This document shows, one piece after another, positions 1 to 34,126 of a stretch of 34,126 nucleotides of DNA. Every line of letters begins with the position of its first letter. Positions within the stretch are counted from its first letter, which is position 1. Origin of the DNA: Mesotoga sp. BH458_6_3_2_1 (GTDB lineage Bacteria; Thermotogota; Thermotogae; Petrotogales; Kosmotogaceae); the NCBI RefSeq assembly GCF_003664995.1, contig NZ_JFHL01000023.1, positions 1-34,126 on the forward strand. Reading direction: 5' to 3'. Below the pieces are notes generated by a model. The model had not been told where the DNA came from. It was given only the letters and a program-made list of their open reading frames with translations, and ran no database searches. A program made the translations under genes and the position numbers.

Positions 1-1
1 G

Positions 2-508
2 ACTCTTCTTCTCAATCCCGAGCTTCTAGTTGCGGATGAACCGGTATCCATGATAGACCTCTCCACCAGGGCGGAGATACTCCACATGATGAAGGAAGTG
101 CAGAGAGACCTTGGATTGACTTATCTCTACATAACTCACGATCTCTCTACTGCGAGATACTTCACAGACAGGATAGCAGTGATGTACCTTGGAAAGATAA
201 TAGAGATAGGCGATCCCGACGATGTTATAGACAACCCCGTTCATCCATACACAAGGGCTCTCATTGCCGCTGTATGCGAACCGGTTGCTGGAAAGGTAAA
301 CAAACCCAAGGTAGTACCTATAAAGGGAGAGATTCCCTCTGCCGCCAATATTCCAAAGGGCTGCAGATTCCATCCGAGATGTCCTTATGCAAAAGAAGAA
401 TGCTGGGAGAAGGAAGAACCTCAACTTCGGGAGATAAAAGAGGGTCACTTCCATGCCTGCAGAAGATGGAAGGAAGTCGCTGAAGAGAAAGACCGGGGTT
501 GCGGGTAG
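2..508 (+). CDS. Oligopeptide/dipeptide ABC transporter ATP-binding protein (OppF/DppF type), 3' part
   Basis: The gene enters the window from upstream. The open frame runs from base 2 and begins inside the Walker B region (LLVADEPVSMIDLS), followed by the switch histidine in YITHDLS. The C-terminal tail is typical of the OppD/OppF/DppF family: HPYTRAL, then a four-cysteine region (GCRFHPRCPYAKEEC and a final HACRRW). In DppD of Mycobacterium this cysteine set is reported to bind an iron-sulfur cluster; whether it does here is unknown. The protein would energise uptake of peptides or oligosaccharides from the inner face of the membrane. The missing upstream DNA should carry its Walker A half and probably the partner ATPase and permeases. 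SMIDLS in place of the usual SALDVS after Walker B is a common subfamily variant. No terminator is obvious downstream; the repeat block starts 23 bases after the stop. Confidence 0.93.
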   Translation, partial: TLLLNPELLVADEPVSMIDLSTRAEILHMMKEVQRDLGLTYLYITHDLSTARYFTDRIAVMYLGKIIEIGDPDDVIDNPVHPYTRALIAAVCEPVAGKVNKPKVVPIKGEIPSAANIPKGCRFHPRCPYAKEECWEKEEPQLREIKEGHFHACRRWKEVAEEKDRGCG

Positions 509-530
509 CAGGTTGGTGGCATCAAGATCA

Positions 531-634
531 GAAGTGATGCTGCCTCCGGCAGGAAGTGAGGCTCGCTGACGCGAGGAAGTGATGCCCGGAAGGGCATCCG
601 GGGAAGTGAGGCTGGCACTTGCGCACCAGGAGGC
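531..634 (+). repeat. Linker-hairpin array 1 (4 units of GGAAGTGAKGC)
   Basis: Units lie at 531-540 (GAAGTGATGC), 552-562, 575-585 and 602-612. The spacers between them are all inverted repeats: TGCC-TCC-GGCA (541-551), TCGC-TGAC-GCGA (563-574) and CCGGA-AGGGCA-TCCGG (586-601). A fourth spacer, TGG...CCA (613-628), has shorter arms and is followed by a degenerate unit, GGAGGC. The linker is nearly constant while stem sequence changes with pairing kept. There is no coding signal: the frames crossing it are low-complexity translations of the repeat. Confidence 0.85.
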
Positions 635-669
635 AAAAACCAAAGAAGAAGAGCAAGCGAATTAAACCG

Positions 670-1255
670 ATCTGATCAGAACGAACACATTTTGTCATCC
701 TGAAATGCTCCTGTTCAGGATCTGGGTTTTTGGGAAACCGTGGTTGGGGTTAGCGGGTTGGTGGTAGGAAAGAGCAAAGGAACTGGTTGACCGTTGAATG
801 GTTCTCCGTTCGCCGAAAAGAACAGTTGCAAGTTCCAAGATGTGAGTTGTAAGTTGTAAAAAAGGCCGGGGTCGGAGGTTGGTGGTTGGAGGTCCGTAAG
901 AGCAAAAGAAACTGGTTGACCGCTGAGCGGTTCCCCGTTCTCCGAATAAAAAACCTGTTCTTCCAGAGCGAGGATCTGTTCTTCGTTCTTGGTTAGAGCA
1001 ATGAAGCAAGAGCACCAATATTCCGACCAGGAGCTTTGTCGGAATGACGGAATCTGGCCTTTTAGGAATAACCATTCGCTGTCATCCCGAACTTGTTTCG
1101 GGATCTGGTTTTGATCCTCTCGACGGGGGACGGAGGACCGTTGACGGCCAACGTTGTCTTCACAGCGACCAGCGGGTTTTTGCTCTTAAGCGCACAGCGG
1201 CTCTTCTGGCCACGAAACGGAACTGACCGCACGAAGTGCGACTGGGCCACGTTAG
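670..1255. repeat. Intergenic mosaic repeat block A
   Basis: This is a patchwork of sub-elements found again near 11463-12080, 20145-20940 and 33640-34126. In order it holds a hairpin GTCAT-CCTGAA-ATGCTCCTG-TTCAGG-ATCTGG (from 694); a G/T-rich stretch with ggttggtggtaggaaagag; 'gttgaccgttgaatggttc' and 'gttgaccgctgagcggttc' hairpins; TCCGAC-CAGGAGCTTT-GTCGGA followed by ATGAC (1022-1048); GTCAT-CCCGAA-CTTGT-TTCGGG-ATCTGG (1081-1108); 'gacggaggaccgttgacgg'; and CGCAC-GAA-GTGCG (1228-1240). Open frames here have no protein-like composition and are treated as spurious. Confidence 0.85.
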
Positions 1256-1277
1256 CAGAATGGCTTTGAAGATTTTC

Positions 1278-1482
1278 CCCGCAAAGCGGGCATTGCGTCC
1301 TGGCATGTTCTTCGCCAGCCTTGCGTCCACTGATGCTCCTCAGTGCATTGCGTCCCGGCACGATCTTTGCCGGCATTGCGTCCAATGTTCTATAAGGGCA
1401 TCACTTCCGCCGATGCTTTTCGGCGCATCACTTCCCGACGGAGTCGGCATTGCGTCCAATGTTCTATAAGGGCATCACTTTC
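1278..1482 (-). repeat. Linker-hairpin array 2 (8 units, opposite orientation to array 1)
   Basis: On the plus strand the linker reads GCATTGCGTCC or GCATCACTTCC. Units end at 1300, 1328, 1355, 1383, 1408, 1435, 1457 and 1482. Inverted-repeat spacers are CCCGC-AAA-GCGGG (1278-1290), TGGC-ATGTTCTTC-GCCA (1301-1317), ACTGA-TGCTCC-TCAGT (1329-1344), CGGCA-CGATCTT-TGCCG (1356-1372), GCCGA-TGCTTT-TCGGC (1409-1424) and CGAC-GGA-GTCG (1436-1446). Two spacers (1384-1397 and 1458-1471) are identical copies of AATGTTCTATAAGG and have lost pairing. The last unit ends 15 bases before the stop of the converging DeoR gene, so DeoR-operon transcripts would run into the array. Confidence 0.88.
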
Positions 1483-1497
1483 TGTGAAGCGGCCTTC

Positions 1498-2238
1498 TCA
1501 TATCGCTTCAGAGGGCAAGAAGTTTCTGTCTTCAGTGATGACCCTATCTATTTCATCGATTTCGGCCATTTTGAACGGCGCGATTACGTCGAATTTACTG
1601 TTATCGACAAGAAGAATTTTTGCACTGGAATTGAGAAGCATTTTTCTCTTTATACTTGCTGAAAAGGGGCTCAACTCGAATGTCCCTATCTTCTTTCTAA
1701 GGGAAGCACATGAAAAAAAGAACTTGTTTGCATATATTGAACCGACAAGACTCTCCGCCCTGGGGCCGATGAGCGAATCAAATCCATACTGTAGACTGCC
1801 GCCGCTTGACTCAACCGAAAACCCCTGAACCTTTGAAAGCGCAAGAAGAATGTTGATTCCGTTGGTGATTATGTGCAGCTTCTTGAAAGCCCTGGAGAGT
1901 TTTAAAGCGAAAACGTAACATGTAGTGCTTTCATCTATAAAGAGAACATCATTTTCTTCCACAAATTCGATTGCCTTCGCTGCAATTCTTTCTTTCGCCT
2001 CTCTGGCTAACCTCAGCCTTTTCAAGAAGAAGCTGTTTGGATCTGTTTCCTGATTCACAGCTCTTACGACTCCGTATCCGTTGATAACAAGGCCGGATTT
2101 CTGCAGATCTCTCAAGTCTCTTCTCAGCGTGACGAGAGATACATCCATTAGAGATGCAAGTTCTTGAGTATTAATCGATTCTCTTTCGGAAAGAACGCTA
2201 AGAATGTTCTGTCTTCTGTCTTCTTTCTTCAAAGCCAT
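1498..2238 (-). CDS. DeoR-family transcriptional regulator
   Basis: A sugar-operon repressor-type regulator of 246 residues, the usual family length. The N-terminal winged helix-turn-helix spans about residues 6-60, with the DeoR signature in SLVTLRRDLRDLQKSGL near 34-50. The C-terminal sensor fold (DeoRC, ISOCOT-like, about 75-230) shows FIDESTT, ITNG, SGGSL, GPRAE and LLVDNSKFD, the segments that bind phosphorylated sugars in this family. It is the last gene of the minus-strand sugar ABC operon, 24 bases after the second permease stop, and is probably autoregulated. It likely controls both that operon and the divergent kinase/aldolase genes, with a phosphorylated intermediate as effector. 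That role is inferred from context; the family and fold are clear. Confidence 0.93.
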   Translation of the reverse strand: MALKKEDRRQNILSVLSERESINTQELASLMDVSLVTLRRDLRDLQKSGLVINGYGVVRAVNQETDPNSFFLKRLRLAREAKERIAAKAIEFVEENDVLFIDESTTCYVFALKLSRAFKKLHIITNGINILLALSKVQGFSVESSGGSLQYGFDSLIGPRAESLVGSIYANKFFFSCASLRKKIGTFELSPFSASIKRKMLLNSSAKILLVDNSKFDVIAPFKMAEIDEIDRVITEDRNFLPSEAI

Positions 2239-2262
2239 TCGCTCAACTCCAGCATGTTTGTT

Positions 2263-3255
2263 TTATCTGACTCTCCTTCTTGCTAATCTTAGAGCTTCTA
2301 CACCGAGGAGGAGTGCACCCCATAGAGCAAGTGTGAGAAACTGACTTATTCCAAGAAGATTCAAACCGCTTGAGATAACCTGAAGCAAGACCAAACCAAG
2401 GAAAACACCGGACACTTTCCCGAAGCCGCCGTTTGGATTGATTCCTCCTAGAACTGAAACCAGTACGGTAACGAGAAGATATGAGGAACCATAACCGGCC
2501 TTTGCGGAATTAAATCTTGCTATCATTATCAGAGAGGCTAGACCCGCCAGAAGGCCCGAGATCATGTAAACGAGAATGGTTACTTTGTTGGTGTTTATTC
2601 CAGAGAAACTGGTAGCTTTGATGTTGGATCCGATCATGTAGGTCGATAAACCCAAGCGCGTCTTGTTTAGAATTATCGCGACAGCTACCGCAACGGCTAT
2701 TAAAATGAACATCGGTACCGGTACTCCCAGGAAGGTTCCATTACCAATCACGAGAAGGTTCCTCGGCAGGCCCGAAATCACATACCCTCTGGTTATAACG
2801 AGGCTTATTCCTTCGAGAAGGGTCATAGTACCTAGCGTTGCAAGTATCGGAGATACCCCAATATAAGCGATTATCATTCCATTTACAAGTCCCACTATGA
2901 GTGAAATCGACAACCCTGCGATTACGGCCAGAAAGATCGTCCAGCCCAGCCCGGCCCCTCCCGCACCAGATGCTAGATCACCTGTCAAAATCATTGCCAT
3001 GATTATCCCTGAGAGATTTGCCGAACTTATGATTGAGAGGTTAATTCCACCAGTAAGCATCGTTATCATCATCGCGAAAGCAAGAACTCCCAGTTCAGGA
3101 AGCTGAAAAGCCATCGACTGGAGATTGCTGGGCCTTAGAAATTTTCCAGGAAGAGCAAGCGAGAACAATAGCACCAGAATGGCCAGAATCGCTCCAAGCG
3201 AGAGAATCTCGGAGTGCTTTGATACTCTTCCCCTGCCGGTGTCAGTCTTCAACAT
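2263..3255 (-). CDS. Sugar ABC transporter permease, CUT2 (RbsC-like) family
   Basis: An integral membrane permease of 330 residues with about nine or ten hydrophobic segments, matching the BPD_transp_2 family of ribose, galactose, rhamnose and AI-2 importers. Family segments seen include MLTGGINLSI near residue 65 (the 'GGIDLS' motif), VNGMIIAYIGVSPILATLGTM near 125-145, and SVLGGINPNGGFGKVSGVFLG near 265-285. It overlaps the preceding permease gene by 14 bases, and GGAG lies about 9 bases before the chosen ATG, so the two are translated together. As this operon has two different permeases, the channel is probably a heterodimer, as in LsrC/LsrD and RhaP/RhaQ systems. Confidence 0.94.
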   Translation of the reverse strand: MLKTDTGRGRVSKHSEILSLGAILAILVLLFSLALPGKFLRPSNLQSMAFQLPELGVLAFAMMITMLTGGINLSIISSANLSGIIMAMILTGDLASGAGGAGLGWTIFLAVIAGLSISLIVGLVNGMIIAYIGVSPILATLGTMTLLEGISLVITRGYVISGLPRNLLVIGNGTFLGVPVPMFILIAVAVAVAIILNKTRLGLSTYMIGSNIKATSFSGINTNKVTILVYMISGLLAGLASLIMIARFNSAKAGYGSSYLLVTVLVSVLGGINPNGGFGKVSGVFLGLVLLQVISSGLNLLGISQFLTLALWGALLLGVEALRLARRRVR

Positions 3256-4249
3256 TGATTATCGCTCCTTTTCTCTCGCGGACTTTTCTCTGATAGGCCG
3301 TTATCCCCACGCTGACGACGATGATCGCTCCGATAAAGACCTTATGCCAATAAGAGGAAATTCCGAGTAACGTAAGGCCATTCTGAACGATGACAATCAA
3401 ACCGAAACCAAGAACCGTCCCTAGAATGCTGCCAGTACCTCCTGCAAGGCTTGCTCCTCCAAGAACGACAGCCGCCAGAACTTCCAGTTCCCTGCCCATC
3501 AAGGCATTGGGGGCGACAGTCAACATCATGTTCGCCTGAACTGTTGAGGCTATGCCTGCAAGAAAACCCATATAACAATAGACGAATATCTGCGTCTTGA
3601 GAACGCTTATTCCCACACGTCTTGCGGCTTCCTGATTTCCGCCAACGGCGTAGATATTTCTGCCCAGAGCCGTGTACTTCAGTATCAGCCAGGTAAGAAT
3701 GAAGGAAAGAACAAGAACTAGAATTGGTATAGTAATCCCCGGATTGTCTCCAAATCTAACTAGATTCCTCTCCATAAACCACATGGGAAAGCCGTAAATC
3801 CAGGTACCGCCGCTGATAAATATCAGAAGGCCGTAGAACAGGTTCATGGTAGCGATCGTCACGATTATTGGCGGAGTTTTGAGGAAGTAAATAAGTAAGG
3901 CATTGACCAAACCCAGCGCAATTCCGACAACCGCTCCTATTGCAAAGGCCAGGAACATATTCCCGCCCCAATGGATGACGATAGTAGCCATGACATACTG
4001 CGCGACCGTTGCAATTGCCGTAAATGAGATATCTATTCCTCCGGAAATCAGAACGACCAGCACGCCTGCGGCCATTATCGCAAGAAAGGAGTTGCTCTCA
4101 ACCATCCCGTAGAGATTGGTGGAAGTAAGAAAACTTGGCTTCAAAATGGTGAAGAAGAGTGAGACGACTATTATTACAAGCAAGAGATAGAACTCACTCT
4201 TGCCGAATAATTTTCTCAATACTGAATTACTGTCCGTTAATCTTCTCAT
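3242..4249 (-). CDS. Sugar ABC transporter permease, CUT2 (RbsC-like) family
   Basis: First of two permeases of the sugar importer, 335 residues from the start chosen here. The frame is open to a further ATG at 4291, but that would overlap the ATPase gene by 65 bases. The internal ATG at 4249 has GGAG about 10 bases upstream and leaves a 23-base overlap, which fits this compact operon better. Segments typical of BPD_transp_2 are ISGGIDISFTAIATV, LLIYFLKTPPIIVTIATM and VVLGGASLAGGTGSILGTVLG. It differs clearly in sequence from its neighbour at 2263-3255, so the pair is not a recent duplication. Confidence 0.93.
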   Translation of the reverse strand: MRRLTDSNSVLRKLFGKSEFYLLLVIIVVSLFFTILKPSFLTSTNLYGMVESNSFLAIMAAGVLVVLISGGIDISFTAIATVAQYVMATIVIHWGGNMFLAFAIGAVVGIALGLVNALLIYFLKTPPIIVTIATMNLFYGLLIFISGGTWIYGFPMWFMERNLVRFGDNPGITIPILVLVLSFILTWLILKYTALGRNIYAVGGNQEAARRVGISVLKTQIFVYCYMGFLAGIASTVQANMMLTVAPNALMGRELEVLAAVVLGGASLAGGTGSILGTVLGFGLIVIVQNGLTLLGISSYWHKVFIGAIIVVSVGITAYQRKVRERKGAIINVED

Positions 4250-5717
4250 ACAGCTCTTTCTCCGTGAGCTCGCTGGAGTTGTACTTTCCAATTATCCTTC
4301 CCGAGCTCATAATATAAGTCGTGTTTGAATGATAGATCGCTTCTTCGGCTTCATCCGTGATCATGATTATCGAAATACCTTCTGAGGCTAACTCTCTTAT
4401 TATCTTGTATATACTGTCCTTTGCGGCAACGTCTATTCCCACTGTCGGGGAATCGAGAATCAATACCTTCGGATTTATTGCCAACCACTTTGCAATTACA
4501 ACCCTCTGTTGATTGCCGCCGGAAAGCGTATTAACCGGAGAGTCGACCGAAGGAATCTTGATCGAGAGTTCGTCGACCCACCGCCTGACTTCAGTTCTTT
4601 CCTTGACTTTACTCAAGAGCCTGATTCTCGACAGTATTCTCTTTAGAACCGTTAACACAATGTTCTTGCTTACTGGCTGTTCCATAACGAGTCCGTGTTG
4701 CAATCGATCCTCAGGCACATACGCAATTCCAGCTCTCATAGCGTCCAAGGCGCTCCCAGGGTTCACTCTCTTCCCTTCTACGAAGATCTCTCCATCGTCG
4801 GGACGATTCATTCCGAAGAGTGAAAGGACGAACTCGGTTCTGCCTGAACCCATCAGTCCTGTGATACTTACTATTTCACCCTTGTGGACCTTCAAATCAA
4901 TTTCCTTGTAATTATTTCTCCTTGAGAGCTTTCTGACTTCCAGAATAACTTCGTGACCAGAATACGGAGTCAGTTTGGAGTACTCGAACTCCTTGCCTGT
5001 CATGAGAAATGAGAGCCTCTGTCGTGTCAATTCGGAAGCATCGAAGGCACCAACTTTTTTCCCGTCTCGAAGAACGGTAACTCGTTGGGCTACCTCCATT
5101 ATTTCATCGAGCTTATGGCTGACGAAGATCGTGGAGATTTCTCTGTTCTGCAGTTCATTTATGACCCTAATTAGCGACTGAACCTCTTTCTTGCTGAGAG
5201 AAGCAGTAGGTTCGTCCATTATTACAAGTCTCGCCTTGGCATTTATAGCCCTGCATATCGCTACAACTTGCCTTTCCGCTATAGATAGCTCGCTGACTTC
5301 GCGTCTGGGATCTAGTGAAACCCCAATTTTGTCCATCGTCTTCATTGACTCTTCTTCGGTCTCTTTCCATTTCATCAGACGACTTCCGGTTTCCACCCTC
5401 GAAGAAATAGCTATGTTCTCTGCAACGGTCAGATTTGGAAAGAGCGAAAGATCCTGATAGATAACCTGGATTCCCTCCCTCACACTGTTAGAAGACTTCT
5501 GGTGGCTTATCCTTCTTCCGTCGACATAGATCTCACCACCGGGATCGGGTGAGTGAATACCCGAGATTATCTTGATTAGGGTACTCTTTCCAGACCCGTT
5601 TTCGCCAACGAGACAGTGGATTTCCCCCTTTTCTATTTCAAAATCGACTGAATCGAGGGCCAATACTCCCCCGAACCTCTTCGAAATATTTCTCATCTCC
5701 AACAGTTTTTCGGCCAT
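4227..5717 (-). CDS. Sugar ABC transporter ATP-binding protein, CUT2 (RbsA/MglA/LsrA-like)
   Basis: A 496-residue double-cassette ATPase, the standard length of the RbsA/MglA/XylG/LsrA family. Cassette 1 has an intact Walker A, GENGSGKST (38-46), a signature LSIAERQ and Walker B LVIMDEPTAS. Cassette 2 has the family's degenerate Walker A, GLMGSGRTE, then LSGGNQQRVVIAKWL and VLILDSPTVGIDV. It energises the two permeases at the inner membrane face. The gene starts 43 bases after the binding-protein stop, with a strong hairpin in that gap (5735-5756) that could lower its expression relative to the binding protein. The exact sugar cannot be read from the ATPase. Confidence 0.95.
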   Translation of the reverse strand: MAEKLLEMRNISKRFGGVLALDSVDFEIEKGEIHCLVGENGSGKSTLIKIISGIHSPDPGGEIYVDGRRISHQKSSNSVREGIQVIYQDLSLFPNLTVAENIAISSRVETGSRLMKWKETEEESMKTMDKIGVSLDPRREVSELSIAERQVVAICRAINAKARLVIMDEPTASLSKKEVQSLIRVINELQNREISTIFVSHKLDEIMEVAQRVTVLRDGKKVGAFDASELTRQRLSFLMTGKEFEYSKLTPYSGHEVILEVRKLSRRNNYKEIDLKVHKGEIVSITGLMGSGRTEFVLSLFGMNRPDDGEIFVEGKRVNPGSALDAMRAGIAYVPEDRLQHGLVMEQPVSKNIVLTVLKRILSRIRLLSKVKERTEVRRWVDELSIKIPSVDSPVNTLSGGNQQRVVIAKWLAINPKVLILDSPTVGIDVAAKDSIYKIIRELASEGISIIMITDEAEEAIYHSNTTYIMSSGRIIGKYNSSELTEKELYEKINGQ

Positions 5718-5734
5718 AATCAGATCACCAGAAA

Positions 5735-5756
5735 GAGAGGGGGCGTACCCCCTCTC
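5735..5756 (-). terminator. Hairpin attenuator between binding-protein and ATPase genes
   Basis: On the minus strand GAGAGGGGG-TACG-CCCCCTCTC forms a perfect 9-bp stem with a four-base loop, starting 5 bases after the binding-protein stop and followed only by a short TTTC. It is not followed by a long T run, so it is more likely a partial terminator or a 3'-end stabiliser that raises binding-protein levels than a full stop. Confidence 0.7.
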
Positions 5757-5760
5757 GAAA

Positions 5761-6765
5761 TCAGAACCCGTAAGAAAGGGCGTTTTCAGCAGTTATATCG
5801 ACTTGCGCGTCGAATTTCACAATGTTTCCTTCCAGCGTGGCCTTCCCAAGATCGGGAATCTCGAATCCATCGACAACAGCCGGCACTATGCCTTCGGGGA
5901 TTCCCGCCTCAGCAAGAGCGGCCTTGGCATCGAGCAATGTCTTTGCCAAATAGACCTGCGCGAATCCAGCGTCTCTTGGATCCCACAGGTAACCCCATTG
6001 CATCAGTCCTTGCTTGAGATACGGGTCAGCATGGCTTGGGATAACCGTTCCGACTATCTGTACCTTTCCCTTCATGTTTCTCGCGTTGAGCGCCTGGGAC
6101 GCTCCGATCGGTCCCAGTGAACCAAATCCGACTATACCTTTCAGATTAGGATACGCATTTAGCAGCTCGAGTGTCTTTTGATAGGAAAGCTCAACACTCT
6201 CACCACATGGGATTCTCTCGGTTACCAGTTTCATATTTGGATACTTCTCCGCAACATAGGCAAGCCCAACGTCCGCCCAGAAGTTGTGGAGAGGAACTGT
6301 GAGTCCTCCGACGAAAACGGCAAACTCACCTTCTCCGCCCATTAGTTGAGCAAGTTTCTCGAAGTTAGCTTCTCCAAACTTGACGTTGTCTATCGTTTCT
6401 ACGTCCCAGTCGCCACCCTTCTGCTCTGGTGACTCGTGTGTGATGATAATGATACCGTTCGCTCTTGCCTTTTCGAATACAGGTTCAAGAGCTTTCGCAT
6501 CATTAGGTACTACACAGATGGCATCTACTCCCTTGGCAATAAGGTCTTCAACAATCTTCACCTGTTGAGCAGGATCCGCATCGGAAGGCCCTATCTGGTA
6601 GGCATTCACGCCGAGTTCATCTGCTGCATCTTTTACACCGACTTCCATTCTGTTGAACCAGGGGATTCCGCCGATCTTGACAACGACGGCAATCTCATAG
6701 TTCGCTGCTAAGACGGCAACTGTAAACAAGACACAGAACAGGAGCATCAGAAGCTTCTTGTTCAT
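5761..6765 (-). CDS. Periplasmic sugar-binding protein (LsrB/RhaS-like, CUT2)
   Basis: Solute-binding protein of the sugar importer, 334 residues. The chosen ATG has GGAGG 7 bases upstream; the ATG two codons earlier would sit 1 base from that site. The N-terminus MNKKLLMLLFCVLFTVAVLA is a signal peptide without a lipobox cysteine, so the mature protein should be soluble in the periplasm (toga space). The body is a Peripla_BP_4 fold: IGGIPWFNRMEVGVKDAA, IGPSDADPAQQVKIVEDLI, AICVVPNDAKAL and ITHESP. The C-terminal region has the GYLWDPRDAG layout and a short -ENALSYGF end resembling LsrB (AI-2) and rhamnose-binding proteins. It leads the operon and should be its most abundant product. The ligand is not identified; a ketose, a deoxysugar or an AI-2-like compound would fit. 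Confidence 0.92.
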   Translation of the reverse strand: MNKKLLMLLFCVLFTVAVLAANYEIAVVVKIGGIPWFNRMEVGVKDAADELGVNAYQIGPSDADPAQQVKIVEDLIAKGVDAICVVPNDAKALEPVFEKARANGIIIITHESPEQKGGDWDVETIDNVKFGEANFEKLAQLMGGEGEFAVFVGGLTVPLHNFWADVGLAYVAEKYPNMKLVTERIPCGESVELSYQKTLELLNAYPNLKGIVGFGSLGPIGASQALNARNMKGKVQIVGTVIPSHADPYLKQGLMQWGYLWDPRDAGFAQVYLAKTLLDAKAALAEAGIPEGIVPAVVDGFEIPDLGKATLEGNIVKFDAQVDITAENALSYGF

Positions 6766-6834
6766 TCGCATCCCTCCTTCTATGTGACCGGTAGGCCGGC
6801 CCAAAGATCATAAGACAAAGCATCGTAATTCACA

Positions 6835-6850
6835 TGATTACTTGTGATCA
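6835..6850. promoter_or_regulatory. Imperfect palindrome, candidate operator for the sugar ABC operon
   Basis: TGATTAC-TT-GTGATCA pairs 6 of 7 positions. It lies about 70 bases upstream of the binding-protein start. On the minus strand a TATAAT-like -10 occurs just upstream of it (6864 to 6859), so the palindrome would sit at about the transcription start. A related palindrome stands before the divergent kinase gene (7201-7214). DeoR as the binder is an inference. Confidence 0.4.
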
Positions 6851-6995
6851 ACATTTCAATTATATCGATTCACTCTGACAGATCCATACCCGAAGATTAC
6901 TGGTTATTCGAACTTACGGCTGATGAAGACCCTGTAGCGATAAATACTCTCGTTTTCCGGATTATCTCATCCATTGTTTCGGGACAATTGTGGAT

Positions 6996-7008
6996 GATCA
7001 ACTTGATC
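6996..7008. promoter_or_regulatory. Perfect palindrome GATCAA-C-TTGATC in the divergent intergenic region
   Basis: A 13-base perfect inverted repeat about midway between the two divergent transcription units (6766-7260). It is too short for a terminator and has no T run. Its position suits an operator shared by both directions, but no binding protein can be assigned from sequence alone. Confidence 0.3.
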
Positions 7009-7053
7009 TATCGCCTTCCCGCAGCTATATTGCCAGTCAAAAGTCTGTTTTTA

Positions 7054-7081
7054 TTGACACTGTCTAAGCTAACATTACATA
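7054..7081 (+). promoter_or_regulatory. Candidate sigma-70 promoter for kinase-aldolase genes
   Basis: A perfect -35 TTGACA (7054-7059), a 16-base spacer and a -10-like TACATA (7076-7081), followed by a leader of about 170 bases before the kinase ATG. A weaker alternative -10, TATGAT, lies at 7187-7192. Confidence 0.35.
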
Positions 7082-7200
7082 GTATTATTCGTCGGAAATC
7101 ACTCCTAATCGTTTGAACTATGGGATATTTGTTCCTAATCGGATTTCTTCAAATGCAGATTATCTGGTAAGCTCTAGGTAATAGACTATGATATGAAGTT

Positions 7201-7214
7201 ATCACTTTAGTGAT
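7201..7214. promoter_or_regulatory. Palindrome ATCAC-TTTA-GTGAT upstream of the kinase gene
   Basis: A perfect 5-bp inverted repeat, 47 bases before the kinase start. It shares the GTGATC half-site with the palindrome at 6835-6850 on the other side of the divergent region, which suggests one regulator touches both promoters. The DeoR product encoded at 1498-2238 is the nearest candidate. Confidence 0.38.
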
Positions 7215-7260
7215 CCGTTTTGCTCAATAGCGGTTTTAGAATGTACCTGTGGAGGAGACG

Positions 7261-8772
7261 ATGAGGCAAGGAGTTCTTTCAATCGATCTGGGAACCATGG
7301 GAGTAAAACTTTCATTGGTCTCTCTTGAAGGTGAGATTCAGAAATCGGCATACACGGAGTACCCCATCATCTCAGAAAGCCCGGGACAGGCAGAACAAGA
7401 TTCGGCGCTATGGTGGGAGGGGATCATAGATTGTGTAAAGAAGTTGACCGATAGTGACAACAATCTCCCTCATCTAATCAAAGCGATTTCTATTTGCGGC
7501 CAGATGCATACCCATGTCTATCTAGACTCCGAAGACAAGCCAATAGGCCCTTCAATCACCTGGCTAGATCAGAGAAGCAGCGAAATAATAGAAGAATGGC
7601 AAAGCGATGGCAGGGCCGCAAGGCTCTTCGATCTGACCTGGAACTTCCCCACAACAACTTACGCCGCTCCACAAATATGCTGGGTGAAAAAGCATAGGCC
7701 AGGTGTTTTTTCCCGTACGAAGTCGATATTGATTGCAAAGGATTACATAAAGTTTCTGCTCACAGGGAACAAGGTTACAGATCCCTCGGATGCCTCGGGA
7801 ACGGCTGTATTCGACATAAGAACGAATCAATGGAGCAGGGAGGCTCTTGAACTAATTGATCTGGATGGAGATCTTCTTCCGGAGGTTATTCCTTCAGCGA
7901 GAATAATCGGTCATGTCACCGAGAAAGCGGCAAGAGAGACAGGCCTGATTCAAGGGACACCGGTGGTGAACGGAGGTTCGGACCACTCAGTTGCTGAATT
8001 GGGTTCGGGCCTTCTCGGTGAAGGAGAGGTTTCATGCATAGTCGGCACGGCCGGTGTCGTTGCCGCTTGCACATCCAAGCCGGTAATAGACCCAAAGAAA
8101 AGGATCATGTGTTGGAGCTATCCACTTGAAGGTTACTGGGATATTCTGGGGATAACTCAGACGGCCGCTTCCAGCTTAACCTGGTTTAGAAATACCTTCG
8201 ACAAAGAGAGAAACAGCGAAGTCTTTGACGAATACTCCTCCCTGGCAAAAGGTGTTTCTCTGGGGTCGGAAGGCCTGGTTTTTCTACCTTATCTCATGGG
8301 TGAAAGAACCCCTCTGTGGGATTACAAAGCAAGGGGCGTCTTTTTTGGACTGACCATGAAACACTCTAAGGCACACATGGTCCGGGCAATTATGGAAGGG
8401 GTCTCATTCTCGATAAAGGACTGTATGAAAGTCGTTGAAGAGTTGGGAGTCAAGTTCGACAGCGTGAACGTTATGGGAGGGGGCAGCAAGAGTCCCATTT
8501 GGCGGAAGATACAATCAGATGTCTACGGAAAGAAAGTGAGAACGCTGGAGACTCAGGACACCGGTGCTATAGGCAACTTGATACTCGCCCTTCTTGCCAC
8601 AAATGAAATTGGAGATCCCAGAGAAGCTGCCAGGTTGATCAGACATGTTGAGACTGTCATTCCCGACCCAATCAGAGCCAAGAAATATGAGAATCTATTT
8701 GGAATTTATAAAGAGATCTATGAAAATACACGTTCAATCATGGAGAAGTTGGAGGCGTATACATATGAATAG
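7261..8772 (+). CDS. FGGY-family carbohydrate kinase (xylulokinase-like)
   Basis: Cytoplasmic ATP-dependent sugar kinase of 503 residues, close to the usual length of xylulokinase. The N-terminal DLGT motif is at residues 9-12, the substrate-loop GQMHTHVYLD near 80-89, and the likely catalytic aspartate is D241 in NGGSDH. The C-terminal half has PYLMGERTP, ARGVFFGLT and MGGGSKSPIWRKI, the FGGY signature region. The start is ATG 7261 because GGAGGAG ends 3-5 bases before it; an in-frame GTG at 7249 lies upstream of that site. It is followed by the aldolase gene with an 8-base overlap. Likely reaction: phosphorylation of a ketose, which the aldolase then splits. XylB, LsrK and related FGGY kinases are hard to separate by eye, so the substrate is open. 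Confidence 0.9.
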   Translation: MRQGVLSIDLGTMGVKLSLVSLEGEIQKSAYTEYPIISESPGQAEQDSALWWEGIIDCVKKLTDSDNNLPHLIKAISICGQMHTHVYLDSEDKPIGPSITWLDQRSSEIIEEWQSDGRAARLFDLTWNFPTTTYAAPQICWVKKHRPGVFSRTKSILIAKDYIKFLLTGNKVTDPSDASGTAVFDIRTNQWSREALELIDLDGDLLPEVIPSARIIGHVTEKAARETGLIQGTPVVNGGSDHSVAELGSGLLGEGEVSCIVGTAGVVAACTSKPVIDPKKRIMCWSYPLEGYWDILGITQTAASSLTWFRNTFDKERNSEVFDEYSSLAKGVSLGSEGLVFLPYLMGERTPLWDYKARGVFFGLTMKHSKAHMVRAIMEGVSFSIKDCMKVVEELGVKFDSVNVMGGGSKSPIWRKIQSDVYGKKVRTLETQDTGAIGNLILALLATNEIGDPREAARLIRHVETVIPDPIRAKKYENLFGIYKEIYENTRSIMEKLEAYTYE

Positions 8773-9409
8773 AGATGAGTTCGCAAGCCTGGTGCTGGAT
8801 GCCTGTAAGAGAATGGAAGACAGGGACATGACGGTGGGAACATGGGGAAACATAAGCGTAAGAGTGGATGACGAAACCTTCCTCATAACCCCAAGTGGGA
8901 TGAGCTACGGGAGTTTGAAGATCGATGATATTGTGATGGCAGACATGAAGGGCAATACTATTGACAACAAACGAAAGCCAAGCATAGAACACGCGCTGCA
9001 CAGGATGATCTACAGTCACAGACCGGATGTTGGAGCGGTTATCCACACCCATCCCCAGTACTCAACGGCTTTCGCTATAGCAAGAAAGGATATACCTGCC
9101 GTGTCCGAAGAACTGGTACAGATAATTGGAGAGGGCGTGAAATGCGCGGAGTACGCATTACCCGGAACAGAAGAACTTGCGGCTAACGTAGTCTCTGCAC
9201 TAGGATACAACAACGCCGCTTTGCTAGCCAATCATGGAGCAGTCTGTGTCGGAAGCAATTTGAGCGACGCCTTCAAAGTGGCAGAAGTACTCGAGAAATC
9301 TGCAAAGACAATAATCATGGCAACGATTATAGGAACTCCGAAAGTTATCTCTCATGACGAGTGCCTCAAGATGCAGGATTTTGTTAAGAATCACTATGGC
9401 CAGAAATAG
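8765..9409 (+). CDS. Class II aldolase/epimerase (L-fuculose-phosphate aldolase-like)
   Basis: A 214-residue zinc-dependent aldolase of the AraD/FucA family. The expected metal ligands are present: H94 and H96 in VIHTHPQ and H157 in ANHGAV, with catalytic acidic residue E75 in PSIEHALH. The phosphate-site GNIS and ITPSG motifs are at 28-31 and 41-45. The frame is open further upstream, but ATG 8765 has GGAGG 9 bases before it, overlaps the kinase end by 8 bases and gives the family length (E. coli FucA has 215). It probably cleaves the kinase product into dihydroxyacetone phosphate and an aldehyde. Fuculose, rhamnulose, ribulose or 5-deoxyribulose phosphates are all possible substrates. Confidence 0.9.
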   Translation: MNRDEFASLVLDACKRMEDRDMTVGTWGNISVRVDDETFLITPSGMSYGSLKIDDIVMADMKGNTIDNKRKPSIEHALHRMIYSHRPDVGAVIHTHPQYSTAFAIARKDIPAVSEELVQIIGEGVKCAEYALPGTEELAANVVSALGYNNAALLANHGAVCVGSNLSDAFKVAEVLEKSAKTIIMATIIGTPKVISHDECLKMQDFVKNHYGQK

Positions 9410-9449
9410 TGGATCTCTTTCTTATACTGTAAATTCTTACACAAACACT

Positions 9450-9476
9450 GAGCCGGCGAAGTGCCGGCTCTTTTTC
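9450..9476 (+). terminator. Rho-independent terminator after aldolase gene
   Basis: GAGCCGGC-GAAGT-GCCGGCTC followed by TTTTTCTT gives an 8-bp perfect GC-rich stem and a T run, 40 bases after the aldolase stop. It separates the sugar catabolism unit from the NamZ gene. Confidence 0.9.
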
Positions 9477-9540
9477 TTATCTGCCCGAATGACTTGATTA
9501 AGCTCTTCGCCGAAACCTCCGCAAGGATTCGGAAAATGAT

Positions 9541-9564
9541 ATGACAATATGGCATGATTGTTAT
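9541..9564. promoter_or_regulatory. Inverted repeat upstream of namZ, candidate GntR operator
   Basis: ATGACAAT-ATGGCATG-ATTGTTAT has 7 of 8 arm positions complementary with an 8-base spacer. It ends 33 bases before the NamZ start, where autoregulation by the GntR protein encoded two genes on would act. The assignment is by position only. Confidence 0.35.
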
Positions 9565-9597
9565 TGAGAATAAACATATTTACAGGGGGTGATGTTC

Positions 9598-10719
9598 ATG
9601 ATTCTACTTGGAATCGATCTGCTTCAGAAAAATGATCTCAGCGGGTTGAAGAACAAGGCTATAGGACTGGTAACTAACTTCTCTTTCGTTGACTCAGATT
9701 TGAAGTGGGGAATTGACATACTGTTTGCAAATGGCCTGAACGTGAAGAAGATTTTCACACCGGAACATGGCCTGGGAGGAGCTGCAGACGGAGCGCATGT
9801 CAGTGATACCCTCCACCCCAAGTACGGGGTACCAATAGTCAGTCTATACGGAGACAGGCGCAAGCCTGTGAAGGCCGATCTTGAAGGCTTAGATATGCTG
9901 GTATATGACATACAGGATGTAGGATTAAGATTCTATACCTACATATACACTCTTGCCTATACAATGGAAGCCGCCGCAGATTACGGTCTTCAATACATGG
10001 TCCTCGACAGGCCAAACCCTCTTGGCAGAGGAGTCTTTGGAAGCAGAATTGAAAACGACCTCCAAACCTTTGTTGGTGGTTACGAACTCCCTCTTCAGTA
10101 CGGCCTAACCACGGGCGAACTTGCTCAGTACTTCAAGAAACTCAAGAGACTCGATCTCGATCTGAGAATTGCCAGGCTTGAAGGGTGGTGTGGAGAGATG
10201 CACGACAACACGTCTCTTTTCTGGAACGTACCTTCGCCAAATGTGCCAACATACGAGTCTCTTCTAGGTTATACCGGAACCTGCTTCTTTGAAAGTACAA
10301 ACGTATCGGAAGGACGGGGTACTTTCAAACCCTTCCTTGTGATAGGCGCTCCGTGGATAGACGGTGCCGACTTAACCGAATATCTTAGGAAGGAGTTTCC
10401 GGATCTCAGAGTAAGGAGCCGCGACTATATGCCGTTTTACAGAAAGTATGCCAATGCCAATTGCAGCGGCGTGGAGTTCTTCCCCAATACTGAAGACAAC
10501 TATTTCGTGATTACTTTGAAGATGATGGATTATTTGCTAAAATATGAACAATTTGATATTTTGGATCGTTCGGACGATCTAATAGGCATTAAAGAAAGCG
10601 CACAGAAGATCAGAACACAGAGCCTTGATTACAAAGCGTGGAAGGAATCCGGAATGGAGTTCATCGAATTTGTCGAGGATTGTCTTCTTTATCCCGGTGC
10701 GTTGAAGTATAGAGACTGA
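9598..10719 (+). CDS. namZ: Exo-beta-N-acetylmuramidase NamZ family (DUF1343, GH171)
   Basis: A 373-residue protein that matches DUF1343, the family of Bacillus subtilis NamZ/YbbC, which removes MurNAc from the non-reducing end of peptide-free glycan fragments. Hallmarks in order: FTPEHGL near 53-59 (E56 and H57 in the active-site region), YDIQDVGLRFYTYI, LDRPNPLG, PSPNVPTYES and YTGTCFFESTNVSEGRGT. I chose ATG 9598: the sequence AGGGGGTGAT ends 4 bases before it and pairs with the 16S 3' end, whereas in-frame GTG 9589 and ATG 9592 fall inside that site. There is no signal peptide, unlike the secreted Bacillus enzyme, so it should act on fragments after uptake. It is co-transcribed with the GntR gene 11 bases downstream. 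Family assignment is firm; substrate is inferred. Confidence 0.93.
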   Translation: MILLGIDLLQKNDLSGLKNKAIGLVTNFSFVDSDLKWGIDILFANGLNVKKIFTPEHGLGGAADGAHVSDTLHPKYGVPIVSLYGDRRKPVKADLEGLDMLVYDIQDVGLRFYTYIYTLAYTMEAAADYGLQYMVLDRPNPLGRGVFGSRIENDLQTFVGGYELPLQYGLTTGELAQYFKKLKRLDLDLRIARLEGWCGEMHDNTSLFWNVPSPNVPTYESLLGYTGTCFFESTNVSEGRGTFKPFLVIGAPWIDGADLTEYLRKEFPDLRVRSRDYMPFYRKYANANCSGVEFFPNTEDNYFVITLKMMDYLLKYEQFDILDRSDDLIGIKESAQKIRTQSLDYKAWKESGMEFIEFVEDCLLYPGALKYRD

Positions 10720-10730
10720 AGGGGGTCGTC

Positions 10731-11459
10731 ATGGCCGAAACACCAATTCCGCTGTATTACAAGCTTTATGTTGACTTGAAGGAATCCCTGAATTCGGGAA
10801 AATATCAGAAAGGAGACAAGCTTCCAACTGAGAAGGACCTATGCCAGAAGTACGGCATAAGCAGACTTACAGTTAGAAGGGCGATGGATGAGCTCAGAAG
10901 AGAGGGTTTCATTGAAAGATTGAAGGGGAAGGGAACCTTTGTTACTGGCTCCAAGAGGGAAGAACAGCTGGCAATACTTACAGGGTTCACAGATGAAGCA
11001 AGAAATCGAGGCGTTGAGACTCGTTCTGTGGTTCTCGAAAACAGACTCGTCAGGGTTCCTGCCGATGCCGTCGAGCTCTTCGACATTCCTGCCGATGCAA
11101 TGGTTGTGCTATTGAAAAGAGTAAGGATTCTCGAGGGTGAACCCTACGCAATTGAAGAGGCATATCTGAACGTGGGGGCCGACATTAGGCTTCTAAACAT
11201 TACACAGAGAGATATGGAAAGAGAATCCCTGTATGGAATCCTGAGAAAGGAGTTTGGAATCAACATCTCCTACGCCGAAGAAGAAATGGAGCTTACCAGA
11301 CTCAAGAAAGAAGAGGCCCGTTTTCTTCGACAGGATCAAGACGAATGTGCAATAATGAGGAAGAGATTCACTTATACAAAAAGCGATATATGTATTGAAT
11401 ACGTAATTTCACTGTACAGAGCCGACAAGAGCAAGTTCAGAATCGTCAGAAGAATATGA
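10731..11459 (+). CDS. GntR-family (HutC subfamily, UTRA) transcriptional regulator
   Basis: A 242-residue repressor-type regulator. The winged helix is at about residues 5-72, with KLPTEKDLCQKYGISRLTVRRAMDELRREGFIERLKGKGTFV being diagnostic in outline (PTE, RLTVRRA, GKGTFV). The C-terminal UTRA effector domain covers about 95-238. Many members of this branch, such as NagR and MurR-context regulators, sense amino-sugar phosphates, which suits its place 11 bases after the NamZ gene. It starts at ATG 10731 with GGGGG 5 bases upstream. It likely controls its own operon through a site in the 9480-9597 gap. The effector is unproven. Confidence 0.93.
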   Translation: MAETPIPLYYKLYVDLKESLNSGKYQKGDKLPTEKDLCQKYGISRLTVRRAMDELRREGFIERLKGKGTFVTGSKREEQLAILTGFTDEARNRGVETRSVVLENRLVRVPADAVELFDIPADAMVVLLKRVRILEGEPYAIEEAYLNVGADIRLLNITQRDMERESLYGILRKEFGINISYAEEEMELTRLKKEEARFLRQDQDECAIMRKRFTYTKSDICIEYVISLYRADKSKFRIVRRI

Positions 11460-11462
11460 AAC

Positions 11463-12130
11463 GTGGAAACGGGGTTGGTAGTAGGAAAGAGCAAAGGATC
11501 AGTTGCAAGTTTCAAGTTGTGAGTTGTAAAAAAGGCCGGGGTTGGTGGTTGGAGGTTCGTAAGAGAAAAAGAAACTGGTTGACCGCTGAGCGGTTCTCCT
11601 TTCTCCGAAAAGATCCGCTGGTCGCTTGCTAAGAGACGCTGTACGCTGGAAAGAGCGAAGTAACTGGTTCGCCGTTAGACGAGGGAATCTGTTCTTCGTT
11701 CTTGGTCAAAATCGTGAAGCAAGAGCATTAAGATTCCGACCAGGAGCTTTGTCGGAATGACGGAATCTGGCCTTTAGGAATAACCACTTGCTGTCATCCC
11801 GAACTTGTTTCGGGATCTGGTTTTGATCCTCTCGGCGGGGGACGGAGGACCGTTGACGGACAACGTTGTCTTCACAGCGATAAGCGTCTTCCAGCCAGCA
11901 TTTAGCGGCTCTTTCCCCGCGAAGCGGGCATTGTGACCTGGCGTGGTCTAAACCGTTTCTGATAACCCGCTGCTCCTAACCCGATTTTCATAACCCGTTC
12001 CTAGTAGTGGCTCTTTGCTCGACGAAGTCGGAACTGGCCTTTGCCAGAGGCAGAGACTGGCACCACGAAGTGGTACTGGCGAAGGCGAAGTCTTCACTTA
12101 CGGCGATGATTCTCGCCTTCTAGTAGCGGA
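11463..12130. repeat. Intergenic mosaic repeat block B
   Basis: It carries the same sub-elements as the block at 670-1255: ggttggtagtaggaaagag, 'gttgaccgctgagcggttc', TCCGAC-CAGGAGCTTT-GTCGGA-ATGAC (11735-11761) and GTCAT-CCCGAA-CTTGT-TTCGGG-ATCTGG (11793-11820). It also has an 80-base segment (11939-12018, starting ggcgtggtctaaaccg) that recurs almost unchanged at 25081-25160. From 12020 it has stems joined by ACTGGC linkers: CGAC-GAA-GTCG (12020-12030), a 7-bp stem with an AGA loop (12039-12055) and ACCAC-GAA-GTGGT (12062-12074). No gene is supported between 11460 and 12412. Confidence 0.85.
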
Positions 12131-12261
12131 TCTCTCGACAATGCTCTTTTTCATTGTCCTTCTGAACTAATGCTGCCTGCTAATCCGTCAAATATCACGA
12201 ACATAAACTTAAGGTACGAAGCAGCGTGATAAGTAAATGACAAAAGCCTTAATACGGTGTT

Positions 12262-12291
12262 TTGCAGACATTACCCGAAGTATGATATAAC
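12262..12291 (+). promoter_or_regulatory. Candidate promoter for epimerase-dpp operon
   Basis: TTGCAG (12262-12267), 18-base spacer and TATAAC (12286-12291), in the AT-rich stretch between the repeat block and the epimerase gene. A TATGAT at 12281 overlaps the -10. The leader would be about 115 bases. Confidence 0.35.
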
Positions 12292-12412
12292 TAAGTATTC
12301 GAAAGCCGAGTTATGTACTCCATTTTGATGAGATCTCGATTTAAGGTATTATTGTATAGATGTTTTTTCACTGTTGAAAGTGGGTTTTGCTTTCTTACAA
12401 GGGGAGGAAAGG

Positions 12413-13447
12413 ATGAAGATAAGGGATCTGCGCTTCACCGAAAAGAAATGGGACTTCGTAAAACCTTTTCACATTGCAAACAACGTTTCCAGCTCCAAAG
12501 TTAATATTGAAGTTGAATTGATTCTATCGGACGGAACGATCGGACTTGGAGAGTCATCCTCGTCATTCAGAGTGAACGGGGAGAGCGGAGCTGCTATCTT
12601 TCAGCTCCAGAAGGAGATTCTTGAAATGATTAAAGATCTCGACGTCCGAGACTACAGGAGAGTTTTCGCAAAGCTCGATGCGTATTCTAGAACGGCTCCC
12701 AGTTTGAAGGCCGCCATTCAATTTGCCACCCTTCACGCCTTTTCCAGATTGATCTCTACGCCTGTCTATCAGATTCTTGGTGGGATGAAGGACTTCGTGG
12801 AGACAGACAAGACCGTAAGTATAGGCAGTCTGGAAGAGACGGTTCATGACGCTAAGGAGATCTTCGAAGCGGGCCACAAAGTTATCAAGATGAAGGTCGG
12901 CGAAGATGTCAAGAGCGACATTGCCAGGTTACTGGCAGTCAACGATGTGATCAAGGGTGTCAGGTATGTGATAGATGCAAACACAGGCTATACACCCAAA
13001 GATGCTTTGAGATTCATAGATGCGATGTACCGAAACGACGTGCCCGTGGGGATATTCGAACAACCGGTGCCTGCCGAAGATTTCGAAGGACTGAAAATAA
13101 TCAGGCAGGGCTCTATGTATCCTGTTGGCGCAGATGAAAGCGCAAAGACGAAGTACGACGTTATGAGACTGATAAAGGAAGGCGCAGTCGATTACGTCAA
13201 TATCAAACTCATGAAGTCTGGACTATCAGACGCTCTTGCGATTGTAGAGATGTGTAACAGCGCGGGTATAGGTCTTATGATAGGCTGCATGAGCGAGTCG
13301 GGAGCAGGGGTCTCTCAAAGCGTTCATTTCGCGGCTGGAACCGGCGCATTCACTTATCACGATTTGGATTCTCATTTACTGCTTAAGAATGTCGATCCTG
13401 TCGGGTTCAGACAGGAGAAAGATAGACAGTATCCAATTTTATACTGA
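12413..13447 (+). CDS. Dipeptide epimerase (L-Ala-D/L-Glu epimerase type, enolase superfamily)
   Basis: A 344-residue enolase-superfamily enzyme of the muconate-lactonizing subgroup. All catalytic positions are visible: K159-x-K161 (IKMKVG), metal ligands D188 (DAN), E216 (EQP) and D241 (ADES), and the second general base K265 (NIKLMKSG). The C-terminal D317-x-D319 (HDLDSHLLL) is the pair that holds the dipeptide amino group in Ala-Glu epimerases. It inverts the second residue of a dipeptide, typically making L-Ala-L-Glu from the murein product L-Ala-D-Glu; the Thermotoga homologue is known to accept several dipeptides. ATG 12413 was chosen for its GGAGG site 5 bases upstream; a TTG at 12374 lacks one. 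The peptide transporter follows after 42 bases, so import and processing appear coupled. Confidence 0.92.
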   Translation: MKIRDLRFTEKKWDFVKPFHIANNVSSSKVNIEVELILSDGTIGLGESSSSFRVNGESGAAIFQLQKEILEMIKDLDVRDYRRVFAKLDAYSRTAPSLKAAIQFATLHAFSRLISTPVYQILGGMKDFVETDKTVSIGSLEETVHDAKEIFEAGHKVIKMKVGEDVKSDIARLLAVNDVIKGVRYVIDANTGYTPKDALRFIDAMYRNDVPVGIFEQPVPAEDFEGLKIIRQGSMYPVGADESAKTKYDVMRLIKEGAVDYVNIKLMKSGLSDALAIVEMCNSAGIGLMIGCMSESGAGVSQSVHFAAGTGAFTYHDLDSHLLLKNVDPVGFRQEKDRQYPILY

Positions 13448-13489
13448 TTTTTGTCATCACCCTTTAACGTGGGAAAAGGAGGTGCAAGA

Positions 13490-15061
13490 ATGAAGCGAAG
13501 CTTCATATTGATTTCTCTAATGGTACTTCTTGTTGCAGCGATGGGATTTGCTGCGACTCCAAAAGACACTCTTGTAATAGGCGCAAACACCGGCATTTTT
13601 ATTACCATGGATCCGGCCGTTGCCTATGAGGTATTTCCAAACAAAATCGTCGCTGCCATCTATGCTCAATTAGTCAAACTAGAGGCAATTGACGGCGTCA
13701 TCGTTCCAGTACCGGACATTGCCGAGAGCTGGGAGATTTCCGATGATGGACTTACCTACATCTTCAATATCAGGAAGGGAGTCAAATTCTCCAACGGTGA
13801 TGCCCTTACAGCCGAGGATGTTCTCTTCTCTCTGAAGAGACCAGTAGTTCTCGAGTCTGTTTCTGCGTGGTTCTTGGTCGATATATTCGGCATAAACAAG
13901 GACAACGTGGATGAGAAGATAAAGCAGATCGACGATTACACTGTGTCGATAACCTTGAACGCTCCTTATGCAGAGAACATAACACTCGGAATTCTATCCA
14001 ACATGTTCACAGGTATCGTCAACAAAGACGTAGTTCTTGAACACGAAGTCGAGGGAGACCTTGGTGGCGCATGGCTTACAGATCACTCCGCTGGTGCGGG
14101 TCCATACGTTCTCGTTCAGTGGGAAAGAAACAACGTTATCCTTCTTGAAGCCAACCCCAATTATTACGGCGAACAGCCCCCTCTGAAAAGAATAATGATA
14201 AGAGACATTCCAGAGGCATCAAACCAGAGACTTCTTCTCGAAAGAGGAGATATCGATGTGGCATGGGATCTCACGCCGCAGTTGCTGGAAGAAGCTAAGA
14301 GAAATCCCGACATCGTTGAAATCAAGGTTCCAGGACATTCAAACGAATATCTCTCAATGAATGCTACATGGGGACCCCTTGCGAACCCGAAGGTAAGAGA
14401 AGCCGTAAGGTTCTCGATCAATTACGAAGAGATCGTTGAGGACATTATGCTCAATAACGCTCTCCTAGTACAGGGTTTCATAAACAAGGGCTACTTCGGC
14501 TACGTGGAAGAGAACCCATTCTACCAGGATATCGAAAAAGCTAAGGCTCTTCTCGCTGAAGCAGGATACCCTGATGGATTCGAAGTCGAGCTTCTCACTA
14601 GCAATACCGACACGAGAAAGGCTGAAGCCGAGAAGATTCAGGCAGACCTTGCGCTTTCAGGAATTAAGGCCAATATAGTAATAATGCAGTCTTCTCAAAT
14701 GTACGCCAAGTATCGTGCACAGGGTCATCAGATGATCATCGCCGGCTGGGGTAATGACTATCCCGATCCGGACAACCTTGCGATGGCTCATGCCAGCTAC
14801 AGGGCAAATCAGCTAGCATGGAGAAATGCATGGTTCGACGATTACGCAGCGACACTTTGTGAATGGGGTCAGATAGAACCTAACCCATACAAACGAGAGC
14901 AGATTTATAAGGACCTTACGGAATACTGGTTCCACAATGGACCTTTTGCGATGCTTTACCAGACCGTAGAGTTCTGGGGAATTCGCAAAGAAGTCAAGAA
15001 CTTCGATGAAGCCGCTTTCGGCTACGGAATGTTGTTCGACTTCACAAAGGTATCTAAGTAA
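13490..15061 (+). CDS. Dipeptide/oligopeptide ABC transporter substrate-binding protein (family 5)
   Basis: A 523-residue SBP_bac_5 protein, the DppA/OppA family. The start ATG 13490 has GGAGG 7 bases upstream and opens with a clear signal peptide, MKRSFILISLMVLLVAAMG, likely cut near AFAA/TPK in this sequence (GFAA-TPK). There is no lipobox cysteine, so the mature protein is not lipid-anchored. Family segments are PDIAESWEISDDGLTYIFNIRKGVKFSNGDALTAEDV in outline, then LEANPNYYG and WGNDYPDPDN. It leads the transporter genes and is separated from them by a GC-rich hairpin. Peptides or muropeptides are the likely ligands, given the epimerase gene just upstream; family 5 proteins can also bind oligosaccharides. 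Confidence 0.93.
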   Translation: MKRSFILISLMVLLVAAMGFAATPKDTLVIGANTGIFITMDPAVAYEVFPNKIVAAIYAQLVKLEAIDGVIVPVPDIAESWEISDDGLTYIFNIRKGVKFSNGDALTAEDVLFSLKRPVVLESVSAWFLVDIFGINKDNVDEKIKQIDDYTVSITLNAPYAENITLGILSNMFTGIVNKDVVLEHEVEGDLGGAWLTDHSAGAGPYVLVQWERNNVILLEANPNYYGEQPPLKRIMIRDIPEASNQRLLLERGDIDVAWDLTPQLLEEAKRNPDIVEIKVPGHSNEYLSMNATWGPLANPKVREAVRFSINYEEIVEDIMLNNALLVQGFINKGYFGYVEENPFYQDIEKAKALLAEAGYPDGFEVELLTSNTDTRKAEAEKIQADLALSGIKANIVIMQSSQMYAKYRAQGHQMIIAGWGNDYPDPDNLAMAHASYRANQLAWRNAWFDDYAATLCEWGQIEPNPYKREQIYKDLTEYWFHNGPFAMLYQTVEFWGIRKEVKNFDEAAFGYGMLFDFTKVSK

Positions 15062-15070
15062 AGTATCCCC

Positions 15071-15094
15071 CGCCCCGCTCGGCTGAGCGGGGCG
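15071..15094 (+). terminator. Hairpin attenuator between binding-protein and permease genes
   Basis: CGCCCCGCTC-GGCT-GAGCGGGGCG is a perfect 10-bp stem with a four-base loop, starting 9 bases after the binding-protein stop and followed by TTGCTTTCT. The downstream permease genes run in the same direction with no clear promoter, so partial termination or mRNA protection is more likely than complete termination. The position mirrors the hairpin at 5735-5756. Confidence 0.75.
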
Positions 15095-15135
15095 TTGCTT
15101 TCTAAAAAATCAGCTATTGATACGGGGGTAATTCT

Positions 15136-16146
15136 ATGAACTTCGGACAATTCTTACTCAGAAGATTATTCTTAATGATCATAGTTCTCTTCGGAGTCGC
15201 CTGTATTGTCTTCTTTATTGCAAATGTAATACCCGCCGACCCGGTCGGCGCAATTCTTGGAGGCAATGCACCTCCTGAGGCCGTTGATAGACTCAAGGCA
15301 AAGCTGGGCTACGATCAACCACTTATAATCAGATTCGGTAAATTTATCACCGGTGCGGTTCAGGGAGATTTCGGTGTTTCCTTGAAAACATCTAACCCCG
15401 TCATGGAAGATATTCAGAACTATTTCCCCGCCACGATGGAGCTTGCTCTCGTTGCGATCGTAATATCTATCATACTTGGGATTACGCTGGGTATACTATC
15501 TGCCGTTCACCGTAATAAAGCCATAGACCAGTTTTCGAGAGTTTTCTCAATACTGGGTGTCTCTATGCCTGTTTTCTGGATCGGACTTCTTCTTCTGCTT
15601 GTCTTCTATTTCAAGCTAGGCTGGCTTCCTGGAAGCGGGAGACTGGGTTTCTTCACCTATCCACCACCCAGAGTAACGGGAATGTATCTAATAGACTCGC
15701 TTATAGCGGGCCAATGGGACACTTTCAAAGAGGCTCTGTTGCACATTCTTCTTCCTGCATTCGTACTCGGCTATAATGCAACTGCATCCATAGCGAGGAT
15801 TACAAGGGCCAGTATGCTCGATGTGCTGAGGCAGGACTTCATAAGGACGGCAAAATCAAAGGGTTTAAGGAAAAACATAGTCATATACCGCCATGCTCTT
15901 CGAAATTCCCTGATACCAACTGTCACTATAATTGGTTTGGTCTTTGGAAGCTTGCTCGAGGGAGCCGTTCTGACTGAAACGGTTTTCTCCTGGCCCGGTC
16001 TGGGCAGGTACATAACCACCGGAATGCTCTTCCTCGACTACCCGGCTGTAATGGGGGGGACTCTATATATTGCCCTTATCTACTCAATCGCGAACCTAAT
16101 TGTAGATATTCTTTACGCTCTTCTCGATCCAAGGATGAGGATGTGA
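15136..16146 (+). CDS. dppB: Dipeptide/oligopeptide ABC transporter permease (DppB/OppB-like)
   Basis: A 336-residue inner-membrane permease with six hydrophobic spans. The N-terminal segment MNFGQFLLRRLFLMIIVLFGV is typical of OppB/DppB. The cytoplasmic EAA loop that contacts the ATPases is seen at RQDFIRTAKSKGLRKNIVIYRHALRNSLIP (about residues 234-263), and the C-terminal DILYALLDPRMRM is the usual ending. ATG 15136 has GGGGGT about 6 bases upstream. It pairs with the permease encoded 5 bases downstream to form the channel. Confidence 0.94.
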   Translation: MNFGQFLLRRLFLMIIVLFGVACIVFFIANVIPADPVGAILGGNAPPEAVDRLKAKLGYDQPLIIRFGKFITGAVQGDFGVSLKTSNPVMEDIQNYFPATMELALVAIVISIILGITLGILSAVHRNKAIDQFSRVFSILGVSMPVFWIGLLLLLVFYFKLGWLPGSGRLGFFTYPPPRVTGMYLIDSLIAGQWDTFKEALLHILLPAFVLGYNATASIARITRASMLDVLRQDFIRTAKSKGLRKNIVIYRHALRNSLIPTVTIIGLVFGSLLEGAVLTETVFSWPGLGRYITTGMLFLDYPAVMGGTLYIALIYSIANLIVDILYALLDPRMRM

Positions 16147-16151
16147 TCTAG

Positions 16152-17024
16152 ATGGCTAAGACAGTGAAAGTATCTAAACCATTCATGGATGATTTGAAGC
16201 ACACAGTCTTTCTCTGGAGAAAGAGCCGCCTTACAATGGTCGGATCGGCATTGATCCTGATCTTCCTTCTCATGGCAGCTTTTGCGCCACTTATTGCTCC
16301 GTACGATCCCGTCCAGCAAAATTTGCAGGACAAGCTGCAGGCACCCAGTTGGCAGCATCTCTTTGGAACTGATCAGTTCGGAAGGGACATCTTCAGCAGA
16401 GTAGTTATTGGATCGAGAATCGCTCTCTGGATTATATTTCTGGTTTCGGTAATAAGTGGATCTATCGGTATAATAGTGGGTGTCACGGCAGGCTACTTTG
16501 GCGGGATTGTTGACGAAGTTCTGATGAGGATAACAGACATGTTTCTCGCCTTTCCAAGTCTAGTACTGGCGATGGCCTTCGCAGCGATGCTGGGGCCTAA
16601 TTTGACGAATACCATAATAGCTATCTCAGTTGTCACATGGACAACCTATGCCAGGCTCTCAAGGGCCGAAGCTATAAAGGTAAAATCGCAGCCATATATT
16701 GAAGCAATCCGTGCGGCAGGCGGTGGAAACCTAAGAATAATGTTCCTTCACGTGCTGCCAATGTGTATCTCTCCCGTTCTGGTTCAGCTGACCCTAAGGA
16801 TGGGAACGATAATCCTCACTGCAGCAAGTCTCGGTTTCCTCGGATTGGGAGTTCAGCCCCCGACACCGGAGTGGGGAGCCATGGTTTCCGATGGCAGGAA
16901 TTACCTGATAGACCAGTGGTGGATATCTACCTTCCCGGGTATATTCATCGCATTCGTCGTTCTTGGATTCAACCTCCTCGGTGACGGAATAAGAGACATG
17001 CTCGATCCAAGGTTGAGGAGGTAG
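16152..17024 (+). CDS. dppC: Dipeptide/oligopeptide ABC transporter permease (DppC/OppC-like)
   Basis: A 290-residue permease of the DppC type. It has the short cytoplasmic N-terminus and OppC_N segment (FLWRKSRLTMVGSALILIF), the periplasmic HLFGTDQFGRDIFSRV motif near residue 70-85, the EAA loop EAIRAAGGGNLRIMFLHVLP, and the ending GDGIRDMLDPRLRR. All are classic for this subfamily. Only 5 bases separate it from the dppB-like stop, and its ribosome site (GGATG or similar) is weak, so translation is probably coupled to the upstream gene. Confidence 0.94.
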   Translation: MAKTVKVSKPFMDDLKHTVFLWRKSRLTMVGSALILIFLLMAAFAPLIAPYDPVQQNLQDKLQAPSWQHLFGTDQFGRDIFSRVVIGSRIALWIIFLVSVISGSIGIIVGVTAGYFGGIVDEVLMRITDMFLAFPSLVLAMAFAAMLGPNLTNTIIAISVVTWTTYARLSRAEAIKVKSQPYIEAIRAAGGGNLRIMFLHVLPMCISPVLVQLTLRMGTIILTAASLGFLGLGVQPPTPEWGAMVSDGRNYLIDQWWISTFPGIFIAFVVLGFNLLGDGIRDMLDPRLRR

Positions 17025-17028
17025 TCTT

Positions 17029-18021
17029 ATGGAGATGAAAGGAAAACTACTAGACGTATCCAACCTGAAGGTATCTTTTTACACATACAGGGGAGTCGTT
17101 AAGGCACTCAACGGTGTCGACCTCTGGATGGATTCCGGAGAGAGACTGGGAGTCGTCGGCGAGACCGGTTGCGGGAAGTCAGTTACATCACTTGCAGTAA
17201 TGCGGTTGATAGAACAACCTGGAGAGATTCAGGAAGGAAAAGTGATTTTCAACGGCACGAATCTTGTCGAACTCTCCGAAGAGAAGATGAATCGGGTAAG
17301 AGGCGTCGAAATGTCTATGATATTCCAGGAACCCCGTTCATCGCTGAATCCGGTAATGAAGGTAGGCTATCAGATAGGAGAGTCGATTGCAAAGTCCAAG
17401 AAGATCAAGATCAAACAGACCTACCCGGAGGTCAAAGAGATGCTCCGCCTTGTCGGCCTTGATCCCGAAAGAGTTATGAACAGTTATCCTCATGAGCTTA
17501 GTGGCGGAATGTCCCAAAGAGTGATGATAGGAATGGGCCTTGCAAGTCATCCAAAGCTGCTAATAGCAGACGAACCAACATCTGCGCTTGATGTTACCAT
17601 CCAGGCTCAGATTCTTGAGTTGCTCGACGAACTGGCCAAAAAGATGGGCAACGCAGTCATGTTGATTACGCACGATATGGGTGTCGTTGCCGAGTTCTGT
17701 GACAAAGTCCTTGTAATGTACGCCGGAAACTCTGTCGAATATGCGTCTACAGCCAGACTGTTCGAAAAGCCGCTACATCCTTACACGGGTGGTCTACTCC
17801 AGGCGGTGCCGAGAGTGGGAAGAACAGATGAACTCAAGGCAATAAAGGGGACTGTTCCCGATCTGGTGAATCCTCCGTCCGGCTGCCGATTCCATCCGAG
17901 GTGTCCGCACGCGATGGATATCTGCAAAGTTGAAAGACCCCCATTTGTGGAGATCGAGCCCGATCATTACGTTGCCTGCTATCTATTCAAAGGAAAGAGC
18001 GAGGTGAGAGAAGATGGCTGA
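17029..18021 (+). CDS. dppD: Dipeptide/oligopeptide ABC transporter ATP-binding protein (DppD/OppD-like)
   Basis: A 330-residue ATPase subunit. Walker A is GETGCGKS (44-51), the signature is LSGGMSQR, Walker B is LLIADEPTSALDV and the switch histidine is in ITHDMG. The C-terminal oligo_HPY region has HPYTGGL and four cysteines (GCRFHPRCPHAMDIC and a final VACYLF), a pattern that carries an iron-sulfur cluster in mycobacterial DppD. It starts 5 bases after the dppC-like stop, with GAGGAGG about 7 bases before the ATG. It partners the next ATPase as a heterodimer. Confidence 0.95.
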   Translation: MEMKGKLLDVSNLKVSFYTYRGVVKALNGVDLWMDSGERLGVVGETGCGKSVTSLAVMRLIEQPGEIQEGKVIFNGTNLVELSEEKMNRVRGVEMSMIFQEPRSSLNPVMKVGYQIGESIAKSKKIKIKQTYPEVKEMLRLVGLDPERVMNSYPHELSGGMSQRVMIGMGLASHPKLLIADEPTSALDVTIQAQILELLDELAKKMGNAVMLITHDMGVVAEFCDKVLVMYAGNSVEYASTARLFEKPLHPYTGGLLQAVPRVGRTDELKAIKGTVPDLVNPPSGCRFHPRCPHAMDICKVERPPFVEIEPDHYVACYLFKGKSEVREDG

Positions 18022-18979
18022 GACCTTGATCAAGATCAAGAACCTGAAGACTTACTTCCCGGTGAAGAAGTCGATCTTCTCGAAGAAGCGATTTGTCAGA
18101 GCTGTAGACGACGTAAATATGGACATTCCAACTGGGTCAACCTTTGCCGTGGTCGGAGAGTCGGGCTCGGGAAAGACGACTCTTGCCAGAACTGTTTTGA
18201 GGCTTATCGAGCCGACCTCAGGTGAGATAGAATTCGAGGGAAAGGACATACTTGGACTCAAGGGCAAGGACCTGCTCGAAGTGAGAAGAAATATGCAGAT
18301 CGTCTTCCAGGACCCGTACAATTCGCTTCATCCCAGAAAACTGATTAAGAACATAATTGGGGAAGGGATGAAGATTCATTTCAAGATCACCGACATCGAA
18401 ATAAGAGACAGGATAGCGGCCGTTTTGAAAGAAGTAGGGCTGATAGACGATCACATGTATAGATATGCACATGAGTTCTCTGGTGGGCAACGCCAGAGAA
18501 TAGCATTTGCGAGAGCTATGGTTCTCAAACCGAAGTTCATCGTCCTTGACGAGCCGACCTCGGCGCTGGATGTCTCCGTTCAGGCAATGGTTCTCAAAAT
18601 GATGAAGGAAATAAAGGTCCAAGAGAATCTTACGTATATGTTCATAACACACAATCTATCTCTTGTGGATTATATAGCCGACAGAGTGGCCGTTATGTAT
18701 GTCGGTGAAGTAGTTGAGATGGGAGACAAGAGTACGATCTTCAAACATCCCTCTCACCCATACACTGATCTGTTAATGGCTTCCAACCCCGTCCCGGATC
18801 CGAAGTTCGTAAGGGAAAAGCGGCTACTGAAGGGTGAGATACCCAGTTCGATTGATCCGCCATCGGGCTGTAGATTCCATAACAGATGTCCATTTGCCGA
18901 TGAACGGTGCGAGAGGGAAGCACCTGAATTGAGGGAGATAAAACCCGGTCATTTTGTAAGGTGCCACTATCCCCTCTGA
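18014..18979 (+). CDS. dppF: Dipeptide/oligopeptide ABC transporter ATP-binding protein (DppF/OppF-like)
   Basis: A 321-residue second ATPase. Walker A GESGSGKT, signature FSGGQRQRIAFARA, Walker B FIVLDEPTSALDV and switch ITHNLS are intact. The C-terminus has HPYTDLL and the same four-cysteine layout (GCRFHNRCPFADERC, VRCHYPL). The gene overlaps the preceding ATPase by 8 bases, so the two are translated together. It closes the transporter operon and is followed by a terminator. The incomplete ATPase at 2-508 is a separate member of the same family, so the organism has more than one such transporter. Confidence 0.95.
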   Translation: MAETLIKIKNLKTYFPVKKSIFSKKRFVRAVDDVNMDIPTGSTFAVVGESGSGKTTLARTVLRLIEPTSGEIEFEGKDILGLKGKDLLEVRRNMQIVFQDPYNSLHPRKLIKNIIGEGMKIHFKITDIEIRDRIAAVLKEVGLIDDHMYRYAHEFSGGQRQRIAFARAMVLKPKFIVLDEPTSALDVSVQAMVLKMMKEIKVQENLTYMFITHNLSLVDYIADRVAVMYVGEVVEMGDKSTIFKHPSHPYTDLLMASNPVPDPKFVREKRLLKGEIPSSIDPPSGCRFHNRCPFADERCEREAPELREIKPGHFVRCHYPL

Positions 18980-19000
18980 GTTCTTAAGACTACTTACTGT

Positions 19001-19030
19001 GAGGCATGTCCCTAGAGGCATGCCTTTTTT
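19001..19030 (+). terminator. Rho-independent terminator after the peptide transporter operon
   Basis: AGGCATG (19002-19008) pairs with CATGCCT (19019-19025) across a 10-base loop and is followed by a run of T. It lies 22 bases after the last ATPase stop. It is not symmetric: in the opposite direction there is no T run, so it would not efficiently stop the converging EamA gene. Confidence 0.85.
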
Positions 19031-19038
19031 AATACTTG

Positions 19039-19911
19039 CTATTCTGATACCTTGATCTTTGATTTCTGGACTATAAGTACCCCAAGAAGAATCGCGCCCA
19101 TCGCCAGAATCATGAGAAAGTTGATCTTTTCATCCAAGAAGATGGCTCCCAATGAGACGGCAACTAGAGGATTGATATAGGCGTAAGTACCCGCCTTTGT
19201 TGCAGGCCACTTCTGAAGAAGATAAATGTAGCTGCTGTAGGCAACCAAGGACCCGAAAACAACGAGATAAGCGATTGCCAGAACCGAATTCATAGAGAAC
19301 GTTACTCTTGAGAATTCACCGGTTATTGCAGAAACGAACATCAGCCCAACACCGCCTGCAAACATTTGAATCCCGATATTTGACACTATCGAACTGTTCC
19401 CCTTGAAGGTTTTTGAGAGTACCGTTCCAATAGACCAGAGGAAGCTCGCAGAGAGAAGCATCAGTATCCCGGCGATGTCGATAGAAATACCGTGTTCGGC
19501 CGGAATTAGAAGAAAGTAGACACCAAAGAACCCTAGAAGAAGGCCAAAAAGAGCCTTCAACGTCAAGCGTGTCGTTCTTATGAAAAAATGCTCCAGCACG
19601 CCGGCAAAGATAGGTATAGTTGCCATCATGAGAGAGGCGACACCAGAATCTACCCACTGTTCCGCGAAGACTACGAGTCCGTTCCCGCCAAGTAGCATAA
19701 ACAAACCGATAAGCGACAATCTCGAGAACTCTCTCATGCTTGCCGGAAAGGCGTATCCCCTGATTCTCGAGAAAGCAATCATGATCAAACCAGCTATGAG
19801 GAACCTAACGCCAGCAAAGAACATCGGCGGCATTCCCTCAACACCGATCTTTATGGCCAGATAGGTCGATCCCCAGAAAAAACTGACGAGAGCATAAGCG
19901 AGGATCGCCAT
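19039..19911 (-). CDS. EamA/DMT-superfamily membrane transporter
   Basis: A 290-residue integral membrane protein with about ten hydrophobic helices in two EamA repeats, each about 140 residues. The first begins ILAYALVSFFWGSTYLAIKIG, the classic DMT opening, and the second begins near GILMLLSASFLWSIGTVLSK. The ending, INPLVAVSLGAIFLDEKI then LGVLIVQ, is also typical. Members export amino acids, nucleosides or other metabolites; the substrate here is unknown. The frame is open to a TTG at 19953, but ATG 19911 has GGAG 5 bases upstream and places the first helix at the N-terminus, so I prefer it. It converges on the peptide transporter operon and stands alone. Confidence 0.88.
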   Translation of the reverse strand: MAILAYALVSFFWGSTYLAIKIGVEGMPPMFFAGVRFLIAGLIMIAFSRIRGYAFPASMREFSRLSLIGLFMLLGGNGLVVFAEQWVDSGVASLMMATIPIFAGVLEHFFIRTTRLTLKALFGLLLGFFGVYFLLIPAEHGISIDIAGILMLLSASFLWSIGTVLSKTFKGNSSIVSNIGIQMFAGGVGLMFVSAITGEFSRVTFSMNSVLAIAYLVVFGSLVAYSSYIYLLQKWPATKAGTYAYINPLVAVSLGAIFLDEKINFLMILAMGAILLGVLIVQKSKIKVSE

Positions 19912-20052
19912 TCCATCTCCACTTTTCTTCAACACACGACCTCTATCTTCCAAATGGAAATTGGAGTAATGATCGAATTATCCAACAATATTCATTCAAA
20001 AACAATACGGTTTCGAAACTTTTCCGAAAAAAAGGACTGTAATGGGAAGCCC

Positions 20053-20960
20053 ATCACGGGATGACAGTCTTTTGTTGCTTTGATTGCCTCGCGTGATTCT
20101 GGCAAGCATCTCCATCTATGGCGTGAAGAAGGCTAATAAAGGCCATCTGATCAGAACCAACTCATTTTGTCATCCTGAAGCGCTCCTGTTCAGGATCCGG
20201 ACTTTATAAAGACCGTGGTCGGGGGTAGCGGGTCGGTGGTAGGAAAGAGCGAAGTGAAACCGGTTCGCCGTTGAGCGGTTCCCCGTTCTCCGAAAAGAAC
20301 AGTTGCAAGTTGTGAGTTGCATGTGAGAATAGATTCGATCCAAACGGATGTAGGGGCGTGCGGCTGCACGCCCGCTGTCAACAACGATCAGTCTTCCCAA
20401 GGATGAGATCGTCCTCTTCAATAGTTTAACGAACCGAATTCTGGGCAGAATCATGTCTGAATAACGCAAAGAATGTCATCCCGAACTCTTTTCGGGATCT
20501 GGGCTTACGCAAGTGGTCAGAGGTAGCAGGTTGGGGGTTGGAAGAGCAAAAGATACTGGTTCACCGTTGAATGGTTGTCTGTTCTCCGAATAAACAACCT
20601 GTTCTTCGTTCAAGAGCAAGGATCTGTTCTTCGTTCTTGGTTGAAACCGTGAAGCAATAAAATCGAGATTCCGACCAGGAGCTTTGTCTGAATGACGGAA
20701 TCTAGCCTTTTCGGAATAACGATATGTTGGTATCCCACGGAGCTTGCCCTGATTAGCCTGCCCCAATATAATCCTGTTTGGGGCTCCTGTTTGGTGCCTC
20801 TGTTTAGGGTCATCCCGAACTAGTTTCGGGATCTGGTTTTGCGATCTCGGCAGGGGACGGAGGACTGTTGACGGACAACATGGTTTAATAAGCGTTCAGC
20901 GGGTTCTCAGCTTTTCAGCGCGCAGCGGTTCTTATGCTTGCAACTTGGAACAGACAACTT
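20053..20960. repeat. Intergenic mosaic repeat block C
   Basis: It starts with a 'cacgggatgac' half-hairpin. From 20145 it copies the left part of the block at 670: ctgatcagaac, cattttgtcatcc, then GTCAT-CCTGAA-GCGCTCCTG-TTCAGG-ATCCGG from 20169 and the ggtcggtggtaggaaagag stretch. Further elements are GTCAT-CCCGAA-CTCTT-TTCGGG-ATCTGG (20475), TCCGAC-CAGGAGCTTT-GTCTGA (20670-20691, one mismatch) and GTCAT-CCCGAA-CTAGT-TTCGGG-ATCTGG (20809). The stretch agttgtgagttgcatgtgag with following bases (about 20297-20338) recurs at the window's right end. No gene is supported between 19954 and 21040. Confidence 0.85.
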
Positions 20961-21040
20961 GCAACTGCTCTTCGAAGGACCGGTTCATGATTGAGGGAAA
21001 CGAATGAAGTCTACTGAAACAGCTGAACGGCTGCAGGTTC

Positions 21041-22437
21041 TTATTTCTCCAGCGGTTCCTCCCTGAAATCAAAGCCTTCTTCAATCAATTCAGTACAAGC
21101 ATTCACAATACTTGAATCGAAGCAGGTACCCGATTTGCTATGTATCTCTTCAAGGGCTGCCTCTACTTTGTGGGCAGGTCTGTAGGGTCTATGAGAAGTC
21201 ATGGCATCAACTACGTCGACGACGGCAATAATTCTGGCCTCAACGCATATTTCACTTCCCTTGAGTTTGCCAGGATAACCGGAACAGTCAAGCCTTTCGT
21301 GGTGCTGGCGAACAATTTCTGCTACCGGCCAGGGAAGTCGAGCATTCTTGAGAATGTTGTAACCGACGATGCTGTGCTCTTGAATCAAACTGTATTCCTC
21401 TTCATTCAAAGAGCCTGGCTTAGACAGGATTTCGGCTGGTATAGCTATTTTACCAATATCATGAAGCAGTCCGGCAATCTTAACAGCTTCAATTCTTGAG
21501 TCATCAAGGCCGATTTTCTCAGCTATTTTGGAGGACAGTCGGCTTACATTACGATGATGATGTCCGCTATAGGGGTCTCTGGCAGTCAGAATATCCGAAA
21601 CCACGGTGATAATAGAGTAGAAGGCTTCAGTTATTCTTTCTGCTGATTCCTGCCTTTCCGTGACATCACGAGCTATTCCTTCAAGAGCGATAAGCTTTCC
21701 ATCATCATCGAAAACTCGTACATTTTGCTGCTCTATCCAGATTATCTTTCCATCCTTCCGCATCCATCTCAATGTAAGGGGCTCACTTTGGTTCGATGAA
21801 TGGCTGTCGTTCATTAAATTCAACAGCCTGGCTTCATCTTCGGGATGAACGATTTTGGAAATTAGATCGGGATCTTTGTAGAACTCGCAGGGAAAATACC
21901 CGGTAATGCGAGACGATGAAGGACTGACATAACTGAAGCCCTCTTTTTCATTCAGTTCGTACCTGTAAATGAGGTCTTTGGCATTTTCAGCCAGCAACCT
22001 GAACTTCTTCTCACTTTCGACCAAAGCCTTTTCTGCCCTTTCCTTGGCCAGCTTGATCTCCTTTTTCTCCATTGCCTCGACGACCGCGTATGGCAGTCTG
22101 GCCATATGTTCCTTTATTACATAATCTACCGCACCGGCCTTCATGCATTCGGCCGCCGTGTCTTCGTTCATGGAACCCGTAAGTATTATCACTGGAATCT
22201 CAGGCGCCTTTTCCAGAACGAGCTCGATCACTCTCATCCCATCGAAGGTCGGCATCATGTAGTCGGAGATTACAAGATCCGGACGGAACGCCTCCAGTTT
22301 CTCAACGAAATCTTGTTCAGTATCAACGACTGAAACCTCATCTCCGGGAATACCCTGGAGATTTTCCTTCTAGCCAGGTCTACGTCAGTGTGCAGATCCT
22401 CTGCGAAAAGGATCCTTATTCTCGCGTCCTTACTCAT
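21041..22437 (-). CDS. Receiver-PAS-HD-GYP response regulator, frameshifted in the receiver
   Basis: The natural start is ATG 22437, sharing ATGA with the stop of the upstream response regulator gene. It reads 25 codons of a receiver ([18 protein letters not shown]) and then leaves frame at an A4 run (22365 to 22362). One more A restores [16 protein letters not shown], then [13 protein letters not shown] and about 465 residues in all. The intact 405-codon part (from 22258) has the receiver's second half, a PAS domain (about 90-205 of that frame; [18 protein letters not shown]) and an HD-GYP domain with [24 protein letters not shown] and the HRPYRP region. HD-GYP domains degrade cyclic di-GMP. 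The defect may be a mutation, a sequencing error or slippage. Without correction the product lacks the receiver's first half, including the phosphoacceptor aspartate. Confidence 0.85.
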
Positions 22438-22889
22438 CCTTCGCCAAACCTTGATGGAAGCCTGTTAAGCACCAACCAGTAATCGTTCATCTGTCTCAAA
22501 GACTCAATGAAGTTTTCGAAATTCACGGGCTTCACTATATAACTGTTCGCCCCGAGTTTGTAGGATTCTTCGATATCCGTCTCTTGTGTAGAAGAGGTCA
22601 GAACTACTACCGGTATTAGACTCGTTCTCGGATCTTTCTTAATCTCTCGTAAGACCTCTATACCACTGACCTTAGGAAGTTTCAAATCCAGTAAGATCAC
22701 TTTTGGAGAATTGCTGACACTACGGTCGCTGTACTTGCCAAGCGCAAATATGAAATCGAGAGCTTCCTCACCATCTTCGGCGACCACAATATTGTTAGCC
22801 AGTTTACTTTTTTTAAGTGCTCTAAGGGTAAGTTCTATGTCCTCGGGGTTGTCTTCTACCAGAAGTATCTCTACTACGCTATCGGTCAT
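22434..22889 (-). CDS. Single-domain response regulator (Rcp1-like)
   Basis: A 151-residue receiver with no output domain, of the type that shuttles phosphate from PAS/phytochrome-like kinases (Rcp1 family). Key residues: acidic pair in [10 protein letters not shown] (13-14), phosphoacceptor D68 in [10 protein letters not shown]98-100 in VVLTSS and K120 in IVKPVNF. The frame is open upstream to 23090, but that part lies inside the kinase gene; ATG 22889 has GAGGTG 5 bases before it and gives the family length. It begins 4 bases after the kinase stop and ends in an ATGA overlap with the HD-GYP gene, so all three form one operon. Confidence 0.92.
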
Positions 22890-22893
22890 GCTT

Positions 22894-24693
22894 TCACCTC
22901 TCGGGTATAGAAAAATAGAAGGTCGCCCCGTGGTCTTCTTCCCCCTCGGCTCTGACGAAACCCCCATGTCTGTGAATGATTCTCTGAACAATCGAAAGTC
23001 CGACACCCGTTCCTTCAAAATCCTTTGAACTATGTAGCCTTTGAAAAACTTCGAAGAGTTTGCTTTCGTATTTCTGGTTGAACCCGACACCGTTGTCCTT
23101 TACATAATAAGTGTTTACTCCATTTTCTGAATAACCGGCGACCTCTATTGCTATAAGCTCTCTAGAGGCAGAAAATTTTAGCGCGTTTGAAAGCAGGTTA
23201 ACCCAAACCTGCTTCATCATAACTGCGTCTCCGTAGGCCTCAGGCAGATTCTCTAGAGTGAATTTAACCTTATCGCGGAGTTCTACAGAGATGACTTCGT
23301 GAAAGATAGAATTCACCATGCTGGTCATGTCAATCTTTGATTTGACAAGTTCAGTTCTATTTAGCCTGGATAAAGCCAGCAAATCAATAATTAGCTGATC
23401 CATCTTCTTTATGTTGCGCTTTATTACTCCAAAGAGTCTCAGGCCTTCACTGTCGAGGATATCGGCATAGTCCTCCTCAATTATTCTGGAATAACCGTCT
23501 ACTGCTCTTAGAGGAGCCCTCAAGTCGTGCGAAACTGAGAAGGCAAAGGCTTCTAATTCCTTGTTGACGGCCTCCAGCTGTGTGGTCCTTTCAGCTACCC
23601 TTGCTTCGAGTTCAACATTCATCCGTTCCACTTTTTCCTGGTAGGTTCGGATCTTTGTGATGTCGTGAAGAATCTGCAGCTTCGATATACTTCCGTCGTC
23701 ATTGATAACAGGAATGCTTATCACTTCACAGATGCGGCCACTTTTTTCGAACCTGCATTCCCATCTTGCCGGTTGACTAGAAGAAGCACTGTCGATTCTG
23801 CACCAGGGACAAGGAGCTTTGAGTCCTTGAAAGAACTCAAAACACTTCTTATTCTCTATGAGACCATACTCCTTAATCAATGCGGGATTCGCGTAATCGA
23901 TGTAATAGCTCTTGTTTATCATGTAAATGCCTTCGGGAATGTAGTTCAGAATTTTATGAAGCTTCTTTCTTTCTATCTCGAGCTTCCTCTCGGCATTTTT
24001 CTGATCGGTAATGTCCCTGGCAAAAACCGATATCCCTTCTCCTAACGGATAGATATTGATCTCGAGTGTTTTGGTCTTTCCCCCATGCTTATATTCAAAG
24101 ACAGCAGATTCCGCTTTCCCTTTCAGAAGAACCCGCCGGTATGACGCCATCGCCTTCGCAGTAGTGGCATCTTCGGAGAAGACATCCGTTACATGCTTCC
24201 CTATCACATCCGCGGAACTGATTCCAGTAATTTCCTCACAGGCCTTGTTCCAGTATATGTATTTCAGATTTTTGTCGAGTGCATAGAGCATATCTGTTAC
24301 GCTTCCTGTGACTTTCGCGAGAAGTTCCTTCACTTCAAATCGCTGCCTCTCTCGCAACTTTTCTTGCGTAACATCAAAAGCGTATATTCTTGCTCTTTCG
24401 GTATCTGGAATTGGACTGAGTGATAAAAAAAAGATGCTCTTTCCAATTGTCTTTTCGTAGTTCACAGGGAGAGGTTCTTTCGACTCCCACATATGCTGAG
24501 GGATCTCTTCGGGTAGAAATACACCCGGATCTTTCAATCCATTTGAGTTCAGAACATCTGTAGCTGCTGCATTCCTGTAGATTATGCTTCCGTTGATGTC
24601 AACATCGAGGATAGGGTTTACATTCTTATCGATCTCCGTGGAAAACCGTAAGTCGTTCTCTCGCGAATCAGATTCAGTCCTTTCGTGAATCAT
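22894..24693 (-). CDS. Multi-PAS sensor histidine kinase
   Basis: A 599-residue kinase with no membrane span, so it is likely cytoplasmic. It has three PAS-type regions at about 20-110, 125-235 and 245-350, linked by [18 protein letters not shown] and [10 protein letters not shown] coiled segment at 350-382 leads to HisKA with the phosphoacceptor H389 in [12 protein letters not shown]. The HATPase domain has its N box at 499-507 (NLLSNALKF), DNGVGF (533-538) and GTGVGLSI (561-568). PAS3 contains C284 and a CPWC motif (295-298), a cysteine cluster seen in some PAS domains that could sense redox or metal. ATG 24693 has AGGGGG 5-6 bases upstream. It leads the operon with the two response regulators. 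Confidence 0.93.
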
Positions 24694-24747
24694 GAGAACC
24701 CCCTGATTGTTGGATGAAATTGTATGACTACTGCAAATGACAAAGGA

Positions 24748-24775
24748 ATTATAGCATTTCGCATGTTGTCAACAT
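24748..24775 (-). promoter_or_regulatory. Candidate promoter with palindromic element for the kinase operon
   Basis: On the minus strand a perfect TATAAT (24753 to 24748) lies about 55 bases before the kinase ATG. Thirteen bases upstream of it is TTGACA, too close for an ordinary -35. The TTGACA is part of a perfect 13-base palindrome, ATGTTG-T-CAACAT (24763-24775 on the plus strand), placed where a regulator would act. Confidence 0.45.
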
Positions 24776-25044
24776 CACTGAAAATGACTCATACATTGTT
24801 CATGTCTTGAGATGAAATCTGACTTTGAGAGATCTCTCTGCTACCGAAGTCGCACTAGAAATGTCGAAGCATTTTAACTAATCGGTCATGGAAATGAGCT
24901 CAAAGGATCTTTTGCAAAACACGAAGGAATCAATAGGGGGAAGTAACTTGCCAGTCACTTCTAGTAACCGGTCGCTGTCTTTGGCAGAGACCAGTTCCAA
25001 CTTTGCTGAACAAACAGCTAAATGGAGAGTATGGAACGTAAGAC

Positions 25045-25262
25045 TGGGCATCACTTCCCGACGAAGTGGGCATTGAGACTTGGCGTGGTCTAAACCGTTT
25101 CTGATAACCCGCTCCTCCTAACCGATTTTCATAACCCGTTCCTGGTCGTGGCTCTTTCACCGCGCAGCTGAACTGGCCAGGCGTAGCCTGACTGGCCTCG
25201 CTAAAGGTGAGACCGGCTACTCTTGTCTCTTGCGAAACAGCCTCACTTCCCCGGATGTTACT
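25045..25262. repeat. Intergenic mosaic repeat block D
   Basis: It opens with a GCATCACTTCC linker (25048-25058), an imperfect CGAC-GAA-GTGG stem and GCATTGAGACTTGG. Then comes the 80-base segment (25081-25160) nearly identical to 11939-12018. Next are ACTGGC linkers (25172-25177, 25191-25196; ACCGGC at 25212-25217) with stems CAGGC-GTA-GCCTG (25178-25190) and CTCGC-TAAAG-GTGAG (25197-25211). It ends with a gcctcacttccccgg segment. No gene is supported between 24694 and 25357. Confidence 0.82.
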
Positions 25263-25357
25263 GCTGGCCAACTTCCTGAGAGGTTCTTTTTGAAGGATGG
25301 AGGACCTTTGCGCGACCTACATTTACTTGTTTCCCGACTAGGGCAGAATTATGGAGA

Positions 25358-25783
25358 CTAATACTCGTTGGATCTCGAGATCAACCATTTACCAGCTACT
25401 TTTTGCACTTTCCAGACATAAGTCCTGTAATCAATGGGTCCAGATGTCCATGAGATAACTGCGTCAAATTCCACCGTTGCTTCGGTCGCTCCTTCTCCTA
25501 AATCAACTTCAACATCACTGTTTCTATTGAAGTAAATGACGTTCCTTCCTTCAAATCTGCTTGAATAGGCATCGACAATCTGCAAATAGGACTTCATCGC
25601 TGTGTTTATAAGAGCCGGGTTAGTGTATAACCCCGCAAGACCGACTGAATTCTCCGCTTCCCAGTATTTCTCAAAATCCTTGACGAGCCCACTGATTTTG
25701 ATCACAGGATCAATGATGAAACACCCGGAAAGAAGCATAAGCAGAACGGCTATTAAAGAAATGTACAGAATGACACGTTTCAT
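25358..25783 (-). CDS. Small lipoprotein, possibly NTF2-like fold
   Basis: A 141-residue protein with a lipoprotein signal: MKRVILYISLIAVLLMLLSGC, where C21 would be lipid-modified after the LLSGC lipobox. The rest has a helix (FEKYWEAENSVGLAGLY) followed by strands and ends WKVQKVAGKWLISRSNEY, an outline seen in NTF2/SnoaL-like small extracytoplasmic domains. I do not recognise a named family, and no catalytic residues can be assigned. ATG 25783 has a GGGGGCGAG site just upstream. It stands alone on the minus strand. Confidence 0.75.
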   Translation of the reverse strand: MKRVILYISLIAVLLMLLSGCFIIDPVIKISGLVKDFEKYWEAENSVGLAGLYTNPALINTAMKSYLQIVDAYSSRFEGRNVIYFNRNSDVEVDLGEGATEATVEFDAVISWTSGPIDYRTYVWKVQKVAGKWLISRSNEY

Positions 25784-26058
25784 TATCTCGCCCCCATTTT
25801 AGTCGCAGATCCCTTGCAAATATGGAAGACATGATCGTTCCTTCAAAATCCATAATATACCAAGTATTCTAGCATCGATCACGCTGAAAACTGTTTGGAT
25901 GGAATACCTCTCAATGAAGGACGAATTTGTCTCAGCAGAATAATTAGCTGGCGCGATAGCTACACCTGTCCAGTTGGTCAATTATTATATAGCTTCATCA
26001 TCCAAATTCGTCAGGTAATTGCGCTAAACTGATGTAAGATGGAGTTGGAGGTGGGATT

Positions 26059-26997
26059 GTGAAAAAGAGATTGCTATTGCTTGTGGCTGTTATTTTCGTA
26101 ATTGGCTTGACATTTGGAGCGGGTGACAGAAAAACCCTTGTTGTAGATATAAATGGCGGGCAGTACAAAAGCATACAATCGGCAATTGACGATGCTAGAT
26201 CAGGGGACACTGTGGAAGTACTTCCAGGAACTTATAGAGAGAGCCTGACAATAAGCAAGGATATTTTTCTTAAGGGAGCTTCTAGAGATGAGGTCATAAT
26301 CATTCCCGAAGAAGATGACCTGGCAATCTTCGTAAGGGGCGCCGCCGAGTTCTCGATCGAGAGTATTACGATCATGACTTCAAGCTCGGCTATAAACGTT
26401 TCGAGGTCCTCAGGACAGATTGTTGATACTTTCGTTGCAGGCGGGCGTTTCGGAATTTCGTTCAGCGGTACCGGAATGACCCTTAAGATAATTGATTCGT
26501 ATGTAACATGCTTTCAAGGATTGGGAAATGAAGATCCACTAGAAACGAGGCTGGCAGGAATATACGCGTACGGTAATGCAACTTTGATTGCCGAGAATTC
26601 TGTGTTTGAAAGAAACGGTGTTGGAATAAGTCTTACCAACGATCTCAAATACAGAATAGAGAACTGTACATTCAAGCAAAACAGCATAGGAGTGTCGCTG
26701 GGAGGCGACGCGACGGGTTCTCTAATAGGAAACATCATAACTGAAAATGTAGAGAATGGAATACTCATAAACTCTTCATCCACTACAACGGTAAAGAACA
26801 ACCTCTTCTACGGCAATGTCTGGCATGGACTGGATCTTTACCTCAACCGCTGTACCGAGTGTGAATGTGGCGGTGACGAGTTCACTGGAACAGTTGTTGG
26901 ATCTGGCAACATATTCGAATCTGAGGATGAGATTTGTCCGCTCGATTTCTGGGACGACAGCTTCTACAGCTTTGACAAGAATCTGGGAAAAGAGTAG
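26059..26997 (+). CDS. Secreted right-handed parallel beta-helix protein (NosD/pectin-lyase-like fold)
   Basis: A 312-residue protein starting at GTG 26059, with GGAGGT 6 bases upstream. The N-terminus MKKRLLLLVAVIFVIGLTFGAG is a signal peptide. The next part, YKSIQSAIDDARSGDTVEVLPGTYRESLTI, is the classic opening of beta-helix carbohydrate-binding or polysaccharide-active proteins. Repeated turns of about 22-25 residues follow (NATLIAENSVFERNGVGISL, IENCTFKQNSIGVSL, TTTVKNNLFYGNVWHGLDL). Near the end is a cysteine-rich CTECECGG. A polysaccharide-degrading or surface-binding role is possible, but no active site is evident. It has no operon partner. Confidence 0.85.
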   Translation: MKKRLLLLVAVIFVIGLTFGAGDRKTLVVDINGGQYKSIQSAIDDARSGDTVEVLPGTYRESLTISKDIFLKGASRDEVIIIPEEDDLAIFVRGAAEFSIESITIMTSSSAINVSRSSGQIVDTFVAGGRFGISFSGTGMTLKIIDSYVTCFQGLGNEDPLETRLAGIYAYGNATLIAENSVFERNGVGISLTNDLKYRIENCTFKQNSIGVSLGGDATGSLIGNIITENVENGILINSSSTTTVKNNLFYGNVWHGLDLYLNRCTECECGGDEFTGTVVGSGNIFESEDEICPLDFWDDSFYSFDKNLGKE

Positions 26998-27276
26998 GCC
27001 AATTATTCACATATGGAAGCCTTTGATATTCTTGCTATCTGACGAGTAGCGATGATCGTCAAGTTCTTTTTTGAGTAACTCCCTTTCTGTTCTCCAACTA
27101 TTTCAGGGCTTGAAAGTTAGTAGTGATTCAGTTCTCAGTGACTACTTTGCCTTCTATAATTACTGTTCTGAAGACAACTGCCTGTAGATCCGCGAAACTT
27201 GAAATGCAGTTTGCCTTCTTCCTCAATTCACACTCTGCAAAAAAGACAATGGTATACTAATGTTGGTGATAGCAGA

Positions 27277-27456
27277 ATGCGGAAAACCAACTGGGACAAC
27301 ATAAATAAAATAGTGGCGATCGCGCTGAGTATAGGCTTGGTGATTGCATTAGTCATAATGGTATTCGCTTTTATAAATCTTACAAAAGCAAATGCTTCTT
27401 CAAAGGCCTTCAGGGATACCCTCACTGAGTCATATGGCATTGAATCCAATCAATGA
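27277..27456 (+). CDS. Small single-span membrane protein
   Basis: A possible 59-residue protein: a basic N-terminus (MRKTNWDNINK), one strong hydrophobic helix (about 13-34), and a short polar tail ending ESYGIESNQ. ATG 27277 is preceded by GGTGAT 6 bases upstream, and TATACT (27253-27258) could be a -10. The frame is open upstream to 27199, but that part is not protein-like. No family is recognised, and the case rests on composition and the start context. Confidence 0.45.
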   Translation: MRKTNWDNINKIVAIALSIGLVIALVIMVFAFINLTKANASSKAFRDTLTESYGIESNQ

Positions 27457-27994
27457 GAAAGGAATCCACATCCCTCCAATCACTTGACAAGGGCCAAATA
27501 CTGGACCAACGCAGCTGAAACAGGCAGATCTCTGGATGTCGTCCTGTCATCCAAGTTCTGTTTTTTTGCACTATAGATGTAGCAAATTGATTGCTGGCCA
27601 CTACAATGCAGAACAAAGAGTCATCCACAACTGACAAGAAAGAGCATTTCTCCCATAATCTCGACTCAGATAATCGGAAGCATTCTCGGTGATTCTTGGT
27701 GAGATGTTAGGGATTCGAGATAGAAAAAGAAGTTGCTCTTCGTCGGAAAAGAGAAGAGCTTTACTGGCTGGAACTTCAAGATCCATAAGCTAGTAGTGCA
27801 GACTTTGGGCAACTCCCTTCATAGACCAGCGAAAGATGGATCTTCGAATCTTCTCACTCCAAACCGAGTGCCCTCTACCTTCCCGAGATTTTTTTGAATG
27901 ACTTACAGGGGTCCGATCTTGGACGGCCAACTTATGACGTTTAGCAAAAAGTCATCGGCCTTCACCAGAGGCAAAGGCCGATTAAATGCTCTTA
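27457..27994. other. Gene-poor stretch
   Basis: No convincing gene, terminator or copy of the mosaic repeats was seen in these 538 bases. A minus-strand frame at 27601-27786 (MDLEVPASKALLFSDEEQLLF...) has somewhat protein-like composition but no clear ribosome site or partner. The stretch could hold gene remnants. Confidence 0.4.
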
Positions 27995-28462
27995 CTAAGG
28001 CTCCCTAACAGGCATCACAATCTTTGTCAGGTACTGGTCCTCAGGAAACTCCGGCCCGTTGTAATAGTATTCATAAACGGTCCCAGTAGGAACATATCCG
28101 CTCTTGCTAATCCACTCGGCCATTTCACTGTACACCGTCTCCATCTGACTGTATGGACCCATGTAGACAGAAAAGACGCTTAACCCCTCGGGAATGGAGC
28201 TCTGAATGATGTCGCCTTTTCCGGGCAGGTCGGATGAAACCGGGAAGCCTATCTCAACATCAAGATTCTGCATGTCCATGTTGTGATAAGCAACAAATGG
28301 GATATCTGCAGGAGATTCCCCCAACTCGCCCAAATAGGCGGCAATCTCTCCATAACACTTTCCAATAAGAGAAGGTAGATTCTGAACGCTCGTTTTTGTG
28401 CGGACAACCAGAGTGGAACTTGCACAGCGCTTCAATAATGCGATAGGTGTTAGCCTCGGCAT
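27995..28462 (-). CDS. GyrI-like/effector-binding domain protein
   Basis: A 155-residue stand-alone domain resembling the GyrI-like small-molecule-binding fold (AraC/BmrR effector domain, also SOUL-like). Features include LLKRCASSTLVVRTKTSVQNLPSLIGKCYGEIAAYLGE in outline, then the typical VAYHNMDMQNLDVEIGFPV and EGLSVFSVYMGPYSQMETVYSEMAEWI, and a final YEYYYNGPEFPEDQYLTKIVMPV. There is no DNA-binding part, so it may bind or hydrolyse a small ligand on its own. The frame is open upstream to 28549, but ATG 28462 has GGGGGT 4 bases before it. Ligand unknown. Confidence 0.85.
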   Translation of the reverse strand: MPRLTPIALLKRCASSTLVVRTKTSVQNLPSLIGKCYGEIAAYLGELGESPADIPFVAYHNMDMQNLDVEIGFPVSSDLPGKGDIIQSSIPEGLSVFSVYMGPYSQMETVYSEMAEWISKSGYVPTGTVYEYYYNGPEFPEDQYLTKIVMPVREP

Positions 28463-29324
28463 AATTACCCCCTTTAATTCTTCTAGTGACTTGTGTCCCG
28501 TCAATAGTATTTCCAGGTAGATCGGATCAACTGAATCAAACGAGACCAAACCAATAATAATACATTTTCCTGAAATACCGATGCTTCATTAGAAATCCAG
28601 GGCATATGACATGTCCTGAATCAAATACTACCGTCCCCAGGATAGCGCTGTCATTACTCTATTGCAGAAAGCCATGTATAATCCGAGCCAACGGGATAAC
28701 CGTTCATCAATGCAGACACGGCGCCGGACATATTCTCGCCAGATTAAAGCGTGATGTTGGGCAAGAGCAGTACGAAAGACTGTTATGACATCTTCTAATT
28801 GATTGTATGGAAGTAGCTGCAATTGTCATTCACTGACGAGAGTGTAGACTGCAGAACGTGGAGCACCATAAGTAATCAACACCACTACTGGGATAGGGCA
28901 GTCGGCATCGGCCGTTTCTTATAAAGCTGATGCTCACTACTCCAATTTTGATTTGACCCGTACGCGAATAGAAATTCATCAATAGTAGTAATGTCAGACG
29001 AATAGAGATCGATCATCCTAGTTCCTCTTTCAGAGGCGCTTCCAATCATTCACTATTGCCTGTACGCCTTTGTTTGTAGTCGTTTCTGAACATTTCTAGA
29101 GACTCTTTCCGCGCTTTGGAGAAATCAATCGTTTCTGGTAGTTTGATAACAAAGGAGAGTCACAAGGAGGTTGAACTAATCAGGCATGGGTATCGTTAGA
29201 AATCTATACATCTCTTTCAGAGTCAGGTCTAACCGTTTTTTCAGCCGCACAAACAGAAACAAGACTTCTCCCGACTCTAATGCGATCAAAGCAATGCGGC
29301 TTTGCCGGGCGATGAAGTAAGCAT
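28463..29324. other. Gene-poor stretch before the DUF4127 gene
   Basis: These roughly 860 bases contain no recognisable gene, terminator or mosaic repeat. Short frames on both strands lack ribosome sites. The only item of note is the small frame at 29186-29320, listed separately, that ends 4 bases before the DUF4127 start. Confidence 0.45.
29186..29320 (+). CDS. Possible 44-codon leader frame upstream of the DUF4127 gene
   Basis: ATG 29186 opens a 44-codon frame with an arginine-rich product (MGIVRNLYISFRVRSNRFF...) ending TAA at 29320, 4 bases before the DUF4127 ATG. AAGGAGG lies at 29164-29170, which is 15 bases from the ATG and too far for ordinary use. The DUF4127 gene itself lacks a strong ribosome site, so coupling from this frame is conceivable. 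It may equally be chance. Confidence 0.2.
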   Translation: MGIVRNLYISFRVRSNRFFSRTNRNKTSPDSNAIKAMRLCRAMK

Positions 29325-30839
29325 ATGTTCGACAAGAGAGTTATCTTTCTCCCTGTAGATGAGCGATTCTGCACGAGAGATTATTTCCTGTTGCTGGCTC
29401 GTGCCGCAAATATTGACGTCGTTACTCCGCCGAAAGTTTATCTGGGGGCAAAGAAAACGCCCCCAGACCTTCGCCGTCTATCTAAATGGCTTGAGGAGAC
29501 TGTACTGCCGGGCGATTACCTGGTTATTTCTGTCGACATGCTCGTGCACGGCGGACTTATACCCTCGAGAATAAGCCTGGACACTCTGGATACCCTCATT
29601 GAAAGGCTCGGCCTGCTGGAGGAGCTGAAAAAATCGGACGTGAAGATCTACGCAACCACGACTATCACAAGAACGCCGTTCTACAACTCGTCCGAAGAGG
29701 AACCGGATTACTGGCAATACTTCGGGCTGGACATGTATGATCTCTCCAGACTTCTTGCCAGGAGCTTTAGAGGTGAGATGGTTCACCGCTCCATGATAGA
29801 AAAGATCGGCAAGATTCCCTCTCACTTCGTAACGGACTATCTTGTGAGACGAATAAGAAACAGAAAGCTTGTCTCTTCAGTAATAGAACTGGTAGACAAA
29901 GGCGTGATTGACTTTCTGAATCTAGTTCTCGACGATAACAGCAAGGAAAGCATATCCCTTGCCGAAAGTGAGATTCATCGGGCCATGGTAGACTCCCTCA
30001 AAATAGGATCGAGGGTCTCAATTCATGCAGGCGCAGATGAAGCGACACTTAGCCTACTGGCTAGAGTGCTTTCTGAATCGGTGGGAGAGATCCCGACCTT
30101 TGAGGTTCATTACGCCTCTCCGGAGCACAAAGATTTCATTCCACCCTACGAAGGCTCTCCACTCTACCAGGGCATTCAAAACCATATAGAGGCGGCCGGA
30201 GGAAAGGTGGTCGACAGCGCAGGAGAGATTCTGCTTCTGGCAAACAACCCGGAAGTCGGTCTCGACAGCGCTCAACAGCTCTCCGCTCCCACCGACTTGA
30301 GTGCGTATGATAGGTTCTTTCGCGAGATCGAAGCGGCAGATTCGATCATAAAGGGTATAGCCGATGTGAAGTACACCAACGGCGCAGACAACTATTTGGT
30401 CGAAGAGTTGCTTAAGAGAAGCGAACTGAACTGGCTGGAAACGAATTACTCGGCCTGGAACACAGCAGGAAACACTCTTGGAACAGTATGCGCCCATTCT
30501 ATAGTCCAGCTCCTGGGAAGTAAGGGGCTGCTGAAGGTAGATCAGTCAAGGATCAAGGAATTGCAGGCTATCTTCTTCCTTGAGCACTGGGCATTTCAGT
30601 CGAATATACGCAAGAGGCTGCTGGTCGAAGCAGAAAAAAGAGGGTCAAAGCCGTGGACAGTCATTCCCGTCGAATCATGGGCCGAGGGATTTGTAAGGAG
30701 TGAACTGACTCCCTATATTCCTCCTGTTCGAGATGCGCTGGAAATGGAATTCGAGATCGAGCGACTGTTCTTTCCCTGGCACAGATCCTTCGAACTCGGT
30801 CTTTCGATTTTGCAGAAAGACGATCCCAGAGGTGACTGA
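29325..30839 (+). CDS. DUF4127 family protein
   Basis: A 504-residue cytoplasmic protein recognised as DUF4127 by its opening IFLPVDERFCTRDYFLLLARAANIDVVTPPK in outline, followed by LVISVDMLVHGGLIPSR and TTTITRTPFYNSSEEEPDYW, then VHAGADEATL-type (SIHAGADEATLSLLAR) and DVKYTNGADN segments. The family has no function that I know to be established. The gene ends 1 base before the TTG start of the NanE epimerase, so the two are co-translated, and the wider area encodes amino-sugar and murein salvage. A role in amino-sugar or glycan metabolism is therefore a reasonable guess. The ribosome site is weak. No signal peptide or membrane span is present. Confidence 0.88.
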   Translation: MFDKRVIFLPVDERFCTRDYFLLLARAANIDVVTPPKVYLGAKKTPPDLRRLSKWLEETVLPGDYLVISVDMLVHGGLIPSRISLDTLDTLIERLGLLEELKKSDVKIYATTTITRTPFYNSSEEEPDYWQYFGLDMYDLSRLLARSFRGEMVHRSMIEKIGKIPSHFVTDYLVRRIRNRKLVSSVIELVDKGVIDFLNLVLDDNSKESISLAESEIHRAMVDSLKIGSRVSIHAGADEATLSLLARVLSESVGEIPTFEVHYASPEHKDFIPPYEGSPLYQGIQNHIEAAGGKVVDSAGEILLLANNPEVGLDSAQQLSAPTDLSAYDRFFREIEAADSIIKGIADVKYTNGADNYLVEELLKRSELNWLETNYSAWNTAGNTLGTVCAHSIVQLLGSKGLLKVDQSRIKELQAIFFLEHWAFQSNIRKRLLVEAEKRGSKPWTVIPVESWAEGFVRSELTPYIPPVRDALEMEFEIERLFFPWHRSFELGLSILQKDDPRGD

Positions 30840-30840
30840 A

Positions 30841-31551
30841 TTGCGTTCAGAACTGCTTAAGAAGATAGAGAAGAGAATAATCGTTTCGTGCCAGGCTTTA
30901 GAGGACGAACCTCTACACGGCCGTGGAATTATGGTGCTTATGGCGAAGGCTGCCATAATGGGAGGAGCCGCTGCGATAAGGGCAAACGGGGCACAAGACA
31001 TTGAGGATATTAAGTCCACATTCGACATACCCTTGATCGGACTTAACAAACGAGACATTGAGGGATATCCGGTTTACATAACTCCAACTTCGGAAGACGC
31101 CCTTTCTATTTTGAGAGCGGGAGCCGATGTTGTCGCCATAGACTGCACACTTAGGAGGAGACCGGAACCTCTCGATTCGATGTTTGCCGTAATAAGAGAG
31201 AAGTTCCCAGAAAGGCTCATAATGGCCGATATCTCCAGCATCGGGGATGCGAGGGAAGTATCCCGTCTCAAGCCCGATTTTCTCGCTACCACGCTTTCTG
31301 GCTACACAGATGAGACACTAGAGAGACCGCAACCGGATATCCGACTGGTAGAGGAGCTGGCCGAAGAGTTCGACATTTACGTGATTGCGGAGGGCAATTA
31401 CTGGCAGCCGGAACAGGTTGTGAAGGCCCTTGAGGCCGGGGCCTTTTCGGTTACTGTGGGAAGTGTCATCACGAGACCTCAGTTGATAACAAAGAGATTC
31501 ACGAGTTATATTGAGGAGTGGAATAAAGAAGGCTTCAAATCCCGGGATTAG
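30841..31551 (+). CDS. nanE: N-acylglucosamine-6-phosphate 2-epimerase (NanE)
   Basis: A 236-residue TIM-barrel enzyme that converts ManNAc-6-phosphate to GlcNAc-6-phosphate. Family motifs run the whole length: SCQALEDEPLH (16-26), RANG (47-50), PLIGLNKRD (64-72) with catalytic K70, ITPT (80-83), DCTLRRRP (101-108), MADIS (128-132), TTLSGYT (150-156), AEGNY with catalytic E184, and VGSVITRP (206-213). The start is taken as TTG 30841, just after the DUF4127 stop, with GAGGTGA about 5 bases upstream; a GTG at 30832 is the alternative. A sugar kinase of the ROK family lies two genes downstream and could supply the phosphorylated substrate. Confidence 0.93.
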   Translation: MRSELLKKIEKRIIVSCQALEDEPLHGRGIMVLMAKAAIMGGAAAIRANGAQDIEDIKSTFDIPLIGLNKRDIEGYPVYITPTSEDALSILRAGADVVAIDCTLRRRPEPLDSMFAVIREKFPERLIMADISSIGDAREVSRLKPDFLATTLSGYTDETLERPQPDIRLVEELAEEFDIYVIAEGNYWQPEQVVKALEAGAFSVTVGSVITRPQLITKRFTSYIEEWNKEGFKSRD

Positions 31552-31618
31552 ATCGGTCCATTTGGGTTGCTGAATGGTAGTAATTGCGGACCTGATTCAA
31601 ATGCAATAGTTGTGGATT

Positions 31619-31646
31619 TTGAATCCTCTCTGCAGATGTCTATAAT
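31619..31646 (+). promoter_or_regulatory. Candidate sigma-70 promoter for the Cache-domain gene
   Basis: TTGAAT (31619-31624), 16-base spacer and a perfect TATAAT (31641-31646), about 65 bases before the TTG start. It suggests the Cache gene is transcribed separately from the DUF4127-nanE pair. Confidence 0.55.
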
Positions 31647-31711
31647 GAAAAAGCCATAGATTCTCAAGAAAGAGTTTATTGAGGTAACAAGACCAACAAG
31701 GAGGTAAGATT

Positions 31712-32185
31712 TTGAAGCGTCTGTTTGCATTTCTTTTGTTTGTACTCCTGACTCTGACGGTTACGATGGGTTTGAGTGAAGAAGAGAAGAGACTCGAAAT
31801 CCAGGAAAGAGTCGAAAAGGCGGCCAGGCTGATCGAAGAGAATGGGCCAGAGATATTCTCGCTTTTCTACGATAGAGACGGCGAGTTCTTCATTGGTGAG
31901 GAGTACATCTTCATCTACGACGATAGCGGAACCAATCTAGTCAACGCGGGAAATCCAACCGTCTTTGAGGGTAGAAACCTGATATCTCTCAAAGACAAGA
32001 ACGGACTCTACATGATTGTCAGGATCTTCGAAGTCGCCCTAAATCAGGGAGGAGGCTGGCTGGATTTTTACTGGCCCTTGCCGGACGGAGGTCCCGCGAC
32101 ATTCAAGAGCGCCTACGTTATGTCCGCTACTCACGGAGAGTTGACATATGTGCTTGGAATGGGATATTACAAACAGGAGCAATGA
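31712..32185 (+). CDS. Secreted single Cache-domain protein
   Basis: A 157-residue protein starting at TTG 31712 with AAGGAGG 7 bases upstream. The first 20 residues, MKRLFAFLLFVLLTLTVTMG, form a signal peptide. The remainder (about 22-155) matches a single Cache (sCache_2-like) ligand-binding domain: a long helix (EKRLEIQERVEKAARLIEENG), YIFIYDDSGTNLVNAGNP, GRNLISLKDKNGLYMI, and a final FKSAYVMSA...YVLGMGYY. Cache domains normally sit outside a chemoreceptor or kinase; here the domain stands alone as a periplasmic protein, so it may act as a ligand-binding partner. Ligand unknown. Confidence 0.82.
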   Translation: MKRLFAFLLFVLLTLTVTMGLSEEEKRLEIQERVEKAARLIEENGPEIFSLFYDRDGEFFIGEEYIFIYDDSGTNLVNAGNPTVFEGRNLISLKDKNGLYMIVRIFEVALNQGGGWLDFYWPLPDGGPATFKSAYVMSATHGELTYVLGMGYYKQEQ

Positions 32186-32306
32186 GTTATTTGGTTCTGA
32201 ATGAATAGCAGAATACTCTAGTACCTGCAAAGGCAAATCAGGTCTCGATATGCTTCAAGAAGACCTACGGTTTGCTTATAGCGTAATTCTGAAGCGAGGT
32301 GTATGA

Positions 32307-33203
32307 ATGCTTGCTCTCGGAATAGATATTGGCGGAACGATGATCAAGACGGCGATTGTGGATTCAAATGGCACACTCTCCGAGAAGAGATTATTTCCAA
32401 CCTCCATAGATCTAAAAGACCAGCTCTTGGAGATCGTTAGGGAAGAGCTAGCCGCGCACAAAGTGGAAGCTATAGGCATCGGTACGGCAGGAAGAATCGA
32501 TCCTGTCACTGGAAATGTGAATCTGGCTACGAGCAATCTCGCCAACTGGACCGGAGTACCTGTAAAGACTCTCATCCAGGAGAATACAGGCGTTGTTACA
32601 GCCGTTCTGAACGATTCAAGTGCGGCTGCATTCGGCGAATGGTTCTGCAACTATCGTCGGGCGGAAACCCTGGTCATGATAACGGTGGGGAGTGGCCTTG
32701 GCGGAGGAATCGTGATAAACGGCTCTCCTCTTCTCGGAAAGCGCGGAGAGGCAGCGGAATTCGGTCACATCATCATACACCGTGGTGGAAAACCTTGCAA
32801 CTGCGGTAAGGAGGGGTGCGCCGAGCAATATATATCTATGCGCCTTATTCATAGCCTTGTGGCAGCGGCAGCAGGCCAAGAGATGGACAGAGCCACTCTC
32901 ATCGAACAGTATCTAAGCGGCAATCCAGTTGTTGAAGAAGCAGTAAGTACCGTAACAGGAGATCTTGCGATAGTAGTCGACTCGGTCTTCCTGAGTTTAG
33001 ACCCCGACCTAGTAGTTGTGGGAGGCGGCGTGTGTGAGCTTGGGAAGAGATTCCTGAACAGCCTGAGAGAGGAACTTTCAGTGCTATCAAGATCGTCGCT
33101 GTATACCGAAGAAGATGTGGTTCTTTCTCTTTCTGGAAACGATGCAGGAATAATAGGTGCAGCTGTCTATGCAATGGCCGGAGAAGCATCCGGACACGAA
33201 TGA
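32307..33203 (+). CDS. ROK-family sugar kinase (glucokinase/N-acetylmannosamine kinase type)
   Basis: A 298-residue cytoplasmic kinase. The ATP loop DIGGT is at 7-11, the catalytic aspartate is D103 (LNDSSAAAFGE), a second phosphate loop is TVGSGLGGG (127-134), and the ROK signature is complete with H154 and C164, C166, C171 (EFGHIIIHRGGKPCNCGKEGC in outline), which bind zinc. There is no N-terminal helix-turn-helix, so it is a kinase rather than a ROK repressor. ATG 32307 has GAGGTG upstream. With nanE nearby, N-acetylmannosamine or another amino sugar is a plausible substrate; glucose is the main alternative. It is the last gene before the right-hand repeat block. Confidence 0.9.
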   Translation: MLALGIDIGGTMIKTAIVDSNGTLSEKRLFPTSIDLKDQLLEIVREELAAHKVEAIGIGTAGRIDPVTGNVNLATSNLANWTGVPVKTLIQENTGVVTAVLNDSSAAAFGEWFCNYRRAETLVMITVGSGLGGGIVINGSPLLGKRGEAAEFGHIIIHRGGKPCNCGKEGCAEQYISMRLIHSLVAAAAGQEMDRATLIEQYLSGNPVVEEAVSTVTGDLAIVVDSVFLSLDPDLVVVGGGVCELGKRFLNSLREELSVLSRSSLYTEEDVVLSLSGNDAGIIGAAVYAMAGEASGHE

Positions 33204-33264
33204 CTGGCTTCGATAGGAAGAGCGGCTCTTAATATCACGCTGGACGCTGAGAAGTGCGAAGAAC

Positions 33265-33367
33265 AGAAGTGATGCCGACTTCGTCGGGAAGTGATGCGCC
33301 GAAAGATCACCGGCGGAAGTGATGCCCGGAAAGAGGTCCGGGGAAGTGATGCTGCTTCGGAGGAAGC
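33265..33367 (+). repeat. Linker-hairpin array 3 (4 units of GGAAGTGATGC)
   Basis: Units lie at 33266-33275, 33287-33297, 33315-33325 and 33342-33352, and the last three are identical. Spacers: CGAC-TTC-GTCG (33276-33286), GCCG-AAAGATCAC-CGGC (33298-33314) and CCGGA-AAGAGG-TCCGG (33326-33341). The last unit is followed by GCTTC-GGAG-GAAGC (33354-33367). The orientation matches array 1 and is opposite to array 2. Confidence 0.88.
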
Positions 33368-33639
33368 TCTCTTGAAGTTGGTCTGTTGGCGCAGGCCAGT
33401 CAAAAGGCGAGAATCTCGCCCGAGGAGTTTTGCTGGGGAGCAAGACCAGATCAAAGGGGAGCATTGCCGAACCGCTATTTCACTCTTGCCAGACCTTAGA
33501 GGCGACAACTCCAGACCCGTCTCTTCTGTACGGGATCTGACTTCTCTCATTGACCTTGGTAGTCTCGAATATGGTTTTTCTCGAAGCGAAGCTTCGTCTC
33601 AAACTCAAAGCATCTTCTCGCTCTTCAATTAGCCTTCTC

Positions 33640-34126
33640 GGAGGACGGTGAACCGTTGACCGATGACCTTTCTTCCTGTTGCCTTACTCTTCCAAGCTAT
33701 CAGCGTCTCCTGGCAAGCGACCCGTGCGCGGGTCCTTGGACGGTGAACCGTTGACGGTTGACCTTGTTCTTCAAAGCGAAGCTTCGTCTCCTTCTCGGAG
33801 GACGGTGGACCGCTGACGGACAACGTGGTTTCGTAAGCGTTCAGCGGGTTTTTGCTCTTAAGCGCGCAGCGGTTTCTAATGCGAGATCCCGTGCAGGAAC
33901 ATCACGGGATGACAAAGTGAGTGGATTTAGGTGCGGGCTCTACGGGATGACCGAAGAGGCGCCCATCAGGTCAGGCTTACGGGATAACAGTCCTTCAAGT
34001 CATCCTGAAATGCTCCTGTTCAGGATCTGGGATTTTCTAAGAACCGTGGTCGGGGGTAGCGGGTCGGTGGTAGGAAAGAGCAAAGGATCAGTTCCAAGTT
34101 GTGAGTTGCATGTGAGAATAGATTCG
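33640..34126. repeat. Intergenic mosaic repeat block E, running off the window
   Basis: It contains 'gaggacggtgaaccgttgac' and relatives several times, a hairpin ATCCCGTG-CAGGAACAT-CACGGGAT (33886-33910, reversed orientation, followed by GAC), GTCAT-CCTGAA-ATGCTCCTG-TTCAGG-ATCTGG from 33999, the ggtcggtggtaggaaagag stretch, and at the end agttgtgagttgcatgtgag with the following bases, as at 20297-20338. No gene is supported from 33204 to the window end. Confidence 0.85.

Follow-up and report, generated by a model that had tools for sequence, protein, structure and literature searches.

Few bacterial repeats are as common as REP-like elements, and what selection acts on in them is disputed. 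BIMEs and REPINs are mosaic strings of palindromic units joined by short linkers and dispersed between genes, and the units of a BIME share one palindrome family, whereas the stems of the Mesotoga arrays described here differ. The tagged REPs, CGTC and GTAG, are intergenic, carry an unpaired tag at one end, have heterogeneous stems and occur in many copies (Di Nocera 2013, PMC3733652). CGTC-3 REPs have been reported from M. prima (PMC3733652). In addition, the RepRanger survey lists 1,814 putative REPs for M. prima, and its Thermotogota motifs are unlike others (PMC12306157).

In this study, we investigated an array of short hairpins in a 34,126-nt stretch of Mesotoga DNA, hereafter the window, and its relatives in other genomes. 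The nearest known relatives of the arrays are tagged REPs and BIMEs, with which they agree in copy number and intergenic setting and, in part, in the tag. One linker, CATTGCGTC, ends in CGTC directly before the stem; the linkers CATCACTTC and ACTGG do not contain CGTC. The arrays depart from these relatives in the length and the start of the stem, in the tail, in orientation and in having no single shared palindrome. Stems of tagged REPs are 8-9 bp long (9 bp in CGTC-3 REPs) and start with A-T (PMC3733652), whereas array stems are 4-6 bp long and start with C-G. The CCA tail of CGTC REPs is lacking in the arrays. CGTC REPs are mainly head-to-head, with negligible head-to-tail dimers (PMC3733652), and BIME units alternate in orientation (PMC2817692), but the array units all point one way, head-to-tail. 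Under a broad definition, REPs are short, highly similar intergenic palindromes in many copies with one common motif (PMC12306157); the arrays are short intergenic palindromes in such numbers, but their dozen or so stems share linker and loop only. The first-pass annotation knew of no element built in this way, and none of exactly this design was found in the open-licence literature. Some array hairpins probably fall within RepRanger's M. prima count, and the passages of that survey consulted here hold no description of the linkers, the arrays, the stem exchange or the loop code (PMC12306157). The Mesotoga hairpin arrays are apparently an undescribed, unusual relative of REPs.

Layout of the array

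The array occupies positions 1278-1481 of the window on the forward strand, where eight 9-nt linkers, CMTTGCGTC or CATCACTTY, lie between hairpins with different stems. The first-pass annotation had described eight 11-nt linkers, spacers of 11-17 nt and six hairpins; all are present as measured, six of the linkers exactly and two with one mismatch. The last C of each linker pairs with the first G of the next one, so that each stem gains one base pair. A better parse is therefore a 9-nt linker followed by a stem whose first base is C and whose last base is G. The features, first in the 11-nt parse and then in the 9-nt parse, are as follows.

1290, 1345, 1373 and 1447, + strand: 11-nt linker GCATTGCGTCC, exact
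1398 and 1425, + strand: 11-nt linker GCATCACTTCC, exact
1318, + strand: linker with one mismatch, GCCTTGCGTCC
1472, + strand: linker with one mismatch, GCATCACTTTC
1278-1290, + strand: first hairpin, CCCGC(AAA)GCGGG, a module nearly confined to the first position
1291-1299, + strand: linker CATTGCGTC
1300-1318, + strand: hairpin CTGGC ATGTTCTTC GCCAG
1319-1327, + strand: linker CCTTGCGTC
1328-1345, + strand: hairpin CACTGA TGCTCC TCAGTG
1346-1354, + strand: linker CATTGCGTC
1355-1373, + strand: hairpin CCGGCA CGATCTT TGCCGG
1374-1382, + strand: linker CATTGCGTC
1383-1398, + strand: spacer CAATGTTCTATAAGGG, with no stem of its own
1399-1407, + strand: linker CATCACTTC
1408-1425, + strand: hairpin CGCCGA TGCTTT TCGGCG
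1426-1434, + strand: linker CATCACTTC
1435-1447, + strand: hairpin CCGAC(GGA)GTCGG, a c(GNA)g triloop
1448-1456, + strand: linker CATTGCGTC
1457-1472, + strand: second copy of spacer CAATGTTCTATAAGGG, identical to 1383-1398
1473-1481, + strand: final linker CATCACTTT, immediately preceding the deoR-like gene's 3' end
1498-2238, - strand: deoR-family regulator gene, with its 3' end next to the array; syntenic anchor
1082-1105, + strand: larger palindrome TCATCCCGAACTTGTTTCGGGATC, also in this intergenic region but a different element
1228-1240, + strand: hairpin CGCAC(GAA)GTGCG of the ACTGG linker class, just upstream of the array
523-625 (approximate), - strand: second array of the same family
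33256-33372 (approximate), - strand: third array of the same family

Units come in two main lengths. Those of about 27 nt have a stem of 5-6 bp and a loop of TGNTCY or a similar sequence, and those of about 22 nt have a stem of 4-5 bp and a loop of 3-4 nt. The two spacers without a stem of their own can fold as well, since their CAATG is able to pair with CATTG of the preceding linker. The observed linker counts were never reached in dinucleotide shuffles of the window, and hairpin arrays are not confined to 1278-1481, as the two further ones illustrate. As the first-pass annotation had held, the array is not CRISPR-like: its spacers are hairpins of 11-19 nt that recur across arrays.

The palindrome at 1082-1105, distinct from the array hairpins, probably corresponds to the CGTC-3 REP described in M. 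prima. Further copies of this CGTC-type palindrome lie at 11794-11817, 20476-20499 and 20810-20833 of the window, and degenerate 7-nt tandem repeats occur between genes at 824-893, 11501-11519 and 20937-20966.

A dispersed family in Mesotoga

Genome-wide, GCATCACTTCC has 133 exact copies against 2 for the reversed control and GCATTGCGTCC has 37 against none, numbers that exceed chance. A covariance model (R1), built from 65 units and run on Mesotoga genomes in line with a proposal of the first-pass annotation, revealed a dispersed family in seven of them. It found 119, 99 and 118 units in three species (genomes G000, G001 and G004), 37, 31, 13 and 8 in four other congeners, none in the three congeners G003, G007 and G008, and 2 units in one genome of another genus. 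Outside the Kosmotogaceae, a search of the genome collection with family-specific probes returned only two contigs. Phages, plasmids and IMG/VR gave no match to these probes, and a search of Rfam was likewise without a match. The contigs L183 (a Bacteroidales MAG) and L185 (an Acidobacteriota MAG) carry several Mesotoga-type intergenic repeats and, judged by eye, look mis-binned. In G001, the array positions of C1:1822259-1846501 recur in 1898562-1922804 at a constant offset of about 76.3 kb, which suggests a duplication of at least 24 kb.

A second class of arrays is built on an unrelated linker, ACTGG. Its spacers form hairpins in 117 of 188 cases, compared with 5% after shuffling, and use the same loop code as the main class. 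Where an ACTGG array has a main-class neighbor within 300 bases, the two share a strand in 64 cases and lie opposite each other in 5.

Pairing is kept while a limited set of stems recurs

In the alignment of 65 units, 95.1% of the cells are paired, and both sides have changed in all six pairs. The first-pass annotation had let its reading stand or fall with stem covariation, which is present and strong: the score reaches 0.567, compared with 0.133 for shuffled alignments and at most 0.111 for slid structures, controls that leave the kinship between units in place. Its statement that stems change freely does not hold: stems vary in many orders across arrays but are drawn from about a dozen classes that recur across arrays and species. 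Because of these recurring classes, independent stem changes are far fewer than the cell counts; they may number only about ten, most units being paralogues of common ancestry. The constraint within classes is a stronger sign of structure than the covariation score. Stem arms deviate from the sequence of their class at 0-2.3% of sites. In the triloop of the 13-nt class, the middle base differs at 49% while the G and A of the loop differ at 0-2%; in the small 11-nt class, the middle base differs at 60% and the G is changed in 1 of 10.

Where arrays lie in near-identical tracts of G000 and G001, they show no more conservation than the adjoining sequence, and among the few stem changes one disrupts pairing. 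With one non-equivalent alignment left out, the near-identical arrays of these genomes all sit in tracts that are near-identical throughout, so that the comparison speaks neither for nor against extra conservation of the arrays. Long tracts of this kind lie inside regions of about 95% identity (L062 and L090; L170 and L091), which suggests recent exchange between the two species.

A loop code shared with stable DNA hairpins

Loops adjoining linkers follow a narrow code. Of the 130 triloops, 120 read c(GNA)g; the tetraloops read c(GNNA)g in 35 of 40 cases, mostly GNYA and not GNRA. Triloop hairpins of at least 5 bp carry the code on one strand in 87% of cases in arrays, 22-31% in other intergenic regions and 4-6% in genes. 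The common 27-nt units instead have 6-nt loops of the TGNTCY type, not GNA. Loops like c(GNA)g are stable in RNA as well. In DNA, d(GNA) triloops with a C-G closing pair are known to be stable (PMC5815330), and in the promoter hairpins of phage N4, supercoil-driven extrusion needs a C-G closing pair together with the G and A of the loop (PMC4496689). The array hairpins are likewise small, with a C-G closing pair and G and A at the loop ends. This likeness to the promoters of the N4 vRNAP is limited to the loop code, and we claim neither a promoter role nor an N4-like polymerase for the arrays. Since similar loops are also stable in RNA, the loop code favors DNA without proving it.

The arrays might instead act as RNA, as transcribed strings of hairpins with a part in mRNA-end stability, transcription attenuation or protein binding. 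The covarying stems and stable loops would fit this equally, and single strands fold better than shuffled ones in both the RNA and the DNA alphabet, if modestly (z -1.8 to -3.3). However, array strand shows no bias to gene direction on either side, the tetraloops are mainly of the GNYA rather than the GNRA type, and Rfam gave no match. We consider a role as RNA unlikely.

Genomic context and turnover

The arrays are intergenic and occur in the four gene configurations with nearly equal frequency (13, 13, 11 and 10; ORFs called in this analysis, on stretches chosen mostly for their arrays). In G000, 33 of 41 arrays have the 3' end closer to a gene than the 5' end (p ~1e-4); the corresponding 20 of 32 in G001 is not significant. 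The GC skew of G001 is too weak and irregular to assign replichores. Small genes that by eye resemble the toxin-antitoxin type lie near a dense array region (L053:10819-11424 and 14050-14600).

Array content turns over between species, as a comparison of unit gain and loss suggested by the first-pass annotation brought out at two orthologous sites. At the deoR site, some gene-proximal units are common to G000 and G001 and the rest differ, and G002 and G005 have no array. At the L179 site, G000, G005 and G004 have different arrays whose ends nearly coincide, ahead of a promoter-like sequence; G007 carries another repeat there. None of the orthologous sites compared offered a clean empty site with both flanks aligned. 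Some array strings differ by exactly one unit, and G004 has a duplicated multi-unit block (L103). Such exact one-unit differences, together with the constant linker, could also be left by an integron-like cassette array, in which a site-specific recombinase inserts and excises hairpin units at the linkers. Because the linkers are direct repeats, however, the same pattern is expected from slippage or ordinary recombination, and no such enzyme was identified; we rate a cassette array as very improbable. For the mosaic turnover, ordinary recombination between linkers suffices, and a dedicated enzyme, of which none was found, is unnecessary.

The arrays could also be decaying pieces of one longer repeat with incidental hairpins, an outcome that the first-pass annotation had named as fatal to its reading. 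Part of this expectation is borne out: certain unit phrases recur (HI, HJ, AB, CD), the intergenic repeats have a larger order, and some copies are broken. On the other hand, the 86 arrays resolve into 67 distinct unit strings, drawn from about 40 stretches per genome that were picked largely for holding arrays. Moreover, these many unit orders, the constraint and covariation in stem and loop, and the repetition of the same design with the unrelated linker ACTGG speak against decay, which we find quite improbable.

Origin of the arrays

Alternatively, the arrays could be REPs mobilized by resident Y1 (RAYT) transposases, with the linker as recognition tag. REPs likewise consist of a hairpin with a short unpaired tag, and NF047646 has two matches in the genome, both RAYT-like Y1 genes and both below its cut-off. 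Yet the arrays neither flank nor co-occur with a Y1 gene in the way of RAYT-mobilized REPs. G001 (99% complete, 2 contigs) and G002 both contain units, about 99 of them in G001, and neither gives a Y1 match, while G008 has two Y1 genes and zero units. One RAYT gene (L052) has no array in its flanks, and another (L051) lies between inverted repeats of its own, of the GGGGACTGAC type. An enzyme may have acted in the past and been lost after the arrays had spread, but mobilization by resident transposases has little probability in our judgment. The L051 gene (1039-1902, - strand) is bounded by the inverted repeats AAAATGGGGACTGAC...GTCTGTACCC, and its flanks appear in L053 near 12279 and 13202. 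Palindromes similar to these repeats recur in other intergenic regions.

On balance, we think it somewhat probable that the arrays are Mesotoga-specific, interspersed mosaic repeats: REP/BIME-like, head-to-tail strings of stable DNA mini-hairpins with constant tags, reshuffled by recombination and not driven by the resident Y1 enzymes. Each unit would draw its stem from a set of about a dozen, and a constant tag of single-stranded DNA would join it to the next: CMTTGCGTC or CMTCACTTC, with ACTGG in the second class. The conserved entity would be the hairpin on the linker strand, formed in single-stranded or supercoiled DNA; this reading builds on the c(GNA)g loops, the code known for extrusion. 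Recombination or slippage, acting between identical linkers and also between intergenic regions that are paralogous, may multiply and exchange the units, and the family may have spread as a non-coding repeat without resident Y1 transposases. A bolder proposal, which we regard as rather unlikely, is a distinct class of bacterial repeat in which linker and hairpin shape are heritable and the stems interchangeable, built and rewritten by a process that acts on single-stranded DNA and recognizes stable c(GNA)g hairpins.

With stems swapped and shape, loop code and linker kept, the Mesotoga arrays amount to a natural mutational scan in which shape can be told apart from sequence, and they do so in a genus that can lack RAYT, the usual suspect. 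They also provide a natural test of whether c(GNA)g mini-hairpins extrude from chromosomal DNA.

Follow-up and report, generated by a model that had tools for sequence, protein, structure and literature searches.

Four kinds of described system come closest to the locus analyzed here: the nan operons for sialic acid and ManNAc, the recycling of muropeptides through NamZ and MurQ, the sugar pathways that oxidise before they cleave, and the loci for ManNAc-containing secondary cell-wall polysaccharides. In recycling, MurQ gives GlcNAc-6-P without NanE, and the oxidise-then-cleave pathways (3-keto-glycoside routes and flavin- or NAD-dependent deglycosylation) combine a redox enzyme with a second enzyme and an importer. 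To our knowledge, neither PF12831 nor DUF4127 is among the enzyme families described for the latter. Our locus pairs nanE with a gene of the DUF4127 family, and we read it as the core of an amino-sugar catabolic operon in which DUF4127 would be an acid/base carbohydrate enzyme that needs no cofactor and works ahead of NanE, a reading to which we give a probability of about 50%. That this clade of DUF4127 takes part in the catabolism of ManNAc- or other HexNAc-containing glycans seems very likely.

The window, by which we mean the whole 34,126-nt stretch of DNA that was analyzed, is contig C23 of a Mesotoga genome of 3.23 Mb in 36 contigs. On its forward strand a full-length DUF4127 (PF13552) gene (29325-30839; ATG start, 504 aa, no signal peptide) is followed by nanE, for N-acetylmannosamine-6-phosphate 2-epimerase (30841-31551; TTG start), by a gene for a single-Cache-domain protein with a hydrophobic N-terminus (31712-32185) and by a gene for a ROK-family sugar kinase, a candidate ManNAc kinase (32307-33203). 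The DUF4127 ORF matches positions 1-488 of the 489 in the PF13552 profile (E 1.9e-122, 409.8 bits, cut-off 27). NanE scores 188.4 bits against PF04131 (cut-off 27) and 265 bits against NF002231 (cut-off 189), and its K70 and E184, which we take to be the catalytic Lys and Glu, are invariant across 15 aligned NanE rows, the window included. The kinase belongs to the ROK family by its 182.8 bits against PF00480 (cut-off 22.9), but because it scores below both NanK cut-offs (127.7 against 450 for NF047821, 144 against 283 for NF003461), we infer ManNAc as its substrate rather than read it from these models.

The earlier note had described the two genes as translationally coupled, with their proteins made together. 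In the window the DUF4127 stop codon TGA (30837-30839) is indeed separated by a single base from the TTG at 30841, and the ribosome-binding site of nanE, GAGGTGA (30829-30835, forward strand), lies within the DUF4127 gene, at its 3' end. GAGGTGA with a TTG shortly downstream is conserved in the window and in the loci L045, L054, L046, L029 and L052, a comparison that supports TTG as the probable start. A start at the in-frame GTG at 30832 would make nanE overlap the DUF4127 stop, but that codon sits within the ribosome-binding site. The distance from the DUF4127 stop to the TTG is 1 nt in the window, 17 nt in L045, 17 nt in L052, 19 nt in L054 and 433 nt in L046, despite a DUF4127 protein in L046 that is 91% identical to the window's. 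The 433-nt stretch of L046 (L046:2799-3231) leaves the ribosome-binding site and the TTG of nanE unaltered. Because the spacing varies from 1 to 433 nt among relatives, the strict one-base coupling is a feature of this strain and not a conserved arrangement; DUF4127 and nanE are adjacent in all sampled close relatives, and the two proteins may be made together.

The window operon has no transporter, glycosidase or flavoenzyme gene. In L045 and L054 an importer, DUF4127, NanE, a flavoenzyme and a ROK kinase are kept together. The Cache-domain protein of the window carries no signalling domain and has the same position in L046, the position at which L045 and L054 have the flavoenzyme. The nearest PF12831 flavoenzyme of the window's genome, 60% identical to that of L054, is on contig C17, where no further operon gene was recognised among the neighbours inspected by eye. 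Because it is located on another contig in this strain, this partner is invisible in the window sequence.

Gene neighbourhoods were surveyed across a wider set. A search over 84,980 species returned 528 DUF4127 relatives. We retrieved the top 80, which are the best matches to a Thermotogota-based query and no random sample; more loci came from the phylum of L079. Twelve duplicate or short loci were dropped (L005, L016, L018, L019, L022, L023, L043, L044, L052, L053, L075 and L190). Of the 128 DUF4127 ORFs, 36 were set aside because a flank was shorter than 4 kb, the window's included, which left 92, called cytosolic (67) or exported (25) by a simple hydrophobicity rule rather than a trained predictor. 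Near-identical species stay in the counts (for example L035/L036, L070/L121 and L087/L110). The 40 control windows of 20 kb each were chosen manually, at round coordinates, from 10 Thermotogota genomes and 12 others, so that Fisher values are to be read as indicative only. The N-terminal half of the long ORF in L060 is a reading-frame artefact, and the long ORFs at the GC-rich loci L085, L090 and L128 are taken to be the same.

NanE is found within 10 kb of 30 of the 67 cytosolic DUF4127 genes and in none of the 40 controls; in six further Thermotogota loci (L032, L033, L035, L036, L037 and L041) it lies 7.2-9.4 kb away, just beyond the fetched stretch, which brings the count to 36/67. A ROK kinase is nearby in 35/67 cytosolic loci and 1/40 controls, a PF12831 flavoenzyme in 51/67 and 1/40, a CUT1-type permease in 55/67 and 9/40, a solute-binding protein in 56/67 and 6/40, any glycosidase-like protein in 35/67 and 3/40, and an RpiR regulator in 24/67 and 1/40. 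We see this association in Thermotogota and Bacillaceae, and again in Chloroflexota (L069), Actinomycetota (L094, L102) and Pseudomonadota (L095, L128); the partner families are absent from eight survey loci (L068, L071, L086, L112, L119, L122, L127 and L188). The amino-sugar link is thus real for this clade, and the flavoenzyme is its steadiest partner.

The composition of individual clusters points the same way. By Pfam, neighbours were assigned to PF12831 flavoenzymes, GHL10, GH38, GH84, GH20, SIS proteins, RpiR and LacI regulators, GDPD and an esterase. An operon census in addition covered 68 of 87 unlabelled neighbours, with results from the first 25 families listed. At L037, taken as representative, the order is flavoenzyme, solute-binding protein, two permeases, GHL10, DUF4127, ROK, RpiR, SIS and NagA, with NanE 7.4 kb from DUF4127, so that nearly the full route is present in one cluster. 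Bacillaceae have a solute-binding protein, NanE, RpiR, ROK, permeases, GH38 and DUF4127, then ROK and/or a flavoenzyme, and GHL10 or GH84. The SIS protein of L043 is closest to GlmS and NagB-II, below the cut-offs for either, and in L039 NanE and ROK are fused.

Within Thermotogota the pairing can be followed genome by genome. DUF4127 is present in 29 of 103 genomes, and 23 of these carry the window's clade (clade I; 38-100% identity over the aligned part, one a short fragment). NanE exceeds its cut-off in 20 of the 23 clade-I genomes compared with 15 of the 80 others (Fisher 3e-9). In 19 of the 20 genomes with both, clade-I DUF4127 and nanE lie within 10 kb on one contig, with 0.1-9.4 kb between the profile matches, where about 0.2 such cases would be expected by chance; in the twentieth (G050) they are on different contigs. 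A second clade (clade II, about 25% identity) also occurs in Thermotogota and pairs with a barrel protein, c12, instead of NanE; the window's own genome carries a copy of it (L002/L050) in addition to the clade-I gene. The two genomes with only clade II that have NanE (G018 and G057) have it elsewhere, away from DUF4127. The divergent second copy of the window's genome (L050:8065-9483, contig C24) has a PF12831 flavoenzyme on one side and a Gfo/Idh-type oxidoreductase on the other; upstream of them lie c12 and a sugar ABC transporter.

The c12 family comprises proteins of about 220-240 aa (L034:13145-13819 and 17 other ORFs), and the one member tested gave no match in Pfam or NCBIfam. It is found near 17/67 cytosolic DUF4127 genes and in 0/40 controls. 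Its profile aligns with NanE over the full length (hhalign probability 96, E 3e-9), NanE Lys70 and Glu184 are missing from it, and its predicted structure (pLDDT 95) matches phosphate-binding TIM barrels, among them the alpha chain of tryptophan synthase, ribulose-phosphate epimerase and aldolases. The two families exclude each other: among the 67 cytosolic loci 30 have only NanE, 17 only c12, 20 neither and none both (Fisher 6e-6), and 14 have neither even when the six extra Thermotogota NanE loci are counted. On the DUF4127 tree, a FastTree reconstruction with several long branches, the states NanE, c12 and neither change 17 times, and even sister rows differ (L060 has NanE, L181 has c12). 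NanE and c12 thus swap around a conserved core of DUF4127 and flavoenzyme, and this alternation is the best sign that DUF4127 works in the same pathway and is not simply riding along.

Exported DUF4127 proteins have different neighbours. NanE, ROK, the permease and the solute-binding protein are each found in 0/25 of their loci, where we find instead a flavoenzyme in 5, a CsaB-like gene in 3, DUF5693 in 3, LCP in 4 and WecG/TagA in 2. With so few loci (CsaB 3/25, WecG 2/25, and LCP 4/25 compared with 4/40 controls) the tie to wall-polymer loci is suggestive. The flavoenzymes appear to match the compartment of their partner. An N-terminal hydrophobic segment is seen in 0/59 of those within 10 kb of a cytosolic DUF4127 (13 of which lack the anchor nucleotide motif and are effectively unscored), compared with 4/6 beside an exported one and a fifth, L111, judged by eye; as one or two lineages supply all the exported pairs, this too is suggestive. 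At L079:13798-17422 and L082:13409-17092, tandem flavoenzyme-family proteins with N-terminal membrane segments and an altered nucleotide-binding motif (GSDPEG) adjoin an exported DUF4127, DUF5693 and a CsaB-like gene. The earlier note had tied the DUF4127 family as such to amino-sugar metabolism. For the window's clade this is borne out by the NanE and ROK counts, by the 19 Thermotogota genomes and by nagA and SIS in the L037 cluster, but it does not extend to the whole family, given clade II with its c12 and the 25 exported loci.

What DUF4127 itself does must be judged from its sequence and predicted fold. The AlphaFold model is of high confidence (pLDDT 91.3, pTM 0.92), and solved structures offer neither a sequence match nor a clear fold match. 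Among the 50 Foldseek matches listed the best E is 3.2e-3 and TM is at most 0.37, and the best VIA match (Z 9.8 over 178 residues, rmsd 5.2) is to the N-terminal domain of a plant resistance protein. SIS proteins and xylose isomerase were considered as fold relatives and rejected on poor superpositions, and NamZ is not among the fold matches listed. The predicted fold consists of alternating strands and helices, with most of the conserved residues after strands, and in the model these residues would lie at one edge of the fold. Conserved in at least 97% of 127 sequences are P10, D12, R14, P35, W55, G76, S81, R82, R116, D204, G236, D238, D347, N352, W378, N379, T380, N383, G386, R487 and F489, whereas no His, Cys or Lys reaches 88% in the same set. 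Some members have signal peptides or lipoboxes, and the existence of such exported proteins argues against a need for a cytosolic cofactor (ATP, NAD or CoA). On account of the signal peptides we also rejected a kinase role. These features fit a cofactor-free hydrolase, lyase or isomerase that would act on sugars via carboxylates; a kinase, a zinc deacetylase or a Ser-His-Asp esterase would fit poorly.

The pathway that we propose, whose substrate, step order and DUF4127 reaction we infer around the observed gene content, association statistics, co-occurrence with the flavoenzyme and residue conservation, would begin with import of a ManNAc- or other HexNAc-containing glycan fragment, in most relatives by a CUT1-type ABC transporter. 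The fragment would be broken down in the cytosol by DUF4127, the PF12831 flavoenzyme and glycosidase-like proteins (GHL10, GH38, GH84, GH20), with DUF4127 most likely cutting a glycosidic bond, or else a bond that the flavoenzyme has activated. The invariant Asp12, Asp204, Asp238 and Asp347 would serve as its acid/base residues together with Arg14, Arg82, Arg116 and Arg487. The freed sugar would be phosphorylated by the ROK kinase and epimerised as sugar phosphate by NanE to GlcNAc-6-P, which NagA would deacetylate before a GlmS/NagB-II-type SIS protein deaminates it. The earlier note had suggested that DUF4127 could release, deacylate or otherwise prepare the substrate of NanE, and of these options release is our best guess. 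Our preference for bond cleavage over isomerisation is tentative, at slightly less than even odds, and the label "glycoside-cleaving" is a proposal that would go beyond the fold and sequence searches, which give it no structural backing.

The gene neighbourhoods would look identical if DUF4127 instead isomerised or epimerised the imported sugar, as an isomerase or mutarotase, for use by the flavoenzyme or kinase. Alternating strands and helices with conserved residues after the strands are also seen in sugar isomerases, and pairing with the flavoenzyme where no glycosidase is recognised (L034, L049, L050, L104 and L131) would suit a free sugar. However, neither His nor Lys is conserved in DUF4127, no metal site can be recognised, and the fold search brings up no convincing isomerase. 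We consider an isomerase possible but unlikely.

A role in peptidoglycan turnover, with NamZ/MurQ-type recycling as the true setting, is a good deal less probable. GHL10, which often adjoins DUF4127, is a domain of the lytic transglycosylase Cwp19 according to a passage in PMC6016235, a connection that would suit a muropeptide substrate. NamZ is present in 52/103 and MurQ in 56/103 Thermotogota genomes. The two lie 11-24 kb from DUF4127 in G045, G067 and G068, and NamZ lies about 19 kb away in G000 and about 15 kb away in G028. In the window a NamZ gene is located 18.6 kb upstream of DUF4127; it was identified by a PF07075 match (9661-10254), with no NCBIfam family, and shares the region 9589-18979 with an oligopeptide ABC transporter, an L-Ala-D/L-Glu epimerase and a GntR regulator, a set that probably serves the recycling of muropeptides. 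However, no clade-I DUF4127 in the 103 Thermotogota genomes has NamZ or MurQ within 10 kb, and NanE would be superfluous if MurQ alone supplied GlcNAc-6-P. Of the four partners that the earlier note had proposed to look for, nanE and the ROK kinase are enriched near cytosolic DUF4127, and NamZ and MurQ are no part of the operon.

The deacylation option fares worse still. DUF4127 would then prepare the substrate of NanE as a deacetylase or esterase, and acyl groups on that substrate are conceivable, since Bacillaceae operons repeatedly contain an esterase-like PF00756 protein (L084) or relatives of it (cluster 13). DUF4127, however, lacks any conserved His, Cys or Lys, its conserved hydroxyl residues are limited to Ser81, Thr380 and one Tyr position, and neither the usual Ser-His-Asp triad nor a zinc site is apparent. 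Deacetylation is moreover already covered, since NagA is present in 99/103 Thermotogota genomes, on which ground we also rejected DUF4127 as a NagA replacement. We regard this role as highly improbable. As for where the ManNAc comes from, NanA is found in none of the 103 Thermotogota genomes (TIGR00683, E up to 1e-60, with the E. coli control detected), so that sialic acid, which we had considered as the source, is unlikely and unsupported in this phylum.

That the neighbourhood is coincidence or shared regulation, with DUF4127 riding in sugar operons while serving an unrelated process, draws on the unrelated contexts of the signal-bearing proteins (NanE, ROK and sugar importer 0/25), but recurrence across five bacterial groups against near-zero controls, and a NanE/c12 alternation that hitch-hiking hardly explains, leave it next to no probability.

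Our main reading, a carbohydrate enzyme upstream of NanE, can be carried one step further, though this extension is doubtful. DUF4127 and the PF12831 flavoenzyme might together make up a flavin-assisted module of two enzymes for cleaving glycans, with a fold that known glycosidases do not share, which inside the cell would free ManNAc-type sugars for NanE or c12, and outside it, in the signal-bearing versions, would act on cell-wall polysaccharide.

We found no published paper naming DUF4127, none bearing on this gene set in the literature on N-acetylmannosaminidases and 3-keto-glycosides, and none on it in the literature on family and CAZy names, secondary cell-wall polysaccharide and NanE operons; as far as these searches show, none of DUF4127, the PF12831 subgroup and c12 has been characterised. 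DUF4127 is nevertheless widespread, with more than 500 relatives in one genome collection and no function found in print. The ties of one part of it to ManNAc catabolism and of most cytosolic members to a flavoenzyme make this unannotated family a testable enzyme, bring to light a second unannotated family, c12, that takes the place of NanE, and point to an undescribed route for dismantling ManNAc-containing glycans.

Compared with the described systems, the DUF4127 operons come closest to the nan operons, with which they share NanE, a ROK kinase, an RpiR-type regulator, NagA and a deaminase-like SIS protein; they differ in having no NanA (0/103 Thermotogota) and in having DUF4127, the PF12831 flavoenzyme and GHL10/GH38/GH84/GH20 proteins instead. 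With the oxidise-then-cleave pathways they share the pairing of a redox enzyme with a second enzyme and an importer. The likeness to NamZ-MurQ recycling is in the scavenging of amino sugars, and in G045, G067 and G068 the genes for NamZ, MurQ and NagA are all no more than about 26 kb from DUF4127, but NamZ and MurQ never come within 10 kb and GlcNAc-6-P would be fed by NanE, not MurQ. As to secondary cell-wall polysaccharide loci (TagA/WecG, LCP, CsaB), whose polymers contain ManNAc according to a passage in PMC6801904, signal-bearing DUF4127 genes adjoin LCP and lie near WecG/TagA, CsaB-like and PF12831 genes in Desulfotomaculum-type bacteria; those loci differ in being biosynthetic, without NanE or ROK. 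We class the operon type as a variation on the known catabolism through NanE.
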